Source: Bergeyella cardium
Lineage (GTDB): Bacteria > Bacteroidota > Bacteroidia > Flavobacteriales > Weeksellaceae
NCBI RefSeq assembly: GCF_003614945.1
Contig: NZ_QYCZ01000001.1
Location: forward strand, 576,001-640,000
DNA length: 64,000 nucleotides
Direction of reading: 5' to 3'
Shown one piece after another: positions 1 to 64,000 of the stretch (positions are counted from its first letter, which is position 1; each line of letters opens with the position of its first letter). The notes beneath the pieces are model-generated. The model was not told where the DNA came from. It saw only the letters and a list, made by a program, of their open reading frames with translations, and made no database searches. The translations under genes were made by a program, and so were the position numbers.

Positions 1-940
1 CGGTCGCTACGGATATGGTTGCTAATGGAGTCTTAAACTCGTGAGACATATTATTGATAAAATCCGTCTTAATATCCGCTATTTTCTTTTGTCTCATCAT
101 ATAATTAATGGATACAATGTATATCCCCAGTATGGTGAGAAGCGAGAGGAAGGTTCCCAAAAGCATTGGCAGATTGTCCTTAAACAGAGAGAAGTTTTTC
201 CTTGGGAAGACTACCGATAGCGTATAGATAGACTTGCCTTGATTATCGGTAAAGAGGATGTGGGAGTAGTTGGTATTAGACTCATTTGCTTTGTAGGATT
301 TGGTAAAGATATCGGTCATCTTATGGTTTTTATCAAAGATGCTAAACCCAAAGCTGGTATCTACTTTATTTTGTTTAAGCTCCTGAGCGATGATTTTCTG
401 CACCTGTTCTTTATTTACCCTCTTGCTGATGGGGAGGTTGGTTGCGTTTAGCCTTACGAATTCCTTCATTGCATACTCACCAGTTCCGAGGGCATTGCTC
501 AGCTCGGAGGTAAGGATTTGAGGTGTGAGTTTATCGGTTTTAATGCCAATAATCCCCTCATCGGTAAAGAGCTTGGTACGCATCAGGCTGTCCCCTTTAT
601 TAGAAATCGGGATATCCTCTGTTTGAATAATATTTTTGGAGTAGATGATCGTCTTCTTCGTTGCCGAATCTTCGGTTTGCTGTATGGTGGTGAGCGAAGG
701 CTGCTTGCTGCTGGCAATTACCGTATTTCCAAAGTCTTTATAATCTTCATTGAGGTACTTCTGGACCTCTGCTTCTTCTATTTTCTTTACTGAGCCTTCC
801 AGTGCGAGGTGTACTTTATTACTGAAATCTTGGTCTAATGCATCATAATACTCCTTGAGCCACTTTATTTGTAAAGTAACGAAGATAATGAGCGATACAG
901 ACATCAGAAACGATATAATGGGTATAAATCTTTTATTCAT
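1..940 (-). CDS. sensor histidine kinase, 5' part only (gene runs off the left edge)
   Basis: Reading leftwards from the ATG at 940-938, the frame is open to base 1 (313 codons), so the 3' part, including the ATPase domain, is outside the window. The protein starts with a short basic N-terminus and a membrane segment (about residues 5-22), followed by a long extracytoplasmic region. A second membrane segment (about residues 255-275) precedes an H-box with the motif NMSHEFKTPLATI, in which the His is the expected autophosphorylation site. This order (TM, periplasmic sensor, TM, HisKA) is that of a membrane-bound two-component kinase. The ligand cannot be read from the sequence, and no response regulator lies on the visible side. 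ruvC is downstream in map order but has its own promoter. Confidence 0.88.
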   Translation of the reverse strand, partial: MNKRFIPIISFLMSVSLIIFVTLQIKWLKEYYDALDQDFSNKVHLALEGSVKKIEEAEVQKYLNEDYKDFGNTVIASSKQPSLTTIQQTEDSATKKTIIYSKNIIQTEDIPISNKGDSLMRTKLFTDEGIIGIKTDKLTPQILTSELSNALGTGEYAMKEFVRLNATNLPISKRVNKEQVQKIIAQELKQNKVDTSFGFSIFDKNHKMTDIFTKSYKANESNTNYSHILFTDNQGKSIYTLSVVFPRKNFSLFKDNLPMLLGTFLSLLTILGIYIVSINYMMRQKKIADIKTDFINNMSHEFKTPLATISVAT

Positions 941-1033
941 AACAGGTCATCTACTGTGACTAATAGCTATTCTTCTGTGCTTAAACTCTCGTTTTCGTAT
1001 AAAAATAGAGAGATTTAACACTTATACAACAAA

Positions 1034-1041
1034 CAAAAGTA
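1034..1041 (-). promoter_or_regulatory. -7 promoter element TACTTTTG for the sensor kinase gene
   Basis: The minus strand reads TACTTTTG, a match to the Bacteroidota -7 consensus TAnnTTTG. It lies about 93 nt before the kinase start codon. No clear -33 TTG is seen at the usual spacing. Confidence 0.5.
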
Positions 1042-1102
1042 TAAAAAATTATGCCTTTTCTGTTAAAATAGGCTTTTTTAATATAAAATTAACGCTCTTT
1101 GC

Positions 1103-1657
1103 TTACTTCAATCTTTCGGGATTTTGCTTGATAAAGCTTTCCCAACCTGAGTATGATTTCTCCTTTTCTGCATTTCCAGAGTTGAAATAATGGCAGACCG
1201 CCACAGCCAGTCCGTCTGAAGCATCGAGGTATTTGGTGGGGAATTCTTTTAGCTCTAAGAGGTTTTTTAGCATTGCGGCAACCTGCTCTTTACTGGCATT
1301 ACCATTACCCGTAATTGCCATTTTTACCTTCTTGGGAGAGTATTCTGTAATCGGTATATCTCGGTAAAGGCTTGCTGCCATAGCCACCCCCTGTGCCCTC
1401 CCTAATTTGAGCATAGACTGTACATTCTTACCATAAAAAGGAGCTTCCAAAGCCACTTCATCGGGGTGATATTCATTTATAAGAGCAAGGGTTTTCTCGA
1501 AGATATGTTTGAGTTTAGTAGCGTGGTTAGGATACTTTTTGAGGATAAGCTCGTGTATAGAGACCAGCGACATTCTCCCTCCTCGAATGGCAATAATACC
1601 AAAGCCCATCACCGTAGTGCCAGGGTCTATCCCCAAAATGATTTTCTCAGTTTTCAT
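1103..1657 (-). CDS. ruvC: Holliday junction resolvase RuvC (crossover junction endodeoxyribonuclease)
   Basis: RuvC is the nuclease of the RuvABC system. It cuts four-way DNA junctions symmetrically during recombination and repair. The 184-residue protein is of normal family length. The RNase H-like active site is visible: D11 in GIDPGT, E71 in ALEAPFYGKN, and D145/D148 in LDASDGLAVAVCH, matching D7, E66, D138 and D141 of the E. coli enzyme. The GRAQG segment after the second motif is also conserved. The ATG at 1657 is chosen because a TACTTTTG element ends 4 nt upstream, which rules out any longer product. No ruvA or ruvB is adjacent, as is common in this phylum. Confidence 0.96.
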   Translation of the reverse strand: MKTEKIILGIDPGTTVMGFGIIAIRGGRMSLVSIHELILKKYPNHATKLKHIFEKTLALINEYHPDEVALEAPFYGKNVQSMLKLGRAQGVAMAASLYRDIPITEYSPKKVKMAITGNGNASKEQVAAMLKNLLELKEFPTKYLDASDGLAVAVCHYFNSGNAEKEKSYSGWESFIKQNPERLK

Positions 1658-1661
1658 TTTG

Positions 1662-1669
1662 CAAAAGTA
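1662..1669 (-). promoter_or_regulatory. -7 promoter element TACTTTTG abutting ruvC
   Basis: TACTTTTG on the minus strand ends 4 nt before the ruvC ATG. Transcription would then begin at or within a few bases of the start codon, giving a leaderless or nearly leaderless mRNA. Confidence 0.6.
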
Positions 1670-1751
1670 AGGATTTTGCAGTAGGCTATAGACAGTAAGC
1701 CCAGAGCGTGGAAAGTGATTACTTAAACTAAATGTGAGATATATCTTCTTT

Positions 1752-1790
1752 AAAATCTACGGGCGTCCTGAAAGGACGCCCGTAGATTTT
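1752..1790 (-). terminator. perfect 18-bp stem-loop downstream of guaB
   Basis: An uninterrupted 18-bp inverted repeat (1752-1769 and 1773-1790) with a GAA loop has a GC-rich core (GGGCGTCC/GGACGCCC) and AAAATCTAC/GTAGATTTT ends. It is the first strong hairpin after guaB on the minus strand and probably terminates guaB. The stem is much longer than usual for an intrinsic terminator. Confidence 0.7.
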
Positions 1791-1805
1791 TATTATAAAC
1801 TTAAT

Positions 1806-1854
1806 TGCCAATACCTGTTAGCAAAGCCTACTGCTTACTGCCTGTCGCCTAAGG
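1806..1854. repeat. heptamer-phased degenerate repeat at the guaB 3' end
   Basis: The stretch just beyond the guaB stop can be written as successive 7-mers (CCTACTG, CTTACTG, CCTGTCG, CCTAAGG, CTTATAG). The same words recur after mfd, clpP and the 17.8 kb kinase gene, also in 7-bp steps. It does not look coding. Confidence 0.55.
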
Positions 1855-1855
1855 C

Positions 1856-3316
1856 TTATAGCGAATAGTTCGGTGCTTCTTGGGTAATGATAACATCGTG
1901 GGGGTGGGATTCTTTGAGGCCGCTGCCTGTAATCTTCACCATTTTGCTATCGGTTTGTAGGGTAGGGATGTCCTTCGTGCCGCAGTAGCCCATACCCGCG
2001 CGGATGCCCCCTACGAGCTGGAAGACTACATCTTCTATCTTCCCTTTGTATGGCACTCTGCCTTCTATGCCTTCGGGTACGAATTTCTTTGCTTCTGCTT
2101 GGAAGTATCTTTCCTTGCCTCCTCTTCTCATCGCTGCGAGGCTCCCCATACCTTGGTAGGATTTAAACTTTCTACCCTGGAAGATGATTTCCTCGCCTGG
2201 AGCTTCTTCCGTTCCAGCAAAGAGGGAACCGAGCATTACGGCATTTGCACCCGATGCAAGGGCTTTTACAATGTCGCCAGAGAGCTTAATACCCCCATCG
2301 GCGATAACGCTTACGCGTCTGGTTTTGGCGTATTCGTAGACATTGTAGATTGCGGAGAGCTGAGGTACGCCCACACCCGCCACTACTCGAGTAGTGCAGA
2401 TGGAGCCTGGACCAATGCCTACTTTCAGGACATTGGCGCCGGCATCGATGAGGTCTTTTGCTGCTTCTGCGGTTACGATATTCCCGCCCACGATATCCAA
2501 ATCTGGATACGCGGAACGAATCTCTCGGATTTTTTCAACCACTCCTTTGGAATGCCCGTGTGCGGAGTCTATGGTGATGATATCTACACCTGCATCTACA
2601 AGGGCTTTTACGCGCTCCATAGTATCTACGCCTACCCCTACGCCAGCCCCTACGATGAGCCTGCCGTTTTTGTCTTTATTGGCATTGGGGTATTCCATCT
2701 GGTTGTCTATATCCTTTATGGTGATGAGCCCTACGAGGCGATATTCATCATCTACGATAGGGAGCTTCTCTACTCGGTTGCTCAGGAGGATTTCCTTTGC
2801 TGTTTCCAGTGTAGCATTCTTATCGGAGGTAATGAGGTTGTCCTTCGTCATCAGTTCTTCTACCTTTATAGATTCATCTTCTTGGTATTTTACATCTCTG
2901 TTGGTAATGATTCCTATCAGTCTGTTATTAAAATCTACCACAGGAAGCCCTGAAATCTTATATCGAAGCATCAGTTCTTTTGCTTCGCCCAAAGTATGGT
3001 CTTTGGTAAGGGTTACGGGGTCAGAAATCATTCCGTTTTCTGAGCGTTTTACCTTATTTACCTGAGCGGCTTGCTCATCTATCGGCATATTCTTATGAAT
3101 GAAACCGAGCCCGCCTACGCGTGCAAGGGCAATGGCAAGTTCTGCCTCGGTTACGGTGTCCATAGCTGCAGAGACGATGGGCGTGTTCAGGGTAATCTTG
3201 TCGGTAAGTCTTGATTGAAGAGAAACTTGGTTCGGAAGTACTTCGGAGTACGAAGGGATGAGGAGTACATCATCAAAAGTAATGGCTTCCTCTACGATTT
3301 TGTTGTGTATAGACAT
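1856..3316 (-). CDS. guaB: inosine-5'-monophosphate dehydrogenase
   Basis: GuaB oxidises IMP to XMP with NAD+, the rate-limiting step of guanine nucleotide synthesis. The 486-residue protein has the usual TIM barrel interrupted by a pair of CBS domains (about residues 97-205, with KISGLPVVD and RVEKLPIVD repeats). The catalytic loop [11 protein letters not shown] places the nucleophilic cysteine at C307. The [10 protein letters not shown] segment and the flap region with YRGMGS-type sequence (here [10 protein letters not shown]) are also present. An antisense open frame of 284 codons inside this gene is a shadow. A TAATTTTG element 14 nt upstream shows the gene has its own promoter, and a strong hairpin follows it, so it is probably monocistronic. 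Confidence 0.97.
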
Positions 3317-3330
3317 CTTTACTTTCTTGG

Positions 3331-3338
3331 CAAAATTA
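3331..3338 (-). promoter_or_regulatory. -7 promoter element TAATTTTG for guaB
   Basis: The minus strand reads TAATTTTG 14 nt before the guaB ATG, giving a very short 5' leader. Confidence 0.55.
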
Positions 3339-3407
3339 AAGGTTTAGGATAAAACTGAAAAATAAATTTGAATTAAATATTTGTTAAAGGACCGATAGCT
3401 CGCTTTT

Positions 3408-3749
3408 TTAATCACGGTTGAATCTCGTGAGTTTTTTTTCTACCCATATCGTAGCAAAGGGGAAGAATGCCGAGAGCAGTGCAAAAACGAAGTCCTCATC
3501 ATCCCATTTAAAGATTTTCCTTACAGGGAGGCAAAGCAGTAGATATAGCGTGAAGAAGAGCCCGTGAATATTCCCTACAATAATGATAAAGATGGTGGGG
3601 AGGAGTCCTTCGCTGTCGTACCGTTTCCAGACCATTGCAATGCAGTAGAGCAAGAAGCAGGAGATTGCTTCGGCGGTGCAGACCTTTTTAAACCACTTGA
3701 TGATTCGCTCGTCTGGATACTTAGAAAAGAATGTATAGATAAAGTTCAT
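3408..3749 (-). CDS. DUF3817-family small integral membrane protein
   Basis: This 113-residue protein has about three hydrophobic segments (residues 25-43, 50-76 and 84-103). The pattern is GNIHGLFFTLYLL in the middle and FFPFATIWVEKKL near the C-terminus, which I recognise as the DUF3817 family; its members usually run 90-120 residues. The biochemical function of the family is unknown to me. It starts 8 bp after the nadD stop and has no promoter of its own, so it is the last gene of a recJ-nadD-DUF3817 operon. Confidence 0.8.
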   Translation of the reverse strand: MNFIYTFFSKYPDERIIKWFKKVCTAEAISCFLLYCIAMVWKRYDSEGLLPTIFIIIVGNIHGLFFTLYLLLCLPVRKIFKWDDEDFVFALLSAFFPFATIWVEKKLTRFNRD

Positions 3750-3757
3750 TGGGATGT

Positions 3758-4342
3758 TTAATTTTCGTAGAAGCCTGTTTTATCAAGATAGTCAAAAACC
3801 TCTGGTGGGAGCATAGGGCGTACGCTCTTTTTTTCTTTAATCATTTTTCTGATTTCGGTAGCAGAAAGCTCTATTATGGGTGCTTTTATCCTGTGGATAT
3901 TCGGGTGATGGGCAAATTGAGCACTCTCCATCTCATCATTTGAAATTCTCGGATAGACGATAATCTGATGATTATCTACTAATACATTGGCGTTTTTCCA
4001 CTTGTGGAGGTGTTTGAGATTATCCTCACCCATTATCAAAGCAAAAGAATGCGTAGGGTATTTCTCTTTTAGGTATGCCAGCGTATCTATCGTATAGCTT
4101 GGTTTGGGTAAGGAAAATTCTATATTGGAAGCCCTCATCTTGGGATAATTCTTTATCGCGAGCTCTACCATATCGAGGCGATAGTGGTCGTTGAGCAGAG
4201 ATTTCTTGTCTTTAAACGGATTCTGCGGACTGATGATAAACCACAGCTCATCCATATCCGAATGTTCCAGAATATAGTTGGCTAAAATCAAATGCCCGAT
4301 GTGTATGGGATTAAACGACCCGAAGAAAAGCCCTATTTTCAT
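3758..4342 (-). CDS. nadD: nicotinate-nucleotide adenylyltransferase
   Basis: NadD transfers AMP from ATP to nicotinate mononucleotide, making deamido-NAD+ in NAD synthesis. The 194 residues match the family length. The nucleotidyltransferase signature GSFNPIHIGH is at residues 8-17. Next come the substrate-binding WFIISPQNPFK segment and, near the C-terminus, SATEIRKMIKEKKS, which corresponds to the second nucleotide-binding motif (ISSTxIR in many homologues). It begins 22 bp after recJ and ends 8 bp before the DUF3817 gene on the same strand, indicating co-transcription. Confidence 0.95.
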   Translation of the reverse strand: MKIGLFFGSFNPIHIGHLILANYILEHSDMDELWFIISPQNPFKDKKSLLNDHYRLDMVELAIKNYPKMRASNIEFSLPKPSYTIDTLAYLKEKYPTHSFALIMGEDNLKHLHKWKNANVLVDNHQIIVYPRISNDEMESAQFAHHPNIHRIKAPIIELSATEIRKMIKEKKSVRPMLPPEVFDYLDKTGFYEN

Positions 4343-4364
4343 AGCTTAAATAAAAGATATTGGA

Positions 4365-6074
4365 TTAGTGGAATTTTACAGCCCTAAGGTTGAGGTAATA
4401 GGTTACATTTCCTTTCCAGTGGTTTTCCTCTACCGTAAAGGCGATATCAAAACTCTCGGTGCGGAACCTCTCTACATACTCCCCGAGCTTAAAGCCCACG
4501 CATTCTATATTCTTACCCGTAGATTCTTGGCGGATGTAGAATTTTAAGTGGTAGTCTTCCTTGCCCATTGTCTTTACCAAGCCCGTTACTCTCTGGTCTT
4601 TCAGAACGAGTATGGGTTTCATATTCTTTGGACCGAAAGGAGCCAGTTTTCTGTGGAAGTTATAAAACTCTCGGTTGAGGTCATCTATATGGATGATGGT
4701 ATCTATCTGTATGCTTGGCGTTCGCTGGTGTTCTTTTATTCTTTCGGAGACGATTTTCTCGAAGCGCTCTTTAAACTCCTCGAATTTTTCTTTCTCCATT
4801 ACAAGGCCTGCCGCAGCCTGATGCCCTCCGAATTTCAGGAAGAGGTCGGAGCATAAATCCAATGCTTCATACACATCAAAATCTGATATTGAGCGGGCAG
4901 AAGCGACCAGCTCTTCATTATTCCCTTCGGTAAAGACGAGCGTAGGCTTGTAGTAAGTCTCTATCAGCCGAGAGGCTACAATCCCGATAACGCCTTTGTT
5001 CCACTTGGGGTTATAGACTATGGTGGAGTAGTTGTTCTGCTGGTGAGTATCTTCAATCTGTTGGAGCGCTTCTAATGTAGAGTTGATGTCCAGCTCTCGT
5101 CTTTCATCATTTAGATTCATAATCTCCTGTACGATGTGCTTTGCACTTTTCAGGTTGTCAGAAATCATCAGTTCTACGGCTGCTTTAGCGTGGGAGATTC
5201 TCCCTGCGGCATTGATTTTCGGGGCGATTTCAAAAACGATGTTGGATATATCAAAGGTGGAGAGCCGCTCTTTGGGGATGAGCTGGCGGAGCCCGAGTTT
5301 TCTTGTTTTTCTTAGGGTTTTGAGCCCGAGTTTTGCTAAATGCCTGTTCTCTCCCGTAATCGCTACGATATCCGCTGCTATGGATATGGCAAGCAAGTCG
5401 GTAAGCTCGAAGAGTTCATTTTCTGGGATTTTATAGATGGCGTTTAGTCCTTGGCAGAGTTTGAAACCTACGCCACATCCCGAGAGTTCTTTGTAGGGGT
5501 ACCGGCAGTCGGCTCTCTTGGGGTCGAGCACTGCAAAGGCATTGGGGATTTTATCACTGGGCAGGTGGTGGTCGCAAATGATGAAGTCTATTCCCAAGCT
5601 ATTGGCATAGTCTATTTTATCTCCTGCTTTTATCCCACAATCTAATGCGATGATGAGCGAGAAATCATTCTTCTTCGCAAAGTCAATTCCCTCCGTAGAG
5701 ACTCCATAGCCCTCCAAATTCCTGTCGGGTATATAGAAGTCGAGGTATTTCTTGTCTACGATTTTGCTTAGGTAGAGGTACATCAAGGATACGGCAGTGG
5801 TTCCATCCACATCATAATCTCCATAGATGAGGATTTTCTCACCATTCTCTATGGCGGTAGCGATTCGCTCTACGGCTTTCTGCATATCTGCCATCAGGAA
5901 GGGGTTGTGTATATCTTCGAGTTTAGGTTTGAAGAATTCGCGTGCTTTTTGATAGTCATCAATCTCTCTTAGCACAAGTATTTTAGATTCCAATGTCCCA
6001 AATCCGATAGAGGCGCTCAGCCCATCTACCACCTCTTCATTGGGTTCTGGAAGGTAAATCCATTTTTGATTCAT
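4365..6074 (-). CDS. recJ: single-stranded-DNA-specific exonuclease RecJ
   Basis: RecJ degrades single-stranded DNA 5' to 3' in recombination and repair. The protein has the DHH phosphoesterase core: ILIYGDYDVDGT near residue 83, LIIALDCGIK, FIICDHHLP, then a DHHA1 region with GVIGIVASRL and FGGHQAAAG. The longest open frame begins at 6116, but its first 14 residues are hydrophobic and unlike RecJ. A TACTTTTG promoter element at 6081-6088 lies inside that extension, so I choose the ATG at 6074 (product starting MNQKWIYLPEPN, 569 residues). It is the first gene of the recJ-nadD-DUF3817 operon and is divergent from mfd. Confidence 0.94.
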   Translation of the reverse strand: MNQKWIYLPEPNEEVVDGLSASIGFGTLESKILVLREIDDYQKAREFFKPKLEDIHNPFLMADMQKAVERIATAIENGEKILIYGDYDVDGTTAVSLMYLYLSKIVDKKYLDFYIPDRNLEGYGVSTEGIDFAKKNDFSLIIALDCGIKAGDKIDYANSLGIDFIICDHHLPSDKIPNAFAVLDPKRADCRYPYKELSGCGVGFKLCQGLNAIYKIPENELFELTDLLAISIAADIVAITGENRHLAKLGLKTLRKTRKLGLRQLIPKERLSTFDISNIVFEIAPKINAAGRISHAKAAVELMISDNLKSAKHIVQEIMNLNDERRELDINSTLEALQQIEDTHQQNNYSTIVYNPKWNKGVIGIVASRLIETYYKPTLVFTEGNNEELVASARSISDFDVYEALDLCSDLFLKFGGHQAAAGLVMEKEKFEEFKERFEKIVSERIKEHQRTPSIQIDTIIHIDDLNREFYNFHRKLAPFGPKNMKPILVLKDQRVTGLVKTMGKEDYHLKFYIRQESTGKNIECVGFKLGEYVERFRTESFDIAFTVEENHWKGNVTYYLNLRAVKFH

Positions 6075-6080
6075 AATGAG

Positions 6081-6088
6081 CAAAAGTA
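6081..6088 (-). promoter_or_regulatory. -7 promoter element TACTTTTG deciding the recJ start
   Basis: TACTTTTG on the minus strand ends 6 nt before the ATG at 6074 and lies within the upstream extension of the open frame. This makes the upstream ATG implausible. Confidence 0.6.
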
Positions 6089-6230
6089 AAGAAATATTTT
6101 TGATGAGGTAGAACACTCGTTTATCTCTCAGAGTTTAATAATTGTAATGAGCTATGGAGGGAGACAGCCCAAACCTGCTTAGAGCAGTATAGAGGGTAGA
6201 TTTGAGAGGATTATTTACATTGGGTTTTAC

Positions 6231-6238
6231 TATCTTTG
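6231..6238 (+). promoter_or_regulatory. -7 promoter element TATCTTTG for mfd
   Basis: TATCTTTG matches TAnnTTTG. It lies 58 nt before the mfd ATG, giving one of the longer leaders in the window. Confidence 0.5.
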
Positions 6239-6296
6239 CCTGCCTGTTTCAGCTGTTGGCATTCTGCTTTCAGCTTTTGAGCATTTAAAGAAAGAT

Positions 6297-9200
6297 ATGA
6301 AGAAAATAAATGAATCTCTTCTGCCAGAGCTTTTAAGAAGAGACTTTGGAAAGGATATTTTTGAAGGATTATCTACTCATCATTATATTAATGTAAAGGG
6401 GAGTGCGGGTTCTGTGCCTTCGCTTATTGCTGCAGAGCTTTTTACGGTTCAGAATAAAACTTTGCTCTTCATTACTGATGATAAGGAAGCGGCATTTTAC
6501 ATCACTTCTGAAATGGAGAATCTGGTGGGAGAGGAGCGAGTACTCTATTTCCCAGAGACTCACCTTGAGCCTTATCAGATTGAGAAAACACAGAATGCAA
6601 ACATCGTATTGCGAACGGAAGTACTCAATAAAATACTCTTAAGTAGCGAGCCAAAAGTCATTGTAGCACATTCAGGAGCGCTCTGTGAGAAAGTAATCAA
6701 AAAAGAAGACTTTAAAGCAATCTCACATAAGATAAAGGTAGGCGAGCAGTTGGATTTTAACTTTACAGAAGAACTTCTGCATCAGTTTAATTTTAACCCG
6801 ACCGACTTTGTTTCCGAGCCTGGTGAGTTCTCCGTACGAGGAGGGATTGTAGATGTATTTTCTTATTCCAATGAAAAACCCTACCGCATCTCTTTCTTTG
6901 GAAATGAAGTGGAGAGCATCAGAGAGTTTGATATAGAAACTCAGCTTTCCGTAGGCAAGGTAGAGGAGTTTGAGCTGGTTTCTAATATGAACTTTGCAGT
7001 AGTAGGAAAGCGAGTGCCTTTCCTTGATATACTCCCGCCAGATACCCTTATCATCACCCAGCAGGCTTATGCAACTTTTAATAAAATCAAGAGCTTCTAT
7101 CATCAATCCCTTGAAAAATTCGGCGCGCTAAGTGAGGCTATAAATCATAGCCATCCAGAGGAGCTGTTCGTCTCCGAAGAAGAATTTACCCAGCACTTCC
7201 AGAGGTTTAAGGTGGTAGATTTCTCTGCTCAGCCTCTTTCAGAAAAGCATTTGGGTGATGCTAATCGTATGGAATTACAGCTTAGCCAGACGCCTCAGCC
7301 GAGTTTTAATAAAAACTTTGAGATGCTTATTCAGGATTTGGAAGACAAGCTGCATCATCAGTATTCCGTCTGGATATCTTTCTCCAACGAAAAGCAAAGG
7401 GAAAGGCTTCAAAACATCTTTGAAGAGAAGGAGAAGAATATCCCTTTCCAGAGCTTTACCTCCGAGCTCCACGAGGGCTTTATCGATACCAGCTCTCGCA
7501 TTTCTGTGTATACCGACCATCAGATTTTTGATAGGTACCAACGCTTTAAGCCAAAGAATACCTTTGCTAAATCAGAACAGCTTACCCTGAAAGATTTGAT
7601 GTCTCTTAAAATAGGCGATTATATTACCCACATAGACCACGGCATTGGGAAGTTTATGGGTCTTGTAAAGGTGAATAATGACGGCAACATACAGGAATGT
7701 TTTAAGCTCTCGTATAAGAATGGAGATTTGCTCTATGTAAGCATACACTCTTTGCACAAGATTTCTAAATATAATGGCGCCGAAGGAAAGGAAATCGTGC
7801 TCTCAAAGCTCGGTTCTACCGCTTGGAAGTCATTAAAACAGAAGACCAAAGCAAAGGTAAAGCAGATTGCCTTTGACCTGATAAAACTCTACGCAAAGCG
7901 AAAGGCAGCCAAGGGCTTTGCTTTTACCCCCGATACCTATCTTCAAAACGAGCTTGAAGCCAGCTTTATCTACGAAGATACGCCCGACCAGGAGAAAGCT
8001 ACCATAGAAGTGAAAAAAGATATGGAAGCCGAAACCGTGATGGACAGGCTCATCTGCGGAGATGTGGGGTTCGGTAAAACCGAAGTAGCAATCCGTGCGG
8101 CATTTAAAGCTGCGACCGATGGCAAGCAAGTGGCAATACTTGTGCCTACAACTGTACTCGCATTTCAGCATTACAGGAGCTTTAAAGAAAGGCTGAAAGA
8201 CTTCCCGGTGAATATCTCTTACCTCAACCGTTTTCGGACGACGAAGCAGAAAAATGAAACTCTGAAAGGCTTGGAAGAGGGAAAGATTGATATCGTTATC
8301 GGTACGCATCAGTTGGTCTCAGATAAAGTGAAGTTTAAAGACTTAGGGCTTCTCATCATAGATGAGGAACATAAGTTTGGTGTATCCGTAAAGGACAAAC
8401 TAAAAACCCTCCGTACCAATATAGATACGCTCACCCTTACCGCCACTCCTATCCCTCGCACGCTACAATTCTCCCTGATGGCAGCCAGAGACCTCTCTGT
8501 CATTAAGACTCCGCCACCTAATCGGCAGCCAGTAGATACGCAGCTCATAGGCTTTGATGAAGAGATGCTGAGAGATGCCATATCCTACGAAATACAGAGA
8601 GATGGGCAGGTGTATTTCATTAATAATAGAATAGAAAACTTGCAGGAAATCGCAGGGCTTATCCAAAGGCTTGTCCCTGATGCAAGGGTGATTACAGGGC
8701 ACGGACAGCTCGATGGAAAGGAGCTCGAAAGCCGTATCCTCGATTTTATGGAGGGTAAGTACGATGTACTCGTCTCTACCACCATCGTAGAAAGTGGGGT
8801 AGATGTACCGAATGCAAATACCATTTTCATTAATGATGCTCAGCGCTTCGGTATGGCAGACCTCCACCAGATGCGAGGCCGTGTGGGTAGGGGTAACCGA
8901 AAGGCTTTCTGCTACCTCATCACTCCACCGATGGATATGATGACTCCCGATGCCCGCAAAAGACTTGAGGCCGTAGAACAGTTCTCCGACCTTGGGAGTG
9001 GTTTCCAAATCGCAATGAAAGACCTTGAAATCCGCGGAGCAGGGGACCTGCTCGGTGCCGAGCAGAGTGGTTTTATCAACGAGATGGGCTTTGATACTTA
9101 TCAGAAGATTATGCAGGAGGCATTGGAAGAGCTTCAGAATGATGAGCAGTTTGAGCAGTATTTTGAGAATGAAGAAGACCGAAAGAAGCTCTTCAACTCT

Positions 9201-9716
9201 AAAAAAGAGGTCAATATAGATACCGACCTCGAGCTGATGCTCCCTGATGATTATGTACAAAGTACTGAAGAGCGGCTCCTGCTCTACCAAAGACTGGCAG
9301 AGATAGAGACTATAGAGGAGCTTCATAGCTTCCAAGCTCAGCTGATTGACCGCTTTGGAGACCTGCCACAAGAGGCCATCAACCTCCTGAAATCGGTAGA
9401 GCTTAAGTGGCTTTCGGCTGATATTGGCTTAGAGCGGCTTATTGTAAAGAAAGGGGTATTCCTTGGATATCTACCCCAAAATCCGCAGGACAAATTCTAC
9501 CGCAGCGAGAAGTTTGCCCATATCCTCAACTACCTTAGCCAAAACCCTACCTCAGCCGTTCTAAAACAAAAAGATACTCCTGAAGGTACCCAGCTAATAA
9601 TAAGAAAAGAGAAAGTAAAAAGCATAGAAGAACTCAATGACCTCCTTCATACCGTAGCCAGTGGAGCACGGCTACCAGCCGACGAACTTAGCCGTAGCAC
9701 AGCAGGCACACTGTAG
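6297..9716 (+). CDS. mfd: transcription-repair coupling factor Mfd
   Basis: Mfd displaces RNA polymerase stalled at DNA lesions and recruits UvrA. The 1139-residue protein has the expected order: a UvrB-like N-terminal region without its own helicase, the polymerase-interaction (CarD/RID-like) domain around residues 435-520 (IGDYITHIDHGIGKF), and a RecG-like motor. The motor shows GDVGFGKTE (Walker A), LLIIDEEHKFG (DEEH box), LTATPIPRTL, ESGVDVPNANT and QMRGRVGRG. The TRCF domain follows (EIRGAGDLLGAEQSG onwards). The last 15-20 residues (after LHTVAS) do not look like Mfd. They are encoded by the start of a dispersed intergenic repeat, which also supplies the stop codon. UvrA, its partner, is encoded at the right end of the window. 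Confidence 0.97.
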   Translation: MKKINESLLPELLRRDFGKDIFEGLSTHHYINVKGSAGSVPSLIAAELFTVQNKTLLFITDDKEAAFYITSEMENLVGEERVLYFPETHLEPYQIEKTQNANIVLRTEVLNKILLSSEPKVIVAHSGALCEKVIKKEDFKAISHKIKVGEQLDFNFTEELLHQFNFNPTDFVSEPGEFSVRGGIVDVFSYSNEKPYRISFFGNEVESIREFDIETQLSVGKVEEFELVSNMNFAVVGKRVPFLDILPPDTLIITQQAYATFNKIKSFYHQSLEKFGALSEAINHSHPEELFVSEEEFTQHFQRFKVVDFSAQPLSEKHLGDANRMELQLSQTPQPSFNKNFEMLIQDLEDKLHHQYSVWISFSNEKQRERLQNIFEEKEKNIPFQSFTSELHEGFIDTSSRISVYTDHQIFDRYQRFKPKNTFAKSEQLTLKDLMSLKIGDYITHIDHGIGKFMGLVKVNNDGNIQECFKLSYKNGDLLYVSIHSLHKISKYNGAEGKEIVLSKLGSTAWKSLKQKTKAKVKQIAFDLIKLYAKRKAAKGFAFTPDTYLQNELEASFIYEDTPDQEKATIEVKKDMEAETVMDRLICGDVGFGKTEVAIRAAFKAATDGKQVAILVPTTVLAFQHYRSFKERLKDFPVNISYLNRFRTTKQKNETLKGLEEGKIDIVIGTHQLVSDKVKFKDLGLLIIDEEHKFGVSVKDKLKTLRTNIDTLTLTATPIPRTLQFSLMAARDLSVIKTPPPNRQPVDTQLIGFDEEMLRDAISYEIQRDGQVYFINNRIENLQEIAGLIQRLVPDARVITGHGQLDGKELESRILDFMEGKYDVLVSTTIVESGVDVPNANTIFINDAQRFGMADLHQMRGRVGRGNRKAFCYLITPPMDMMTPDARKRLEAVEQFSDLGSGFQIAMKDLEIRGAGDLLGAEQSGFINEMGFDTYQKIMQEALEELQNDEQFEQYFENEEDRKKLFNSKKEVNIDTDLELMLPDDYVQSTEERLLLYQRLAEIETIEELHSFQAQLIDRFGDLPQEAINLLKSVELKWLSADIGLERLIVKKGVFLGYLPQNPQDKFYRSEKFAHILNYLSQNPTSAVLKQKDTPEGTQLIIRKEKVKSIEELNDLLHTVASGARLPADELSRSTAGTL

Positions 9717-9863
9717 CCAGTGAGGCGATTATCCACTCGCGTGGCACCTTGCAGGTGATGCACTTATCTACAAACTAATCATACACCGCCAATAGCCAGC
9801 CACTAATTAAGCTTACTGCCTATAACCGTCCACAGCTATTAGCTAAAAGCCAGTAGCCAATAA
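9650..9863. repeat. mosaic of dispersed short repeats across the mfd 3' end and intergenic region
   Basis: The block begins within the mfd C-terminal codons. Words of the form CCGTAGCCAGTGGAG and CTGTAGCCAGTGAGGC recur at 31.5 kb and, inverted, at 46.95 kb. Two small hairpins follow: CCACTCGCGTGG (9733-9744) and CACCTTGCAGGTG (9745-9757). The second is identical to one at 46588-46600. The next segment, GCACTTATCTACAAACTAA, nearly matches one at 17738-17754. From about 9779 the sequence becomes heptamer-phased (AGCTATT, AGCTAAA, AGCCAGT, AGCCAAT). No open frame of note. Confidence 0.65.
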
Positions 9864-9900
9864 GCAGTTACAGGCGCCCCTTTGGGGCGCCTGTAACTGC
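9864..9900. terminator. perfect 17-bp stem-loop between convergent mfd and clpP
   Basis: GCAGTTACAGGCGCCCC, a TTT loop and the exact reverse complement form a 17-bp stem, placed 148 bp after mfd and 18 bp after clpP on the opposite strand. It can act in both directions. There is no strong T-run on either side, so termination is inferred from position and stability. Confidence 0.55.
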
Positions 9901-9917
9901 TGCAGAGAGCTTTAAGC

Positions 9918-10607
9918 CTACTGCTTATTACTTGCTGCTTTTTGTAGTACTTCGTCTATCATTCCGAAGCCTTTTGCTTCTTCGGAGGTCATCCAATAGT
10001 CTCTGTCGGACGCCTTTTCTACCCAATCGAAGCTCTGCCCAGAGTGGGAGGAGATGATTTCGTAGAGTTCTTTTTTGAGTTTTAGCATTTCTCTGAGGTT
10101 GATTTCCATATCGGAAGCTACTCCCTGAGCACCACCACTCGGCTGATGAATCATCACTCGTGAGTGTTTTAGTGCTGAGCGCTTGCCTTTTTCACCTGCT
10201 ACGAGGAGAACTGCCCCCATAGATGCTGCCATACCCGTGCAGATGGTTGCTACATCTGGCTTGATGATTTGCATTGTGTCATAAATTCCGAGTCCTGCAT
10301 ATACACTGCCCCCTGGTGAATTGATGTAAATCTGAATGTCTTTACTTGGGTCTGCACTCTCTAAGAAGAGGAGCTGTGCGGTTACGATGTTTGCCACTTG
10401 GTCATCAATCCCCGTCCCGAGGAAGATGATTCTGTCCATCATCAGTCGGGAGAAGACATCCATTTGCGCTACATTTAGTCGCCTTTCCTCCATAATATAA
10501 GGCGTGAGGTTTGTGGGGTTAAACGCATTCATATATTGGTCGGTAGCGAGGCCATTATTGCCCAGATGCTTTACAGAGAAATCTCTAAAATCCTTTTTAA
10601 TATCCAT
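9918..10607 (-). CDS. clpP: ATP-dependent Clp protease proteolytic subunit
   Basis: ClpP forms the double-heptamer serine protease chamber that works with ClpX or ClpA/ClpC. With the ATG at 10607 the product is 229 residues. S129 in CTGMAASMG, H154 in MIHQPSGG and D203 in DRDYWM form the catalytic triad with the spacing of the E. coli enzyme. The longer open frame starting at 10676 is rejected because its first codons overlap a TACTTTTG promoter element at 10664-10671. The last codons (QKAASNKQ, then TAG) lie within heptamer-phased repeat sequence like that seen in nearby intergenic DNA, so the C-terminus may be lineage-specific. Confidence 0.95.
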   Translation of the reverse strand: MDIKKDFRDFSVKHLGNNGLATDQYMNAFNPTNLTPYIMEERRLNVAQMDVFSRLMMDRIIFLGTGIDDQVANIVTAQLLFLESADPSKDIQIYINSPGGSVYAGLGIYDTMQIIKPDVATICTGMAASMGAVLLVAGEKGKRSALKHSRVMIHQPSGGAQGVASDMEINLREMLKLKKELYEIISSHSGQSFDWVEKASDRDYWMTSEEAKGFGMIDEVLQKAASNKQ

Positions 10608-10663
10608 AGTTTTTGTTCTTTTAAGAATAGCAGGGCGGTTTTGGCAAAAAACATACCCAATTG

Positions 10664-10671
10664 CAAAAGTA
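10664..10671 (-). promoter_or_regulatory. -7 promoter element TACTTTTG for clpP
   Basis: TACTTTTG on the minus strand lies 56 nt before the chosen ATG. It overlaps the 5' end of the longer open frame, which supports the internal start. Confidence 0.55.
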
Positions 10672-10753
10672 GACAATTTGGCATAAAATCTATTATCAAG
10701 GCGGTTAATCTTTATTTAAAACCGCTGAGAAGTATTAATTCTGAAAAAATATT

Positions 10754-10761
10754 TAGTTTTG
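10754..10761 (+). promoter_or_regulatory. -7 promoter element TAGTTTTG abutting the 10.8 kb gene
   Basis: TAGTTTTG ends 6 nt before the ATG at 10768. It overlaps an in-frame TTG at 10759, which therefore cannot be the start. Confidence 0.5.
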
Positions 10762-10767
10762 CGAGGT

Positions 10768-11130
10768 ATGAAGAAAACTAGATTTGCCCTCTATTCCTTT
10801 CTGGTATTTATCCTCTTTGCTGTGCTTTTATTCCTCGCTCAGTATTTCTTGCAGGTGCAGGGCATTATTTCTCTCAACTACAGAATACACTTTTTGATAT
10901 TCTTTACCGCATTTATAGGGGTGATGACTTTTCTTACGCTTTATATATTGGATAAGTCGGCTATCATAGGATTTGCGTTCTTGGGCTTTGTGGTCTTTAA
11001 GCTCTTTGCAATGGGGTATATTGCCGTTTTTCAAAAGGATTTTAAGGAGGAGGTGCTTTCTTATTTTATGCTTTATTGGGCTTATTTGGCGGCGGAGGTT
11101 CTCCTGCTGATAAAGCTCTTGAAAAAATAG
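10768..11130 (+). CDS. small membrane protein upstream of atpB (DUF6168-like)
   Basis: The 120-residue product has four hydrophobic segments (about residues 8-30, 38-60, 66-85 and 95-115) and a lysine-rich C-terminus. Flavobacteria commonly carry a four-TM protein of this size just upstream of atpB. I believe this is the DUF6168 family, but I recognise it more by context than by motif. By position it could play an AtpI-like role in ATP synthase assembly; that is inference. The gene is 89 bp before atpB, which has its own promoter element. Confidence 0.6.
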   Translation: MKKTRFALYSFLVFILFAVLLFLAQYFLQVQGIISLNYRIHFLIFFTAFIGVMTFLTLYILDKSAIIGFAFLGFVVFKLFAMGYIAVFQKDFKEEVLSYFMLYWAYLAAEVLLLIKLLKK

Positions 11131-11185
11131 GATAAAAATCATATAAAATCTATCTAAACAATTGTAGGATTCAATTATTATTTTC

Positions 11186-11193
11186 TATTTTTG
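11186..11193 (+). promoter_or_regulatory. -7 promoter element TATTTTTG for the atp operon
   Basis: TATTTTTG lies 26 nt before the atpB ATG and is the likely start of the atpBEFHAG transcript. Confidence 0.55.
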
Positions 11194-11219
11194 CGAAAAT
11201 TTTGAAATAGCATTTAGTT

Positions 11220-12314
11220 ATGAATTTTAAAAGACTCTTGATTGCCTTTTCGCTATTGACATTTACACTTGGTTTTTCCAGTGAGAATGGGCATTCAGAA
11301 GCAGGGAAAGAGGAGAAGTATAATCCTGTACCATTTATTATGCACCATATTCAAGATGGGCATTCTTGGCACTTTTGGGGAGAAGGAGAAAACTCTGTAA
11401 CGCTTAACTTGCCAGTTATTCTTTGGGATAATGGTTTAAAGGTATTCAGCTCAGCAGAATTTGGGCATTCTAATGAAGCAGGGAAGAGTGAAGTGGTAGA
11501 GAAAGACGGTAAATACTATGTGCTTTTTCACGAAAAAATATACGAAACCAATGCATCAGGAGATTTAAAATTAGATGAACACCATCACCCGACAGATGAA
11601 AATCTAAAACCTCTTGACTTATCTATTACTAAGAATGTAGCACAAATGCTTTTAGCAGCCCTTATCTTATTAATAATAGGATTTGCTACTGCATCTTCTT
11701 ATAAAAAATCACAAGTTCCTTCTGGAATAGCCAAATTTATAGAGCCTCTTGTACTCTTTGTGAGAGATGATATCGCATTGCAAAATATAGGAGCGCTTAG
11801 GTATAGAAAGTATGTGCCTTATTTAACTACTCTGTTCCTCTTTATTTGGGTGCTTAATATTCTCGGGCTTTTCCCAGGCGCAGCCAATACTACGGGGAAT
11901 ATCGCTTTTACCTTTACGCTTTCTGTACTCACTTTATTAATTGTAAATCTCAGCGGTAGAAAAACCTATTGGATGCATATGTTTGATCCACTCGGTAAGG
12001 GAATGCCTTTCGGAGGAAAGATTTTGATCTATCTTATCCTCGTTCCAGTAGAGCTATTGGGTATTATCACAAAACCTTTTGCATTGATGATTCGTCTCTT
12101 TGCTAATATGACGGCTGGGCATATCATTATTATGAGCTTACTTGCACTTATCTTTATTATGAAAACTTATGCAATAGCTCCTGTGGCATTAGGTATGTCT
12201 CTCTTTATCTATACCCTTGAAGTATTGGTAGCAGCACTACAGGCGTATATCTTTACAATGCTTACAGCCCTCTTTATAGGCTCAGCAGTAGAGGAACCTC
12301 ATCACGATCATTAA
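11220..12314 (+). CDS. atpB: F0F1 ATP synthase subunit a
   Basis: Subunit a forms the two proton half-channels against the c-ring in the membrane. At 364 residues it is much longer than the roughly 270 of E. coli. The first 20 residues form a signal peptide, and an extra His-rich extracytoplasmic domain (about residues 22-140, with several HH and HxW motifs) precedes the first helix, as is usual in Bacteroidota. The conserved helix with the essential arginine is visible as FALMIRLFANMTAGH. The C-terminus ends EEPHHDH. It is the first gene of the operon, 44 bp before atpE. Confidence 0.95.
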   Translation: MNFKRLLIAFSLLTFTLGFSSENGHSEAGKEEKYNPVPFIMHHIQDGHSWHFWGEGENSVTLNLPVILWDNGLKVFSSAEFGHSNEAGKSEVVEKDGKYYVLFHEKIYETNASGDLKLDEHHHPTDENLKPLDLSITKNVAQMLLAALILLIIGFATASSYKKSQVPSGIAKFIEPLVLFVRDDIALQNIGALRYRKYVPYLTTLFLFIWVLNILGLFPGAANTTGNIAFTFTLSVLTLLIVNLSGRKTYWMHMFDPLGKGMPFGGKILIYLILVPVELLGIITKPFALMIRLFANMTAGHIIIMSLLALIFIMKTYAIAPVALGMSLFIYTLEVLVAALQAYIFTMLTALFIGSAVEEPHHDH

Positions 12315-12334
12315 TCAGAGAAATAAATAATTAA

Positions 12335-12568
<234 letters not shown>

Positions 12569-12583
12569 TAGACAATTTAAAGA

Positions 12584-12612
12584 ACCTCTGCAGACGGTTG
12601 GTTTGCAGAGGT
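12584..12612 (+). other. intercistronic stem-loop between atpE and atpF
   Basis: ACCTCTGCA (12584-12592) pairs with TGCAGAGGT (12604-12612) across an 11-nt loop, followed by CTTTATAAAAAG. It sits 16 bp after the atpE stop. As a partial terminator or 3' stabiliser it would raise atpE expression relative to the following genes, which fits the need for a c-ring. Confidence 0.6.
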
Positions 12613-12658
12613 CTTTATAAAAAGTTAGAAAAGTAAATCATAAAAACTTATATATATA

Positions 12659-13153
12659 ATGGAATTATTAACCCCATCAATTGGTAATATATTTTGGACG
12701 GCTGTTGTCTTCCTCATCTTGGTAGCTCTTTTAGCAAAATATGCTTGGAAGCCTATCCTCTCTGCTGTAAATGAAAGAGAAGTATCCATTACAGATGCGC
12801 TTAACCAAGCTAAACTCGCAAGAAAAGAAATGGAGTCCTTGAAAGCTGATAACGAGAGAATCGTCCGTGAAGCGAAAATAGAAAGAGATGCTATCCTGAA
12901 AGAAGCAAGAGAATTAAAAGATAAAATTGTAAGCGAAGCTCAAGATGTAGCAAAAGCAGAAGGCGAGAAGCTTATCGAGCAGGCTAAGCAAACCATTCAA
13001 GCAGAGAAATCAGCAGCTATGGCAGATATTAAAAACCAGATTGGAGCTCTCTCTGTAGGCATAGCTGAGCAAATATTAAAGCAGAAATTAGATAATTCTG
13101 ATGCTCAAAATGCTTTGGTAGAAAACTATTTGAATAACTCTAACCATAACTAA
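12659..13153 (+). CDS. atpF: F0F1 ATP synthase subunit b
   Basis: Subunit b is the peripheral stalk. The 164 residues comprise one N-terminal membrane helix (about 8-26, FWTAVVFLILVALLAKYAW), then a long charged helix rich in Ala, Lys and Glu that forms the dimeric coiled coil. The C-terminal segment (SVGIAEQILKQKL) contacts subunit delta. It is followed after 1 bp by atpH. Confidence 0.95.
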   Translation: MELLTPSIGNIFWTAVVFLILVALLAKYAWKPILSAVNEREVSITDALNQAKLARKEMESLKADNERIVREAKIERDAILKEARELKDKIVSEAQDVAKAEGEKLIEQAKQTIQAEKSAAMADIKNQIGALSVGIAEQILKQKLDNSDAQNALVENYLNNSNHN

Positions 13154-13154
13154 T

Positions 13155-13691
13155 ATGCTTACGAGTAAAGTTGCAAGAAGATATGCTCAGGGACTGCTTG
13201 ATTTTGCAAAGGAATCAAACCAGACTCAGACTATCTACACCGAAATGAAGGATATTATAAAAGTCTTATCCGAATCTAAGGATTTGGTGAGATTTTTAGA
13301 GACTCCGTTCATTGACTATAAAAAGAAATTATCCGTAGTTCAAGAGATTTTCAAAGGTTTCTCACCCGTTTCTCAGAACTTTGTAAAGCTGGTGATTTCA
13401 AGAGGTAGAGAATCTCACTTGGAAGAGATAGCACAGGAATACATTAATAAAATTAATGCTGAAAATAATGTGCAAAAGGTTACACTTACCACTGCTGCAC
13501 AGCTCTCTTCTCAGTCGGTAGATCATATTTTAAAATCAACAACTTTGGTTCAGGGTTCTCAGTATGAGCTTGAGCTTATCATCAAGCCAGAGATACTCGG
13601 AGGGTATATCCTAAGAGTAGGAGATCAGCAGATTGATGCTTCCGTAAAATCCAAGTTAAATCAAATTAAGAAAAACTTTCAGTTAAATTAA
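13155..13691 (+). CDS. atpH: F0F1 ATP synthase subunit delta
   Basis: Subunit delta joins the peripheral stalk to the top of the alpha3beta3 head. The 178-residue protein starts with the typical VARRYAQGLLDFAKE segment and has the C-terminal ILGGYILRVGDQQIDASVKSKL motif of the OSCP/delta family. It starts 1 bp after the atpF stop, which suggests translational coupling, and ends 19 bp before atpA. Confidence 0.95.
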   Translation: MLTSKVARRYAQGLLDFAKESNQTQTIYTEMKDIIKVLSESKDLVRFLETPFIDYKKKLSVVQEIFKGFSPVSQNFVKLVISRGRESHLEEIAQEYINKINAENNVQKVTLTTAAQLSSQSVDHILKSTTLVQGSQYELELIIKPEILGGYILRVGDQQIDASVKSKLNQIKKNFQLN

Positions 13692-13710
13692 AAGATAAAA
13701 CAACCACACA

Positions 13711-15288
13711 ATGGCAGAAATAAATCCAGCTGAAGTTTCAGCTATTTTAAAACAGCAATTAGCGAATTTTGATACTCAGTCTAATATTGAAGAAGTTGGT
13801 ACTGTACTAACGATTGGTGATGGTATCGCTCGTGTTTATGGGCTTGAGAATGTACAATACGGAGAGTTGGTAAAATTCTCTTCAGATGTAGAAGGTATTG
13901 TATTAAACCTTGAAGAAGATAATGTAGGTATCGCTCTTTTAGGTGAATCTAAACTCGTAAAAGAAGGAGATACTGTAAAGAGAACCAATAGAATCTCTTC
14001 TATTAAAGTAGGAGAGGGGCTTCTCGGAAGGGTGGTAGATACTCTTGGTAACCCTATTGATGGTAAAGGACCAATCACTGGTGATTTATATGAAATGCCA
14101 TTGGAAAGAAAAGCTCCAGGGGTTATTTATCGTCAGCCAGTAAATGAGCCATTACAAACAGGTATCGTAGCGGTAGACTCAATGATTCCTATCGGAAGAG
14201 GGCAGAGAGAGCTTATCATTGGAGATAGACAGACAGGGAAAACTACTGTAGCTATCGATACTATCCTTAATCAAAAAGAATTTTATGATGCAGGCGAGCC
14301 TGTATTCTGTATATATGTTGCTGTTGGGCAAAAAGGCTCTACTGTAGCTCAGATTGTTCAGACTTTGGCAGATAAAGGAGCACTCGCTTATACTGTAGTA
14401 GTAGCAGCAAATGCTTCTGACCCTGCACCAATGCAGGTATATGCACCAATGGCAGGTGCGGCTATCGGAGAGTTCTTCCGTGATACAGGTCGCCCAGCAC
14501 TTATCGTCTATGATGATTTATCTAAACAAGCGGTGGCTTATCGTGAGCTTTCCTTGTTATTGAGAAGACCACCAGGTCGTGAGGCATATCCTGGGGATGT
14601 ATTCTACTTACACTCTCGTCTATTGGAAAGAGCAGCAAAAGTAATTGCAGACGATGAAATTGCTAAGCAAATGAATGACCTCCCAGAATCATTAAAACCT
14701 GTTGTAAAAGGTGGTGGTTCGCTTACCGCTCTTCCGATTATTGAAACCCAAGCAGGGGATGTCTCCGCGTATATCCCAACCAATGTTATCTCCATTACAG
14801 ATGGGCAGATTTTCTTGGAGTCTGATTTGTTTAACTCTGGGGTAAGACCAGCGATTAATGTGGGTATCTCCGTATCCAGAGTAGGGGGTAATGCTCAGAT
14901 TAAGTCGATGAAAAAAGTATCGGGTACATTAAAACTTGACCAAGCACAGTATAAGGAGCTTGAAGCCTTCGCTAAATTCGGTTCAGACCTTGATGCCGCT
15001 ACACTTTCCGTTATTACAAAAGGTGAGAAGAATGTGGAAATCCTTAAACAGCCTGTAAACTCTCCGCTTCGTGTAGAAGACCAGGTAGCGATGGTATATG
15101 CGGGTACAGAAAACTTGCTTAGGAATGTACCTGTAAGAAAGGTAAAAGAGTTTATGAAGGAATATGTAGAATTCCTTAGAGCTAAGCATCCGGATACTAT
15201 GGCTGCCATCAAAGCAGGTAAGATAGATGGAGACATTACAAGTGTATTGAAAGCAGCTGCAAACGACATCGCTGCGAAGTATAATTAA
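13711..15288 (+). CDS. atpA: F0F1 ATP synthase subunit alpha
   Basis: Subunit alpha is the non-catalytic nucleotide-binding subunit of F1. The 525 residues have the N-terminal beta-barrel, the P-loop GDRQTGKT (about residues 170-177), the [12 protein letters not shown] Walker B region and the family signature near [14 protein letters not shown]. No sequence anomaly. A strong stem-loop separates it from atpG. The beta and epsilon genes do not follow and must be elsewhere, as is usual in Bacteroidota. Confidence 0.97.
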
Positions 15289-15297
15289 TGGTTCACT

Positions 15298-15327
15298 GTT
15301 GAAGGTTTAAGAGATTAAGCCTTCAAC
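15298..15327 (+). other. intercistronic stem-loop with GAGA tetraloop between atpA and atpG
   Basis: A 13-bp stem (15298-15310 with 15315-15327, one G-U pair) is closed by the loop GAGA, a GNRA-type tetraloop. It begins 10 bp after the atpA stop and ends 16 bp before the atpG start. There is no T-run after it, so mRNA processing or stabilisation is more likely than termination. Confidence 0.65.
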
Positions 15328-15342
15328 TAATACAATAAAACA

Positions 15343-16206
15343 ATGGCGAACTTAAAAGAAATTAGAGGAAGAATTACATCAATCTCATCTACGATGCAGA
15401 TCACCAGCGCTATGAAAATGGTATCTGCTGCTAAGCTCAAAAAAGCTCAAGATGCGATTGTAATGCTCAGACCTTATTCTGAAAAGTTACAAGAGCTTAT
15501 CCAAAATGTAAATTCAAGCTCAAACCCTGATAATATCTCCGTATATGCACAGGCAAGAGAGGTAAAGCGCGTTCTCTTTATCGCGATTACTTCCAACAGA
15601 GGGCTTGCAGGGGCTTTCAACTCCTCCGTTATAAAAGAGCTCAACCATCAGATAGCTCTTAAAGAAGGCGTAGAAGTAGAAGTTCTTACAATTGGTAAAA
15701 AGGCTTTTGATGCTGTAAAGAAATTGAAGGAAGTATATGCAAACCATAGTGCGATATACGATAACCTCACCTTCGATGCAGTATCCAGCGTAGCTTATTC
15801 TGTGATGAAGGACTTCGTAGAAGGCAATTTTGATGAAGTTTATCTTATCTACAATAAGTTTATCAATGCAGCTACACAGGAGGTTCAGGCAGAGAAGCTC
15901 CTCCCTATATCAATGCCAGAGACCGAAGATGTAGGAGTAGAAAAAGATTATATCTTTGAGCCAAGCCGTGCAGAGATTTTGGATAACCTTATCCCTAAGT
16001 CTATAAAAACTCAACTTTTCAAGGCAGTGCTCGATTCCGTAGCGTCTGAACACGGTGCGAGGATGACGGCAATGCACAAAGCAACCGATAATGCACAGGC
16101 ACTGAAGAGCGAATTGGTAATTTATTACAACAAAGCTCGTCAGGCAGCGATTACAAACGAAATCCTCGAGATTGTATCTGGCGCAGAAGCATTAAAAAAT
16201 TCATAA
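15343..16206 (+). CDS. atpG: F0F1 ATP synthase subunit gamma
   Basis: Subunit gamma is the central rotor shaft. The 287-residue protein has the N-terminal helix LKEIRGRITSISSTMQITSAMKMV and the C-terminal helix with MTAMHKATDNA and KARQAAITNEILEI, the two coiled-coil strands of the shaft. A Rossmann-like middle domain lies between. It is the last gene of this cluster and is followed by an intrinsic terminator. Confidence 0.96.
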   Translation: MANLKEIRGRITSISSTMQITSAMKMVSAAKLKKAQDAIVMLRPYSEKLQELIQNVNSSSNPDNISVYAQAREVKRVLFIAITSNRGLAGAFNSSVIKELNHQIALKEGVEVEVLTIGKKAFDAVKKLKEVYANHSAIYDNLTFDAVSSVAYSVMKDFVEGNFDEVYLIYNKFINAATQEVQAEKLLPISMPETEDVGVEKDYIFEPSRAEILDNLIPKSIKTQLFKAVLDSVASEHGARMTAMHKATDNAQALKSELVIYYNKARQAAITNEILEIVSGAEALKNS

Positions 16207-16243
16207 TTTTTATTTTTAAATTTATTGAACATTATCATTACCG

Positions 16244-16276
16244 CATCGGCTCTACTTGTAGAGCCGATGTTTTTTT
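16244..16276 (+). terminator. intrinsic terminator of the atp operon
   Basis: CATCGGCTCTA pairs with TAGAGCCGATG across a 4-nt loop, then comes a run of seven T. It starts 38 bp after the atpG stop. Confidence 0.85.
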
Positions 16277-16344
16277 ATCCGCCGTATCTCATCGCAGGTT
16301 TAGAATCCCAATTTCCTGGGGCATTTTAGTTATAAAAAAATATA

Positions 16345-16352
16345 TATCTTTG
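16345..16352 (+). promoter_or_regulatory. -7 promoter element TATCTTTG for the CNNM/CorC gene
   Basis: TATCTTTG lies 24 nt before the ATG at 16377. Confidence 0.5.
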
Positions 16353-16376
16353 TCCTGATTAATATTTCGTATAAAA

Positions 16377-17717
16377 ATGGACGACTCGGTCAGGATACTA
16401 TTGGCTTTATTTCTTGTTATTCTCAATGGCTTTTTCGTGGCAGCCGAATTTTCAATCGTAAAAGTACGCTACTCTCAAATTCAAATAAAAGCAGCAGAGG
16501 GCAATCCTCTCGCAAAGCAGGCAGAGCATATCATTAAAAAGCTCGATGCCTATCTCTCCGCTACTCAATTGGGGATTACCCTTGCTTCTCTGGCGCTCGG
16601 TTGGGTAGGAGAGGCTGCCGTGCATAGCGTTATCGAGCGACTTTTCTTGTCATTCAATATCGGTTTAGATGAAACCCTCCTCACCACCCTCTCTTTGGTG
16701 CTCAGTTTTCTTATTATTACCATCCTCCATATTGTGTTTGGCGAGCTGGTTCCTAAGTCTATCGCGATAAGAAAGTCAGAACCCACAGCAATGTTTATTG
16801 CCTATCCGCTAAGGATATTTACCACCCTTTTTCAGCCTTTTATCTGGCTGATGAACTCCACTTCCAATGGGTTTTTAAGGCTCATCAACATACCGCCAGC
16901 CTCCGACTCCGATATTCATTCCACCGAAGAACTTCAGCTTTTGGTAAAGCAGAGCGCAGATTCTGGCGAGATAGAAGAAGAGAATTACGAAATCATTAAA
17001 AATGCTTTTGACTTCACCGATCATTCTGCCAAGCAGATAATGGTACCGAGGCAGAACATCCATTCCATAGACATAGAAGACCCCATAGACGATATCCTCA
17101 ATACCATTATGGAAAGTGGCTACTCCCGAATCCCCGTCTATGAAGACTCCATAGACAACATCATCGGGGTGCTCTATACGAAGGAAATCATCCGCGAGTA
17201 TGTAAAGCGCTCGGGGAATATCAGCCATTCTGACCTTAGAGAACTGATGCGCGAGGCATTCTTTGTTGTCGGGAGTAAGAAGATTTCTGACCTGCTGAAA
17301 GTCTTCCAATCAAAGAAAATGCACCTCGCTATCGTCATTGATGAGTTTGGCGGTACGGAGGGCATCATCACCCTCGAAGATATCCTCGAGGAGCTCGTGG
17401 GCGAAATCCAAGATGAGGAAGATGACGAGGAGAAAATCGTAGAAAAAGTAGATGAAAACACCTACTGGGTGCAGGCAGCACAACCGTTGGAAGAGATTAA
17501 CGAGCACCTCCCAGAGGCGCTCCCGCTCTCCGATGAAGGTGATTATAATACCCTTGCGGGCTTTATTCTCCACGAGCTCGAAGATATTCCAGAGGAGAAC
17601 CAAGAGTTTAACCTGCTGAATTACCATTTTAAAATCCACAAGATGCAAAACAAGGGGGTAGAATTGGTCGAGCTCATCTACCAACCCCCATCCGATGACA
17701 GCACCAATAACCAATAG
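16377..17717 (+). CDS. hemolysin-family CNNM/CorC-type membrane protein (DUF21, CBS pair, CorC_HlyC)
   Basis: The 446-residue protein has the layout of CNNM/CorC transporters. An N-terminal DUF21 membrane domain (about residues 1-190, opening NGFFVAAEFSIVKVR, with three or four helices) is followed by two CBS motifs (about 205-335, including IMVPRQNIHSID and IDEFGGTEGIITLEDILEELVGEI). A C-terminal CorC_HlyC domain follows (about 350-430). Bacterial relatives are linked to magnesium or cobalt efflux. The flavobacterial gliding protein GldE belongs to the same superfamily, but nothing here singles that out. The stop codon lies in a repeat block. Confidence 0.88.
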   Translation: MDDSVRILLALFLVILNGFFVAAEFSIVKVRYSQIQIKAAEGNPLAKQAEHIIKKLDAYLSATQLGITLASLALGWVGEAAVHSVIERLFLSFNIGLDETLLTTLSLVLSFLIITILHIVFGELVPKSIAIRKSEPTAMFIAYPLRIFTTLFQPFIWLMNSTSNGFLRLINIPPASDSDIHSTEELQLLVKQSADSGEIEEENYEIIKNAFDFTDHSAKQIMVPRQNIHSIDIEDPIDDILNTIMESGYSRIPVYEDSIDNIIGVLYTKEIIREYVKRSGNISHSDLRELMREAFFVVGSKKISDLLKVFQSKKMHLAIVIDEFGGTEGIITLEDILEELVGEIQDEEDDEEKIVEKVDENTYWVQAAQPLEEINEHLPEALPLSDEGDYNTLAGFILHELEDIPEENQEFNLLNYHFKIHKMQNKGVELVELIYQPPSDDSTNNQ

Positions 17718-17795
17718 CACCCACTAGCGTGGGGAGCCACTTATCACAAACTAACCGTGCAACGCCTGTTGCTTACTGCCTACAACTTACAGCTT
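17708..17795. repeat. dispersed repeat block between convergent CorC-type and kinase genes
   Basis: The block starts at the stop codon of the plus-strand gene. It has a hairpin CCCACTAGCGTGGG (17720-17733), then GAGCCACTTATCACAAACTAA, which nearly matches the segment at 9754-9776. Heptamer-phased sequence follows (CGCCTGT, TGCTTAC, TGCCTAC, AACTTAC, AGCTTTA) and runs into the last codons of the kinase gene on the other strand. Confidence 0.6.
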
Positions 17796-18950
17796 TATTC
17801 GGAAGGTAGTGCCTTTGTTTATTTCGGTTTCGGCGATGGAGATTTTGCCTTTGTGATAGGTTTTTATTACCCTTTGGGCGAGGCTTAGCCCCAAGCCCCA
17901 GCCTCGTTTTTTGGTGGAGTAGCCTGGGAGAAAGATTCGCTGGGCTTGTTTGCTCGTCATACCACAGCCAGAGTCTTTGAAATCCATAAAAATCGAGTGG
18001 TTTTTCTGGTAGAGGGAGATGTGCAGGCTGCCGATACCTTTCATTGCATCTACGGCGTTTTTTACAAGGTTTTCTATCACCCAGCTGAAGAGGATTCTGT
18101 TGTGAGGAATGAGGATTTCCTGCTCGGGGAGGCTTAGAGTAAAATTAATTTTGGCGGAGATTCGGCTCTTTAAGTAATCAAAATTGAGGCGTAGGGTTTC
18201 GGAGAGGTTGTAGTCTTTCAGCTCGGGTATGGAGCCTATTTTTGAGAACCTCTCGGAGATGGTTTTCAGCCTTAGGATGTCTTTTTCCATCTCGGCTATG
18301 CCCGTACTGTTGGGTTTTTCGAGTTTTAGAATCTCCGTCCAGCCAATCATAGACGATAGCGGAGTGCCAATCTGGTGCGCGGTTTCTTTGGCGAGCCCAG
18401 CCCAGAGGAAGCCCTCGTCTCGGCGTTTCATTGTTTGCATAAACCAGATGGAGACGATGAGGTAGGAGAGGATGAAGACCCCGAGGAAGTAAGGGTAATA
18501 TTGGAGATTGTTGAGCAATGCTGAATTATCGTAGAATACCAGTTGGGTCTCGTTGTTTGCCAGCTTTATTTCAAAGGGAGGATAGTTGCTCTCCATCTGC
18601 TGGATGTAGGTTTTCAGGTGGTTTTTATCCTTAATGATGTCTTCGGGGATGTTTCTAAAAGTGCCTTCGCTGATGATGGGGTGTTTTCTACTATCGGTTA
18701 CGATAACGGGCAGCTGGTTATTCTCCTCGAGGATGGATAAAATCAAATCCTGAGTATCGGGAGAGATGCTTGTGGGGTTCTCTTGCAGGAGTTGCATTGC
18801 CTTTACGAAGATGCCCATTCGGTTGGTCTCCCTTGCCCTTAATTCTTTTACGAGAAAGATGGAATAGACCACGATGGCGCTAACGATACCCGTAAAAAAG
18901 ATATAAGTGAGCCAAACATTAAACTTTGATAGATAGAGCCGTCTTTTCAT
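17787..18950 (-). CDS. membrane-bound sensor histidine kinase
   Basis: The 387-residue protein has two membrane helices (about residues 11-33 and 153-172) flanking a periplasmic domain of about 120 residues. There is no HAMP domain of normal length. The dimerisation motif KETAHQIGTPLSSMIGW carries the phosphoacceptor H192. The ATPase domain shows the N-box ENLVKNAVDAMKG, the G1 box DSGCGM and the G2 box GWGLGLSLAQRV. The HQIGTP form of the H-box is typical of a Bacteroidota kinase group that often acts without an adjacent regulator gene, and none is seen here. The signal is unknown. It is 22 bp after the dacB-type gene on the same strand, so the two may be co-transcribed. Confidence 0.9.
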   Translation of the reverse strand: MKRRLYLSKFNVWLTYIFFTGIVSAIVVYSIFLVKELRARETNRMGIFVKAMQLLQENPTSISPDTQDLILSILEENNQLPVIVTDSRKHPIISEGTFRNIPEDIIKDKNHLKTYIQQMESNYPPFEIKLANNETQLVFYDNSALLNNLQYYPYFLGVFILSYLIVSIWFMQTMKRRDEGFLWAGLAKETAHQIGTPLSSMIGWTEILKLEKPNSTGIAEMEKDILRLKTISERFSKIGSIPELKDYNLSETLRLNFDYLKSRISAKINFTLSLPEQEILIPHNRILFSWVIENLVKNAVDAMKGIGSLHISLYQKNHSIFMDFKDSGCGMTSKQAQRIFLPGYSTKKRGWGLGLSLAQRVIKTYHKGKISIAETEINKGTTFRIKL

Positions 18951-18972
18951 TTTTCTTTGTTGGTTGAGGGTT

Positions 18973-20334
18973 TTATTTCAGGTGGTTTAATACTTTGTAG
19001 AGCGCTTCTGTGGCATTATTCCCTTGGTAATTATTGATGATGATGGAGAAGGTGTAGCCGTTGTGATAGCCCGCGAAAGACTTGGTATTTCTTATGGTGC
19101 CGCTCTTCATCTTCATACCGTTTAGGGTGGGTAGGGCGTCATAGAAGGCATTAAACCAGTTTTGCTTTTTTGCCCAGAGGAGTGCTTGTACTTCTGCTTT
19201 TGCGGAGACATAATTTTGTGGGGAGAGCCCACTGCCGTCTGCAAAATTAATCATTGCTTTGTGTATCCCCGCTTTGCTTGCCCAGAAGTTTTTGAGCAAT
19301 GCTATGCCTGTTTTGTAGTTGCTCTCGCCTGTTTTCTCTTTTGCAATGGTCTTTATGAAGGTTTCCCCGTAGAGATTTACGCTCTTTCTGAGAAACCAGA
19401 AGACGATCTTGTCTAGCGTGGGCGAGTAGTACTCCAAAATCTTAGTGCTTGAGGAAGGTAGGGGAGAGGCATTGCCTTTGAACTTTTCGCCAGAGGAAGT
19501 GAGGATTTCTCCCGAGAAGGAGATTTGCGCTTCTTTGAGCCAGCTTTTCACCTCATAGCCGAGGCTTAGCGGTGGGTTTGGGGTAGCGCCAGATACGGTC
19601 ATTAGCTTCCCAGAGGGCAGGTTGCCATTGATAAGCGCTACCTCCGAGTGCGGTGCAGTGAAGATGAGGCTTTGGTCTGTACTGCCCTTTGCCTTTAGTT
19701 CAGAAGCCCAGTGGAGATTGGGCAAGGGGATGTTGGCGGACTGTATTTCGCTGCCTTTTATGTTCAGGTCAAACTGATTTTCCCTCCAATTGACTCCCCA
19801 CACACCTGCTCCGTAGTAGTTCCCCAAGTCGTCCCAAGCCCATCCGCCAGGGATAGTCTGCAAATCAAACCAAGAATCATCAATTATGATGTTCCCAGAG
19901 ATTTTGGAGATATTGTTTTGGGTGAGTGAAGAGAGCAATTTTTGTTTAAAGTCTTCGGGTTTGTAGCCTTCGTATCGCCAGCTTCCGAGCGTAGGGTCTC
20001 CGTTTGAGGTGATGATAATATCCCCCGAGACATTCCCGCTTTCTACCTTTCCTGAATAGGATACAGTGGTGGTGTATCGGTAGCTGCTCCCCAGAGTCTC
20101 CAGCGCTGCACCTGCTGAGAAGATTTTTTGTGTAGAAGCCGTTGAGAGCCCTTTATTCCCTTGATATTCGTAAATGAGGTTTCCCTTGCTATCGCTTACG
20201 AAAAAGGAGATATTAGCAGAGTATGCTTCATTTGTATTGAGTAAATTGCTGATGGATTTATCTAATTTCTGGCTGATATTCTGGGCAAAGCTGAAAGCAG
20301 AAATACATACTGCCCAGAGAGAAAATCTGTTCAT
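18973..20334 (-). CDS. dacB: D-alanyl-D-alanine carboxypeptidase/endopeptidase, PBP4 (S13) family
   Basis: S13 peptidases trim or cleave peptidoglycan peptides in the periplasm. The 453-residue protein has a signal peptide (about residues 1-17, ending SFAQ) and the three penicillin-binding motifs. These are SxxK as STQK (S67-K70), an SxN-type region later, and KSGT (in place of KTG) before IRNTKSFAGY. FADGSGLSPQN is a further S13 family motif. A large insertion between the first two motifs is normal for PBP4. The symbol is by family and not by proven equivalence. A sensor kinase gene follows after 22 bp. Confidence 0.9.
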   Translation of the reverse strand: MNRFSLWAVCISAFSFAQNISQKLDKSISNLLNTNEAYSANISFFVSDSKGNLIYEYQGNKGLSTASTQKIFSAGAALETLGSSYRYTTTVSYSGKVESGNVSGDIIITSNGDPTLGSWRYEGYKPEDFKQKLLSSLTQNNISKISGNIIIDDSWFDLQTIPGGWAWDDLGNYYGAGVWGVNWRENQFDLNIKGSEIQSANIPLPNLHWASELKAKGSTDQSLIFTAPHSEVALINGNLPSGKLMTVSGATPNPPLSLGYEVKSWLKEAQISFSGEILTSSGEKFKGNASPLPSSSTKILEYYSPTLDKIVFWFLRKSVNLYGETFIKTIAKEKTGESNYKTGIALLKNFWASKAGIHKAMINFADGSGLSPQNYVSAKAEVQALLWAKKQNWFNAFYDALPTLNGMKMKSGTIRNTKSFAGYHNGYTFSIIINNYQGNNATEALYKVLNHLK

Positions 20335-20463
20335 TCGCTATAAAATTGGTCATCAAATATAATAATTCTCTCCAGATTGCAGTGTTTTGCTCTTTCTTGA
20401 AACAGGTCTTTTTATAGATTATATCGAGTAGCAAAGCCCTCTGCTCCAAAGGGCGGATTTTCT

Positions 20464-20471
20464 TATTTTTG
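20464..20471 (+). promoter_or_regulatory. -7 promoter element TATTTTTG abutting mnmE
   Basis: TATTTTTG ends 5 nt before the mnmE ATG, implying an mRNA with almost no leader. Confidence 0.6.
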
Positions 20472-20476
20472 CACTT

Positions 20477-21877
20477 ATGAATCAAGATACTATTTGTGCA
20501 TTGGCTACGGCTAATGGAGTGGGGGCGATCGGCATTATCCGTGTTTCGGGTGAGGATGCTGTGAGCATTACCAATAAAATTTTTGAGGGGAAAGATTTAG
20601 AGGCGGTGAAGACGCATACCGTTCATTATGGTTTTATAAAAGATAATGATGAGGTGATCGATGAGGTGATGGTCTCTGTGTTTTATGCTCCGAGAACCTT
20701 TACCGCTGAAAATTCTGTGGAAATATCTTTCCACGGCTCTCCGCATATCGCAAAAAGAATCCTTGAAGCGCTCATCAATAACGGTGCGAGGATGGCTAAG
20801 GCGGGCGAATTTACAATGCGTGCCTTTATGAATGGGCGGATAGACCTTTCGCAGGCGGAGTCCATTGCCGACCTTATTGCTTCGGAGAACGAGGCAGCGA
20901 GAAAAATGGCGCTCAATCAACTGAAAGGTGGAATTTCGCAGGAGATTTCTATTCTAAGGAATGACTTACTGAACTTCACTTCGCTGATAGAGCTGGAGCT
21001 TGACTTCTCGGAGGAAGATGTAGAGTTTGCCGACCGCTCCGCCCTTAATCAATTGCTTCAAAATCTTAAAACAAAACTTCAAAGCCTTATCGACAGCTTC
21101 CAATACGGCAACGCGATGAAAAACGGAATAGATGTAGCCATCATCGGCAAGCCCAACGCTGGGAAATCTACCCTTCTCAATGCCCTTTTGAAAGAGGAAA
21201 GAGCCATTGTCAGTGATATTGCGGGTACAACCAGAGACACGATTGAGGAGGTGCTGCACATTAAGGGGACGGCATTTAGGTTTATAGACACGGCGGGTAT
21301 CCGCGAAACGGTGGACAAAATCGAAGAAATAGGCGTAAAGAAAGCCAAAGAAAAGATTTCCACCGCGAAAATTCTCCTTTATCTTTATGATGAGTTTGAT
21401 TCCACCGCAGAGGAGGTCATTAGCTTTATAAAAGAGATTTATCGAGAGGATTTAAAGGTAATCTTGCTGCACAATAAGATTGATAAGCTCGTGGATAGGG
21501 AAGAGCCTACTCTTAACTCTTTTGATGCACAGCTGAAAGCCGAGCTTGTCCCTTATTATACCGATACGATAATGGGAATATCCGCTCGTGATAATATCAA
21601 TATTGAACTTTTGAAAGCTGAACTCGCCAACTATGTTGAGGAGCTGAAAACCGAGGAGAATGCCGTAGTCATCACCAATCAAAGGCATTACGAGGCGTTG
21701 CAGAAATCCTTTAATTCTGTTCAGAAAGTGGAGGAAGCGGTGTCAATGGGCATACAGACGGAGCTTTTGGCATACGAACTTCGCACTGCTTTGGAGCATC
21801 TCGGCGAAATCTCGGGGGAATTTACCAATGATGAGGTCTTAGGGAATATATTTTCTAAGTTTTGTATTGGGAAGTAG
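20477..21877 (+). CDS. mnmE: tRNA uridine-5-carboxymethylaminomethyl(34) synthesis GTPase
   Basis: MnmE works with MnmG to modify the wobble uridine of certain tRNAs. The 466-residue protein has the N-terminal tetrahydrofolate-binding domain (ICALATANGVGAIGIIRVSG), a helical domain and the inserted Ras-like G domain. G motifs are GKPNAGKST (G1), DIAGTT (G2), DTAG (G3) and HNKIDK (G4). The catalytic C-terminal motif is intact as FCIGK with C463. A leaderless-type promoter and an intrinsic terminator make it a single-gene unit. Confidence 0.97.
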   Translation: MNQDTICALATANGVGAIGIIRVSGEDAVSITNKIFEGKDLEAVKTHTVHYGFIKDNDEVIDEVMVSVFYAPRTFTAENSVEISFHGSPHIAKRILEALINNGARMAKAGEFTMRAFMNGRIDLSQAESIADLIASENEAARKMALNQLKGGISQEISILRNDLLNFTSLIELELDFSEEDVEFADRSALNQLLQNLKTKLQSLIDSFQYGNAMKNGIDVAIIGKPNAGKSTLLNALLKEERAIVSDIAGTTRDTIEEVLHIKGTAFRFIDTAGIRETVDKIEEIGVKKAKEKISTAKILLYLYDEFDSTAEEVISFIKEIYREDLKVILLHNKIDKLVDREEPTLNSFDAQLKAELVPYYTDTIMGISARDNINIELLKAELANYVEELKTEENAVVITNQRHYEALQKSFNSVQKVEEAVSMGIQTELLAYELRTALEHLGEISGEFTNDEVLGNIFSKFCIGK

Positions 21878-21906
21878 GATTTCGGGTTTAATGGATTATC
21901 AAATTT

Positions 21907-21937
21907 GGAGAGTGAAGCTATCGCTCTCCATTTTTTT
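21907..21937 (+). terminator. intrinsic terminator of mnmE
   Basis: GGAGAGTGA pairs with TCGCTCTCC (one G-U pair) across AGCTA, followed by a T7 run at 21931-21937. Confidence 0.85.
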
Positions 21938-21980
21938 ATTAAAATCAATAGTGCGGATTGTATGAAATGAAATTGGTTTA

Positions 21981-21988
21981 TACTTTTG
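21981..21988 (+). promoter_or_regulatory. -7 promoter element TACTTTTG before the decayed restriction gene
   Basis: TACTTTTG lies 24 nt before the ATG at 22013. It suggests that the pseudogene still has its promoter. Confidence 0.5.
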
Positions 21989-22012
21989 TTTGTGAATAAT
22001 TTAAAATAAAGT

Positions 22013-25000
22013 ATGAATCAAAATAAATTAACTCCAAAGAAATCATTAAATAAGGCTTTTCTAAAGCAAGGAATAGATAGAAAAACTATTGAAAACTTTA
22101 AAGAGAATTTCGATAAATTATTAAATAATACTAATGATAATGAATCAGAAGAGTATAATAAGAACTTGATTAGGGAATTTATGAATGATTCTTACTATAA
22201 GAATGATTTTTATATTAATACGACAGGAAGGCAAGATTTAGTTATTCATAATGGAGATAATGCAAATACTCCAGTAGGAGTAATTATTGAGACGAAAAAA
22301 AATTACCAATAAAGCAGAGATGGTATTTTGTGATAATCTTAATACTAAGGCTATGCAGGAACTACTCTGGTATTTCTTGAATGAAAGAATAATAAAGAAA
22401 TTAAACATCTTATTATTTCAAATGTCTATGAGTGGTTTATTTTTGATGCAATAGTTTTTGAGAAGTTTTATAATAATAAAAAACTTCGAAAGGAATTTGA
22501 AGACTTTAAGGGAGGTCAATTGTCTTTTAATACTACAGATAAATTTTATTCTGAGATAGCTAAAAACTATATAGAAGAAGTAAAAAGTGAAATAGAATTT
22601 ACCTATTTTAATCTTAATGATTATAAAAATAGAGTAGAGAAAGAGGGGGATAATAGCCTTGTTGAGCTATATAAAATCTTGTCGCCAATTCACTTGTTAA
22701 AGTTGCCTTTTTTGAATGATAGTAATACTCTTGATAGGGGATTTTATAGAGAGCTATTACATATTATGGGATTAGAAGAGGTTACAACAGATGGAGGAAA
22801 AAATCTTATTCAACGAAAAAGAGAAGGATATAGACATTCTGGAACATTATTGGAAGATACTATTCAGCAACTGGAAGCATTAGATAAAGTTGATCGTGTG
22901 AACAATCCATCTCGATATGGAGTAAGTAAAGAAGAGCGACTCTTTAATATTGCTTTAGAACTTAATATTACTTGGATTAATAGAGTTTTATTTCTGAAAT
23001 TATTGGAATCTCAGCTTATTTCCTATCATAGTGGTGATAGAGCTTATTCCTTTTTAAATTCAGAAAGGCTTCCAGATTATGATAATCTGAATAAATTATT
23101 CTTTCAGGTTTTAGCTAAAAATTATGAAGATAGAACAGATGAGATAAAAGAATTTTATAGTAAAATTCCATATCTTAACAGTTCTCTTTTTGAGCCTACT
23201 GAGCTTGAATACATCACATTATTCATAAGTAATTTGTCTAATGATAAGGCTATTCCTATTTTCGCTTTATCTGTTTTGAAAGACAGGAATGGAAAGAGAG
23301 TAACAGGAGATAAAAACTCCTTGCAATACTTATTTGAGTTTTTAGATTCTTATAATTTCAGTAGTGATGGTACAGGTGAAATACAAGAGGAGAGCAAAAC
23401 ACTGATAAATGCTTCTGTATTAGGGCTTATTTTTGAAAAGATTAATGGCTATCAAGATGGTAGTTTCTTTACACCCGGTATGATTACAATGTATATGTGT
23501 AAAGAAGCACTTCGAAAAGCTGTTGTACAAAAATTCAATGAAGTAAAAGGTTGGGATGTAAAGTATGAAGAATTATATAATAAAATTAATGATAAAGAAG
23601 AAGCTAATAAAATTGTTAATAGCTTAAAAATTTGTGATCCATCTGTGGGCTCTGGACACTTTCTTGTATCTGTACTTAATGAGATTATTGCTATAAAGCA
23701 CACAACCTTGGGATACTAGTAGATAAGGATGGCAGACGCTTAAAAGAATATAATATAGAAGTGCAAAATGATGAGCTAAATATAGTGGATGAAGATGGAG
23801 AATTGTTTAGATATAAACCTAAGAATAAAGAAAGCCAAAGAGTGCAAGAAACTCTTTTTTATGAAAAACAAACCATCATAGAAAATTGTCTTTTTGGTGT
23901 AGATATAAATCCTAACTCTGTCAAAATTTGCCAACTAAGACTTTGGATAGAATTGCTAAAACACGCTTACTATAAAGATGAAAATTGTAAAGAATTAGAA
24001 ACCCTTCCGAATATTGATATCAATATTAAAGTAGGAAATTCTCTCATTAGCCGTTATTCATTGGATGTTGATATAAAAGAAATACTTGAAAAATCTAAAA
24101 TATCCATTAATGCATATAGAGATGCTGTAGCAAACTATCGAAATGCTTCGTCTAAGGAACAAAAAAAGGAGTTACGAGATTTTATAAAAGGATATAAAAG
24201 AAAATTTTAAAACAGAAATAGGGAAAAATATAGTGAAGAAAAAAGAAAGTTAGATAAGTTAAAACAAGAATATTATTTAAAGTATGAAGCAGAGCAACTT
24301 TTTGATGAAGCTCTTACTAAGGAACAAAAGAAACATAAAAAAGATATTGAGACCAATATAGCTAAGTTAGAAGCTTATTTTAAAGAACTAAAAGAAAATA
24401 AAATCTATCAAAATTCTTTGGAATGGCGTATAGAGTTCCCTGAAATATTAGAGGATGAAAGTGGTAGATTTATTGGTTTTGATGTGATTATCGGTAACCC
24501 ATCGTATATTTCTACTAAAGAAATTTCAGAAGAATATAAAGAGGAATTAAAAAAGAATTTTGGTTTTGCTGATGATACTTATAACCATTTTCTCTTTCTA
24601 TGAACACAACTTCTAAAAGAAAAAGGTATTCTTAGCTATATCACCCCTAAAACCTTTTGGACAACTCAGACCAAAAGCAACCTACGCAACTTGCTGTTAA
24701 ATAAATAATTGCTTTATATTTTTGACACTGCCGACCCTTTTGAGGCTACTATGGTAGATACTTCTATTACATCATTTAGAAAAGCAGACCACAAAGAATG
24801 ACATCAGTTGTTATTTTTAGATGGCAGTACAGACTTGTTAAAACCTGAAAAATATGTCATTACACAAAGAAGTTATATTGACACACAAAACAGTGTGATA
24901 TTCAAGCCTACGGAGTATAATCTAAAAATACAAGCCAAATACGGCAAAAAAGTAAAAGAACTCTATGACCAGTGGTGGGATAAAATCTCGATAAGTAAAA

Positions 25001-25544
25001 ACATTACTAAAAACGCTAAAGAATTAGAAGCATATAGACAAAGCCTAAAACCAGGTGATATAGCTTTATTGGGTTGTCTTACTGAGGGAGGACAAGGCTT
25101 GGCAACTGCTAATAATGGTAAATATATTGCTGTAAGAAAATCTACTAAATGGGCAAAAAAGATTATGGAATCTCGACCTGAGAAATTGGCAAAAGCTATA
25201 GAGTCTAAAAAAATAGTAGATGAGTGATTGCCACAAAATGAAGATTATAAGTCGTTTTTAGATGGACTCTTAGAAAATAAAATAGCAGAATTATTTGATG
25301 ATTTAAAAGAAAAATACGGTAGAGATATTTTTGGACAAGGCTACATCTATAAATTAGTAGAAGATAGTGAAATTGCAGATATAGATGGTCTTACACAAGA
25401 AGAAAAAGATAATGGAATTGATAGCAATAAAAATTTTATGTGCCTTACGATAAAGGAGATAAGGACGGCAACCGGTGATATTTAGAAACGCCATATGCTA
25501 TTGCTTGGACTAAAGAAAATGTCCCAATAAGCCGATCTTCATAG
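22013..25544 (+). pseudogene. decayed type IIG (Eco57I-like) restriction-methylation enzyme
   Basis: Fragments in three frames add up to one protein of about 1170 codons. The first 100 codons end in a PD-(D/E)xK-like nuclease pattern (DLVIHN, then VIIETKK). A helical region and the methyltransferase core follow: motif I as CDPSVGSGHF near 23640, a VDINPNSVKICQLRLWIELL segment near 23905, and motif IV as IIGNPSYIS (usually NPPY) near 24490. Late pieces with LKPGDIALLGCLTEGGQG and TPYAIAWTKEN fit the C-terminal part of the family. Breaks that can be read: an extra A in the run at 22295-22302, a compensating shift near 22388, a CA duplication near 23700, a lost T near 25436, and in-frame stops at 24208, 24601, 24706, 24799 and 25225. 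The region is more AT-rich than its neighbours, indicating acquisition followed by decay. The target-recognition end appears lost. Confidence 0.85.
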
Positions 25545-25790
25545 ATAAGCCCTTTTTATATTAAAATCTGCTTAGAGGTAAGGAGTTTGAGCTTAGGCTA
25601 TATAAAATCCAATTAAAAATTAGAGCTATAGTAAGGAGGGGAACAGGCTATATGCCTACTTTCATTGGAAATAGTATTGGTTATTCCGTACAAAAGCCTT
25701 ATTTTAGCAAATTAGAATGAAAAAATTAAGAATTTATTAACAATTCTGGAAAAAAGTTATTTACTTCAAACTAAAATCTGCAAAATAGAG
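25545..25790 (+). other. non-coding remnant between the restriction pseudogene and rsh
   Basis: AT-rich sequence with stops in all frames. It is probably the eroded 3' end of the restriction gene plus the rsh leader. A sequence close to the -7 consensus (TAAAATCTG) precedes the rsh start by about 20 nt but is not a clear match. Confidence 0.4.
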
Positions 25791-27995
25791 ATGGCTTACG
25801 ACTTAGAGAAAGAGAGCAAGGAGATACTTGCAAGGTACAAAGACCTGATTTCAAATACTTACAGAGCGCTGGATGAGGATAAAAACAGGCTGATAAGAAA
25901 GGCGTTTGACATAGCACTCGATGCACACAAAGACCAAAGGCGGAAGACGGGTGAGCCGTACATCTACCACCCAATTGCCGTAGCGAAAATCGTAGCCGAA
26001 GAGATTGGATTGGGGGCTACTTCCATCGCTTGTGCACTGCTCCACGATGTGATTGAGGACTCGGAATATACTTATGAGGACTTAAAAAGGCTTTTCAATG
26101 AGAAGATTGCTGATATCGTTCGTGGGCTTACGAAAATCTCGGGAATGGCAAACCAGAACCTCTCTATACAGTCAGAAAATTACAGAAAACTCCTGCTCAC
26201 CCTATCAGAAGATTTTAGGGTAATCCTCATTAAAATTGCCGACAGGTTGCATAATATGCGTACGCTGGACAGTATGGCGCCAGACAAGCAGAAGAAAATA
26301 GCTTCCGAGACGGCGTATATCTACGCTCCGCTTGCCCACAGGCTGGGGCTGTATAATATTAAATCCGAGCTTGAGGATCTTTCACTAAAATACAACAACT
26401 CAGAGGTGTATTACGAGATTGCCGACAAGCTGGAGCTCGCCAGAGAGCATCGTGAGAAGTATATAGAGGAGTTTAAGACGGAGGTTTCTGAGCAATTGGC
26501 AAAAGAGGGGCTAAACTTCTCGATAAAAGGTAGAGCGAAGGCGATTTCTTCGATTTATAGAAAAATGCTGAAGCAGGGTGTGTCCTTTGAGGAGGTGTAT
26601 GATAATTATGCGATTCGGATTATTTATAAGTCGGATATAAAGAATGAAAAATTCATCGCTTGGAAGATTTATTCTATTGTAACCGACCTCTACCACAGTA
26701 ATCCATCAAGGATGAGGGATTGGATTACTCAGCCGCGCTCCACAGGTTACGAGAGCTTGCATTTGACGGTTCTGGGACCTGATAAAAAGTGGATAGAAGT
26801 GCAGATTCGCTCCGAGAGGATGGACGATATTGCTGAAAAGGGCGTTGCGGCACATTATAAATACAAAGAGGGCTTTAAAGCCTCGTCTGAAGACCGAAAT
26901 TTGGAGGGCTGGATAAAGGAAATCCGATATATTCTGGAGCACCAGCAGTCGCTCTCCACCACAGATTTTATAGACAATATTAAGCTCAACCTCTACTCAA
27001 AAGATGTGTTTGTATTTACCCCAAAAGGCGATGTGAAAACACTGCCGAGAGGGGCATCGGCATTGGATTTTGCTTTCTCTGTACACTCGGGATTGGGGAT
27101 GAAGTGTATCGGTGCGAAGATACACGGTAAATTAGTGCCGATATCATACATTCTTCAAAATGGAGATCAGATCGAGATACTTTCTTCTCAGAATCAGAAA
27201 CCGAAAACCGATTGGTTAGATTTTGTAATCACCTCCAAAGCTAAATCTAAAATAAAAGCCTTCCTCAATGCAGAGAAGACTGCCCTTGTAGATGAGGGCA
27301 AGGAAATCCTCCAAAGAAAACTGAGACACGCAAAGCTCAACTTTAATGATAATGAGATAAACAAAATGCAGAAGTTCTTTGGGCTTAAAACTTCCCAAGA
27401 GCTCTTCCTTGGCTTTCAAGATGGGAGTTTAGATGCTGCCAGCATCAGAAAGTATATTGAAAGCAAGAATGTGCTGAGTAATATCTTCTCGCGGTTTAGG
27501 AAATCACCCTCCAAACAGACGGCAGTGGAGGAACAGCCTGATAAAAACCTTAATCTTATCGTTTTCGGGAAAGATGAGGAGAAGCTCGACTACTCATTTG
27601 CGAAATGCTGTACGGTGCTCCCAGGTGATAAGATATTTGGCTTTGTAACTATCTCCGAAGGGGTAAAAGTGCATAATGAAAACTGCCCAAATGCGGTAAA
27701 TCTAAGAGCACAGTATGATTATCGCGTCATCAGAGCGAAGTGGGTAAATGAAGAGAACTTTAAAAATAGAGTAAAAATAGAGCTGGAAGGCTTAGACAGA
27801 ATGGGAATGATTAATGATATCACTCAGGTGATTACCAATGCAATGCACCTTGATATGAAAGGGATGAGTATAGATTCTAATAATGGGGTGTTCTCGGGTG
27901 TTATTCATCTGGAAGTAAAAAACAAGTCTCAGCTGGAAGAAACCTTAAAAAAATTGAAGAAAATCGAGGGGCTTTCCAAAGTGAAGAGAGCGTAA
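25791..27995 (+). CDS. rsh: bifunctional (p)ppGpp synthetase/hydrolase (RelA/SpoT homologue)
   Basis: This enzyme makes and degrades the stringent-response alarmone (p)ppGpp. The 734 residues show an N-terminal HD hydrolase domain (HKDQRRKTGEPYIYHP, then ALLHDVIEDSEYTYEDL). The synthetase domain follows (ISSIYRKMLKQGVSFEEVYDNYAIRIIY and TGYESLHLTV), then a TGS domain (DVFVFTPKGDVKTLPRGASALDFAF) and a C-terminal ACT domain (IELEGLDRMGMINDIT). The HD residues are intact, so hydrolase activity is expected as well as synthesis. The gene follows the decayed restriction locus and is 28 bp before nhaA, so read-through is possible. Confidence 0.96.
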   Translation: MAYDLEKESKEILARYKDLISNTYRALDEDKNRLIRKAFDIALDAHKDQRRKTGEPYIYHPIAVAKIVAEEIGLGATSIACALLHDVIEDSEYTYEDLKRLFNEKIADIVRGLTKISGMANQNLSIQSENYRKLLLTLSEDFRVILIKIADRLHNMRTLDSMAPDKQKKIASETAYIYAPLAHRLGLYNIKSELEDLSLKYNNSEVYYEIADKLELAREHREKYIEEFKTEVSEQLAKEGLNFSIKGRAKAISSIYRKMLKQGVSFEEVYDNYAIRIIYKSDIKNEKFIAWKIYSIVTDLYHSNPSRMRDWITQPRSTGYESLHLTVLGPDKKWIEVQIRSERMDDIAEKGVAAHYKYKEGFKASSEDRNLEGWIKEIRYILEHQQSLSTTDFIDNIKLNLYSKDVFVFTPKGDVKTLPRGASALDFAFSVHSGLGMKCIGAKIHGKLVPISYILQNGDQIEILSSQNQKPKTDWLDFVITSKAKSKIKAFLNAEKTALVDEGKEILQRKLRHAKLNFNDNEINKMQKFFGLKTSQELFLGFQDGSLDAASIRKYIESKNVLSNIFSRFRKSPSKQTAVEEQPDKNLNLIVFGKDEEKLDYSFAKCCTVLPGDKIFGFVTISEGVKVHNENCPNAVNLRAQYDYRVIRAKWVNEENFKNRVKIELEGLDRMGMINDITQVITNAMHLDMKGMSIDSNNGVFSGVIHLEVKNKSQLEETLKKLKKIEGLSKVKRA

Positions 27996-28023
27996 ATAAA
28001 GAAAAACAAGGCTAAAGATTAGA

Positions 28024-29187
28024 ATGAAACTAACAAGATATTTTAAAAACTTTTTCAACAGTAGCCAGTCCTCTGGCATTATATTAATTTTATGTGTAAT
28101 TGCCTCACTTCTTACGGCGAATTCCTCTTTTGGAGAGCAATTCCAAGCATTATTAGATACGGAAGTAGGCACGGAAGTCTTCCACTTGAAATATTCGGTT
28201 GCCACTTGGGTAAATGACGGCTTGATGGCCGTATTTTTCCTTCTTGTAGGTTTAGAAATCAAGCGGGAGATTATAGAAGGCGAGCTTTCTAATTTTAAGA
28301 ATGCCTCGCTGCCTATATTTGCTGCATTGGGCGGGATGATGATTCCCGCTATCATCTATAGTTTCTTTAATTATGGCACGCCCTACGCTGGGGGCTGGGG
28401 TATTCCGATGGCTACGGATATTGCATTCTCGCTGGCGATTGTTTCTATGCTCGGGAATAGGGTGCCACCGTCGATTAAGATATTTCTTGCGGCATTGGCG
28501 ATAGTAGATGATTTGGGAGCAATCGTTGTTATTGCTGTTTTTTATACGGAGAGCCTGCATTGGCTTTATCTTTTGCTTTCTTTGGGAATTGTAGTCCTTC
28601 TTGTGCTTCTCAATTATTTTAAGGTAACGAAACATATCTATTATCTCGTACCTGGGGTGTTTCTTTGGTACTTTATGCACCATTCTGGGATACACGCTAC
28701 GATTGCAGGGGTACTTTTAGCCTTTACTATCCCTACGAATGTGTCTCGGGTGAAGATTTCACCTCTTGAAAAACTCGAGCAGAAGCTGCATTTCCCTGTA
28801 AATTATATGATAATGCCTGTGTTTGCCCTCGCCAATACCAATATAATGTTTAAAGAAGGTATGGTAGATGGGCTTTTTACTTCTATGGGGCTGGGGATTA
28901 TTGTCGGGTTGTTTCTTGGGAAGGTAGTGGGGGTGTGTAGCTTTTGTTTTATTGCGATTAAAACAAAAATCAGTGCATTGCCACAGAACAGCAGTTGGGG
29001 GCAGATGCTTGGGGTAGGTTTCCTTGCGGGGATAGGTTTTACGATGTCTATTTTCATTGCGATGCTGTCGTTTAAAGATGCTTTTCATCAGTCGGAGGCG
29101 AAGTTTGCCATACTTTTAGCATCGATTATATCGGCGATAGCGGGTTTTCTTATATTGAAAAGGGCAGGTGATGGTAAGGAGTATTAA
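28024..29187 (+). CDS. nhaA: Na+/H+ antiporter NhaA
   Basis: NhaA exports sodium in exchange for protons. The 387-residue protein is of standard length with about twelve helices. The ion-binding aspartates are present in AIVDDLGAIVVIA (D162, D163) and ATDIAFSLA (D132), matching D163, D164 and D133 of E. coli NhaA. The N-terminal region (FLLVGLEIKREI) and the C-terminal VGFLAGIGFTMSIF motif are also conserved. It starts 28 bp after rsh on the same strand. Confidence 0.96.
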   Translation: MKLTRYFKNFFNSSQSSGIILILCVIASLLTANSSFGEQFQALLDTEVGTEVFHLKYSVATWVNDGLMAVFFLLVGLEIKREIIEGELSNFKNASLPIFAALGGMMIPAIIYSFFNYGTPYAGGWGIPMATDIAFSLAIVSMLGNRVPPSIKIFLAALAIVDDLGAIVVIAVFYTESLHWLYLLLSLGIVVLLVLLNYFKVTKHIYYLVPGVFLWYFMHHSGIHATIAGVLLAFTIPTNVSRVKISPLEKLEQKLHFPVNYMIMPVFALANTNIMFKEGMVDGLFTSMGLGIIVGLFLGKVVGVCSFCFIAIKTKISALPQNSSWGQMLGVGFLAGIGFTMSIFIAMLSFKDAFHQSEAKFAILLASIISAIAGFLILKRAGDGKEY

Positions 29188-29246
29188 AATATCATTAACT
29201 CAGAATTATTTATTATTAACTCCGAACAATTTACGATTAAAACAGA

Positions 29247-30176
29247 ATGAATATGCTTGTAGCGAAGAATCTTACGAAGACTTATAACGGTGGTCAGAAA
29301 ATAGCCCTCAAAGATTTCAGTATAGAAGTTCCTGAGGGCTGTATTTATGGTTTGCTGGGGCCTAATGGTGCTGGGAAGACGACATTTATCAGGATGCTTA
29401 ACCAGATTATAAAGCCAGATGCGGGCTCTATAAGCATTAATGGGGAGGCTCTCTGCCTGAAGCACATTAGGGAAATAGGCTATATGCCCGAAGAGCGGGG
29501 TTTGTATAAGAATATGAGTGTGGGTGATCAGCTTATTTATTTTGGGGAGCTGAAAGGAATGAGCAGGAAGGCTGCCCTTGATGAGGCTAAGAAATGGTTT
29601 GAGCGCTTGAATATAGACCAGTGGTGGAAGAAGAAGATTACCGAGCTCTCCAAAGGGATGGCGCAGAAGATTCAGTTTGTGGTAACGGTGATTCACAGGC
29701 CTAAGCTCTTAATTCTTGATGAACCTTTCTCGGGTTTTGACCCTGTAAATGCTAATTTAATTAAAGAGCAAATCATCAGGCTTAAAACTGAGGGAACGAC
29801 GATTATTCTCTCTACACACAGAATGGAAAGCGTGGAGGAGATGTGTGATTTTGTAGCACTTATCAATAATTCTCAAAAGGTATTGGACGGCAAGCTCTTC
29901 GATGTGAAGGAAAGGTTTAAGGAGAATAGATTTAGTGTGGAGATTTTCAATATCAACCGAGAGATGCTGGCGAAATTTAAGGAAAAATACAGCCTAAATA
30001 TCTCTGAGACTGTGGATATGAGCTTGCCTTTGAGCTTTGAGGTCTCTGGTGAGTACGAGCAAAGTGCGATTCTCTCTGACTTGATGACGGTGGGAGATAT
30101 CCGCAGGTTTGATGAGAAAATCCCAAGTATGAATGAAGTATTTATCTCTGCTGTAGAGAGAAAAAATCCATTATAA
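29247..30176 (+). CDS. ABC transporter ATP-binding protein (NatA-like)
   Basis: The 309-residue ATPase has Walker A GPNGAGKTT, signature LSKGMAQKI, Walker B LLILDEPFSGFDP and a switch His in LSTHRM. It has a C-terminal extension of about 90 residues, as in sodium- and drug-exporter ATPases (NatA/YhaQ type). A second in-frame ATG at 29253 is an alternative start. The permease gene begins 15 bp downstream, so the two form one transporter. The substrate is unknown; the adjacent nhaA does not prove a link to sodium. Confidence 0.92.
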   Translation: MNMLVAKNLTKTYNGGQKIALKDFSIEVPEGCIYGLLGPNGAGKTTFIRMLNQIIKPDAGSISINGEALCLKHIREIGYMPEERGLYKNMSVGDQLIYFGELKGMSRKAALDEAKKWFERLNIDQWWKKKITELSKGMAQKIQFVVTVIHRPKLLILDEPFSGFDPVNANLIKEQIIRLKTEGTTIILSTHRMESVEEMCDFVALINNSQKVLDGKLFDVKERFKENRFSVEIFNINREMLAKFKEKYSLNISETVDMSLPLSFEVSGEYEQSAILSDLMTVGDIRRFDEKIPSMNEVFISAVERKNPL

Positions 30177-30191
30177 ACCAAATAAAAAACG

Positions 30192-31505
30192 ATGAGAAAT
30201 ATTATTTTAATCACGAAAAGAGAATACCTGACGCAGGTGAAGAAAAAATCATTCATTATCCTTACGGTTCTAACGCCGTTGCTGATTATTGCCTTTGGAG
30301 GGCTTATTGGTTTTATGTTTAGCATTAATAAATCTACGGCTATTATAGAGGTATCTGACCAGAGTGGGCTGTTCAAAGATGAGCTGAAATCTACTGATGA
30401 TGTGGTTTATAGGTTTATCTCAGCGCCGACGGAGAAAAGTATAAAGACTAACCTAGAAACTCGAGAGAAGCTCAGTGGAATCTTGGTGATTCCGAAGCTA
30501 GAAGCGCAGAATTTTGACCGATTGGAGGAGAATACGACGCTTTGGGTGAATGATAATATTGGTTTTGAGGCGAAGAAGAGCATTGTTTGGGATTTAAAAT
30601 CCATTCTCCAAAAGCAGAAAATAAAAGCATTGGGATTGAAAGCCAATGAGATGGAGAGTATTACTAAAAAGACCTTTAACCTGAATGTGGAGAGCATTAA
30701 TGAAGATAATAAGGCGGATACTGACCTTGCTTTTGGGGTGAAAACAGGTCTTGGGATGCTGCTGATGTATGTAACCTTTATGTTTATCCTAATGTATGGC
30801 GTGCGTGTAATGCGCAGTGTATTAGAGGAGAAGAATAATAGAGTGGTGGAAATCATCATCTCGTCTGTAAAGCCATTTGAGCTGATGATGGGGAAGATTA
30901 TTGGGGTTACTTTTGTGGCTCTTACCCAATTTAGCATTTGGATAATGATGAGTGTGGCAGGTGCGGTGTTTTTTAATGCGAGTTTTTATAGATTGCCGAT
31001 GAATCTGCCGAGTGGGGAGGTGCAAACAGGGAATACCGACCCTAATATTATCATTAGTGAAGTGTCTCATACGCTATTGGAGATGAATTTTCCGCTGATT
31101 ATCCTTGTTTTTATTCTGTTTTTCCTTTTAGGCTATGTTTTTTACAGTTCTATATACGCTGCTATCGGTTCTGCGGTAGATAATGAGACCGAAACCCAGC
31201 AGTTTACCCTTATTGCCGTGCTACCGATGATGATTGGGGTCTATGGTAGCTTCTCTATCATTAATAATCCCGATGGACCGATGGCGTTTTGGCTTTCTAT
31301 CATTCCATTTACATCGCCTATTGCAATGGTTGCGAGAATCCCTTACGGTGTGCCTGCTTGGCAGATTGCTATTTCCCTTTTTCTGCTTTTGGGCGCCGCT
31401 CTTCTGATGGTGTATGCCGCAGGGAAGATTTACCGAACAGGAATCCTAATGTATGGCAACAAACTTAGCCTGAAAAACCTCTATAAATGGTACCGTAGCC
31501 GGTGA
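30192..31505 (+). CDS. ABC-2 type transporter permease (NatB/YhaP-like)
   Basis: The 437-residue protein has one N-terminal membrane helix (about residues 20-42), an extracytoplasmic domain of about 130 residues and five or six C-terminal helices. The EEKNNRVVEIIISSVKPFELMMGKIIG segment is characteristic of ABC-2 permeases of the NatB group. It pairs with the ATPase 15 bp upstream. The stop codon (TGA at 31503-31505) falls inside a dispersed repeat, and the last codons (YRSR) are repeat-encoded. Confidence 0.9.
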   Translation: MRNIILITKREYLTQVKKKSFIILTVLTPLLIIAFGGLIGFMFSINKSTAIIEVSDQSGLFKDELKSTDDVVYRFISAPTEKSIKTNLETREKLSGILVIPKLEAQNFDRLEENTTLWVNDNIGFEAKKSIVWDLKSILQKQKIKALGLKANEMESITKKTFNLNVESINEDNKADTDLAFGVKTGLGMLLMYVTFMFILMYGVRVMRSVLEEKNNRVVEIIISSVKPFELMMGKIIGVTFVALTQFSIWIMMSVAGAVFFNASFYRLPMNLPSGEVQTGNTDPNIIISEVSHTLLEMNFPLIILVFILFFLLGYVFYSSIYAAIGSAVDNETETQQFTLIAVLPMMIGVYGSFSIINNPDGPMAFWLSIIPFTSPIAMVARIPYGVPAWQIAISLFLLLGAALLMVYAAGKIYRTGILMYGNKLSLKNLYKWYRSR

Positions 31506-31660
31506 GGCAGCCACGGCGTGGCAGGCACTTTTTTTTTCATATATCAAATACCGTAGCCAGTGAGGCACTTAGCCGTAGTATGGTAGATACTTACAGCAAA
31601 TGAGCTACCTATTTATTAGCTAAAACCATTTGCCTATTACTTAAATTTTATAGGTTTATA
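31491..31660. repeat. dispersed repeat block after the ABC permease gene
   Basis: Two copies of a TACCGTAGCCRGTGAGGCA word (31494 and 31548 onwards) flank a hairpin GCCACGGCGTGGC (31510-31522), followed by AGGCACTT and a T-run that could terminate transcription. Further on, the sequence takes heptamer phasing (GAGCTAC, CTATTTA, TTAGCTA, AAACCAT, TTGCCTA). Together with the next repeat this fills the 456-bp gap before the phosphatase gene; no open frame is seen. Confidence 0.6.
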
Positions 31661-31699
31661 ATGTGTTGATAATACTATGAAAGTGTAAAATTGAAATTT

Positions 31700-31800
31700 C
31701 ATAGTGATGAAAGAAAAGTTCGTAGTGATGAAAATAGGATTGTATAGTGATAAAATAGAAAATCCATAGTGATGAAATTAGGATTTCTACTGTAGGAGAA
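31700..31800. repeat. degenerate tandem repeat, period 21-22 bp
   Basis: Units sharing the core (C/T)RTAGTGATGAAA begin at 31700, 31721, 31743 and 31765. A more divergent fifth unit (CTACTGTAGGAGAA) begins near 31787. The spacing is 21, 22 and 22 bp. Each unit has an A/T-rich second half. The unit lengths are not all multiples of three, which argues against coding. Confidence 0.75.
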
Positions 31801-31922
31801 TTTATTTGTATGGTTATTAATTAAATAAAGAAAAGGAAGATATTGTCTTTCTATTATTGTAGAAAGAGAGGCTTTAATAAAAGAGTGAATACCTCCTCTT
31901 TGTTTGTATGCTCATTATTTCG

Positions 31923-31930
31923 TAGCTTTG
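31923..31930 (+). promoter_or_regulatory. -7 promoter element TAGCTTTG for the alkaline phosphatase gene
   Basis: TAGCTTTG matches TAnnTTTG and lies 31 nt before the ATG at 31962. Confidence 0.5.
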
Positions 31931-31961
31931 GGCACTAAAAAATAATTAAAATATAGTACCG

Positions 31962-33368
31962 ATGGATAGAAGGAAATTTATAAAAGGAACAGCCCTTTTT
32001 TCTGGGTTGCTCGCTGTAAATCCACTTGACTTACTCTCTGCAAAAAGTTTAGACCTCCCTCAAAAAGGCAAAAAAGCAAAGAACATTATCTTTATGGTAA
32101 GTGATGGGATGAGCTCTGGAACGCTGGCAATGGCAAACCTGTACTCCAATAGAATTCTCGGTAGAAATGGAAACTGGATGAACCTTTACCTTGAAAATAA
32201 GGTCTCCCGAGCATTGATGGACACCGCTTCCGCAAGCTCTATTGTAACCGATTCTGCAGCGGCGAGCTCAGCATTCGGTGGAGGAATCCGAGTGAAAAAC
32301 GGAGTGCTCAATATCGGAGCGAATGGAGAGAAACACCTCCCGATATGGCAAAAATTTAAAATGAAAGGTAAAAAAGCGGGGTGTGTAACAACGGTAACTA
32401 TAACCCACGCTACACCAGCAGGATTTTGTATAAATTCCCAAAAGAGAAAAGCAGAGCCAGAAATTGCAGAAATGTACGCAAATATAGGCTTTGATGTAAT
32501 GATGGGTGGTGGAGATGAAAACTTTAACCCTGAAAAAAGAGCGGATAAAAAAGATGTATATGCCCTCTATAAACAGAAAGGTTATCAGATTTTTAAAGAT
32601 AGAAATGACTTTAAAAAAGTAGATAAAAATAAGCCGATATTGGGGGTTTTTAACCACGGAGCATTGCCTTACTCCATAGACAGAAGTTCGAATAAAGAGC
32701 TACAATCTGTACCTACACTGGCAGAAATGGCAAAAGTAGCCATAGACCAGATGAAAGACCACAAGCAAGGTTTTGTACTCCAAGTAGAGGCAGGGAAGGT
32801 AGACTGGGCAGCACACGGAAATGATGTCGCTGCATTGATACACGACCAACTCGCATTTGATGAGGCTATTAAGGTTGTAATGGATTTTGCAGAAAAGGAC
32901 GGAGAGACCCTCGTAATCATCACTACAGACCACGGAAATGCAAACCCTGGAACTATCTATGGCTCTGGTGCGAATAAGGGATTTGACAGTATTGCCGACT
33001 TTAAATATACCAATGAGTTTCTCCTCAACGAGATAAAGCCAGACTATACGCCCAACCAAGTGAAAGAATGGGTAAGAGAAGTTAATGGCTTCGCTCTTAC
33101 TGATGATGAAGCTAAGCATATTATAGGCTTCTACAACGGCTTGGAGAAAGAAGACGGGCTCTATAATTATAAGAAACTTCCGTTTAAATTCTTTGCCGAT
33201 ATACAGAAAAAGTACGATTCCGTAGGCTGGATTAGTATGGACCATTCTGGTGATTATGTGGAGCTTGCTGTGTATGGTCCTGGTATGGAGCTCTTGAAAC
33301 CATTCGTGAAAAACACCGATCTGCACTATTTAATGCTCAATGCTGCAGGAGTAGAAAATAAGTTTTAA
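31962..33368 (+). CDS. alkaline phosphatase, exported
   Basis: The 468-residue protein belongs to the PhoA-type alkaline phosphatase family, which releases phosphate from monoesters outside the cytoplasm. The N-terminus has a twin-arginine-type signal (DRRKFIKGTALFSG), so Tat export is likely. Active-site features are D48 in MVSDGMSSG and the nucleophile S98 in IVTDSAAASS. A Zn/Mg ligand region follows (THATPAG), then TTDHGN and a C-terminal MDHSGDYVELAVYGPG. The gene has its own promoter, 18 bp precede rsmE, and no Pho regulator is visible nearby. Confidence 0.92.
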   Translation: MDRRKFIKGTALFSGLLAVNPLDLLSAKSLDLPQKGKKAKNIIFMVSDGMSSGTLAMANLYSNRILGRNGNWMNLYLENKVSRALMDTASASSIVTDSAAASSAFGGGIRVKNGVLNIGANGEKHLPIWQKFKMKGKKAGCVTTVTITHATPAGFCINSQKRKAEPEIAEMYANIGFDVMMGGGDENFNPEKRADKKDVYALYKQKGYQIFKDRNDFKKVDKNKPILGVFNHGALPYSIDRSSNKELQSVPTLAEMAKVAIDQMKDHKQGFVLQVEAGKVDWAAHGNDVAALIHDQLAFDEAIKVVMDFAEKDGETLVIITTDHGNANPGTIYGSGANKGFDSIADFKYTNEFLLNEIKPDYTPNQVKEWVREVNGFALTDDEAKHIIGFYNGLEKEDGLYNYKKLPFKFFADIQKKYDSVGWISMDHSGDYVELAVYGPGMELLKPFVKNTDLHYLMLNAAGVENKF

Positions 33369-33386
33369 CGAAACTGAAGCCGAGAA

Positions 33387-34079
33387 ATGAAAATCTTTTA
33401 TGGTAAAGTATTTCCTCAGGTAGAAATCAATGAAGATGAGCAGCAGCACATCTTGAAAGTTCTCCGAATGAAAGATGGGCAAAGCCTCTCCATTACTGAT
33501 GGGAAGGGGAATCTCGCTCACGGGAAACTTATCATAGAAGGGAAGAAAGCTCTGCTCGGAGTAGAGGACATACAGGCTGACTTGCCCGCCTTTACTCCGA
33601 GTTTGCACATCGCGATAGCTCCTACAAAAAATATAGACCGTACAGAGTTCTTCGTAGAAAAAGCTACAGAAATGGGCATTTCCGAGATTACATTTCTCCA
33701 AACAGATAACAGCGAGCGAAAGAATATCAACATAGAAAAAATCCGAAAACAGGCGATAGCTGCCTCTAAGCAAAGTCTGAGGGTGCATTTCCCAATTGTG
33801 AATGATTTGGTGAAGTTGCGCGATTTTCTGAAAACCATAGATCCAGAAAAGACTTTCGTAGCCCATTGTGATAGAAGCTTGGTACGCATTCCCATACAGG
33901 AGCTTAAAGTAGAGAACAGACTTACGATACTCATCGGTCCTGAGGGGGATTTCTCCACTGCCGAGATTGAGCAGCTCTCTACTCTTGGGATAAGGGCAGT
34001 AACGCTCGGAAGCCAGCGCCTTCGCACCGAAACCGCAGGGGTATATGCTGCTGCTTTTATCTATTCAAAGATGAAGTAG
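33387..34079 (+). CDS. rsmE: 16S rRNA (uracil(1498)-N(3))-methyltransferase
   Basis: RsmE methylates U1498 of 16S rRNA. The 230-residue protein has the N-terminal PUA-like domain (HILKVLRMKDGQSLSITDG) and the SPOUT knot with LIGPEGDFSTAEI and LGSQRLRTETAGVYA, the family's S-adenosylmethionine-binding motifs. It lies 18 bp after the phosphatase gene and is followed by an intrinsic terminator. Confidence 0.95.
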   Translation: MKIFYGKVFPQVEINEDEQQHILKVLRMKDGQSLSITDGKGNLAHGKLIIEGKKALLGVEDIQADLPAFTPSLHIAIAPTKNIDRTEFFVEKATEMGISEITFLQTDNSERKNINIEKIRKQAIAASKQSLRVHFPIVNDLVKLRDFLKTIDPEKTFVAHCDRSLVRIPIQELKVENRLTILIGPEGDFSTAEIEQLSTLGIRAVTLGSQRLRTETAGVYAAAFIYSKMK

Positions 34080-34141
34080 GGGAGGAGGTCAGTTTGTTTT
34101 TAAAGTTGAAAATTTAAACTTTTCAGCTTATACACAAGCAA

Positions 34142-34178
34142 AAAGCACGGGTGAAATTATCCGTGCTTTACTTTTTTT
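34142..34178 (+). terminator. intrinsic terminator after rsmE
   Basis: AAAGCACGG pairs with CCGTGCTTT across a 10-nt loop, then a T7 run at 34172-34178. The plus-strand rsmE and the minus-strand gene ending at 34194 converge here, so it may serve both. The same GCACGG core recurs in two other terminators of the window. Confidence 0.8.
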
Positions 34179-34193
34179 ATCTGTGTTTGTAGC

Positions 34194-34877
34194 TTATTTA
34201 GTCTTCCTTATCCTCCACCAGATTTTATTAATGAAGAAACCTAAGATAAACATCCCTATAAAGAGCAGGAAGGTAAGCCCTAAGGCAGTGAAGTTCATCG
34301 GCTCACTTTTAGGGACATAGATAGTATTGCCATTGGTTGTGGAAATCAGCCCTAGAATAGTGATAAACAGGCTAGTGAGGAAATGTACCTCTAATCTAAA
34401 ATCTTCCTCTGGCAGGAGTTCCTTAATGCCATATGCTCCACCGATAATCAGCAGGAGTACACCTATTGCCAGCACCGTAGTGGTGGTAAAGAAATCTGCC
34501 CCAGAGAAATAAAAAATAGACTGTGTAAGCAGGTAAAACAGCACTGGAAATATCAGTAGGCTTGGGTACCATTTCAGGATTTTATAGCCTCGGCTTTCCT
34601 TGCCCAAGAAGAGGGTGCGGAGGGCTAAGAAGCAAAAGCCAATGCAGAACCCTGCTTCTATACTCACGAGTACTGCCATATTGCTGAGGACTTTTGTGTT
34701 TTCTAATGCCTGCTGTATCGTAACCTGAGACTGCTCTATGGCATAGGTATAGGCAAAGAGCAGGAAGCCAGCGGATAATACTCCCATTATGGCAACTTGC
34801 CAGAGCTTCCAGAAACTGAGTTTTATCAGTGTATTAATGATGATAAAAACGATAAGTATGTTTAAAATCAGTTGCAT
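34194..34877 (-). CDS. multi-pass membrane protein of unknown function downstream of the haem locus
   Basis: The 227-residue product has about seven hydrophobic helices (near residues 1-20, 28-48, 68-90, 104-124, 130-150, 163-180 and 195-218) and a basic C-terminus. I do not recognise a family motif. Its gene begins 5 bp after the WG-repeat gene, so the two are probably co-transcribed. Haem (hmu) operons in Bacteroidota often end with small membrane proteins of unknown role, and this could be one. However, a terminator separates this pair from hmuS. Confidence 0.7.
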   Translation of the reverse strand: MQLILNILIVFIIINTLIKLSFWKLWQVAIMGVLSAGFLLFAYTYAIEQSQVTIQQALENTKVLSNMAVLVSIEAGFCIGFCFLALRTLFLGKESRGYKILKWYPSLLIFPVLFYLLTQSIFYFSGADFFTTTTVLAIGVLLLIIGGAYGIKELLPEEDFRLEVHFLTSLFITILGLISTTNGNTIYVPKSEPMNFTALGLTFLLFIGMFILGFFINKIWWRIRKTK

Positions 34878-34882
34878 AAGAT

Positions 34883-35974
34883 TTACTTTAAAGTGTGGTT
34901 TCTAATAGTACAGCTGATGAACTGTATCCCTTCTTCGGTTTTAATGAAATTAAAATGGTCTTGATGGCTGAATTTCCCTTTTTCATAATAGGATATTATC
35001 AGGTTAAAAATAGGAAATCTGTTAATATCTCTTTCGCCGCAATTGTTGTAATGATGTTCAAATTCTTTTTCTATTTTTTCGGTAAGAGGGGTATAATCCG
35101 AAAGTTGATAGTCTTTTTTAGAAAAATAAGCCTTCAATTTCTCTGAAAGTATAGTATAGTTTTTTTCTATAAAATCTTTTGCAGGAGCAGAAATCCAGCC
35201 TTTTTCTTCATCCCAATAAACGATTTCTTTATAGGAATTTTTTAGAAGATATTCTTTGTTTAGATTTTTAATCAATTTTTCGATGAAGTTTTTAAAAAGT
35301 TTTTCATTGTCCACGAAAGAATAATATTTTCCATTTTTTCCTAAAACATTGATTCGGTTTTCGTCCTTAATTGGTTTTTCAATTACTTTTAAGGAATAGA
35401 TATCTAAACTTTTCGGCTCTGGAAAATCCTCAACGAGAATTTCATTTTTTGAATTGATTAAAACATTCTTGCCACCTACCCAGCTCCAATGGTTGCACCC
35501 GGAGTGCTCATTATGTTTTTCCCAATATTCTTTGTATGCCCCTTGTAGCGCGATGGTCATTCCATTTTTTACAGGGAATAAGTCGCTGTATTTGGCTGGA
35601 ATTACAATTTTGCCTTCGTGATTAAACATTCCGACTTTATCCGTTTTGGAATCGTGAAATCTAATGAATCCCTCACTTTCACAATCAAAAGTCATATCAA
35701 AGATATAAGTGCTGTCCTTTCCAAATGTCTTCCCATTTTTCAGCATATAATATACTCTTGAGAAATTTTCATCATCCATTAAGGCTATTATTTTATCAAA
35801 CTTACGAGCTGAAATAAGACCTCTGAATCTTGGTTTAATCATTACCTCACCTTTGGAATTTTTAAAGCCGATATCATCAGTATCTGGATTATAGAAAGCC
35901 GTCCAAATATCATTGTTCTGTGCAAATGTACAGACAGAGATAAAGGAGAGAATGCTTAATAATCTTATTTTCAT
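34883..35974 (-). CDS. WG-repeat-containing exported protein
   Basis: The 363-residue protein has a signal peptide (about residues 1-18, ending TFAQ) and at least two WG-type beta repeats of the form GxxxxxGexxIxPxY. These are IGFKNSKGEVMIKPRF (about residues 35-50) and VGMFNHEGKIVIPAKYSDLF (about 113-132). The C-terminal third has no recognisable domain. WG repeats are usually structural or binding modules on exported proteins, and no precise function can be given. It follows the hmuS terminator and precedes the membrane-protein gene by 5 bp. Confidence 0.75.
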   Translation of the reverse strand: MKIRLLSILSFISVCTFAQNNDIWTAFYNPDTDDIGFKNSKGEVMIKPRFRGLISARKFDKIIALMDDENFSRVYYMLKNGKTFGKDSTYIFDMTFDCESEGFIRFHDSKTDKVGMFNHEGKIVIPAKYSDLFPVKNGMTIALQGAYKEYWEKHNEHSGCNHWSWVGGKNVLINSKNEILVEDFPEPKSLDIYSLKVIEKPIKDENRINVLGKNGKYYSFVDNEKLFKNFIEKLIKNLNKEYLLKNSYKEIVYWDEEKGWISAPAKDFIEKNYTILSEKLKAYFSKKDYQLSDYTPLTEKIEKEFEHHYNNCGERDINRFPIFNLIISYYEKGKFSHQDHFNFIKTEEGIQFISCTIRNHTLK

Positions 35975-36008
35975 ACGGCTGCTTTTACTTTGATATTCTT
36001 AATAATAT

Positions 36009-36044
36009 AAAAGCAGTTTAGGATATTGAGATACCCTAAACTGC
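36009..36044 (-). terminator. intrinsic terminator after hmuS
   Basis: GCAGTTTAGG pairs with CCTAAACTGC (36013-36022 with 36035-36044). On the minus strand a T-rich tract (TTTTATATT) follows. It lies 10 bp after the hmuS stop and separates the haem genes from the WG-repeat gene. Confidence 0.7.
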
Positions 36045-36054
36045 GAATTAAAGA

Positions 36055-39000
36055 TTAGTCGGATTTTCTTTTTTTCTTGAAGTAGATGAGCAGAGCGATA
36101 AAGACAATTAAGATACCTCCACCGATGAAGAGCCCATTGAGAGAGACTTTTTCTTTTAATTGTTCTGTATTGTTCTCTTCTTTTTTCAGGACTTTTCCGT
36201 CTTTCACCTGTGTAGTACCGGACTTCATCTTTTCAAGAGATCCTTTGTATTCGGTTGCCTGTGCTTCTGGGAGCTTTTTAGCGATATAGTTCTGAAGTTT
36301 TACATTTTTTGCAGAGAAGTCAGAAGACTCGGCTCCATTTTCTTTCACAAGGTCGTTATGCATCATTGCCAGTTTAGCAATTTTTCCTGCATCGGCTTTC
36401 CACATACCTTTTCGTGTAGCTTCGAGCATTACGGCAGTTACGGTTTGCAGTGAAGCACTGTTCTTCTGATGGATGAAATCCTTTATACCGAGGTTATGCT
36501 TATCTTCTACATAGGTTTGGTAGAGCTCTTCCCACATTGCATCATCTACTACCTCTGGTCGTGTAGCTTCCCAGCCGAACATATTGGTTGCAATTTCTGC
36601 AATTTGTCCAGCGCTGGAGCTTTTTCCTTTCATCATTTCTTTGATGTATTTCGGATTGAAGATGGTTGCCTGTGCTTCTACACCTACGGCCTCTTTCAGC
36701 TCCTGCATTCTCATATTCTTATGGTTTCGGTAGTCTGCAAGGTAGGCATCGGGGTCTTTGCCTGTTACATCTTTAATAGCAGCATTCATCCCTCCCATAA
36801 ATTCAAATACATGGTCAAGGCTTAGCGCTCCCCAAGTGTTATTCTGTCTTGGCTGGATGAGTACATCGGTATTGCTCAGTGCAGCACGGAACATACCTTC
36901 TTCGTGCTGGCTCCATTCTTTTTCTGAGCCGTAGAGTGCTCCCATATTGTGGATGTAAGTTTTGGCAATATCTTGTGTAGATTCCCATTTATCACCAGAA
37001 AGCATCATCTCTTTTGTACCTGTATCGTATCTGCCTTGCTGCCCACCAAAGATTCTGTAGTTAGACATTTCTCTTGCGCGCTTAGGTGGTACTCCTGCTT
37101 TTACCAGTTGTTTTTCTATTTCTATTGTACCTGCACTTACTTGGTTATCAAATTCATCGTCTTTGGCATTAGCAGCCATTTCTACCGCTTTGGTAAGCAG
37201 GAAGAGGCGCGAAGCTGCTAAATCCCTGAACTGACCAGAGGTTTGAATTACCACATCTATCCTTGGTCTTCCCAATTCTTTGGAAGGAATGAGGCGTACA
37301 TCTACTACTCTACCAAAGGAATCTCTTACAGGCTCTACACCGAGCATATACAATGCTTGAGCGATAGATACCCCTTCGGTTTCTATAAATTCTGAGCTCC
37401 AGAAAGTATAAGCCACTTTTTTAGGATAAGCTCCTTTGTGTTTCTTTTTATATTCTTCTATGGTTGCTTTTGCCAGGGTCACTCCTCTATCCCAAGAGAG
37501 CTCACTCGGAGTCATTTCCGCATTTACGGAATACATATTTCTCCCCGTAGGTACGGCTCTTGGGTTGGCTACTAAATCTCCACCTGAAGAAGGCGGTGTA
37601 TAGCCACCATTAAGTGCATTGATAAAAGATTTGAATTCGATTTCAGGGCTTTCGAGAAGCGCTTTTTTATTATCTACAACAGCTTTCAGGGTTCTTTCTA
37701 TGTCGAGTACAGCTATTGCTTTTTCTTTTACTTCTTTTGGTATTTCAGGCTTTTTGGTTTCGGTTTTTGCTTCGCCTTTTTTTACCGTTCTTTTACCTCC
37801 TGGGTTGTAAGGCTCGAGTCTTTCTCCTCGTTTTACCTTTTCCATTAGTTTTTTAGCAACAAATTCAGGCATTCCTTCTGGGATTTTTCCTGCTTTCAGT
37901 TGTTTCTCTATATCGGAGAGTTCTGCAGAGCCTTTGCCTTTTTTCTCCATAGATTTTTTGAGGAAGAAAGGCATTTCCCTTTTTGGGGTGAGGATTTCTC
38001 TTGATTTTTCTATTTCAGAAACGGGAACTCCCGCTACTTGTGCTACTAATTCTGGGGTAACAGCCTTGCCTGCTAAGATTTGGTTAACTAAATTTTTCGC
38101 TGGGTTCAGGTAGTTTTCTGTGAAGAATACTTTCCTTTTCAGCTGTTGGTCGGTTACTTTTCCTCTTAGTTTGTCTAATGCCGCCACGGAATATGCCAGA
38201 GGGTCTGTGCTCATCGCCAGTACGGTGGACTGTATCTTGTCTGAAGAATAAGGCTCTCCCATTGTGTAGAACTGCCCGTTGATTTTCTCTGTCGCGATTT
38301 CCTCTGCGAAGTTTTCCAATTTATCGATTTCCTCTTCTGTATAAGGTTTTGTGAGTACGGAGTCTAATCTCAAACTTCTGTGGAAGCCCATTTTTACAGC
38401 ATCGGCTTTTATTTTAAGTGAGAGGTCTCTCTTGTGGTCTTCTTCTTTTGCTTTGTAATAGTAGTTGATTTTATCCATCAAGCTATTGAAAGCGGTTCGG
38501 GTATCACTCTCGGTAAATGCAGGGTTGAGGTAAGACACTAAACTCGCATAAGTACGGCGTTTAGCCATAATACTCTCTCCTACATTGGCAATGGTATAGT
38601 AGTAGAAGTGAGGTACGGCACCTATGCAGATATCTCCCCAATCATCTCCGTCGAGAGCCACCTGTTTATGTGGAGTAAATTCCAATGAACCGTGGGTTCC
38701 AAAGTGTATCATAGCATCTGCTTTGAAACCGTGCTGAGTCCAAAGATAAGTTCCGATATAAGCGTGAGGAGGGATTTCTTTAGCACCGTGAGCTACTTTG
38801 AACTGGTCATCCGAGCTAATACCCGCAGGAGGTTGAGGGAGGATCACTACATTTCCAAACTTCACCCTTGATACTGCGAGATAGTTCTTCCCATCTTTTG
38901 TTACGCCCATATAGGAGTAAGGAGCAGCACCATTTTTCTCCATTACTTTTTTGTAGAGGTCTTTGGAGAGAGCTCCTTTTAGCCATTTTTCGTACTGAGT

Positions 39001-40335
39001 AGTTTCTATCAGCTCTGGGTCTCCGTTTTTCACATATTCGTCAAATGCTCCTTGCGCACTAGAGAGGAAGATATTCCCTTTCAGGTTGAGGACTTTCTCA
39101 AACTCCTCTTCTGTAGCTGGGAGGTCATCTACGGTATAGCCTTCAGCTTTTAGCCTTTTCAGGAAGTTGTAGAGTGAGGCATTGGTCTCAAGTCCCTGTG
39201 CTACAAGAGGATTTTCTCCATAACCTTTGAAGTAGTAGATGGCTACCTTCTTCTCAGCGTTTTGTTTTTCTTTCAAGCGGAGATAGTTATTCACTACTTG
39301 TGTAAAGGTTTTAAGCCTTTCGGGCATTGCCTTAAACATATAGAAACCGTCTTTGCTTTTCTCTTGAGCTATGAGCGCATAAGGGTAAAGGGCACCGTCC
39401 AGCTCGGGCATTACAATGGTTTGCCCCATAAAGCCACCGAACATTCCCATTGGGTTTTTCTTCCATTCTTCTTCTAATTGAATGATGGATATCGGTGTAA
39501 AGAGTGGGATATTTTTCTCTTTTAGATATTCTACGGTAACCTCTGGATCCATCATCTGCACCCTTCCGTGTGGCATATAGATAACGGCATCTGGGTTTAT
39601 CTCTTTTAGAAAATCTATCCTCTTTCCAAAAGATGCGAAAGGATAAACATTAAGACCTGATTTTTCTAAGGATACGATAATACTGTCTATATGCTGCCGA
39701 TTCCCAGAAAATGGGTCGTGGATTCCCGTAATGAACGCCACTTTTGGCTTGCCTTCCTTATAGATTTTCTCTTTTTTAAGAAATGCTTCAAAGTCTTTTA
39801 ATGTAGGGAAGTGGTTGTCTTCTCCCAGATAGAAAAAGGCATCGCCTATACTCTTAGCGGGCTTTTCTGGAGCGGTAGCAAAGAGCTTTTTACCATTGAT
39901 TTTAGTGCGGACATATCTTGCAAAGTTCTGATAGTTCTTTTTATTGGCAGAGTTTAAGTATGCATCTACTTCCTCCAGCTGAGTTTCCGAGAGGCTCGTA
40001 ATATCATTCTCTGGTGAGGTTACGGAGATAAAGTGTGTAGGGACTTTCTCTGCAATTTTGAGGAAAGTTTCTCTCTGCTCATCATTAATTCTCAAACCCA
40101 TTCCCCAAGTGAGGACAAAGTCATAACCATCGAGTTTATCAATTTCCTCAAGAGGAACATCTACAAACTTGATGAAGCTGTCCGAATTGGAAAGGGCAAT
40201 GTTTGATACCTGATAGTTCGGGAAATTTACAAGAGCAATACGCGTAGGCGAAGCCCATTTGCTCCAAACGAACCAGCAGGCACTGAGTAAAACGGCAACA
40301 AAGACCGCTAACAGAATTTTCTTCTTGTTTTTCAT
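36055..40335 (-). CDS. hmuS: CobN/BchH-like membrane-anchored protein HmuS (haem locus chelatase homologue)
   Basis: The 1426-residue protein resembles the large subunit of cobalt and magnesium chelatases (CobN/BchH/ChlH). Unlike a cytoplasmic CobN it has an N-terminal membrane segment (about residues 7-23) and a C-terminal helix followed by KKKRKSD (about 1398-1426). This anchors a periplasmic body, as described for HmuS of Porphyromonas and Bacteroides. CobN-family segments include GTHGSLEFTPHKQVALDGDD, LPQPPAG, YTFWSSEFIETEGVSIAQALY and GRPRIDVVIQTSGQFRDLAASR. HmuS proteins have been proposed to run the chelatase reaction backwards, removing iron from haem. No ChlI/ChlD-type partners are nearby. 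It lies third in hmuY-hmuR-hmuS, with a tandem repeat in the 161-bp gap to hmuR. Confidence 0.88.
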   Translation of the reverse strand: MKNKKKILLAVFVAVLLSACWFVWSKWASPTRIALVNFPNYQVSNIALSNSDSFIKFVDVPLEEIDKLDGYDFVLTWGMGLRINDEQRETFLKIAEKVPTHFISVTSPENDITSLSETQLEEVDAYLNSANKKNYQNFARYVRTKINGKKLFATAPEKPAKSIGDAFFYLGEDNHFPTLKDFEAFLKKEKIYKEGKPKVAFITGIHDPFSGNRQHIDSIIVSLEKSGLNVYPFASFGKRIDFLKEINPDAVIYMPHGRVQMMDPEVTVEYLKEKNIPLFTPISIIQLEEEWKKNPMGMFGGFMGQTIVMPELDGALYPYALIAQEKSKDGFYMFKAMPERLKTFTQVVNNYLRLKEKQNAEKKVAIYYFKGYGENPLVAQGLETNASLYNFLKRLKAEGYTVDDLPATEEEFEKVLNLKGNIFLSSAQGAFDEYVKNGDPELIETTQYEKWLKGALSKDLYKKVMEKNGAAPYSYMGVTKDGKNYLAVSRVKFGNVVILPQPPAGISSDDQFKVAHGAKEIPPHAYIGTYLWTQHGFKADAMIHFGTHGSLEFTPHKQVALDGDDWGDICIGAVPHFYYYTIANVGESIMAKRRTYASLVSYLNPAFTESDTRTAFNSLMDKINYYYKAKEEDHKRDLSLKIKADAVKMGFHRSLRLDSVLTKPYTEEEIDKLENFAEEIATEKINGQFYTMGEPYSSDKIQSTVLAMSTDPLAYSVAALDKLRGKVTDQQLKRKVFFTENYLNPAKNLVNQILAGKAVTPELVAQVAGVPVSEIEKSREILTPKREMPFFLKKSMEKKGKGSAELSDIEKQLKAGKIPEGMPEFVAKKLMEKVKRGERLEPYNPGGKRTVKKGEAKTETKKPEIPKEVKEKAIAVLDIERTLKAVVDNKKALLESPEIEFKSFINALNGGYTPPSSGGDLVANPRAVPTGRNMYSVNAEMTPSELSWDRGVTLAKATIEEYKKKHKGAYPKKVAYTFWSSEFIETEGVSIAQALYMLGVEPVRDSFGRVVDVRLIPSKELGRPRIDVVIQTSGQFRDLAASRLFLLTKAVEMAANAKDDEFDNQVSAGTIEIEKQLVKAGVPPKRAREMSNYRIFGGQQGRYDTGTKEMMLSGDKWESTQDIAKTYIHNMGALYGSEKEWSQHEEGMFRAALSNTDVLIQPRQNNTWGALSLDHVFEFMGGMNAAIKDVTGKDPDAYLADYRNHKNMRMQELKEAVGVEAQATIFNPKYIKEMMKGKSSSAGQIAEIATNMFGWEATRPEVVDDAMWEELYQTYVEDKHNLGIKDFIHQKNSASLQTVTAVMLEATRKGMWKADAGKIAKLAMMHNDLVKENGAESSDFSAKNVKLQNYIAKKLPEAQATEYKGSLEKMKSGTTQVKDGKVLKKEENNTEQLKEKVSLNGLFIGGGILIVFIALLIYFKKKRKSD

Positions 40336-40420
40336 TATATATAAGTTTTTTATTTTAATAAATACTGTAGCATCTAAGGCTATCTCTCTCTATTTTTTCT
40401 TAATATCCATCTTGCAAATC

Positions 40421-40483
40421 TCCTCCACTTGTAGGACTGTTTCCTCCACTTGTAGGACTGTTTCCTCCACCTGTAGGACTGTT
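40421..40483. repeat. three tandem 21-bp copies between hmuR and hmuS
   Basis: Three head-to-tail 21-bp units (40421-40441, 40442-40462, 40463-40483) begin TCCTCCACTTGTAGG. The first two are identical and the third differs by one base (T to C); a partial fourth starts TCCTACG. They lie in the 161-bp gap between two genes of the haem operon. Confidence 0.9.
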
Positions 40484-40496
40484 TCCTACGCCTTGC

Positions 40497-42473
40497 CTAC
40501 AAGGTATCATCATTCTCTTTTTTCTTCATATTGAAGTTCCATCTTACCCCTAAATAATAGGTCCTTCCCGGGCTAATGGGTGAGTAGAAATCAGCAGTAG
40601 GTGTTTTATAATTAAACAAATTGCTAACGCCTGCTACTACCGAGAAGTTGAGCGGTAGCTGGGAGGAGAGCTTCAGCCACCAGAGGGAGTAGGGGCTGTA
40701 CCAGTAGGTTGTGATATTCCCAGCACTATCTTTCTCGGCAAAGGTACTGCCAGAGATGTACTTCCCGCTGATGAGTACATCAGGAATATAGAGCTTGTGA
40801 GCGCTGTATTCTGCCTTAAAGGTAAGGGTATGCGGGCGAATTTCTGTGATTCTCCTCTGTCCTATGCTGTAATAGGAGTAGGAAGTTCCAAACTTAAAGT
40901 GTTTGTTGGGTCTGTAGGTGGCAGAGACCTCTGAGCCGATGATGTCTGAGCGCCCACTGAAATTTACATATCGTATTGTGTCGTTATTCGCTGTCCATTT
41001 ATTGGAAATTTTATTCTTGATGCTCGAGTACTGAGTCATAAAAGTAAGATTCAGCTTCTTGTTGAGGTTAAAATCTACAGATACGGTGTAGTTATCGCTG
41101 GTTTCGGGTTTGAGGTTTTTATTGCCCATTATTTGGAAGCCTCCGCCCCAAGGGTGGAACCAGTTGGTGTAAAGCTCTTTCAGAGTAGGGGAGCGGAAGC
41201 CACCCGAATATCCTCCTCGCAGGGTCATCAGATTATCGAGCTTATACATTCCTGAGAGTCGGAAAGTGAAAAAGTTTTTGAAAAGGGAATGATGGTCGAG
41301 TCTGGCACCCGTTACAAGAGTAAATGAAGGGCTAAGCACCCAATCTTGCTGAGTAAAGAGAGTGTAGGTCTCGGCTTGTTTTTTCTCGGCACTTCCCGAG
41401 TCATTAAATCTAAAACTGAGAAGCCTGTCAGCCAAGACTTCACCACCTGCTACTAAGGTATGCTTACCAAAGAGAGTTTGGTTGTATTCTGCTGTGCTGC
41501 GAACAATCTGGTTTTCGTAATCTTTCTCTTTTTGTTTGAGGAGTCTGTAGTATTTGAATTTATCATACCTGTCAAAAGCTCCGCTGATGCTAAGGTTTTT
41601 ATCTTCTGTGAGTTTAAAATTGGCTTTGAGACCTCCTGTATAGTTATAGTACTTATCTCTTATTTTTTTACTGTCGTTATCTCCTCTATTTCTCTCGCTA
41701 TAATAGTAGCCAGGGGTAAGGGTGAGGTCTATTTTCGGACTGATATTAAACTGTAGCTTGGGATTGATGGCATAATTGGTAAAACCTGCTACATTTATCT
41801 CAGGGTATTTGGCTACGCCGCTGTTATCTATTACTGGTTCTGTCCCTCTTATGATATAGGGCTCTCTCATTTTGTAGAAAGAGGAAACGCTGAAACTTCC
41901 CCACTTTTGTTTTGTACCTGCGGAGAAGTTGATTTTATGGTTAATACTGGTATCATATAAATACCCAGCGGTGATGTCTAATGGGCTTTGAGAATTTTTG
42001 GTAATGATATTAATAACCCCACCAATAGCATTAGAGCCGTAAAGAGAGGAAGATGCCCCTTTTATGATTTCTATCCGCTCGATGTTATCAAGGTCTATTC
42101 TGTCGTAGTCTATGTTATCAAAGGTTTCACCAGCAAGCCTTTGCCCATCCACAAGGAATAGGATGTATTTTCCTCCGAAGCCCATCATATTGATATTGGG
42201 CATACCTCCGTCATAAGTAAAATTGATTCCAGAAAACTCATTCTCTAAGAAAGACTGAAAGTCTTTGGATTGAGACTTTTTTATTTCATCAGAGGTAATG
42301 ACTTGTACGGGTATAGGTACATCTTTTAGCTTTTTTAGAGAGCGAGTAGCGGTTACCACTACTTCCTGTATATCTTTTATACTATCTTTTTTTTTCTCGG
42401 TTTTCCTTTGCCCAAAGAGAGGAACACTGATGAGTACAATAACTAAGGCTGTTGAAATTTTTAATTTTAACAT
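40497..42473 (-). CDS. hmuR: TonB-dependent outer-membrane haem receptor HmuR
   Basis: This is a 658-residue outer-membrane receptor that would import haem with TonB energy. After a signal peptide (about residues 1-19, ending PLFGQ) come the TonB-box region and plug (EVVVTATRSLKKLKDVPIPVQVIT and IERIEIIKGASSSLYGSNAIGGVINIITK). The 22-strand barrel ends YYLGVRWNF. Within the barrel, GGFRSPTLKELY and GNKNLKPE sit where haem receptors carry FRAP and NPNL motifs. The open frame extends to 42521, but I choose the ATG at 42473 because it gives a proper signal peptide. It follows hmuY by 112 bp on the same strand. Confidence 0.9.
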   Translation of the reverse strand: MLKLKISTALVIVLISVPLFGQRKTEKKKDSIKDIQEVVVTATRSLKKLKDVPIPVQVITSDEIKKSQSKDFQSFLENEFSGINFTYDGGMPNINMMGFGGKYILFLVDGQRLAGETFDNIDYDRIDLDNIERIEIIKGASSSLYGSNAIGGVINIITKNSQSPLDITAGYLYDTSINHKINFSAGTKQKWGSFSVSSFYKMREPYIIRGTEPVIDNSGVAKYPEINVAGFTNYAINPKLQFNISPKIDLTLTPGYYYSERNRGDNDSKKIRDKYYNYTGGLKANFKLTEDKNLSISGAFDRYDKFKYYRLLKQKEKDYENQIVRSTAEYNQTLFGKHTLVAGGEVLADRLLSFRFNDSGSAEKKQAETYTLFTQQDWVLSPSFTLVTGARLDHHSLFKNFFTFRLSGMYKLDNLMTLRGGYSGGFRSPTLKELYTNWFHPWGGGFQIMGNKNLKPETSDNYTVSVDFNLNKKLNLTFMTQYSSIKNKISNKWTANNDTIRYVNFSGRSDIIGSEVSATYRPNKHFKFGTSYSYYSIGQRRITEIRPHTLTFKAEYSAHKLYIPDVLISGKYISGSTFAEKDSAGNITTYWYSPYSLWWLKLSSQLPLNFSVVAGVSNLFNYKTPTADFYSPISPGRTYYLGVRWNFNMKKKENDDTL

Positions 42474-42585
42474 TACTATTTCTATGGTAATTAGTGTTAA
42501 AAACCAAAATAGAATTACCATAATACTACAGTAACTCTATTTTAGATTAAAAGTTATTAAATGATGAGATTAACATTCCATTCTA

Positions 42586-43224
42586 TTAGAACTTACCATC
42601 GTTAGAAACTTGGTATGTAAACTTAGGATAACCACCCTGGTTTTTCTCATTAACATAATCTGTAACTTGAAGTTTTACAAATTTTTTACCATCAGCAGTT
42701 TTTACTACATAAACCCACTTATGTGTAATATAAGGTGTTTTACCTTGTTGTGCTAATGAAGGGTAAAAAGATGCAAAGCCATTTACTTGACCTTGATCAC
42801 CATTTCCGCCAGAGATTGCACTATTATAAGAAAGTTCCACAGTTTGTGGAGGGTAGCCTATTTCTACAGTCTCTTTTTTATCATCTGCTAAGAAACCTGA
42901 AGTAGGTGCTTGTTTCAATGCACTGAAATCTTTTCCATCGGTTTTAACAACACCTCCTTTCCCTTTTCCTGAAAAGCCACTATTTGTTTTAACATAAAGT
43001 CTTTGAAAAGCTATATCCCAATTAAGGTCATTATCCGGATCTGTTACTGTAACCTCAGTTCCTTTACTGAAAGAGAAATATTTCCAAACATTTTTTTTAC
43101 TAGCATCTAATGTTGCTTCTTTTGCACCTGTAGGGACAGGGGTTGGAAGTGGTAAATCTTCATCTCTACTGCAAGAAGTTAGTGTTAAAACTCCTAATAC
43201 TAAACTAAAAAATATCTTTTTCAT
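42586..43224 (-). CDS. hmuY: HmuY-family haem-binding lipoprotein (first copy)
   Basis: HmuY proteins are surface lipoproteins that capture haem and pass it to HmuR. The 212-residue product has a lipoprotein signal with lipobox LTSC (C18). A HmuY domain follows, with KYFSFSKGTEVTVTDPDNDLNWDIAFQRLYVKTNSG near the N-terminus and YPKFTYQVSNDGKF at the C-terminus. It is the first gene of hmuY-hmuR-hmuS. A TATTTTTG element and an upstream palindrome lie in its control region. A second copy at 50078 shares the WDIA.QR.Y.KTNSG and GGYP.F.Y..S.DGKF patterns. Confidence 0.9.
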   Translation of the reverse strand: MKKIFFSLVLGVLTLTSCSRDEDLPLPTPVPTGAKEATLDASKKNVWKYFSFSKGTEVTVTDPDNDLNWDIAFQRLYVKTNSGFSGKGKGGVVKTDGKDFSALKQAPTSGFLADDKKETVEIGYPPQTVELSYNSAISGGNGDQGQVNGFASFYPSLAQQGKTPYITHKWVYVVKTADGKKFVKLQVTDYVNEKNQGGYPKFTYQVSNDGKF

Positions 43225-43240
43225 TGTAAAAATTTTGAGG

Positions 43241-43248
43241 CAAAAATA
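43241..43248 (-). promoter_or_regulatory. -7 promoter element TATTTTTG for the hmuYRS operon
   Basis: TATTTTTG on the minus strand lies 16 nt before the hmuY ATG. Confidence 0.55.
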
Positions 43249-43279
43249 TGCTTTATTTGTAATGAATAAATATTTATTT

Positions 43280-43297
43280 ATATGATAAAAATCATAT
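43280..43297 (-). promoter_or_regulatory. perfect palindrome upstream of hmuY, candidate operator
   Basis: ATATGATAAAAATCATAT is a 7-4-7 inverted repeat lying 31-49 bp upstream of the -7 element, at or just upstream of the -33 region. Its TGATa/tATCA arms resemble Fur-type half sites, so iron or haem control is plausible, but the base composition is AT-rich and chance cannot be excluded. Confidence 0.45.
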
Positions 43298-43529
43298 TTT
43301 TTAATTTTAAAGCGCAGGCAAAGGTAAGATTTATTTATAGAATTATAACGCCTGATAGAGTATTTCTATTGATATTAATAATATTTTATCTGTGTGTTTA
43401 GATATTTAAACAGTAATTCGTTTGATTTAACTTTTTTCATTAATGTTTATAAAAGATGGCTTGTAGAGCAGCTTTCTGTAAAAAGAAAATTTATTTTAAA
43501 TCTATTGTTGCCCATTTATCACTTTTTTT
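43298..43529. other. AT-rich divergent intergenic region between hmuY and sucC
   Basis: The gap between the divergent hmuY and sucC starts is 349 bp. Apart from the two promoters and the palindrome it holds no open frame, repeat or RNA gene that I can recognise. Confidence 0.5.
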
Positions 43530-43537
43530 TAAATTTG
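43530..43537 (+). promoter_or_regulatory. -7 promoter element TAAATTTG for sucC, with TTG 19 bp upstream
   Basis: TAAATTTG matches TAnnTTTG. A TTG at 43508-43510 lies 19 bp before it, the normal spacing for the Bacteroidota -33 element. This is the most complete promoter in the window; it is 36 nt from the sucC ATG. Confidence 0.65.
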
Positions 43538-43573
43538 TGAGCACTTTCAAAAAGAAAATAAATATAGTATATT

Positions 43574-44764
43574 ATGAATCTTCACGAGTATCAATCTAAA
43601 GAGATTTTATCAAAGTATGGCGTTGCAGTGCAACGAGGCATTTTGGCAAATAATGTAGATGAAGCAGTATCTGCCGCTGAAAAATTAACCGCAGAAACAG
43701 GAACTCAAGGCTGGGTTGTAAAAGCACAGGTTCACGCTGGAGGTAGAGGAAAAGGAGGGGGAGTAAAATTCTCACCTAATATGGATAAACTAAAAGAAAA
43801 CGCACAGAATATTATAGGTATGCGTTTGGTTACCCCTCAAACTTCCGCAGAAGGTAAATTAGTTAACGCTGTTTTGGTCGCAGAAGATGTGTATTATCCA
43901 GGTGATTCTGAACCAAAAGAATTCTATGTTTCCGTACTTTTAGATAGAGCATTAGGTAAAAATACCATTGTATATTCCACAGAAGGAGGTATGGATATTG
44001 AGCATGTAGCAGAGGTTACCCCTCACCTTATTCATAAGGAGGTAGTAGACCCTCAGCTTGGTTTGCAAGGCTTCCAAGCGAGAAAAATCGCTTTTAACCT
44101 TGGGCTTTCTGGCAATGCTTTCAAAGAGTTCGTGAAATTTATCTCTGCTCTTTACAATGCGTATATCGGTATTGATGCTTCTCTATTTGAGATTAACCCT
44201 GTTTTAAAAACATCAGACGATAGAATTATTGCAGTAGATGCAAAAGTTACATTAGATGATAACTCCCTTTACCGTCATAAAGACCTTGCAGAGCTTAGAG
44301 ACAAGAGAGAAGAAGACCCAATGGATGTAGAAGCTGGCGAGGCAGGGCTTAACTTTGTGAAGCTCGATGGTAATGTAGCTTGTATGGTAAATGGTGCCGG
44401 TCTTGCAATGGCAACTATGGATATTATTAAGCTCTCAGGAGGTAACCCTGCAAACTTCCTTGATGTAGGTGGTACCGCCGATGCTCAAAGGGTACAGACC
44501 GCTTTTGGAATTATCCTTAGAGACCCTAATGTAAAAGCGATTTTAATCAATATCTTTGGAGGTATTGTGAGATGCGATAGAGTAGCACAAGGGGTGGTAG
44601 ATGCTTATAAAGCAATGGGAAATATCCCTGTGCCGATTATCGTAAGACTTCAAGGTACAAATGCAGAAGAAGCGAAGAAGATTATTGATGAATCTGGATT
44701 AAATGTACACTCTGCTATTACACTTGAAGAAGCAGCAAATAAAGTAAAAGAAGTTTTATCATAA
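43574..44764 (+). CDS. sucC: succinyl-CoA synthetase (ADP-forming) subunit beta
   Basis: SucC with SucD converts succinyl-CoA to succinate with formation of ATP in the TCA cycle. The 396-residue protein begins MNLHEYQSKEILSKYGV and carries the ATP-grasp motif VKAQVHAGGRGKGGGV. FEINPVL and the C-terminal GGIVRCDRVAQGVV loop are also conserved. sucD is not adjacent, which is common in Flavobacteriia. A bidirectional terminator follows. Confidence 0.97.
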   Translation: MNLHEYQSKEILSKYGVAVQRGILANNVDEAVSAAEKLTAETGTQGWVVKAQVHAGGRGKGGGVKFSPNMDKLKENAQNIIGMRLVTPQTSAEGKLVNAVLVAEDVYYPGDSEPKEFYVSVLLDRALGKNTIVYSTEGGMDIEHVAEVTPHLIHKEVVDPQLGLQGFQARKIAFNLGLSGNAFKEFVKFISALYNAYIGIDASLFEINPVLKTSDDRIIAVDAKVTLDDNSLYRHKDLAELRDKREEDPMDVEAGEAGLNFVKLDGNVACMVNGAGLAMATMDIIKLSGGNPANFLDVGGTADAQRVQTAFGIILRDPNVKAILINIFGGIVRCDRVAQGVVDAYKAMGNIPVPIIVRLQGTNAEEAKKIIDESGLNVHSAITLEEAANKVKEVLS

Positions 44765-44781
44765 CTTGAAATTTTAAAATG

Positions 44782-44813
44782 AAGAAAGCGACTGATATAT
44801 CAGTCGCTTTCTT
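44782..44813. terminator. bidirectional terminator between sucC and the S8 protease gene
   Basis: AAGAAAGCGACTGA and its exact complement enclose a TATA loop (14-bp stem). It sits 17 bp after sucC and 23 bp after the convergent protease gene. Confidence 0.8.
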
Positions 44814-44836
44814 GTTTATTGGGAGGGTTTAGATTT

Positions 44837-46501
44837 TTATTTTCTTTTAGACCTTCCCTTTTTGCTGTCTTTATAGAAATGGGTGTAGGCATATTCAGCC
44901 GCTTTTGCTACATCTATTACGCCTCCTGCTTCGGAGATGTTTTCAAAAGTATTGTTGGGTGCAGCAAGCCCTGTTTCGGACTTGGATTTATTACTCGTCT
45001 TCACCAGAGATTCTATAATCTGCTGTGGGCTGAGGCTTGGCATATAAGACCAAAGCAATGCCGCTGCTCCTGCCACTACAGGTGATGCCATAGAAGTCCC
45101 TTGCAGGTATTGGTATTTGCCGTCGGGTACGGTAGAATAAATCTGCTCACCTGGTGCGAATACATTCACCATTTTCTTGTTATAGTTAGAGAAGCTCGCT
45201 TTTAAGTCATCATTTCTATTGGTGCTCGCTCCCACTACAATCATATTAGATACGAAAGGTTTGGTATCAGATGTTTTCTTGAAGTTCGTAGGGAAGTATT
45301 CATATACTTCTATGTCTTCGTTTTCGTTTCCTGCGGCTTTTACGAGGAGTACGCCTTTGCTTTCGGCATATTTAAGGGCTTCCCATACTTGTTTTTTACC
45401 AGGGGAAACGGGCTTTCCGAAAGACATATTGAGGATTTTCGCTCCGTTATCTACGGCATATCTAATGGCATTAGCTACATCTTTATCTCTCTCGTCTCCG
45501 TCTGGAACGGCTCTTACGGTCATAATCTTCGCTACTTTGGAAGCAACTCCGTACTGCACTTCGCCTCCCTGAGGGTAGCCTGCAATAATCCCCGCCACAT
45601 GGGTTCCGTGTAAGGCATCTGGACCTTCGTAGTGGTTATTTCCGTAGTGTTTTTGGTTGTAGTTGTTATAATCATCGCCTACGAGCTCTGCTCTGGTATC
45701 AAAGTCAAGGTCATACTGTTTTGAGGAAGGCTCATAGTGGTCAAGCGCTTCTTTCACCATATTATCCATATAGTCTTTTACCTTATCTGGAGTAGCGCCC
45801 TTCAGCTCTGGGTCTTGTCCCAGCCTTGAAAGAAAATCCAATGCAATGGCTTCGTCTGGCTGAGTAGGAGTAATTTTTGAAAGCACTTCCTGAGAGAGGT
45901 TTTTACCTTTTAATAGCTTAATCATCGTAGGGATGGTCTCTTTCAGCTTGGTGAAGAATGCGGTATATCTCCTGCTTTCTACGCTTTTTTCGTCGTAGAT
46001 TTTTTTGGATTTCATATACATTTCAAACTCTTCGGGCATTTTGGCTTGGTTCGCCTTGTTTTTTGCTGAGTTTTCGCTTTCAAATAGAGGTTTATACTGC
46101 CTTACCACTCGGGTTACCTCCATATTATCCACATCTACATCTCCTTTGCTACTTCCCATAAAGTTCCAGCCGTGTATATCATCTACATAGCCGTTTTTAT
46201 CGTCATCAATTCCATTATTAGGGATTTCCTTTGTGTTTATCCACATATTTTTGATGAGCCCTGGGTGGTCTACCTCCACACCGCTGTCTAGCACACCCAC
46301 GACAATAGGCGTAGGCTTCAGCCCTTTGGACTCTAAGAAGCTGTACGCCCCTTGTGTATTCACACCATAGACATTCGCGGTTTTAATGTCTTTATGATAC
46401 CAAGTCATCAGGTCATTACCCTGATTTTTATCTGCACTTTGCTGTGCAAAAGCCAAGTTTAAGCCTGCCAATAATGCAGATGCTATAAAAATTCTTTTCA
46501 T
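44837..46501 (-). CDS. secreted S8 (subtilisin-like) serine protease
   Basis: The 554-residue protein has a signal peptide (about residues 1-19, ending AFAQ) and a subtilase domain with the catalytic triad D72 (VLDSGVEVD), H298 (HGTHVAGIIAG) and S470 (GTSMASPVVAGAA). The oxyanion Asn is N392 in AAGNEN. The Asp and His are separated by about 225 residues instead of the usual 30-60, so a large charged, helical insertion (about residues 115-290) lies in the catalytic domain. The C-terminus is short and basic (KKGRSKRK), with no T9SS sorting domain, so it is probably periplasmic or membrane-associated. Own promoter at 46531. Confidence 0.92.
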   Translation of the reverse strand: MKRIFIASALLAGLNLAFAQQSADKNQGNDLMTWYHKDIKTANVYGVNTQGAYSFLESKGLKPTPIVVGVLDSGVEVDHPGLIKNMWINTKEIPNNGIDDDKNGYVDDIHGWNFMGSSKGDVDVDNMEVTRVVRQYKPLFESENSAKNKANQAKMPEEFEMYMKSKKIYDEKSVESRRYTAFFTKLKETIPTMIKLLKGKNLSQEVLSKITPTQPDEAIALDFLSRLGQDPELKGATPDKVKDYMDNMVKEALDHYEPSSKQYDLDFDTRAELVGDDYNNYNQKHYGNNHYEGPDALHGTHVAGIIAGYPQGGEVQYGVASKVAKIMTVRAVPDGDERDKDVANAIRYAVDNGAKILNMSFGKPVSPGKKQVWEALKYAESKGVLLVKAAGNENEDIEVYEYFPTNFKKTSDTKPFVSNMIVVGASTNRNDDLKASFSNYNKKMVNVFAPGEQIYSTVPDGKYQYLQGTSMASPVVAGAAALLWSYMPSLSPQQIIESLVKTSNKSKSETGLAAPNNTFENISEAGGVIDVAKAAEYAYTHFYKDSKKGRSKRK

Positions 46502-46530
46502 TTTGAAAATATTTTAAATTAAATAGGCTA

Positions 46531-46538
46531 CAAATGTA
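46531..46538 (-). promoter_or_regulatory. -7 promoter element TACATTTG for the S8 protease gene
   Basis: TACATTTG on the minus strand lies 29 nt before the ATG at 46501. Confidence 0.5.
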
Positions 46539-46584
46539 GCTGAATACCCCATTCTCCACAAAAAATTATAGTAAATTTAACCCT

Positions 46585-46893
46585 TTACACCTTGCAGGTG
46601 ATACGATTCTTACTAAGAGCACCCCACTCAGTGGGAGTGGGGAGCACCCGTTAGCACGGGAGGCAATTACTTATAAGCCAAAAGCCAGTTGCAGCCACTT
46701 CGGGACCACCCTTTACCCCGTTCTGAGGTGGTTGCAGGCACTTCGGGACCACCCAACACCCACTTCCGAACCAGGTGAAACCTCAAAAATAGTGCAAACT
46801 TGATAATTTTAATAGGGTTTTATTAACAATAATGTAATATGCTAGCTTTTGGCTAATAGCTATTAGCTAATAGCCAGAAGCTAGTTGCTAAGC
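46585..46893. repeat. mosaic of small hairpins, 24-bp direct repeats and heptamer-phased repeats
   Basis: This gene-free stretch holds hairpins CACCTTGCAGGTG (46588-46600, same as at 9745), CCCACTCAGTGGG (46623-46635) and CCCGTTAGCACGGG (46647-46660). The last is followed by AGGCAATTACTTAT. Two 24-bp direct repeats (46688-46711 and 46731-46754, one mismatch) share CACTTCGGGACCACCC. From about 46850 it is heptamer-phased (AGCTATT, AGCTAAT, AGCCAGA, AGCTAGT). The 464-bp gap between the two protease genes contains no open frame. Confidence 0.65.
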
Positions 46894-46926
46894 AAAAAGC
46901 ACGGAGACTGAATCTCCGTGCTTTTT
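46894..46926 (-). terminator. intrinsic terminator of the M12 metalloprotease gene
   Basis: AAAAAGCACGGAGA and its complement form a 14-bp stem with a 5-nt loop; the minus strand ends in a T-run. It lies 40 bp after the metalloprotease stop and shares the GCACGGA core with the terminators at 34142 and 51515. Confidence 0.8.
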
Positions 46927-46965
46927 GTTTATAATTATAAAATAAGAGCCTCACCGGCTGCGGTG

Positions 46966-49893
46966 CTACGGCTTCTTAATAAACTTAAGTTTTTGGGAAC
47001 TACCGTTGTCATTAACACTGATGATATAAACTCCCTGAGGAAGGCTTGTGATAGAGATTTTCGCATCTACTACTTTACCTTTTTGCACGAGATTACCAGC
47101 AGTGCTATAAATCTCGTAGGTAGCATTTGCTGATGCCTTAGAGAGGTTGAGGACATCGGTAGCAGGGTTAGGATACAGTACGATCTGATGAGCCTTAGCC
47201 TGTACATCATTTACTGCAAGATTCTCTTTAATGAATACGGAATAATCTTCCACTTCACCATAGTTGAACCCTGTCTCGCAACCACTCTTAGGTGTTTCGC
47301 CATATTTCAAGATTACGCGGAGCCTTACAGGCTTATCACCAGTATAGGCGTTATTAGGCACATCGAAGGTTCTGTATGCAGGGTTAGTTTTGCTTGGCGC
47401 TGAGGAGAGAATCTTCTCGCTGTCATCAAATATACCGTCTCTGTTGAAGTCTATCCAAGCGCTTACCCCTTCATTGTATTTGGTAGCTCTCCAGCCTTTG
47501 GTAACATCTATTCTGTTGTTTTCGCTACCTTTTTCTAATGTAATGTAGGCTTCTGGCTCTTCGGTAAAGTCAGAGTAAGGCTTACCTTGAGAATCGTTTG
47601 ATACCTTAGTGCCTTGGTGGTTGGTTACGGTTACATTAATGATATGTCCATCGGCAGCGTTTTTAGATTCGCTTGGGCAGTATTCCAGTTTTTTCGTCTG
47701 GAATGTAGTTTCTGCATAAGTGCCCACTGTACCAGAGCACACGGATGCTACGCCTAATTCATACTCTACATTTTCTTCAAGGTTGGTAAGATGGTGGCTT
47801 GTGCTATTCACCTCTACTGTAGTCCAATCCGTATCAGAAGTTTTCTTGTATCTGAGGCTGTATTTATCTGCATTTACTACACCTTCCCAGCTTACAGTAG
47901 CTTCATTTATTGTAATATTTGAAGTATTGAGGTCTAATACTGGGGAGCCATCACATTCTACCGCTTTGCTAATGCTGAATTTTTTAACGGTATAGAAGAT
48001 ATTATCAATAGCAGAGATTCTTACATAAAGCACAGCATCATCTGCTAAGGTTTTGAAATCATATTTTTCTCCACCATCGTTTGGAGTAGATTCAGAGAGA
48101 ACCGTCCAAGTATTTCCTCCATCTATGGAATAATCTACTTTTACATTGGCTACATTATAGGGAGCGGCTTCTGTTTTAGCGGTATCCCAAGTAATGTCTG
48201 TAATCGTATTATTAAATACCTTTTTATTGATAATGCTGAAAGGTCCGTCATTGGTTACGGTAACTTTCATTTTAGCAGTAGCCGTCTGTTGCTCTTGTAC
48301 ATTTGGGCTATTATCCCTTACCGTTACATTGAAATTAAGCTCTCTTGCAATGTTGGATACTGCCTCCCATTCTTGTTCATTAACGAGCTTGCCTTCCAAT
48401 ACGCTTGAAAGTTTAGGGAAATACCTTGTAGGATTGGTAGTAGGGGAAAGCGAGCGGAACTTAGGACCGTATTTATAATCTCCGACTACGGTCGTTACTG
48501 TTTGAGACATCGTATCTGCTTGCTCCCAAGTGTAGGTAAGTCTATCGTTATCCTCTGCGTCGGTTGCCTTTGCTGTTAGGACAAAAGGAGTCCCTTTCGG
48601 GATGGAATAATTCGTGAGAGGATCTATTACCGGTGGGGTATTGGTAATATTGGTAATAGTACCACAGGTTTGAGAGGTAATATAATTCTGAACCTGCTGA
48701 ATACTCGCCCCATTGAAATAAGCATCTGAATGATCTTGAACATCCGCAGAAGTAATACCAGCATATCCCATAATCGTAGAGCCAGAGCCAGGCTCTACCT
48801 GTACAGGGGTACCTTCATAGCGGATAGCAAAAGTATGGTTTGCCCCAAGCTGGTGCCCCAGTTCGTGTGCTACGAAGTCAATATCAAAAGCATCTCCCTC
48901 TGGACCTCCTACATTTGGAGATGTATAGCCAGAGCCTTTGGATGATTTATCATTATTATCTTTTGGGTTTCGGCAGGCATTACCTATATCACCTGCATTA
49001 CCGCCACCACCGCTTCGTCCAAAGAGGTGACCTACATCATAATTATCATTGCCTACTTCTTTGGTAAGGGTTCGCTGGAGCTGTAGATTCCAAGTACCTT
49101 TTGCTCCTATACTTGCATCATCATAAGGGTCGGTTTTAGGGTCAGTAAAGATAATCTGAGGGAGATCCTGTACGGTAAGGTGTACCGCAAAATCCTTTTC
49201 AAATACTCCATTTACACGGGTTATTGTTGCATTAATCGCAGCAGCTGCCTGTGGCACCCCTCCGAAGTACTGGGTATATTCACCTGTTACGGAAACGGCA
49301 AGTCTGTAGTTTCTGAATTTTCGGTCAGAGGTTCTGCTAAAATCGGTTACCGATTTAGAGAAATCGCGGTTGGATTCTAGCTTGTCAATATCGTAATGGT
49401 CGTGTGTAAGGCATTCAAATGCTTTCCCATCAGCTGTTTTCTTGGTTTTATAGAATACTCTGTATATGGACTGGGCTCTATCCGTAGGCTCGATGAACTG
49501 ATACTTCCCATTTCTATAAAGCATAGATTGGAAGTCATTAGGCGCTACACTGAAACGAATATACGCTGAAGGGTCATCAATGCCCACTCCTGTATAGGAC
49601 CCAAGCTGATATCTCTTAGCAAAAGATTCTTCAACCACTGGGAGGCTGTATACAGCAAACCTTTCAATCTTACCATCTATCGTTGGGACATTAATAATCG
49701 TAGGTGTGGAAGATTTCCCTGCCTGTTGCGCATTATTGAGTTCCTTTCTTATCTGGTTAATGTCCAGTTTGTAATATTTTACATCATCAGTGGAGCTTTT
49801 TTTTGTTTTTTCTGAGGCTGTAGTAGGCGTCCACTGTGCATTTGCACCTACCCAAGCAGCAATAATGAATAAGGATGTTATTACTTTTTTCAT
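46966..49893 (-). CDS. T9SS-secreted M12-type zinc metalloprotease
   Basis: The 975-residue protein has a signal peptide (residues 1-19) and a propeptide to about residue 190. The reprolysin-like domain has the zinc site HELGHQLGANH (H343, E344, H347, H353) and a Met-turn at STIMGYAG (M375). Beta domains follow: a fibronectin type III module (about 655-735), a GEVED domain (about 815-890, ending NYGEVEDYSVFI) and a C-terminal type A sorting signal (about 905-975, LYPNPATDVLNL and GVYIISVNDNG). It is therefore expected to be exported through the type IX system and released or held at the surface. The last codons (KKP, then TAG) overlap a dispersed repeat containing CCGTAGC. Confidence 0.93.
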   Translation of the reverse strand: MKKVITSLFIIAAWVGANAQWTPTTASEKTKKSSTDDVKYYKLDINQIRKELNNAQQAGKSSTPTIINVPTIDGKIERFAVYSLPVVEESFAKRYQLGSYTGVGIDDPSAYIRFSVAPNDFQSMLYRNGKYQFIEPTDRAQSIYRVFYKTKKTADGKAFECLTHDHYDIDKLESNRDFSKSVTDFSRTSDRKFRNYRLAVSVTGEYTQYFGGVPQAAAAINATITRVNGVFEKDFAVHLTVQDLPQIIFTDPKTDPYDDASIGAKGTWNLQLQRTLTKEVGNDNYDVGHLFGRSGGGGNAGDIGNACRNPKDNNDKSSKGSGYTSPNVGGPEGDAFDIDFVAHELGHQLGANHTFAIRYEGTPVQVEPGSGSTIMGYAGITSADVQDHSDAYFNGASIQQVQNYITSQTCGTITNITNTPPVIDPLTNYSIPKGTPFVLTAKATDAEDNDRLTYTWEQADTMSQTVTTVVGDYKYGPKFRSLSPTTNPTRYFPKLSSVLEGKLVNEQEWEAVSNIARELNFNVTVRDNSPNVQEQQTATAKMKVTVTNDGPFSIINKKVFNNTITDITWDTAKTEAAPYNVANVKVDYSIDGGNTWTVLSESTPNDGGEKYDFKTLADDAVLYVRISAIDNIFYTVKKFSISKAVECDGSPVLDLNTSNITINEATVSWEGVVNADKYSLRYKKTSDTDWTTVEVNSTSHHLTNLEENVEYELGVASVCSGTVGTYAETTFQTKKLEYCPSESKNAADGHIINVTVTNHQGTKVSNDSQGKPYSDFTEEPEAYITLEKGSENNRIDVTKGWRATKYNEGVSAWIDFNRDGIFDDSEKILSSAPSKTNPAYRTFDVPNNAYTGDKPVRLRVILKYGETPKSGCETGFNYGEVEDYSVFIKENLAVNDVQAKAHQIVLYPNPATDVLNLSKASANATYEIYSTAGNLVQKGKVVDAKISITSLPQGVYIISVNDNGSSQKLKFIKKP

Positions 49894-49917
49894 AAAAGCG
49901 TTATTTAAATTTAGTCG

Positions 49918-49925
49918 CGAAAGTA
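49918..49925 (-). promoter_or_regulatory. near-consensus -7 element TACTTTCG for the metalloprotease gene
   Basis: TACTTTCG differs from TAnnTTTG at one base and lies 24 nt before the ATG. The same variant precedes the second hmuY, which is divergent from this gene. Confidence 0.4.
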
Positions 49926-50053
49926 AATAATTATCTTGATATAATCCTCTTTTTATGATAAATATTAGGAGATGAAAATATAGAAGCTCCTGTTATTAAG
50001 TGTTAAAAATATACTCTATATTTTAAAAGTTAGATTAGTCTAATAATTTTTTA

Positions 50054-50061
50054 TACTTTCG
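50054..50061 (+). promoter_or_regulatory. near-consensus -7 element TACTTTCG for the second hmuY
   Basis: TACTTTCG lies 16 nt before the ATG at 50078, the same distance as the element in front of the first hmuY. A short inverted repeat (TTAGA/TCTAA, 50030-50043) lies just upstream, in the spacer. Confidence 0.4.
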
Positions 50062-50077
50062 CAGAAAAATAATCATT

Positions 50078-50677
50078 ATGTTAAAGAAAGTTTTTATTCC
50101 GATGGTGCTGGGAGCACTGTTTTTAGGTTCTTGCAAGCAAGATGACAGAGATGAACCCCAAGAATTGTCCGTAACTAAGGATATTCAGAAACTTAATGCC
50201 ACTTCATATGATAAATGGGTATATTTTTCGTTTGGTAAAGGAGAAATCGTAGAGGTAGCCGATCCTGAAAATGACCTCAGCTGGGATATAGCCCTCCAAA
50301 GGTGGTATATAAAAACCAATAGCGGAACTTCCGGTAAGAAAGGTAAAGGCGGAGCTATTAATACCAAAGCTACCAATTGGAATCTGGTTTCTACCGCTCC
50401 AATTGGAAATTATAAAGTAGATCAGATAGGTACTTTAAAAGGCTGGGATGTTATAAATAATGTAGAAACCGAAAAAGAAGGTTCATTCTCTCAAGAAGCC
50501 TCTCTCTATGTAGACTATATAAGCGGGGGCAAGTATAAAGTGAGAAATGAGGTATATGTACTCAAAACAGCAAATGGAGGATATGCTAAAATTCAGTTCT
50601 ACGACTATACTAATGAGAAATTAAAAGGGGGTTACCCAAGTTTCAGGTACAAGCTGAGTACCGATGGTAAGTTTTAA
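50078..50677 (+). CDS. HmuY-family haem-binding lipoprotein (second copy)
   Basis: The 199-residue protein has a lipoprotein signal with lipobox LGSC (C19). It has a HmuY domain with KWVYFSFGKGEIVEVADPENDLSWDIALQRWYIKTNSG and a C-terminus GGYPSFRYKLSTDGKF, closely paralleling the copy at 42586. The middle part differs, so haem or partner preference may differ. It starts a two-gene unit with a DUF4198 gene 17 bp downstream and has no receptor gene of its own, so it may feed the HmuR encoded 8 kb away. Confidence 0.88.
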   Translation: MLKKVFIPMVLGALFLGSCKQDDRDEPQELSVTKDIQKLNATSYDKWVYFSFGKGEIVEVADPENDLSWDIALQRWYIKTNSGTSGKKGKGGAINTKATNWNLVSTAPIGNYKVDQIGTLKGWDVINNVETEKEGSFSQEASLYVDYISGGKYKVRNEVYVLKTANGGYAKIQFYDYTNEKLKGGYPSFRYKLSTDGKF

Positions 50678-50694
50678 ATTCAAATAATTATAAA

Positions 50695-51396
50695 ATGAAA
50701 AAAGCAATTTTTACTTTTATCCTGTCCGTATTCGCTATTGGTGTGGTAAGTGCCCACGCAATCTGGTTAGAGACAAGCCCCAAAGGCAGTTTAGGAAGTA
50801 CTCACGAAGTGAGATTATTCTTTGCAGAGCCCAATGAAACCGAAAAACCTGTGGCTACAGCAAACTGGTATTCGGACTTGAATGAAGCTCAAATCGTGCT
50901 GACTTCTCCTTCGGGTAAGAAGCAAGTCTTAACCAAAAAACAAGCTGAGTTCTACTACTCCACCGAGTTTAAAATAGAGGAAAACGGCATCTATACCCTT
51001 AGCGTAAATCATTTGGTAAAAAAGGTGTATAAGCGAATGAGAATCCGCTACCAGACCGTAGCCTTCGTAAGTACCTTAGATGAAGGTAAAGACATCGTTA
51101 TCGGTGATAAAAAGTACTTCCAGATAGGGATTAATACCGCTTCGCAAGTGGGTACTCAGACTTACAAAGCCTTCTTCAAAAAGAAACCTTTTAAGAATGA
51201 GAAAATCGCCTTTGATTTCAGTGTAGATAATACAATGACCCTTGAAACCAATGCCAAAGGAGAGGTAACCATTACTCCAAACTCACCTAAAAAGTATATC
51301 GTAAATCTCGCAAGAAAAACCGATAACAAAGGGAAGCACCACGGCACAAAACACCTATGGGACTACGAATGGCTTACTTATTATTGTGGGCAGTAG
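50695..51396 (+). CDS. DUF4198-like periplasmic protein
   Basis: The 233-residue product has a signal peptide (about residues 1-20, ending VVSA) followed at once by HAIWLETSP. This N-terminal His/aromatic pattern, with a beta-rich body, is typical of DUF4198-like proteins found beside metal- or haem-uptake genes. A C-terminal HHGTKHLWDYEW segment adds further possible metal ligands. It lies 17 bp after the second hmuY, so a role in metal or haem uptake is inferred, not shown. Confidence 0.7.
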   Translation: MKKAIFTFILSVFAIGVVSAHAIWLETSPKGSLGSTHEVRLFFAEPNETEKPVATANWYSDLNEAQIVLTSPSGKKQVLTKKQAEFYYSTEFKIEENGIYTLSVNHLVKKVYKRMRIRYQTVAFVSTLDEGKDIVIGDKKYFQIGINTASQVGTQTYKAFFKKKPFKNEKIAFDFSVDNTMTLETNAKGEVTITPNSPKKYIVNLARKTDNKGKHHGTKHLWDYEWLTYYCGQ

Positions 51397-51514
51397 TTGG
51401 CTATTAGCTAATGGATTTTATTTAATAGTCCATACTTACTTTATACCTTAGAATTAATAACCATATATCATATTTTTACTTGTTACAGCTCCATCAAAAT
51501 GGAGTACAATTACT

Positions 51515-51547
51515 AAAAAAGCACGGAGAATTAAATCTTCCGTGCTT
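51515..51547 (-). terminator. intrinsic terminator of yidC
   Basis: AAGCACGGA (51519-51527) pairs with TCCGTGCTT (51539-51547). On the minus strand a T6 run follows. It lies 19 bp after the yidC stop and is the third terminator with the GCACGG core. Confidence 0.75.
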
Positions 51548-51565
51548 CTTATATTTGCTTGCTAC

Positions 51566-53356
51566 TTAGCGCTTATTGTTTCGTTTTTGTTCTTGTAATC
51601 TTTGTTGTTCCTGAGCTTTTTCCATCATTTCGCGCATTTTCTTTTGGAATTTACCTTCTTTTTTAGGCTTGGCTTTGTTTTCTTGAATTTGTGTGTGTAT
51701 TTTTTTCTCATCGAGAATCCAGTATTTGATAACGAGAATAATGATGATGTTGATGGCATTAGATACGAAATAGTACCACGAAAGCCCTGATGCTGCGGAG
51801 TTGAGGAAGAAAAAGAAGGTTACGGGGAAGATGTACATCATCACTTTCATATTTGGCATACCTTCTTGTGTTGGTTGCTGCATTTGCCCTGCTGTCATCG
51901 TCGTATAGATGAGGATAACCGCTGTACAGGCAATGGCGAAGATGCTGATGTGGTCCCAGCCGAGAAACGGAATCGTAAATGGGAGTTTCAGCACATCATC
52001 GTAGGCAGTGAGGTCTTTTGCAAACCAGAAACTCTTACCCCTTAGCTCGATGAAGTTGGGGAAGAACCTGAAAAGCGCATAGAAAATCGGGATTTGAAGC
52101 AAGCCAGGGATACAGCCTGCGAGCTGATTAACCCCTGCTCTTCGGTAGACATTCATTATTTCCTGCTGCTTTTTCATTGGGTCGGCATCCTTATACTTGG
52201 CATTTACCTCGTCTATTTCTGGGCGGATGACGCGCATCATCGCTGAGAGTTTGTGCTGTTTGAAGGTGATGGGGGAGAGGATGAGCTTTACAACGATGGT
52301 AATGATGAAAATAACCCAGCCAGCGGAGACACCCCAATTGGAGATAAAATTGTATACTGGGATAAAGAACAGCCTATTGACTCCTCCGATGAATGCCCAG
52401 CCGAGAGGGAGGATTTCATCGAAGTTTTTGTCGTAGGATTTCAGTAAATCCAAATCCAGTGGGAGGAAGTACCAGCTAAAATCCTGATTGAGCTCACCGC
52501 CAGAAAGCTGTACCTGCCCAGAATACTGGAATTTTTTGAGGATATCCCCTTTTTCTATAATGTCCTGATGCCCCTGAGATTTCGTGAAACCATTTTTCGC
52601 CTCAATAACCGAAGCAAAGAACTGCTGTTTTACTCCAATCCAGTTCAGGGTTTCATCCTCCTCAGAGAGCTCGGTTCTACCGTCGTAGTCATAGTCCTTA
52701 TAATTATTAAATGCGTACGAAAACTCGGAGTGAGACTGCTCCTGTGAGCGCCCTTTTTCCTGTTTTCTTACCTTATAATCCCATACAAAAGCTGCATTGT
52801 CAGCCTTTATAATATTGGAAAGTCCCTGCGTCTTTACCCTGAAATCTACTTTATATTTCGGGAGTAGGGTATAGATAAACTGTATCGCTGCACCACCAGT
52901 ATTTGCCGTAAGGATGAGCTCGTTGCCTTTAACCTGTGGGCTAAAAATTAAATCTTTTGTGCTGATGATTTTCCCGTTGCCGTCCTTAAACTCAAAGCCA
53001 TAAGATGCCGAATGCTCTGCAATAAGGTTGAGCGGGAGGTCGGTATTATCGGTTTTTGTATTGTAAGCCTTGTATTCTGGCAGCTCTACTTTGGTTAGAA
53101 GTCCGCCTTGAGTAGAAAATTCAAGGTTGAGCTCCTTATTGCTAAGATTAATGCGCTCTACCTTTGCTGTGCTATCGGTTGGGAGGTTCAGATGAGCAGA
53201 TTCTTGCTGCTGAGTTTGAGTAATAGTTTTGTTTTTTGCTTCATTTTCTGCATTTATTTGTCTGTTTTGGAAGTAAAACATCCCTCCAATCAAGATGACA
53301 GAGAAAATGATAAAGTTGATGAGCTGGTTTTTGTCAAATCCTTTGTTTTGTTGCAT
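51566..53356 (-). CDS. yidC: membrane protein insertase YidC
   Basis: YidC inserts and folds inner-membrane proteins, alone or with Sec. The 596-residue protein has an N-terminal membrane anchor (about residues 10-26) and a large periplasmic beta domain (about 50-330). The conserved five-helix core follows, starting near IPVYNFISNWG, with CIPGLLQIPIFYALFRFF and LSWYYFVSNAINI. The C-terminal tail is long and basic (KKEGKFQKKMREMMEKAQEQ), which aids ribosome contact. Subunits a and c of the ATP synthase encoded in this window are typical clients. Confidence 0.96.
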   Translation of the reverse strand: MQQNKGFDKNQLINFIIFSVILIGGMFYFQNRQINAENEAKNKTITQTQQQESAHLNLPTDSTAKVERINLSNKELNLEFSTQGGLLTKVELPEYKAYNTKTDNTDLPLNLIAEHSASYGFEFKDGNGKIISTKDLIFSPQVKGNELILTANTGGAAIQFIYTLLPKYKVDFRVKTQGLSNIIKADNAAFVWDYKVRKQEKGRSQEQSHSEFSYAFNNYKDYDYDGRTELSEEDETLNWIGVKQQFFASVIEAKNGFTKSQGHQDIIEKGDILKKFQYSGQVQLSGGELNQDFSWYFLPLDLDLLKSYDKNFDEILPLGWAFIGGVNRLFFIPVYNFISNWGVSAGWVIFIITIVVKLILSPITFKQHKLSAMMRVIRPEIDEVNAKYKDADPMKKQQEIMNVYRRAGVNQLAGCIPGLLQIPIFYALFRFFPNFIELRGKSFWFAKDLTAYDDVLKLPFTIPFLGWDHISIFAIACTAVILIYTTMTAGQMQQPTQEGMPNMKVMMYIFPVTFFFFLNSAASGLSWYYFVSNAINIIIILVIKYWILDEKKIHTQIQENKAKPKKEGKFQKKMREMMEKAQEQQRLQEQKRNNKR

Positions 53357-53420
53357 CGTAATTAATATTAAAATATCCTTCTGACCCTACGAAAGTCTTC
53401 CCTCTGTAAAATCAGGCGGA

Positions 53421-53428
53421 CAAAAATA
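53421..53428 (-). promoter_or_regulatory. -7 promoter element TATTTTTG for yidC
   Basis: TATTTTTG on the minus strand lies 64 nt before the yidC ATG. Confidence 0.45.
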
Positions 53429-53512
53429 CAGTTTTTTTACCAAACCTGCTGACATCACTACTTTATAGGTTATGGTATCAAGTGAGCGGGTATTAATGGA
53501 CTATTTTTATAA

Positions 53513-53544
53513 AGAAAAAAAGATGAGACTGCTGCCTCATCTTT
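53513..53544 (-). terminator. intrinsic terminator of the nucleoside phosphorylase gene
   Basis: AAAGATGAG pairs with CTCATCTTT (53519-53527 with 53536-53544). The minus strand continues in a T-run. It is 29 bp after the gene. Confidence 0.8.
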
Positions 53545-53573
53545 AAATTATTATAATGAAAGGGTTTTTGTAT

Positions 53574-54428
53574 TTATGGAATTAAGCGCTCGAGAACCCA
53601 TTCTATGGTCATTCTTTCGGAATTGTGGTGGTCTGGGGAGAACTCTCCTCGTCGTCTGTTGGCTATCACACAATTTACGGTAAGCGCTTTATGCCCCAAG
53701 AGTTTTGAAAGCCCATATATTGCGGAAGTTTCCATTTCAAAGTTGCTTACGCCGAGGTCATTCAGGGTTTCGAGGAATTTATCATCTACGGCTTTCAGCC
53801 TTAGTTGCCTGCCTTGTGGAGCGTAGAAACCAGGGAAAGTTGCCGTATTCCCGTGATACTTAGCATCGGCATAGTAAGAGGAGATGTCTTCTGCCCAATC
53901 TGAGAAGTAGAGCATAGGTTTTATTCGCTCGTAAGGGAATTTTTCGAGGAAATTTTTGGAAAATTCATTCTCAAACTGATAGTCTGAGTAGAAATGAAGG
54001 AGACCATCGAGCCCCACTACATTTTGGGTAACGAGCATATTGTCTACCTGTATGTCTGGGTTTACACTTCCGCAAGTCCCCAGTCTGAACAGCTGAAGTG
54101 CTTTATGTGTATCCTTAAACTCCTTATTCTTAAGGTCTATATTCACTAATGCATCGAGCTCATTCATCACAATATCGATATTCTCAGTACCGATACCTGT
54201 GGACATTACGGTGATTCTCTCTCCTCGGAGTACGCCCGTATGGGTGTAGAATTCTCGCTTGTTTTTCTTGACCTCAATTTTGTCAAAGTACTTGGATACT
54301 CTGGCTACTCGGTCTGGGTCGCCTACTAAAATGATTTTTTCGGCAATTTCTTCTGGATGCAAATTGAGATGGTAAACGCTTCCGTCTTCATTTAGAACTA
54401 ACTCGGAAGCAGCAAGTTTTTTTAACAT
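53574..54428 (-). CDS. nucleoside phosphorylase (uridine phosphorylase-like)
   Basis: The 284-residue enzyme belongs to the PNP/UDP phosphorylase family, which splits nucleosides with phosphate for salvage. Motifs are ILVGDPDRVARVSKYF near the N-terminus, the phosphate-binding MSTGIGTEN, RLGTCGSV, and the base-binding NFEMETSAIYGLSKLLGHKA. The sequence is nearer to uridine than to purine phosphorylases, but the substrate is not certain. A small membrane protein gene lies 11 bp upstream on the same strand, so the two are probably co-transcribed. Confidence 0.88.
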   Translation of the reverse strand: MLKKLAASELVLNEDGSVYHLNLHPEEIAEKIILVGDPDRVARVSKYFDKIEVKKNKREFYTHTGVLRGERITVMSTGIGTENIDIVMNELDALVNIDLKNKEFKDTHKALQLFRLGTCGSVNPDIQVDNMLVTQNVVGLDGLLHFYSDYQFENEFSKNFLEKFPYERIKPMLYFSDWAEDISSYYADAKYHGNTATFPGFYAPQGRQLRLKAVDDKFLETLNDLGVSNFEMETSAIYGLSKLLGHKALTVNCVIANRRRGEFSPDHHNSERMTIEWVLERLIP

Positions 54429-54439
54429 AATATTTAGTT

Positions 54440-55018
54440 TTACTTTATTTTAATGAATGTACCTATATTGAGGAACAGCAAGAGGAGCCCCATTGTAACC
54501 CAGAAGGCATTATTCATATTCTCAGCTTTGTAGGACTCTATATATTCTTTAGCGGTCTCGGCAAGGCTATCGTCCTCAATAGTGTAATTATTAATGCTGA
54601 TGACTTGGTCAATATTGATATTCGGCACCGATTGCTTTGAGAAATAGGCAATATTTTTCCCTATATAGCCTACGATCCAGTATTCGCTGGAATTTTTCAT
54701 CATAAGGTTGTCCAGTCTGTAATGGTCTGTACGGATATTTCCAAAATGCTCGGTAGTATAGAGCGAATCTCCTTCCTTCTTATCAGGCGTGATAATATAA
54801 AAATCCAATGGCTGAGGGAGCTCATTGATAATTTGCAGGGATAAAGAATTTTGCAAAAGCCTGTCGATACTTTTTTCTATAAACCAGTAAGTGAATAAAC
54901 TCACTCCTAAGGCAATACTGAAAATACGAAAGACCGTAGTCCATTTTTTTAATATTCCAGAGCGGATGAGATTAAGAAATAATGAAAAAGATAATATTAC
55001 AATAAGTATATACAACAT
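54440..55018 (-). CDS. two-TM membrane protein of unknown function
   Basis: The 192-residue protein has two N-terminal hydrophobic segments (about residues 2-20 and 28-48), an extracytoplasmic domain of about 120 residues and a C-terminal helix (about 172-188). I do not recognise a family. It is the first gene of a pair with the nucleoside phosphorylase (11 bp gap) and has its own promoter element, TAAATTTG. Confidence 0.65.
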   Translation of the reverse strand: MLYILIVILSFSLFLNLIRSGILKKWTTVFRIFSIALGVSLFTYWFIEKSIDRLLQNSLSLQIINELPQPLDFYIITPDKKEGDSLYTTEHFGNIRTDHYRLDNLMMKNSSEYWIVGYIGKNIAYFSKQSVPNINIDQVISINNYTIEDDSLAETAKEYIESYKAENMNNAFWVTMGLLLLFLNIGTFIKIK

Positions 55019-55038
55019 AAATCCTGCAAATAGGAAAG

Positions 55039-55046
55039 CAAATTTA
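55039..55046 (-). promoter_or_regulatory. -7 promoter element TAAATTTG for the 54.4 kb gene
   Basis: TAAATTTG on the minus strand lies 20 nt before the ATG at 55018. Confidence 0.5.
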
Positions 55047-55360
55047 ATAAATATTTTTGGGATAATGCTACTGCTATGGTATGTATTCCGTAAAGAATAA
55101 TCTTGTTATAATCACAAAAAACTCCTTTCTTTTAGAGAGAAGTATCTTTTCATTAATAAAACTAAAACTCTAAGCTAAAGAATCCTTAATAAAGTTTAGT
55201 ATATAAATGGTTATTTCAAAAATTAGCTGTACCATAGTATTTACTTTTTGTTGTAATTACAGGCAAATATAAGTTTTTATTTGTAAAAAAGGCTGATTTT
55301 TTTGTAGAAAAAAACAATTATCCTAGTATTTTCTGGTTTAGATGTTAGAGAGTCTTTTCG
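55047..55360. other. AT-rich divergent intergenic region
   Basis: About 310 bp between divergent promoters. I see no open frame, RNA gene, hairpin with a T-run or repeat here. Confidence 0.5.
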
Positions 55361-55368
55361 TACTTTTG
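55361..55368 (+). promoter_or_regulatory. -7 promoter element TACTTTTG abutting the SDR gene
   Basis: TACTTTTG ends 4 nt before the ATG at 55373, implying a leaderless or nearly leaderless mRNA. Confidence 0.6.
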
Positions 55369-55372
55369 CCTT

Positions 55373-56380
55373 ATGATTTTAGTAACAGGCGCTACGGGCA
55401 TTTTAGGTAGGGTAATTGTACTTCAACTCCTTAAAAAAGGGAGAAAAGTAAGGGCTACAAAACGCCCTGAAAGTAATCTAGATGAGGTGAAACACTCCTT
55501 CCGCTTCTATACAGACACCCCCGAAGAATATTTTAATACAATAGACTGGGTAGATATCGATTTTGATGATATAGACTCAATTTCTACCGCACTACACGGA
55601 GTAGAAGAGGTCTACCACTGTGCTGGAAAGGTAAGTTTTAACCCCTCTGAAAAGAAGGGAATCTATCATACCAATATTTCGGGGACTAAAAACCTGCTCT
55701 ACGCCTGTGAGGATTTTCAGATTAAAAAGTTTCTTTTCATCAGTTCTATTGCGGTATTAGATGGGCTTAATGAGCAGGGCTACTTGGATGAAGAATCTGA
55801 TTTTAATCCTAAAATAGCGCATTCTGCCTATGCAAAATCCAAGCACTTCGCAGAAATGGAAGTATGGCGCGCAAGTGCAGAGGGACTGAATACCATTATT
55901 CTAAACCCAGGTGTGATAATTGGCAGTGGGAACTGGGGACGAAGTAGTGCTTTGCTTTTCAAAACTTCTAAATATACATTCTCTGGCGGCACAGCCTTCG
56001 TAGATGTGAGAGATGTAGCCCAAATTGCCGTTCAATTAATGGATGAAAATGCCTTTGGAGAGCGCTTTGTCATCGTTTCAGAGAATAAATCCTATGAGGA
56101 AGTAGGAAACCAAATACGGCAGAGATTAGGACTGGGGAAAACGAAAATCCTTTCCGATAAACTCCTTAATGCAGCGAGATTTTTAAATGTTTTTGGCTTT
56201 ATTTTCCCAAGATTAAAGCTGATGAATAAGGCAAATATCAATGCCGTTACCTCAAATATTAACATCACCAATCAAAAGATAAGAAGAAGATTAAATTTTG
56301 ATTTTATCCCTGTAAAAGAGAGTATAGACTTCCACTTAGAAAACTATTTAGCAGATCAAAGTTTTAAAACTTCAAAATAA
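55373..56380 (+). CDS. NAD(P)-dependent epimerase/dehydratase (extended SDR)
   Basis: The 335-residue protein is an extended short-chain dehydrogenase. It has the nucleotide-binding motif GATGILG (residues 6-12), a VYHCAGKVSF strand and the catalytic YxxxK at Y153/K157 (HSAYAKSKHFAE). The substrate-binding part resembles dihydroflavonol-reductase-like or sterol-dehydrogenase-like relatives more than sugar epimerases. The substrate is unknown. An acyl-CoA ligase and mvaD follow on the same strand, hinting at a lipid or isoprenoid role. Confidence 0.85.
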   Translation: MILVTGATGILGRVIVLQLLKKGRKVRATKRPESNLDEVKHSFRFYTDTPEEYFNTIDWVDIDFDDIDSISTALHGVEEVYHCAGKVSFNPSEKKGIYHTNISGTKNLLYACEDFQIKKFLFISSIAVLDGLNEQGYLDEESDFNPKIAHSAYAKSKHFAEMEVWRASAEGLNTIILNPGVIIGSGNWGRSSALLFKTSKYTFSGGTAFVDVRDVAQIAVQLMDENAFGERFVIVSENKSYEEVGNQIRQRLGLGKTKILSDKLLNAARFLNVFGFIFPRLKLMNKANINAVTSNINITNQKIRRRLNFDFIPVKESIDFHLENYLADQSFKTSK

Positions 56381-56468
56381 ATCCGTATTGTTGCAAGTCT
56401 AAATTATGCAATACATAAATTAGAATGCGCAAAAACAGAATTTTAATTTAATCATTTACCGAAAATAA

Positions 56469-58229
56469 ATGAATCTTACTGAATTCTTGAACGCTAATGT
56501 TCAAAAATTTCCACTAAATCCTGCCATTGGATTTAAAAAGAAAGATGAATGGAAGTCCATCAATTGGAAGCAGTTCCGTACACTGGTTTTTAAAACGGCA
56601 AACGCTTTAAAAAACGCAGGTATTTCCCCTGGTGACAAAGTTGCGATTTATTCCGATAACTCTGCGGAGTGGATTACCTTTGACCTTGCTGTAATGGCTC
56701 TCGGAGCGGTTACCATTCCCATCTATGCAACCAATAATACCGAGCAAACTCAGTATATCATTAATGATGCAGAGGTAAAAATCATCCTTGCAGGAGCGCA
56801 AGAGCATTATGATGTCTGTTATAATTTACTTCCGAACTGCCCTACGCTTCGTCAGATTATCGTTGCTAAAAAATTGGTTTGGATTAAGAAAGAATACAGC
56901 CAATACCTCGAAGATTTTATCTTAGATGCAGATGAAACCCTTGATATCATCCCGAGAACTGATGATGACTTAGCTACGATTATTTATACTTCTGGAACTA
57001 CAGGTACTCCCAAAGGCGTAATGCTTACTCACGGCAATTTGACCAAAGCCTTTGATGCCCATATGAAGTATTTCAAGTTTAAAAACTTTGAAAGAGAGCA
57101 TTCGCTGGCATTCTTGCCCTTAAGCCATGTCTTCGAGAGAAGTTGGACGCTTCTCGTTCTCTCGTTTGGTGCAAAAGTTAGCTTTTTAGAAAACCCAAAG
57201 CTCATTGCTCATACACTTCCAGAGGTGAAGCCTACAATGATGTGCGTAGTCCCAAGATTCTATCAAAAAATTTATAACGGAATTAATGAGCTGGTCGTTT
57301 CTGGTTCTCCGTTGAAGAAAAAGATATTTTTTTGGTCTATGTCTGTCGGTAGCCGTGTAGCTGAGCTTAAAAGATTGCAAAAGTCCGTTCCTTTCAGCTT
57401 AAAGTTAAAGAATGTTTTGGCAAATACGCTGGTTTTCGGCAAGATTAAAAACAAACTCGGTGGCAAACTATGGTTTTCCCCTTGTGGTGGAGCCTCTCTT
57501 GATGCGGAAATCTCCAAATTCTTTGATGCTATGGGCTTGCATATTACCGTGGGCTATGGTATGACTGAAACTACGGCAACAGTAACCTGCTTCCCTTTTA
57601 CTCAATACGAGCACGGCAGTGCTGGCGAGCCTATGGAATGCCAAGTAAAGATAGGAGAGAATAATGAAATCCTTGTAAAAGGTACAGGCGTAATGAAAGG
57701 CTATTACAAACAGCCAGAGGAAACAGCCAAAGTATTTACTGAAGATGGATGGCTCCGTACGGGGGATGCTGGTTATATTTCCGAGACAGGAAACCTTTAT
57801 ATCACCGATAGAATTAAGGATTTAATGAAAACTTCCAACGGTAAATATATTGCTCCACAGCCTATTGAGAATCTCCTTTGCAAGAATAATCTTATCGCTC
57901 AAGTGATGCTGATAGCGGAGGGTAAACCATTCGTTACTGCGATTATTAGCCCTAATTTTGAGGCATTAGAGCAATACGCTCAGAAGCAAAATATCACTTA
58001 TAAAAACCATAAAGAGCTTGTAGAGAATGAGAAAATCAGAAATCTGTATACTCAGATTATTACCGATTTACAAAAAGACCTCAATGGCTATGAAAAGGTG
58101 AAGAAATTTACCCTAATGCCTTATGAATTTGATATAGAATCGGGAGAAATTACTCCTACTCTTAAAATCAAGCGAAATATTGTTACTCATAAATATGCTG
58201 AACTTATTGATCAGATGTACCAGCATTAA
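56469..58229 (+). CDS. long-chain acyl-CoA synthetase (AMP-dependent ligase)
   Basis: The 586-residue enzyme activates fatty acids as acyl-AMP and then acyl-CoA. It has the P-loop-like motif IIYTSGTTGTPKGVMLTHGN (starting near residue 170), LPLSHVFER, the GYGMTET motif and the hinge region with GWLRTGDAG and ITDRIKDLMKTSNGKYI. These are standard for long-chain fatty acid CoA ligases of the FadD15 type. It starts 88 bp after the SDR gene and ends 12 bp before mvaD. Confidence 0.93.
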   Translation: MNLTEFLNANVQKFPLNPAIGFKKKDEWKSINWKQFRTLVFKTANALKNAGISPGDKVAIYSDNSAEWITFDLAVMALGAVTIPIYATNNTEQTQYIINDAEVKIILAGAQEHYDVCYNLLPNCPTLRQIIVAKKLVWIKKEYSQYLEDFILDADETLDIIPRTDDDLATIIYTSGTTGTPKGVMLTHGNLTKAFDAHMKYFKFKNFEREHSLAFLPLSHVFERSWTLLVLSFGAKVSFLENPKLIAHTLPEVKPTMMCVVPRFYQKIYNGINELVVSGSPLKKKIFFWSMSVGSRVAELKRLQKSVPFSLKLKNVLANTLVFGKIKNKLGGKLWFSPCGGASLDAEISKFFDAMGLHITVGYGMTETTATVTCFPFTQYEHGSAGEPMECQVKIGENNEILVKGTGVMKGYYKQPEETAKVFTEDGWLRTGDAGYISETGNLYITDRIKDLMKTSNGKYIAPQPIENLLCKNNLIAQVMLIAEGKPFVTAIISPNFEALEQYAQKQNITYKNHKELVENEKIRNLYTQIITDLQKDLNGYEKVKKFTLMPYEFDIESGEITPTLKIKRNIVTHKYAELIDQMYQH

Positions 58230-58241
58230 TATTTATTGGAT

Positions 58242-59255
58242 ATGACTTATACCAGTGTTCAGACTTGCCCTTCAAATATCGCTCTCATCAAGTATTGGGG
58301 GAAATATGATAACCAAATCCCAGCAAATCCCAGTATTAGCTATACCCTCAATCATTGTAAGACCATTACAGAGATGCAATTTATACAGGGGGAGGTGTTC
58401 TCCGTTCAAACTTTTCTTTCTGGAAAGGAAGAACCGCTTTTTGCCGATAAAATTGAGAAATATTTTAAGAAAATTGAGGTTTATTTGCCTTGGGTTTTAA
58501 GTGGCAAGTTTGTTATTAACACAGAAAACACTTTTCCACACAGCTCTGGAATTGCAAGTTCGGCATCTGGTTTTGGAGCCATCGCTAAATGCTTGGTAGA
58601 TATAGATACTCAGCTTCAGCCTAATCAAGAAAACACCCTTCAAAAAGCCTCTTTATTGGCTCGCTTGGGCAGTGGAAGTGCTTGCCGAAGCCTTTATAAT
58701 GGTTTAGTGGTTTGGGGGCAGACCGAAGCCGTAGAAAACAGCTCAGACGAGTATGCTATTCCCTATCCTAATGAAGATATTCACCCTGTTTTTAAGGATT
58801 TTAATGATTGGGTACTCCTCATCCACGAAGGGCAGAAGTCCGTTTCTTCCACACTCGGTCATAGCCTTATGAATACCAATCCTTATGCAGAAAGGCGATT
58901 CCAAGAGGCGAGGGATAACTTTTTTACTCTAAAAAATATCCTGAAAACAGGAGATTTAGAAGGTTTTATCAAGTTAGTAGAGCACGAAGCTCTTACGCTA
59001 CACGCAATGATGATGATGAGTGAGCCTGCTTTCATCCTGATGAAAACCTCTACTTTGGAAGTCATCAATAAAATCTGGGCTTTTCGTAAAGAAACCTCCT
59101 TATCTCTGTTCTTTACCCTTGATGCAGGCGCCAATGTCCATCTCCTTTTCCCTTCTGGAGGGGTAGGAGAGCAAGCCATCATAAGTTTTATAGAAAAAGA
59201 GCTAATGCCTCACACTCAGAATGGTGGAGTAGTAAAAGATTTTATGAAATTCTAA
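58242..59255 (+). CDS. mvaD: diphosphomevalonate decarboxylase
   Basis: MvaD converts diphosphomevalonate to isopentenyl diphosphate with ATP, the last step of the mevalonate pathway, which many Flavobacteriia use. The 337-residue GHMP-family protein begins with the signature CPSNIALIKYWGKYD and contains PHSSGIASSASGFGAIAKC (ATP loop) and LARLGSGSACRSLYNG. A near-C-terminal LFFTLDAGANVHLLF segment is also typical. The open frame has an upstream TTG (58236), but the ATG at 58242 is chosen. No other mevalonate gene is in the window. Confidence 0.94.
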   Translation: MTYTSVQTCPSNIALIKYWGKYDNQIPANPSISYTLNHCKTITEMQFIQGEVFSVQTFLSGKEEPLFADKIEKYFKKIEVYLPWVLSGKFVINTENTFPHSSGIASSASGFGAIAKCLVDIDTQLQPNQENTLQKASLLARLGSGSACRSLYNGLVVWGQTEAVENSSDEYAIPYPNEDIHPVFKDFNDWVLLIHEGQKSVSSTLGHSLMNTNPYAERRFQEARDNFFTLKNILKTGDLEGFIKLVEHEALTLHAMMMMSEPAFILMKTSTLEVINKIWAFRKETSLSLFFTLDAGANVHLLFPSGGVGEQAIISFIEKELMPHTQNGGVVKDFMKF

Positions 59256-59370
59256 AAGATTTCTCTTATACAATAGCATATTTCACTAAATCTATACCTT
59301 AAATCTTTGTTGGGAAGCAAAGATTTTTTTTATCAATCTTTTTAATAGAATGCTCTTTTGAGTAAATCCC

Positions 59371-59378
59371 TATCTTTG
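59371..59378 (+). promoter_or_regulatory. -7 promoter element TATCTTTG abutting recR
   Basis: TATCTTTG ends 4 nt before the recR ATG, another leaderless-type arrangement. Confidence 0.55.
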
Positions 59379-59382
59379 CCGA

Positions 59383-59994
59383 ATGGAATACCCAAGTAAA
59401 GTCCTTTCTAAAGCCGTTGAAGAGATTTCTGGGCTACCAGGAATAGGAAAAAAATCCGCTCTAAGGCTTGCTCTATACCTTTTGAGACAAAATGAAACCC
59501 AGGCTTTAGCTCTCGCTGATTCATTAAAAAAACTTGTTCAGGAAATTAACTATTGTACCGACTGTTACAACTTCTCAGACGATGAAAAATGCAGCATTTG
59601 TGCGAGTAATAGTCGCAATCCCGAACTTATCTGCGTTGTAGAAGATGTAAGGGATGTAATGGCAATAGAAAATACAGGCAAATACACAGGCAAATATCTC
59701 GTTTTGGGTGGTAAAATCTCTCCCATAGAGGGTATCGGTCCTAATCAGCTCCATATTTCTGCTCTTAAAAACAAATTAGAAGAAGGCACGGTAAAAGAAG
59801 TTATTTTTGCCCTTAGTGCAACGATGGAAGGAGACACTACAGCCTATTATATCTACAAAAAAATGAAGCATTTCCCTGTGATTTTTTCCAGTATTGCACG
59901 GGGAATTTCCGTAGGGGACGAGTTAGAGTACGCCGATGAAGCTTCTCTCGGCCGCTCGATTATCAACCGCTCTCCTTACAACGAAAAAAGCTAA
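59383..59994 (+). CDS. recR: recombination mediator protein RecR
   Basis: RecR acts with RecO (and RecF) to load RecA at gaps. The 203-residue protein has the N-terminal helix-hairpin-helix (ISGLPGIGKKSALRLALYLL) and a four-cysteine zinc site (C58, C61, C70, C73). The Toprim domain follows (ICVVEDVRDVMAIENTG and LGGKISPIEGIGP). The C-terminal Walker B-like end is short. Three polysaccharide genes follow closely on the same strand, starting 12 bp after recR, so read-through is likely. Confidence 0.95.
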   Translation: MEYPSKVLSKAVEEISGLPGIGKKSALRLALYLLRQNETQALALADSLKKLVQEINYCTDCYNFSDDEKCSICASNSRNPELICVVEDVRDVMAIENTGKYTGKYLVLGGKISPIEGIGPNQLHISALKNKLEEGTVKEVIFALSATMEGDTTAYYIYKKMKHFPVIFSSIARGISVGDELEYADEASLGRSIINRSPYNEKS

Positions 59995-60006
59995 AATCCT
60001 ACCCCT

Positions 60007-60804
60007 ATGCTTTCCGTTATCATCCCTTTATACAACGCTCAAAGCAGTATTATTCGTGCTTTAAACTCAATTAAAGCTCAAAATTTTGATAATAGCTTAG
60101 AAATCATCATCATTAATGACGGCTCTACCGATAATAGTCAGTTGTTGGTAGAACATTTTATCCACTCCCATCCAGAGCTTGATATCCATCTTATTAATCA
60201 GGAGAATAAAGGGGTTTCTTCCGCCAGAAATGCAGGCTTAAAGCACTCCAAAGGCAGCTATATCGCCCTCCTTGATGCAGACGATGAGTGGCTCCCCCAC
60301 AAAACAGAAACCCAGCTCAATTATTTACTTCATCATCAGGAAATTGATTTCCTAGCTACCCGTTTTAATGATAAAAAACTCCTTTTCCCCTACGCTACTC
60401 GTAAAAATCTCTGCAAAGTCACATTTAGAAAGCTCCTTTTTCGTAATGAAATCCAGCCTTCTACCGTTATTTTCAAGAGAGAGATTCTCAATAGCATTGG
60501 TTACTTCTGTGAAAATCAAAACTACGCTGAAGATGTCAATTATTGGCTAAAAATCTCTGAAAAACATCACTTATTTATCTTCAATCAGAGCTTGGTTATC
60601 GCAGGTCAAGGCAAAAGAACATTCGGTGTATCAGGTTTATCTGCCAACCTCCCCGAAATGGCAAAAGGATACAGAAAAAACCTCAAAGAAATGTACCTAA
60701 TGAAGCGAATATCCTTCATAGAACTCATTATTTACCGCATTTTTTACAGGTTAAAATACATTTTTCTTCGCTTCCGCACTTTTTATCATAAATTTGGCAG
60801 GTAA
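60007..60804 (+). CDS. family 2 glycosyltransferase
   Basis: The 265-residue protein has the GT-A fold of family 2 transferases: LSVIIPLYNAQSSIIRAL at the start, the nucleotide-binding INDGSTDNS (about residues 36-44) and the metal-binding DAD (residues 90-92) followed by DEWLPHK. A basic, aromatic C-terminus probably attaches to the membrane. It lies 12 bp after recR and 11 bp before an epimerase gene, the start of a surface-polysaccharide set. The acceptor is unknown. Confidence 0.88.
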   Translation: MLSVIIPLYNAQSSIIRALNSIKAQNFDNSLEIIIINDGSTDNSQLLVEHFIHSHPELDIHLINQENKGVSSARNAGLKHSKGSYIALLDADDEWLPHKTETQLNYLLHHQEIDFLATRFNDKKLLFPYATRKNLCKVTFRKLLFRNEIQPSTVIFKREILNSIGYFCENQNYAEDVNYWLKISEKHHLFIFNQSLVIAGQGKRTFGVSGLSANLPEMAKGYRKNLKEMYLMKRISFIELIIYRIFYRLKYIFLRFRTFYHKFGR

Positions 60805-60815
60805 TTTTTCTCAAA

Positions 60816-61952
60816 ATGCTAAAAATTCTCATTACAGGAGGTGCAGGTTTTATCGGTAGCAACCTTTCGCTCGAGCTTATAGATAAAGGGCACAAAGTTA
60901 CGGTGTTAGACAACCTTTCCCCACAAATTCACAGCACTCATCCCTTAGAAAATTCGCCTCTTTACAGGAGTATTCACAATAAAGTCCATTTTATTCACGG
61001 CGATGTAACCAATATATCCGATTGGGAACGAGCAATTAAAGACCAAGAAGTCATTGTTCACCTCGCTGCTGAAACAGGCACTGGTCAATCAATGTATCAA
61101 GTGAATAAATACACCGAAGTCAATGTCCTTGGCACCTCTAAAATGCTTGATGTACTGATAAATAACTCTTCTCATAGCATTAAGAAGGTCATTCTCGCCT
61201 CTTCTCGAGCCCTCTACGGCGAAGGCAAGTACCTTCACCCCGAAATCGACATCGTTTATCCTACTCAAAGACGAGTTGAAGATATGAAAAAAGGTGATTT
61301 TGAGGTGAAATACAATGATGATCAACTGCTCACTCCTCTTCCCACCGATGAGAGCTCCAAAACGCACCCGATTTCCCTCTACGGCATCACAAAACACACA
61401 CAAGAGCAGATGATTATGACACTCTGTGCCGCAATCGGCATCCCCGCCGTATCATTAAGGTACCAAAATGTATATGGCGAAGGACAGTCTCTCTTAAACC
61501 CCTACACAGGCATATTATCCATCTTCTCTGCACAGATTCTCAATGGAAACGACATAAATATCTTTGAAGACGGCAAAGAATCCCGCGATTTCATCCATAT
61601 CAGCGATGTCGTCGATGCCACCATCAAAGCCATTGAGAAAACTGAAGCCAATAACCATATTTTTAATGTCGGTACAGGCATTAATACAAATATTATCACT
61701 GTTGCTAATGAATTGATACGCAATTATAATAGAACTACCAATGCCAAAATCTCTGGTCTCTTCCGAATAGGCGATATTCGCCATAATTTCGCCGATATTA
61801 CCAAAATAAAAAACCTCCTTTCCTTCCAGCCTAAGGTCAATTTCAAAGAAGGAATACAAAAATTCACCCAATGGGTTCTCAATCAAAGCATAAAAGATGT
61901 GAAATTCAAAGAATCAATTGAAGAAATGAAGAAAAAAGGTCTCCTTAAATAA
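60816..61952 (+). CDS. NAD-dependent nucleotide-sugar epimerase (possibly dTDP-L-rhamnose 4-epimerase-like)
   Basis: The 378-residue extended SDR has GGAGFIG (residues 8-14) and the catalytic Y189/K193 in SLYGITKHTQE. ETGTGQSMYQ (about 86-95), SSRALYGEGKY, a long insertion with a QRRVEDM segment and the RYQNVYGEGQSL motif resemble dTDP-L-rhamnose 4-epimerases more than UDP-glucose epimerases, but the exact sugar is uncertain. It sits between two glycosyltransferase genes, 11 bp after the first and 6 bp before the second. Confidence 0.85.
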   Translation: MLKILITGGAGFIGSNLSLELIDKGHKVTVLDNLSPQIHSTHPLENSPLYRSIHNKVHFIHGDVTNISDWERAIKDQEVIVHLAAETGTGQSMYQVNKYTEVNVLGTSKMLDVLINNSSHSIKKVILASSRALYGEGKYLHPEIDIVYPTQRRVEDMKKGDFEVKYNDDQLLTPLPTDESSKTHPISLYGITKHTQEQMIMTLCAAIGIPAVSLRYQNVYGEGQSLLNPYTGILSIFSAQILNGNDINIFEDGKESRDFIHISDVVDATIKAIEKTEANNHIFNVGTGINTNIITVANELIRNYNRTTNAKISGLFRIGDIRHNFADITKIKNLLSFQPKVNFKEGIQKFTQWVLNQSIKDVKFKESIEEMKKKGLLK

Positions 61953-61958
61953 AAGAAT

Positions 61959-62948
61959 ATGAATCTAAAAGGTAAAAAAATCCTCTTTCTCTCAGTCAGT
62001 TTCTTTCAATATGAAAAGAAAATCGCCCAGCGCCTCACAGATTTCGGTGCTGAGGTAATTTTCTTCGATGAGCGACCCTCAAATACCCTCATTGAGAAGG
62101 GAATTATTAGGCTCAACAAGTCTTTTATCCAGCACAAAATCAATAAATACTATCATTCCATACTAAAAAATATCACCAATCAACATTTTGATTATTTCCT
62201 CCTAATAAAAGGCGAAGCTGTTCCCGATTTTTTTCTTAAAGAACTGATTAATAGCCATCCTCATACTAAAAAAATCTACTATTCCTTCGATTCTTTCAGC
62301 GAATATCCTCACCTCAAAGCCCATCTTCCCTATTTTGATGAAGCCTTCAGCTTTGACCCTCACGATGCTAAAGAACTACACCTCCATTTCCTCCCTCTCT
62401 TCTTTATTCCTGATTATAATGCGCAAGAAACCAGTCAAAAAAAGGAGTTTGACCTCGTTTTCATCGGCTCCGCACACACCGATCGCTATATCGTAGGCGA
62501 AAAAGTCAGAAAAGTCACCGAAAAAATCCACCTCAACACCTTTTTCTATTACTATGCAATGAATAAATGGGTCTTCAAGCTCAAAAAACTCTTCGATCCT
62601 CATCTCAAATACTTTGATTCCTCAAAAATCAGCTTTCATAAACTCTCTCATCAGCAGATTTACAGCTATTATCGCCGTTCTATCGCCGTTTTAGACATCA
62701 ATAAACCCTTCCAAAAAGGGCTTACAATGCGTACCTTCGAAGCTCTCGCCTCTGGAAATAAACTCATCACTACAAATCCTGATATTCAGCAGTATAATTT
62801 CTACACTCCACAGAACATCCTCATTATTGATAGAGAAAACCCCGAGATTCCACTCTCATTTTTCCAAACTCCCTTCGTTCCTCTCCCTCCCAAGCTCCTC
62901 AATACCCTCTCCCTTGACCATTGGCTCAAAACTCTCTTCTCTGCATAG
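61959..62948 (+). CDS. CgeB-like glycosyltransferase
   Basis: The 329-residue protein has the two-domain GT-B appearance of CgeB-type transferases. An N-terminal Rossmann half opens KKILFLSVSFFQYEKKIAQRL. The C-terminal half has DLVFIGSAHTDRY (the start of the second domain) and KGLTMRTFEALASGNKLITTN, a nucleotide-sugar binding motif shared with many GT-B enzymes. It is 6 bp after the epimerase gene and ends the polysaccharide set. The product could be capsule or lipooligosaccharide; the sequence does not tell. Confidence 0.78.
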   Translation: MNLKGKKILFLSVSFFQYEKKIAQRLTDFGAEVIFFDERPSNTLIEKGIIRLNKSFIQHKINKYYHSILKNITNQHFDYFLLIKGEAVPDFFLKELINSHPHTKKIYYSFDSFSEYPHLKAHLPYFDEAFSFDPHDAKELHLHFLPLFFIPDYNAQETSQKKEFDLVFIGSAHTDRYIVGEKVRKVTEKIHLNTFFYYYAMNKWVFKLKKLFDPHLKYFDSSKISFHKLSHQQIYSYYRRSIAVLDINKPFQKGLTMRTFEALASGNKLITTNPDIQQYNFYTPQNILIIDRENPEIPLSFFQTPFVPLPPKLLNTLSLDHWLKTLFSA

Positions 62949-63076
62949 CTCCCCTCCCTCAAAATTCTTTCCTCTCCTCCTTAAATAGAGAAAATACTCC
63001 TCATAAATAAGACCATTTTCCTTAAAATTTCCTCTCCTTGTACCCAAAACCCTCTCCATCTTTCTCTAAAATCTCT
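62949..63076. other. C/T-rich intergenic leader to the 21-bp array
   Basis: The 128 bp after the CgeB-like gene are strongly C/T- and A-rich on the plus strand, with many CTCCTC and CCTC words. They look like eroded copies of the same array (for example TACTCC at 62995) but without steady spacing. No terminator is obvious. Confidence 0.4.
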
Positions 63077-63474
63077 TCTTTTTTATCAAAAATTCAATAT
63101 TCAATCTCAAAACTTCCTCTCTCCCCACCTAAATTCCTTCACTTTTTATCAAAAAACCAATACTCAACACGAAAAAATGCACACTCAATCAGTAAAAAAC
63201 CTTACTCATTATCAAAAATTCAATACTCAATAGGTAAAAAGCATTACTCAACTACAAAAAAAACTTACTCCTTGCAAAAAAATCAATACTCCAATCAAAA
63301 AACTGAATATTTGCATAAAAAAAGGCATTTTTCACTATAAAAAATGCCTCAAAACGAGCAAAAATTCAATACTCAACTTGGAGAATTGAATACTCAACCA
63401 GTAAAAAGATTTACTCAACTATGAAATTTCAATACTCCTACCTAAAACATTAAAAATTTCATAAAATTAAGTAC
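63077..63474. repeat. 21-bp-phased degenerate tandem array (about 19 units)
   Basis: Units begin every 21 bp at 63077, 63098, 63119, 63140, 63161, 63182, 63203, 63224, 63245, 63266, 63287, 63308 and 63329. One 20-bp unit at 63350-63369 is followed by 63370, 63391, 63412, 63433 and 63454. The consensus is TACTC(A/C)A, about four variable bases, a run of about five A, then three variable bases and AA or T. Nine of the units keep TACTC exactly. Unit sequences vary but the spacing does not. A 10-bp hairpin replaces the consensus in units 63308 and 63329. Confidence 0.9.
63323..63349. other. stem-loop inside the 21-bp array
   Basis: AGGCATTTTT (63323-63332) pairs with AAAAATGCCT (63340-63349) across a 7-nt loop. 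The stem ends exactly at a unit border. It could end transcription in either direction, since both strands continue in T- or A-rich sequence. Confidence 0.55.
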
Positions 63475-63612
63475 TATTTACACCACTATTCCCTCCATTT
63501 TCATTAAAATACGCTAGGGTAGGGGAGCAGAAAACAGTATTTCCCTATTTCTCCCCCTAAAATCAAATAAAAAAGGGGTCTCTGATCCCTCTACACCCCT
63601 AAAGTTAAATAG

Positions 63613-63632
63613 AAAAAGGAGGCAATGCCTCC
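63613..63632 (-). terminator. intrinsic terminator of uvrA
   Basis: GGAGGC pairs with GCCTCC across a 3-nt loop (63618-63632). On the minus strand a T5 run follows at 63617-63613. It lies 6 bp after the uvrA stop. Confidence 0.75.
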
Positions 63633-63638
63633 CTTTGA

Positions 63639-64000
63639 TTACAATTCCCTTTTCAAAAAGCTCCCTGTAACCGAGTTTTTATTTTCGCTTACTTCTTCGG
63701 GAGTCCCTTTTGCTACGATTATCCCGCCATTCTTCCCACCTTCTGGGCCAATATCAATGAGATAGTCTGCAAGTTTTATCACATCAAGGTTATGCTCTAT
63801 AATAATAAAGCTATTCCCTAAATCCACAAGCTTATTAATCGATTCCATCAGGATTTTTACATCTTCAAAATGCAAACCTGTCGTAGGTTCATCCAAGATA
63901 TAGAGGGTATTACCTGTTTGTTTTTTAGAAAGTTCGGTAGCGAGCTTTATTCTTTGTGCCTCACCCCCAGAAAGCGTCGTAGATTGCTGCCCAAGACTGA
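63639..64000 (-). CDS. uvrA: excinuclease ABC subunit A, C-terminal part (gene runs off the right edge)
   Basis: About 120 C-terminal residues of UvrA are in the window. They include the second ABC signature [19 protein letters not shown], the Walker B segment [14 protein letters not shown], and the switch region [25 protein letters not shown] followed by GTPEEV. UvrA recognises DNA lesions with UvrB and is recruited by Mfd, encoded at 6.3-9.7 kb. The 5' part and its promoter are beyond base 64000. Confidence 0.95.

Follow-up and report, generated by a model that had tools for sequence, protein, structure and literature searches.

The spacers of this genome (1.96 Mb) carry a degenerate family of heptamers with a 7-bp period; this much of the preliminary description is real, with the corrections given below. 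The family is one local 'dialect' of a class of arrays that also occurs in Flavobacterium, Chryseobacterium and Pedobacter, and neither simple slippage nor a known mobile element fully explains the arrays. They are probably intergenic heptamer repeats of the TAACTGA/STRR type, kept by a 7-base reader or by copying from array to array. More specifically, and at a likelihood that we put somewhat short of even, the sites would form a genome-specific family of degenerate, 7-bp-phased spacer arrays whose word is kept through putative reading in 7-base steps.

Heptad arrays in the genome and in the window

The genome-wide count, not the window (the whole 64-kb stretch analysed; 40% G+C), is decisive for the heptad signal. 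Across the genome, GCCNNNNGCYNNNNGCY has 211 matches against 7 for the reversed pattern, and control patterns were similarly rare for AGCYANTAGCYANT (23 against 1) and AGCYAWNAGCYAWNAGC (39 against 0). A search reduced to GGCNNNNGGC alone, its trailing N ignored, was not used. Periodicity was measured in 481 spacers (125 kb) from 41 stretches covering 864 kb, or 44% of the genome, with 20 of the stretches picked after hits had been seen there. The 7-bp period proposed earlier rises above shuffled intergenic DNA: at a score of 10 there are 46 lag-7 segments (7.0 after shuffling), and at a score of 14 there are 20 (1.0 after shuffling). Lags of 5, 6, 8, 9 and 10 stay near shuffle level, and lags of 14 and 21 are also elevated. 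At a profile score of 18, we counted 58 arrays in 125 kb of spacer (omitting three of the four copies of one duplicated spacer) against 7 in 722 kb of genes, and none in one shuffle of the sampled spacers. A role as DNA uptake sequences was considered and rejected: known uptake words are common inside genes, and these arrays are rare there. A conceivable alternative role is that of a frame-stop buffer, in which a 7-bp unit would close every reading frame.

The arrays had been described as lying always at gene 3′ ends. These ends are indeed favoured, with the highest density in convergent spacers, but as a tendency only. Per kilobase of spacer, the 41 stretches hold 0.95 arrays in convergent, 0.40 in tandem and 0.31 in divergent spacers. 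In 20 later stretches the densities are 0.86, 0.10 and 0.07; these stretches were drawn from the remainder of the genome and so underestimate absolute array density. Seven of their 11 arrays fall in convergent spacers, which make up 15% of the spacer bases (p 0.0003).

Eight sites had been claimed in the window. We scored each with a heptad profile built from 391 heptads outside the window and compared it with 500 dinucleotide shuffles of its own sequence; genes were called with a home-made codon-score script, and spacer borders are approximate. The profile backs seven of the eight, four of them strongly, whereas 31598-31650 finds no support in it (p 0.18). The flagged span, 9779-9863, scores 33.4, with 95% of shuffles below 15.3 and none of the 500 as high. 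Spans 1806-1854 (24.4), 17759-17795 (20.6) and 46850-46893 (44.5) are also clear. Spans 9905-9935, 46670-46695 and 51392-51415 beat their own shuffles, yet they are short, with three, two and two heptads. The arrays themselves are as follows.

1826..1853, plus strand: GCCTACT GCTTACT GCCTGTC GCCTAAG, score 24.4, 2 bases from the 3′ end of the minus-strand gene 1856-3316
6247..6274, minus strand: weak array in a divergent spacer, absent from the earlier list, score 17.0 against a 1% spacer threshold of 15.5
9835..9862, plus strand: principal array at the flagged site, with four GCY heptads (GCTATTA GCTAAAA GCCAGTA GCCAATA), score 33.4
9909..9929, plus strand: three GCY heptads, score 18.8, p 0.004 against its own shuffles
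17764..17784, plus strand: GCCTGTT GCTTACT GCCTACA in a convergent spacer, score 20.6
46677..46690, plus strand: two heptads (GCCAAAA GCCAGTT), score 16.0, p 0.006
46845..46893, plus strand: seven heptads, the longest array in the window, between two minus-strand genes, score 49.7
51395..51408, minus strand: two heptads (GCTAATA GCCAACT), score 16.9, reached by 0 of 500 shuffles

The flagged site occupies a convergent spacer: on one side a plus-strand gene stops at 9716, and on the other lies clpP on the minus strand (9918-10676). The neighbouring array 9909..9929 overlaps the last codons of clpP (stop 9918-9920). Array 51395..51408 lies where a plus-strand gene reaches its 3′ end (51396). A blind scan of the window at the 1% threshold passed 5 of 36 spacers (0.4 expected), including the one with 6247-6274, and 3 of 50 genes. 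The triple-heptad pattern has 6 matches in the window against 1.2 expected, a number reached by 1 of 100 shuffles. Two of the six lie inside genes, so the window by itself is modest evidence. Sharing of words between sites is borne out, GCTTACTGC being found at three of them. The proposed word type AGCYANT captures one word group; there are two, GCYA.. and GCYT... At Rfam gathering thresholds, nothing in the window matched.

A link between the heptamers and 21-bp arrays had also been suggested. It does not hold: the strongest 21-bp array has an identity of 0.24 at 7 bp and 0.21 at 14 bp against 0.83 at 21 bp, and GCY/RGC phasing is missing from the 21-bp arrays, which form a class of their own and show no 7-bp period internally. 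These degenerate spacer arrays, of unrelated sequence, give the strongest lag of the genome (at score 11, 44 spacers compared with 2.0 after shuffling).

40421-40493, window: 21-bp array
63047-63426, window: 21-bp array
29190-29240, window: 21-bp array
31694-31785, window: 21-bp array
L004 13656-13823, L019 12618-12757, L025 2355-2492 and others, outside the window: 21-bp arrays

Short hairpin modules of about 22-24 bp (for example CCCACTAGCGTGGGGAGCACTTATC) stand in series just ahead of several GCY arrays.

9700-9765, window: hairpin modules
17715-17750, window: hairpin modules
46630-46680, window: hairpin modules
L016 7340-7395 and L013 620-720: hairpin modules

Make-up of the arrays and words of other genomes

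Anatomy was taken from 56 runs with 288 heptads, after removal of duplicates and with the palindromic AGCT counted on one strand; a count with two overlapping stretches and both-strand AGCT gave the same picture. A heptad begins with GC, followed by C or T (0.47/0.53), then A or T (0.72/0.22) and then looser positions. Adjacent heptads agree at position 3 in 0.45 of cases (n 232) against 0.50 expected, at positions 5 and 6 in 0.38 and 0.35 against 0.39 and 0.33, and at position 7 in 0.49 against 0.43, a slight excess. Agreement at position 4 is clearly higher than expected (0.84 against 0.56), since heptads of the GCYA and GCYT groups tend to stay apart. For the four looser positions taken together, identity is 0.50 at a distance of 7 bp and only 0.38 at 28 bp, which indicates that some local duplication has happened here, but three identical heptads in succession occur in 0 of 23 arrays. 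Some arrays consist of RGC heptads and then GCY heptads. The strict profile finds three opposed pairs within 150 bp, all three with RGC leading, the remaining arrays being one-way; RGC comes first in 8 of 10 with one typed word and in 28 of 45 with a loose word. Near start codons, heptads are in GCY sense in 17 of 20 cases (p 0.003).

Arrays with a 7-bp period recur around clpP in related genomes. The ClpP protein of this genome is closest, at 86-93% identity, to those of Chryseobacterium, Cloacibacterium, Kaistella, Epilithonimonas and Riemerella, which probably places the genome in the Weeksellaceae. We grouped 79 of 80 named clpP loci, omitting L092 (labelled Bdellovibrio). At score 12, the 19 Chryseobacterium loci hold 20 lag-7 segments (1.4 after shuffling), the 38 Flavobacterium/Flavobacteriaceae loci 51 (2.8) and the 16 Pedobacter/Sphingobacteriaceae loci 17 (0.4). 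Lag 8 is elevated as well, and other lags little. Sampled stretches at score 11 gave 17 against 3.8 shuffled in F. hungaricum, 9 against 1.6 in C. indologenes and 8 against 0.2 in P. planticolens. E. coli K-12 gave 0 of 77 spacers over 150 kb at the same score, and the outgroup genomes, in small samples from which 4 of 20 stretches were dropped as too short, gave 0 of 74 spacers for eight genomes of other classes and 3 of 77 (0.4 shuffled) for eight of other orders. One array searched against E. coli genomes found no match. The preliminary description knew of no degenerate heptamer family in Flavobacteriia; the degenerate family is there, but heptamer direct repeats had already been published from that group, according to the accessible text of PMC4679880.

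Array words vary by locus and species, with AACYTGA, AATCTGA, TTGATAR, TAACCTC and TTTAGGG among them. The last, the plant telomere word, forms long perfect arrays in the chromosome of C. indologenes AA5 (L146 12722-12831 and L147 6857-6941). Among 14 genomes, the matches to AACYTGAAACYTGAAAC fall almost wholly in F. hungaricum (280), F. notoginsengisoli (169) and Flavobacterium sp. SLB02 (55); of the other 11, one has a single match and ten, including this genome, have none, and the reversed control has none in all 14. Among 118 genomes of the phylum, AACYTGAAACYTGAAAC occurs in eight and is high in three: two that belong to a single genus in the same order have 33 and 80 matches, and one from a distant family has 62. 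The reversed control gives 2, 2 and 6 in three of the 118 genomes and 0 elsewhere. In the genome from the distant family (G297), the 62 matches include, among those listed, only AACCTGAAACCTGAAAC, with no C/T variation.

The GCY word is patchy too, in a search that drew on genera other than that of this genome. Across 148 genomes of the family it stands far above control in G024 (144/5), G033 (112/7) and G001 (73/2), but near control in many, as in G002 (180 against 119). Within one genus it runs at 112/7 and 73/2 but also at 10/2 and 9/2, which counts against a reader. So does the result that window-type arrays are present in 0 of 23 matching clpP 3′ spacers of Chryseobacterium-like loci. The profile of this genome is found in 1 of 251 Chryseobacterium, 3 of 209 Pedobacter and 0 of 514 Flavobacterium spacers at clpP loci, and in 0 of 8 and 0 of 61 spacers of two smaller groups.

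Turnover, opposed arms and candidate origins

Many Flavobacterium clpP-clpX spacers hold heptad or octad arrays whose words differ. In the best 25 pairs among 16 spacers, the last 88 bp ahead of clpX keep 92-100% identity, and the array slot aligns at an identity of 0.74-0.90 with 6-56 gap columns, where shuffling the slots gives 0.76 (sd 0.06). Alignment is still possible for some slots, such as L094 with L111 (0.88, 7 gaps); L101 and L093 have an identical flank, with a heptad hairpin in one where the other has an octad run. Since turnover is so fast at fixed places such as clpP-clpX, the arrays are natural markers of spacer rewriting. Arrays of period 8 (CTAAGNNN before CTTAGNNN) occur in the clpP-clpX spacers of the Flavobacterium loci L072, L093, L099, L110 and others, in the place where other species carry heptad arrays.

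The arrays might be old microsatellites, 7-bp copies made by slippage, blurred by point mutation and read by nothing, with the bias towards spacers and 3′ ends reflecting tolerance. Slippage is plain in one Chryseobacterium spacer, which has two copies in L049, six in L048 and seven in L047, six of these seven sharing one variant. Perfect arrays such as TTTAGGG in C. indologenes also fit, and in many bacterial genomes heptanucleotides are the most frequent class of repeat, a pattern attributed to polymerase slippage (Mrazek 2007, as cited in the accessible part of PMC4679880). We nevertheless regard this origin as unlikely: slippage acting independently could not put the same word at many loci across a genome, neighbouring heptads agree at the free base only by chance, and variation in the AACYTGA dialect is confined mostly to one position.

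This dialect was examined in stretches of F. hungaricum and F. notoginsengisoli, half of them selected for holding arrays. AAC-anchored runs contain AACCTGA 105 times, AACTTGA 85, AACATGA 11 and AACGTGA 6, and in 92% of cases in GAAA-anchored runs a C precedes the free base. Adjacent heptads agree at the free base at 0.34 (n 271) against 0.33 expected and at 0.31 (n 116) against 0.35. Recent slippage does not explain this, since it would make neighbouring free bases agree; neutral decay would blur every position.

The AACYTGA arrays also form opposed pairs, in which a GTTTCAR-run comes first and an AACYTGA-run second. Among listed places with under 300 bp between them, a hand count resting on 150 of 449 places in F. 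hungaricum and F. notoginsengisoli gave 18:0 for GTTTCAR first, and one in two further genomes of the same order gave 7:0. A scripted count over 20 regions, 18 of them chosen for such pairs, gave 20:0; these pairs lie in 14 tandem, 3 convergent and 3 divergent spacers, and none falls entirely within a called gene. With a loose AT-rich word, the order in the F. hungaricum stretches is 6:5. Translation-start bias was set aside as the cause of orientation, because paired arms hold their order in convergent spacers too (3 of 20 pairs). Base-composition polarity over all arrays is not taken as proof: it gives GT-first 53:20 in tandem spacers, but array-free tandem spacers lean likewise (226:123), and here the ratio is 10:10.

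Could such pairs simply be RNA hairpins at transcript ends, serving as terminators, stabilisers or spacers between operon genes, with heptads merely building the arms? Two paired AACYTGA arrays fold strongly (z -8.23 in F. hungaricum, -7.61 in F. notoginsengisoli), as do RGC-then-GCY arrays here: 46840-46895, where the first part of array 46845..46893 is self-complementary, has z -4.35, L015 -4.35 and L028 -5.11. All 14 tandem-spacer pairs lie 6-40 bases past the upstream stop codon. One-way arrays, by contrast, fold no better than shuffles (1806-1854, z +1.28; 17759-17795, z -0.65), and the flagged site is intermediate (z -1.14 and -2.11 on its two strands). At the free base, A-C mismatches (15) are about as frequent as A-T pairs (14), 3 of the 20 pairs lie between divergent genes, and Flavobacterium pairs have T-runs 5′ of the arms and A-runs 3′, the reverse of an intrinsic terminator. 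A terminator scan of spacer 46502-46965 flagged none at the array. Hairpin function is thus an improbable account of the arrays as a whole.

Across 24 hairpins with 64 free-base positions, 25 are Watson-Crick pairs against 29.4 expected, or 46 against 46.9 with G-T included. Because free bases match at chance, neither arm is a recent copy of its partner, and foldback copying as the origin of the paired arms in this dialect was rejected on the independence of their free bases. Selection for RNA pairing is likewise not visible at the free base; the other six positions hardly vary and are uninformative.

Dispersed copying, by REPIN-like mobile palindromes or by conversion between arrays, would account for a genome-specific word in many copies, its location in spacers and opposed pairs in a single order. 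A longer spacer is present with its array in four copies in this genome, and the array slot of clpP-clpX is swapped while its flank stays 92-100% identical (best 25 pairs). Inverted extragenic pairs are clear in F. hungaricum and F. notoginsengisoli, whereas here only three strict pairs lie within 150 bp. The Y1 transposase family PF01797, however, has no match in this genome or in G024, which show the GCY word more strongly than any other genome found. It has 8 matches in F. hungaricum, 5 in F. notoginsengisoli, 2 in a sampled Chryseobacterium and 3 in Pedobacter, but no AACYTGA arrays lie within 1.5 kb of two Flavobacterium Y1 loci. Loops between the arms differ, and arms match at the free base no more than by chance. 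We consider dispersed copying possible but not likely. The repeated spacer, of about 500 bp, lies at L004 4790-5190, L016 7395-7890 and L020 16022-16470, with part of it in L006 and L013; three copies also hold a 23-bp array containing CCTTCGCCCGAGAGAGCGAG.

Telomere-like writing, in which 3′ ends at breaks are extended with GT-rich heptads by an enzyme and the fixed arm order comes from the joining of two such ends, would fit the GTTTCAR-then-AACYTGA order of all 25 opposed pairs under 300 bp (hand count, listed places, four genomes), the single random free base per unit and the TTTAGGG arrays of C. indologenes AA5. Yet the reverse transcriptase family PF00078 has no match in this genome, G024 or the strong AACYTGA genome F. 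notoginsengisoli. The order is looser here (8:2, 28:17) and with the loose AT-rich word in F. hungaricum (6:5), and GT-first composition over all arrays is absent here (10:10). Such writing is highly improbable. For the GCY dialect, the absence of PF01797 and PF00078, as regards those families only, weakens both the REPIN and the telomere-like alternatives.

A putative reader and comparison with known systems

What favours reading in 7-base steps is that one word is common to many loci of a genome (211/7 here, 280/0 in F. hungaricum) and differs between genomes, and that constraint is position-specific, with neighbours and opposed arms independent at the free base. Local duplication here and slippage in Chryseobacterium count against it. 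Each array is a short run of heptads that share a fixed core (GCY here) and have looser positions, and in some spacers a reversed run comes after it. Each heptad might be read singly by a factor or process moving in 7-base steps, so that the core would be kept and the free positions would drift, and short local duplications could supply new heptads. The candidate reader may be a factor that binds DNA or single strands, or it may be the pairing step when one array copies another; any reader of the arrays, and any effect on the cell, is something that we infer.

A broader proposal, which we offer as speculative and rather unlikely, is that many Bacteroidota have a genome-specific 7-base dialect, its heptads having a fixed core and free positions and being assembled one by one in spacers, with a fixed arm order where paired and a 7-nt reader co-evolving with the word that in the boldest form also writes heptads. 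If that form were true, a putative factor would write heptads at 3′ ends, much as a telomere system does but with no known kind of telomerase. Bacterial heptamer repeats have so far been ascribed to polymerase slippage or, for one exact word, to a putative regulator. A word that is partly fixed, free at one base and genome-wide yet genome-specific makes a reader and array copying testable against each other.

In the open-access literature we found no published description of degenerate, genome-specific heptad arrays in this phylum. Heptanucleotide STRR are known from filamentous cyanobacteria. Compared by description only, they are likewise seven-base tandem units in spacers, whereas the units here are degenerate at set positions. 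Intrinsic terminators have a GC-rich stem followed by a T run, and the scan flags none at the 46845-46893 array.

A close precedent is the exact TAACTGA repeat of Beggiatoaceae, Cyanobacteria and five Bacteroidetes (MacGregor 2015, PMC4679880), for which the accessible text proposes a binding protein or regulator, or a role in rearrangement. The same text describes other heptamers beside TAACTGA in three flavobacteria (Gramella forsetii, A. sublithincola and Elizabethkingia anophelis). Like the GCY arrays, TAACTGA repeats are intergenic 7-bp direct repeats with many sets per genome; they are an exact word, near start codons in Beggiatoaceae (BOGUAY), as far as that text goes (PMC4679880). TAACTGA is not an array unit in this genome, where the units are GCYNNNN. 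The words described here are, unlike TAACTGA, degenerate and genome-dependent, densest between convergent genes and sometimes in opposed pairs.

Microsatellites (Mrazek 2007, cited in the accessible part of PMC4679880) share the preference for 7 bp, and slippage is real in Chryseobacterium; the arrays differ from them in position-specific degeneracy and in one word common to many loci per genome. For inverted extragenic pairs, the nearest analogue is the REPIN: REP/REPIN sequences, in the consulted portion of Bertels and Rainey 2011 (PMC3116915), are extragenic, genome-specific, present in many copies and arranged as inverted pairs, the last being clear in F. hungaricum and F. notoginsengisoli, with three strict pairs here. 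Unlike these elements, which are associated with a RAYT (Y1) transposase of a family that has no match in this genome, the arrays have arms made of tandem heptads in variable number that are independent of one another at the free base.
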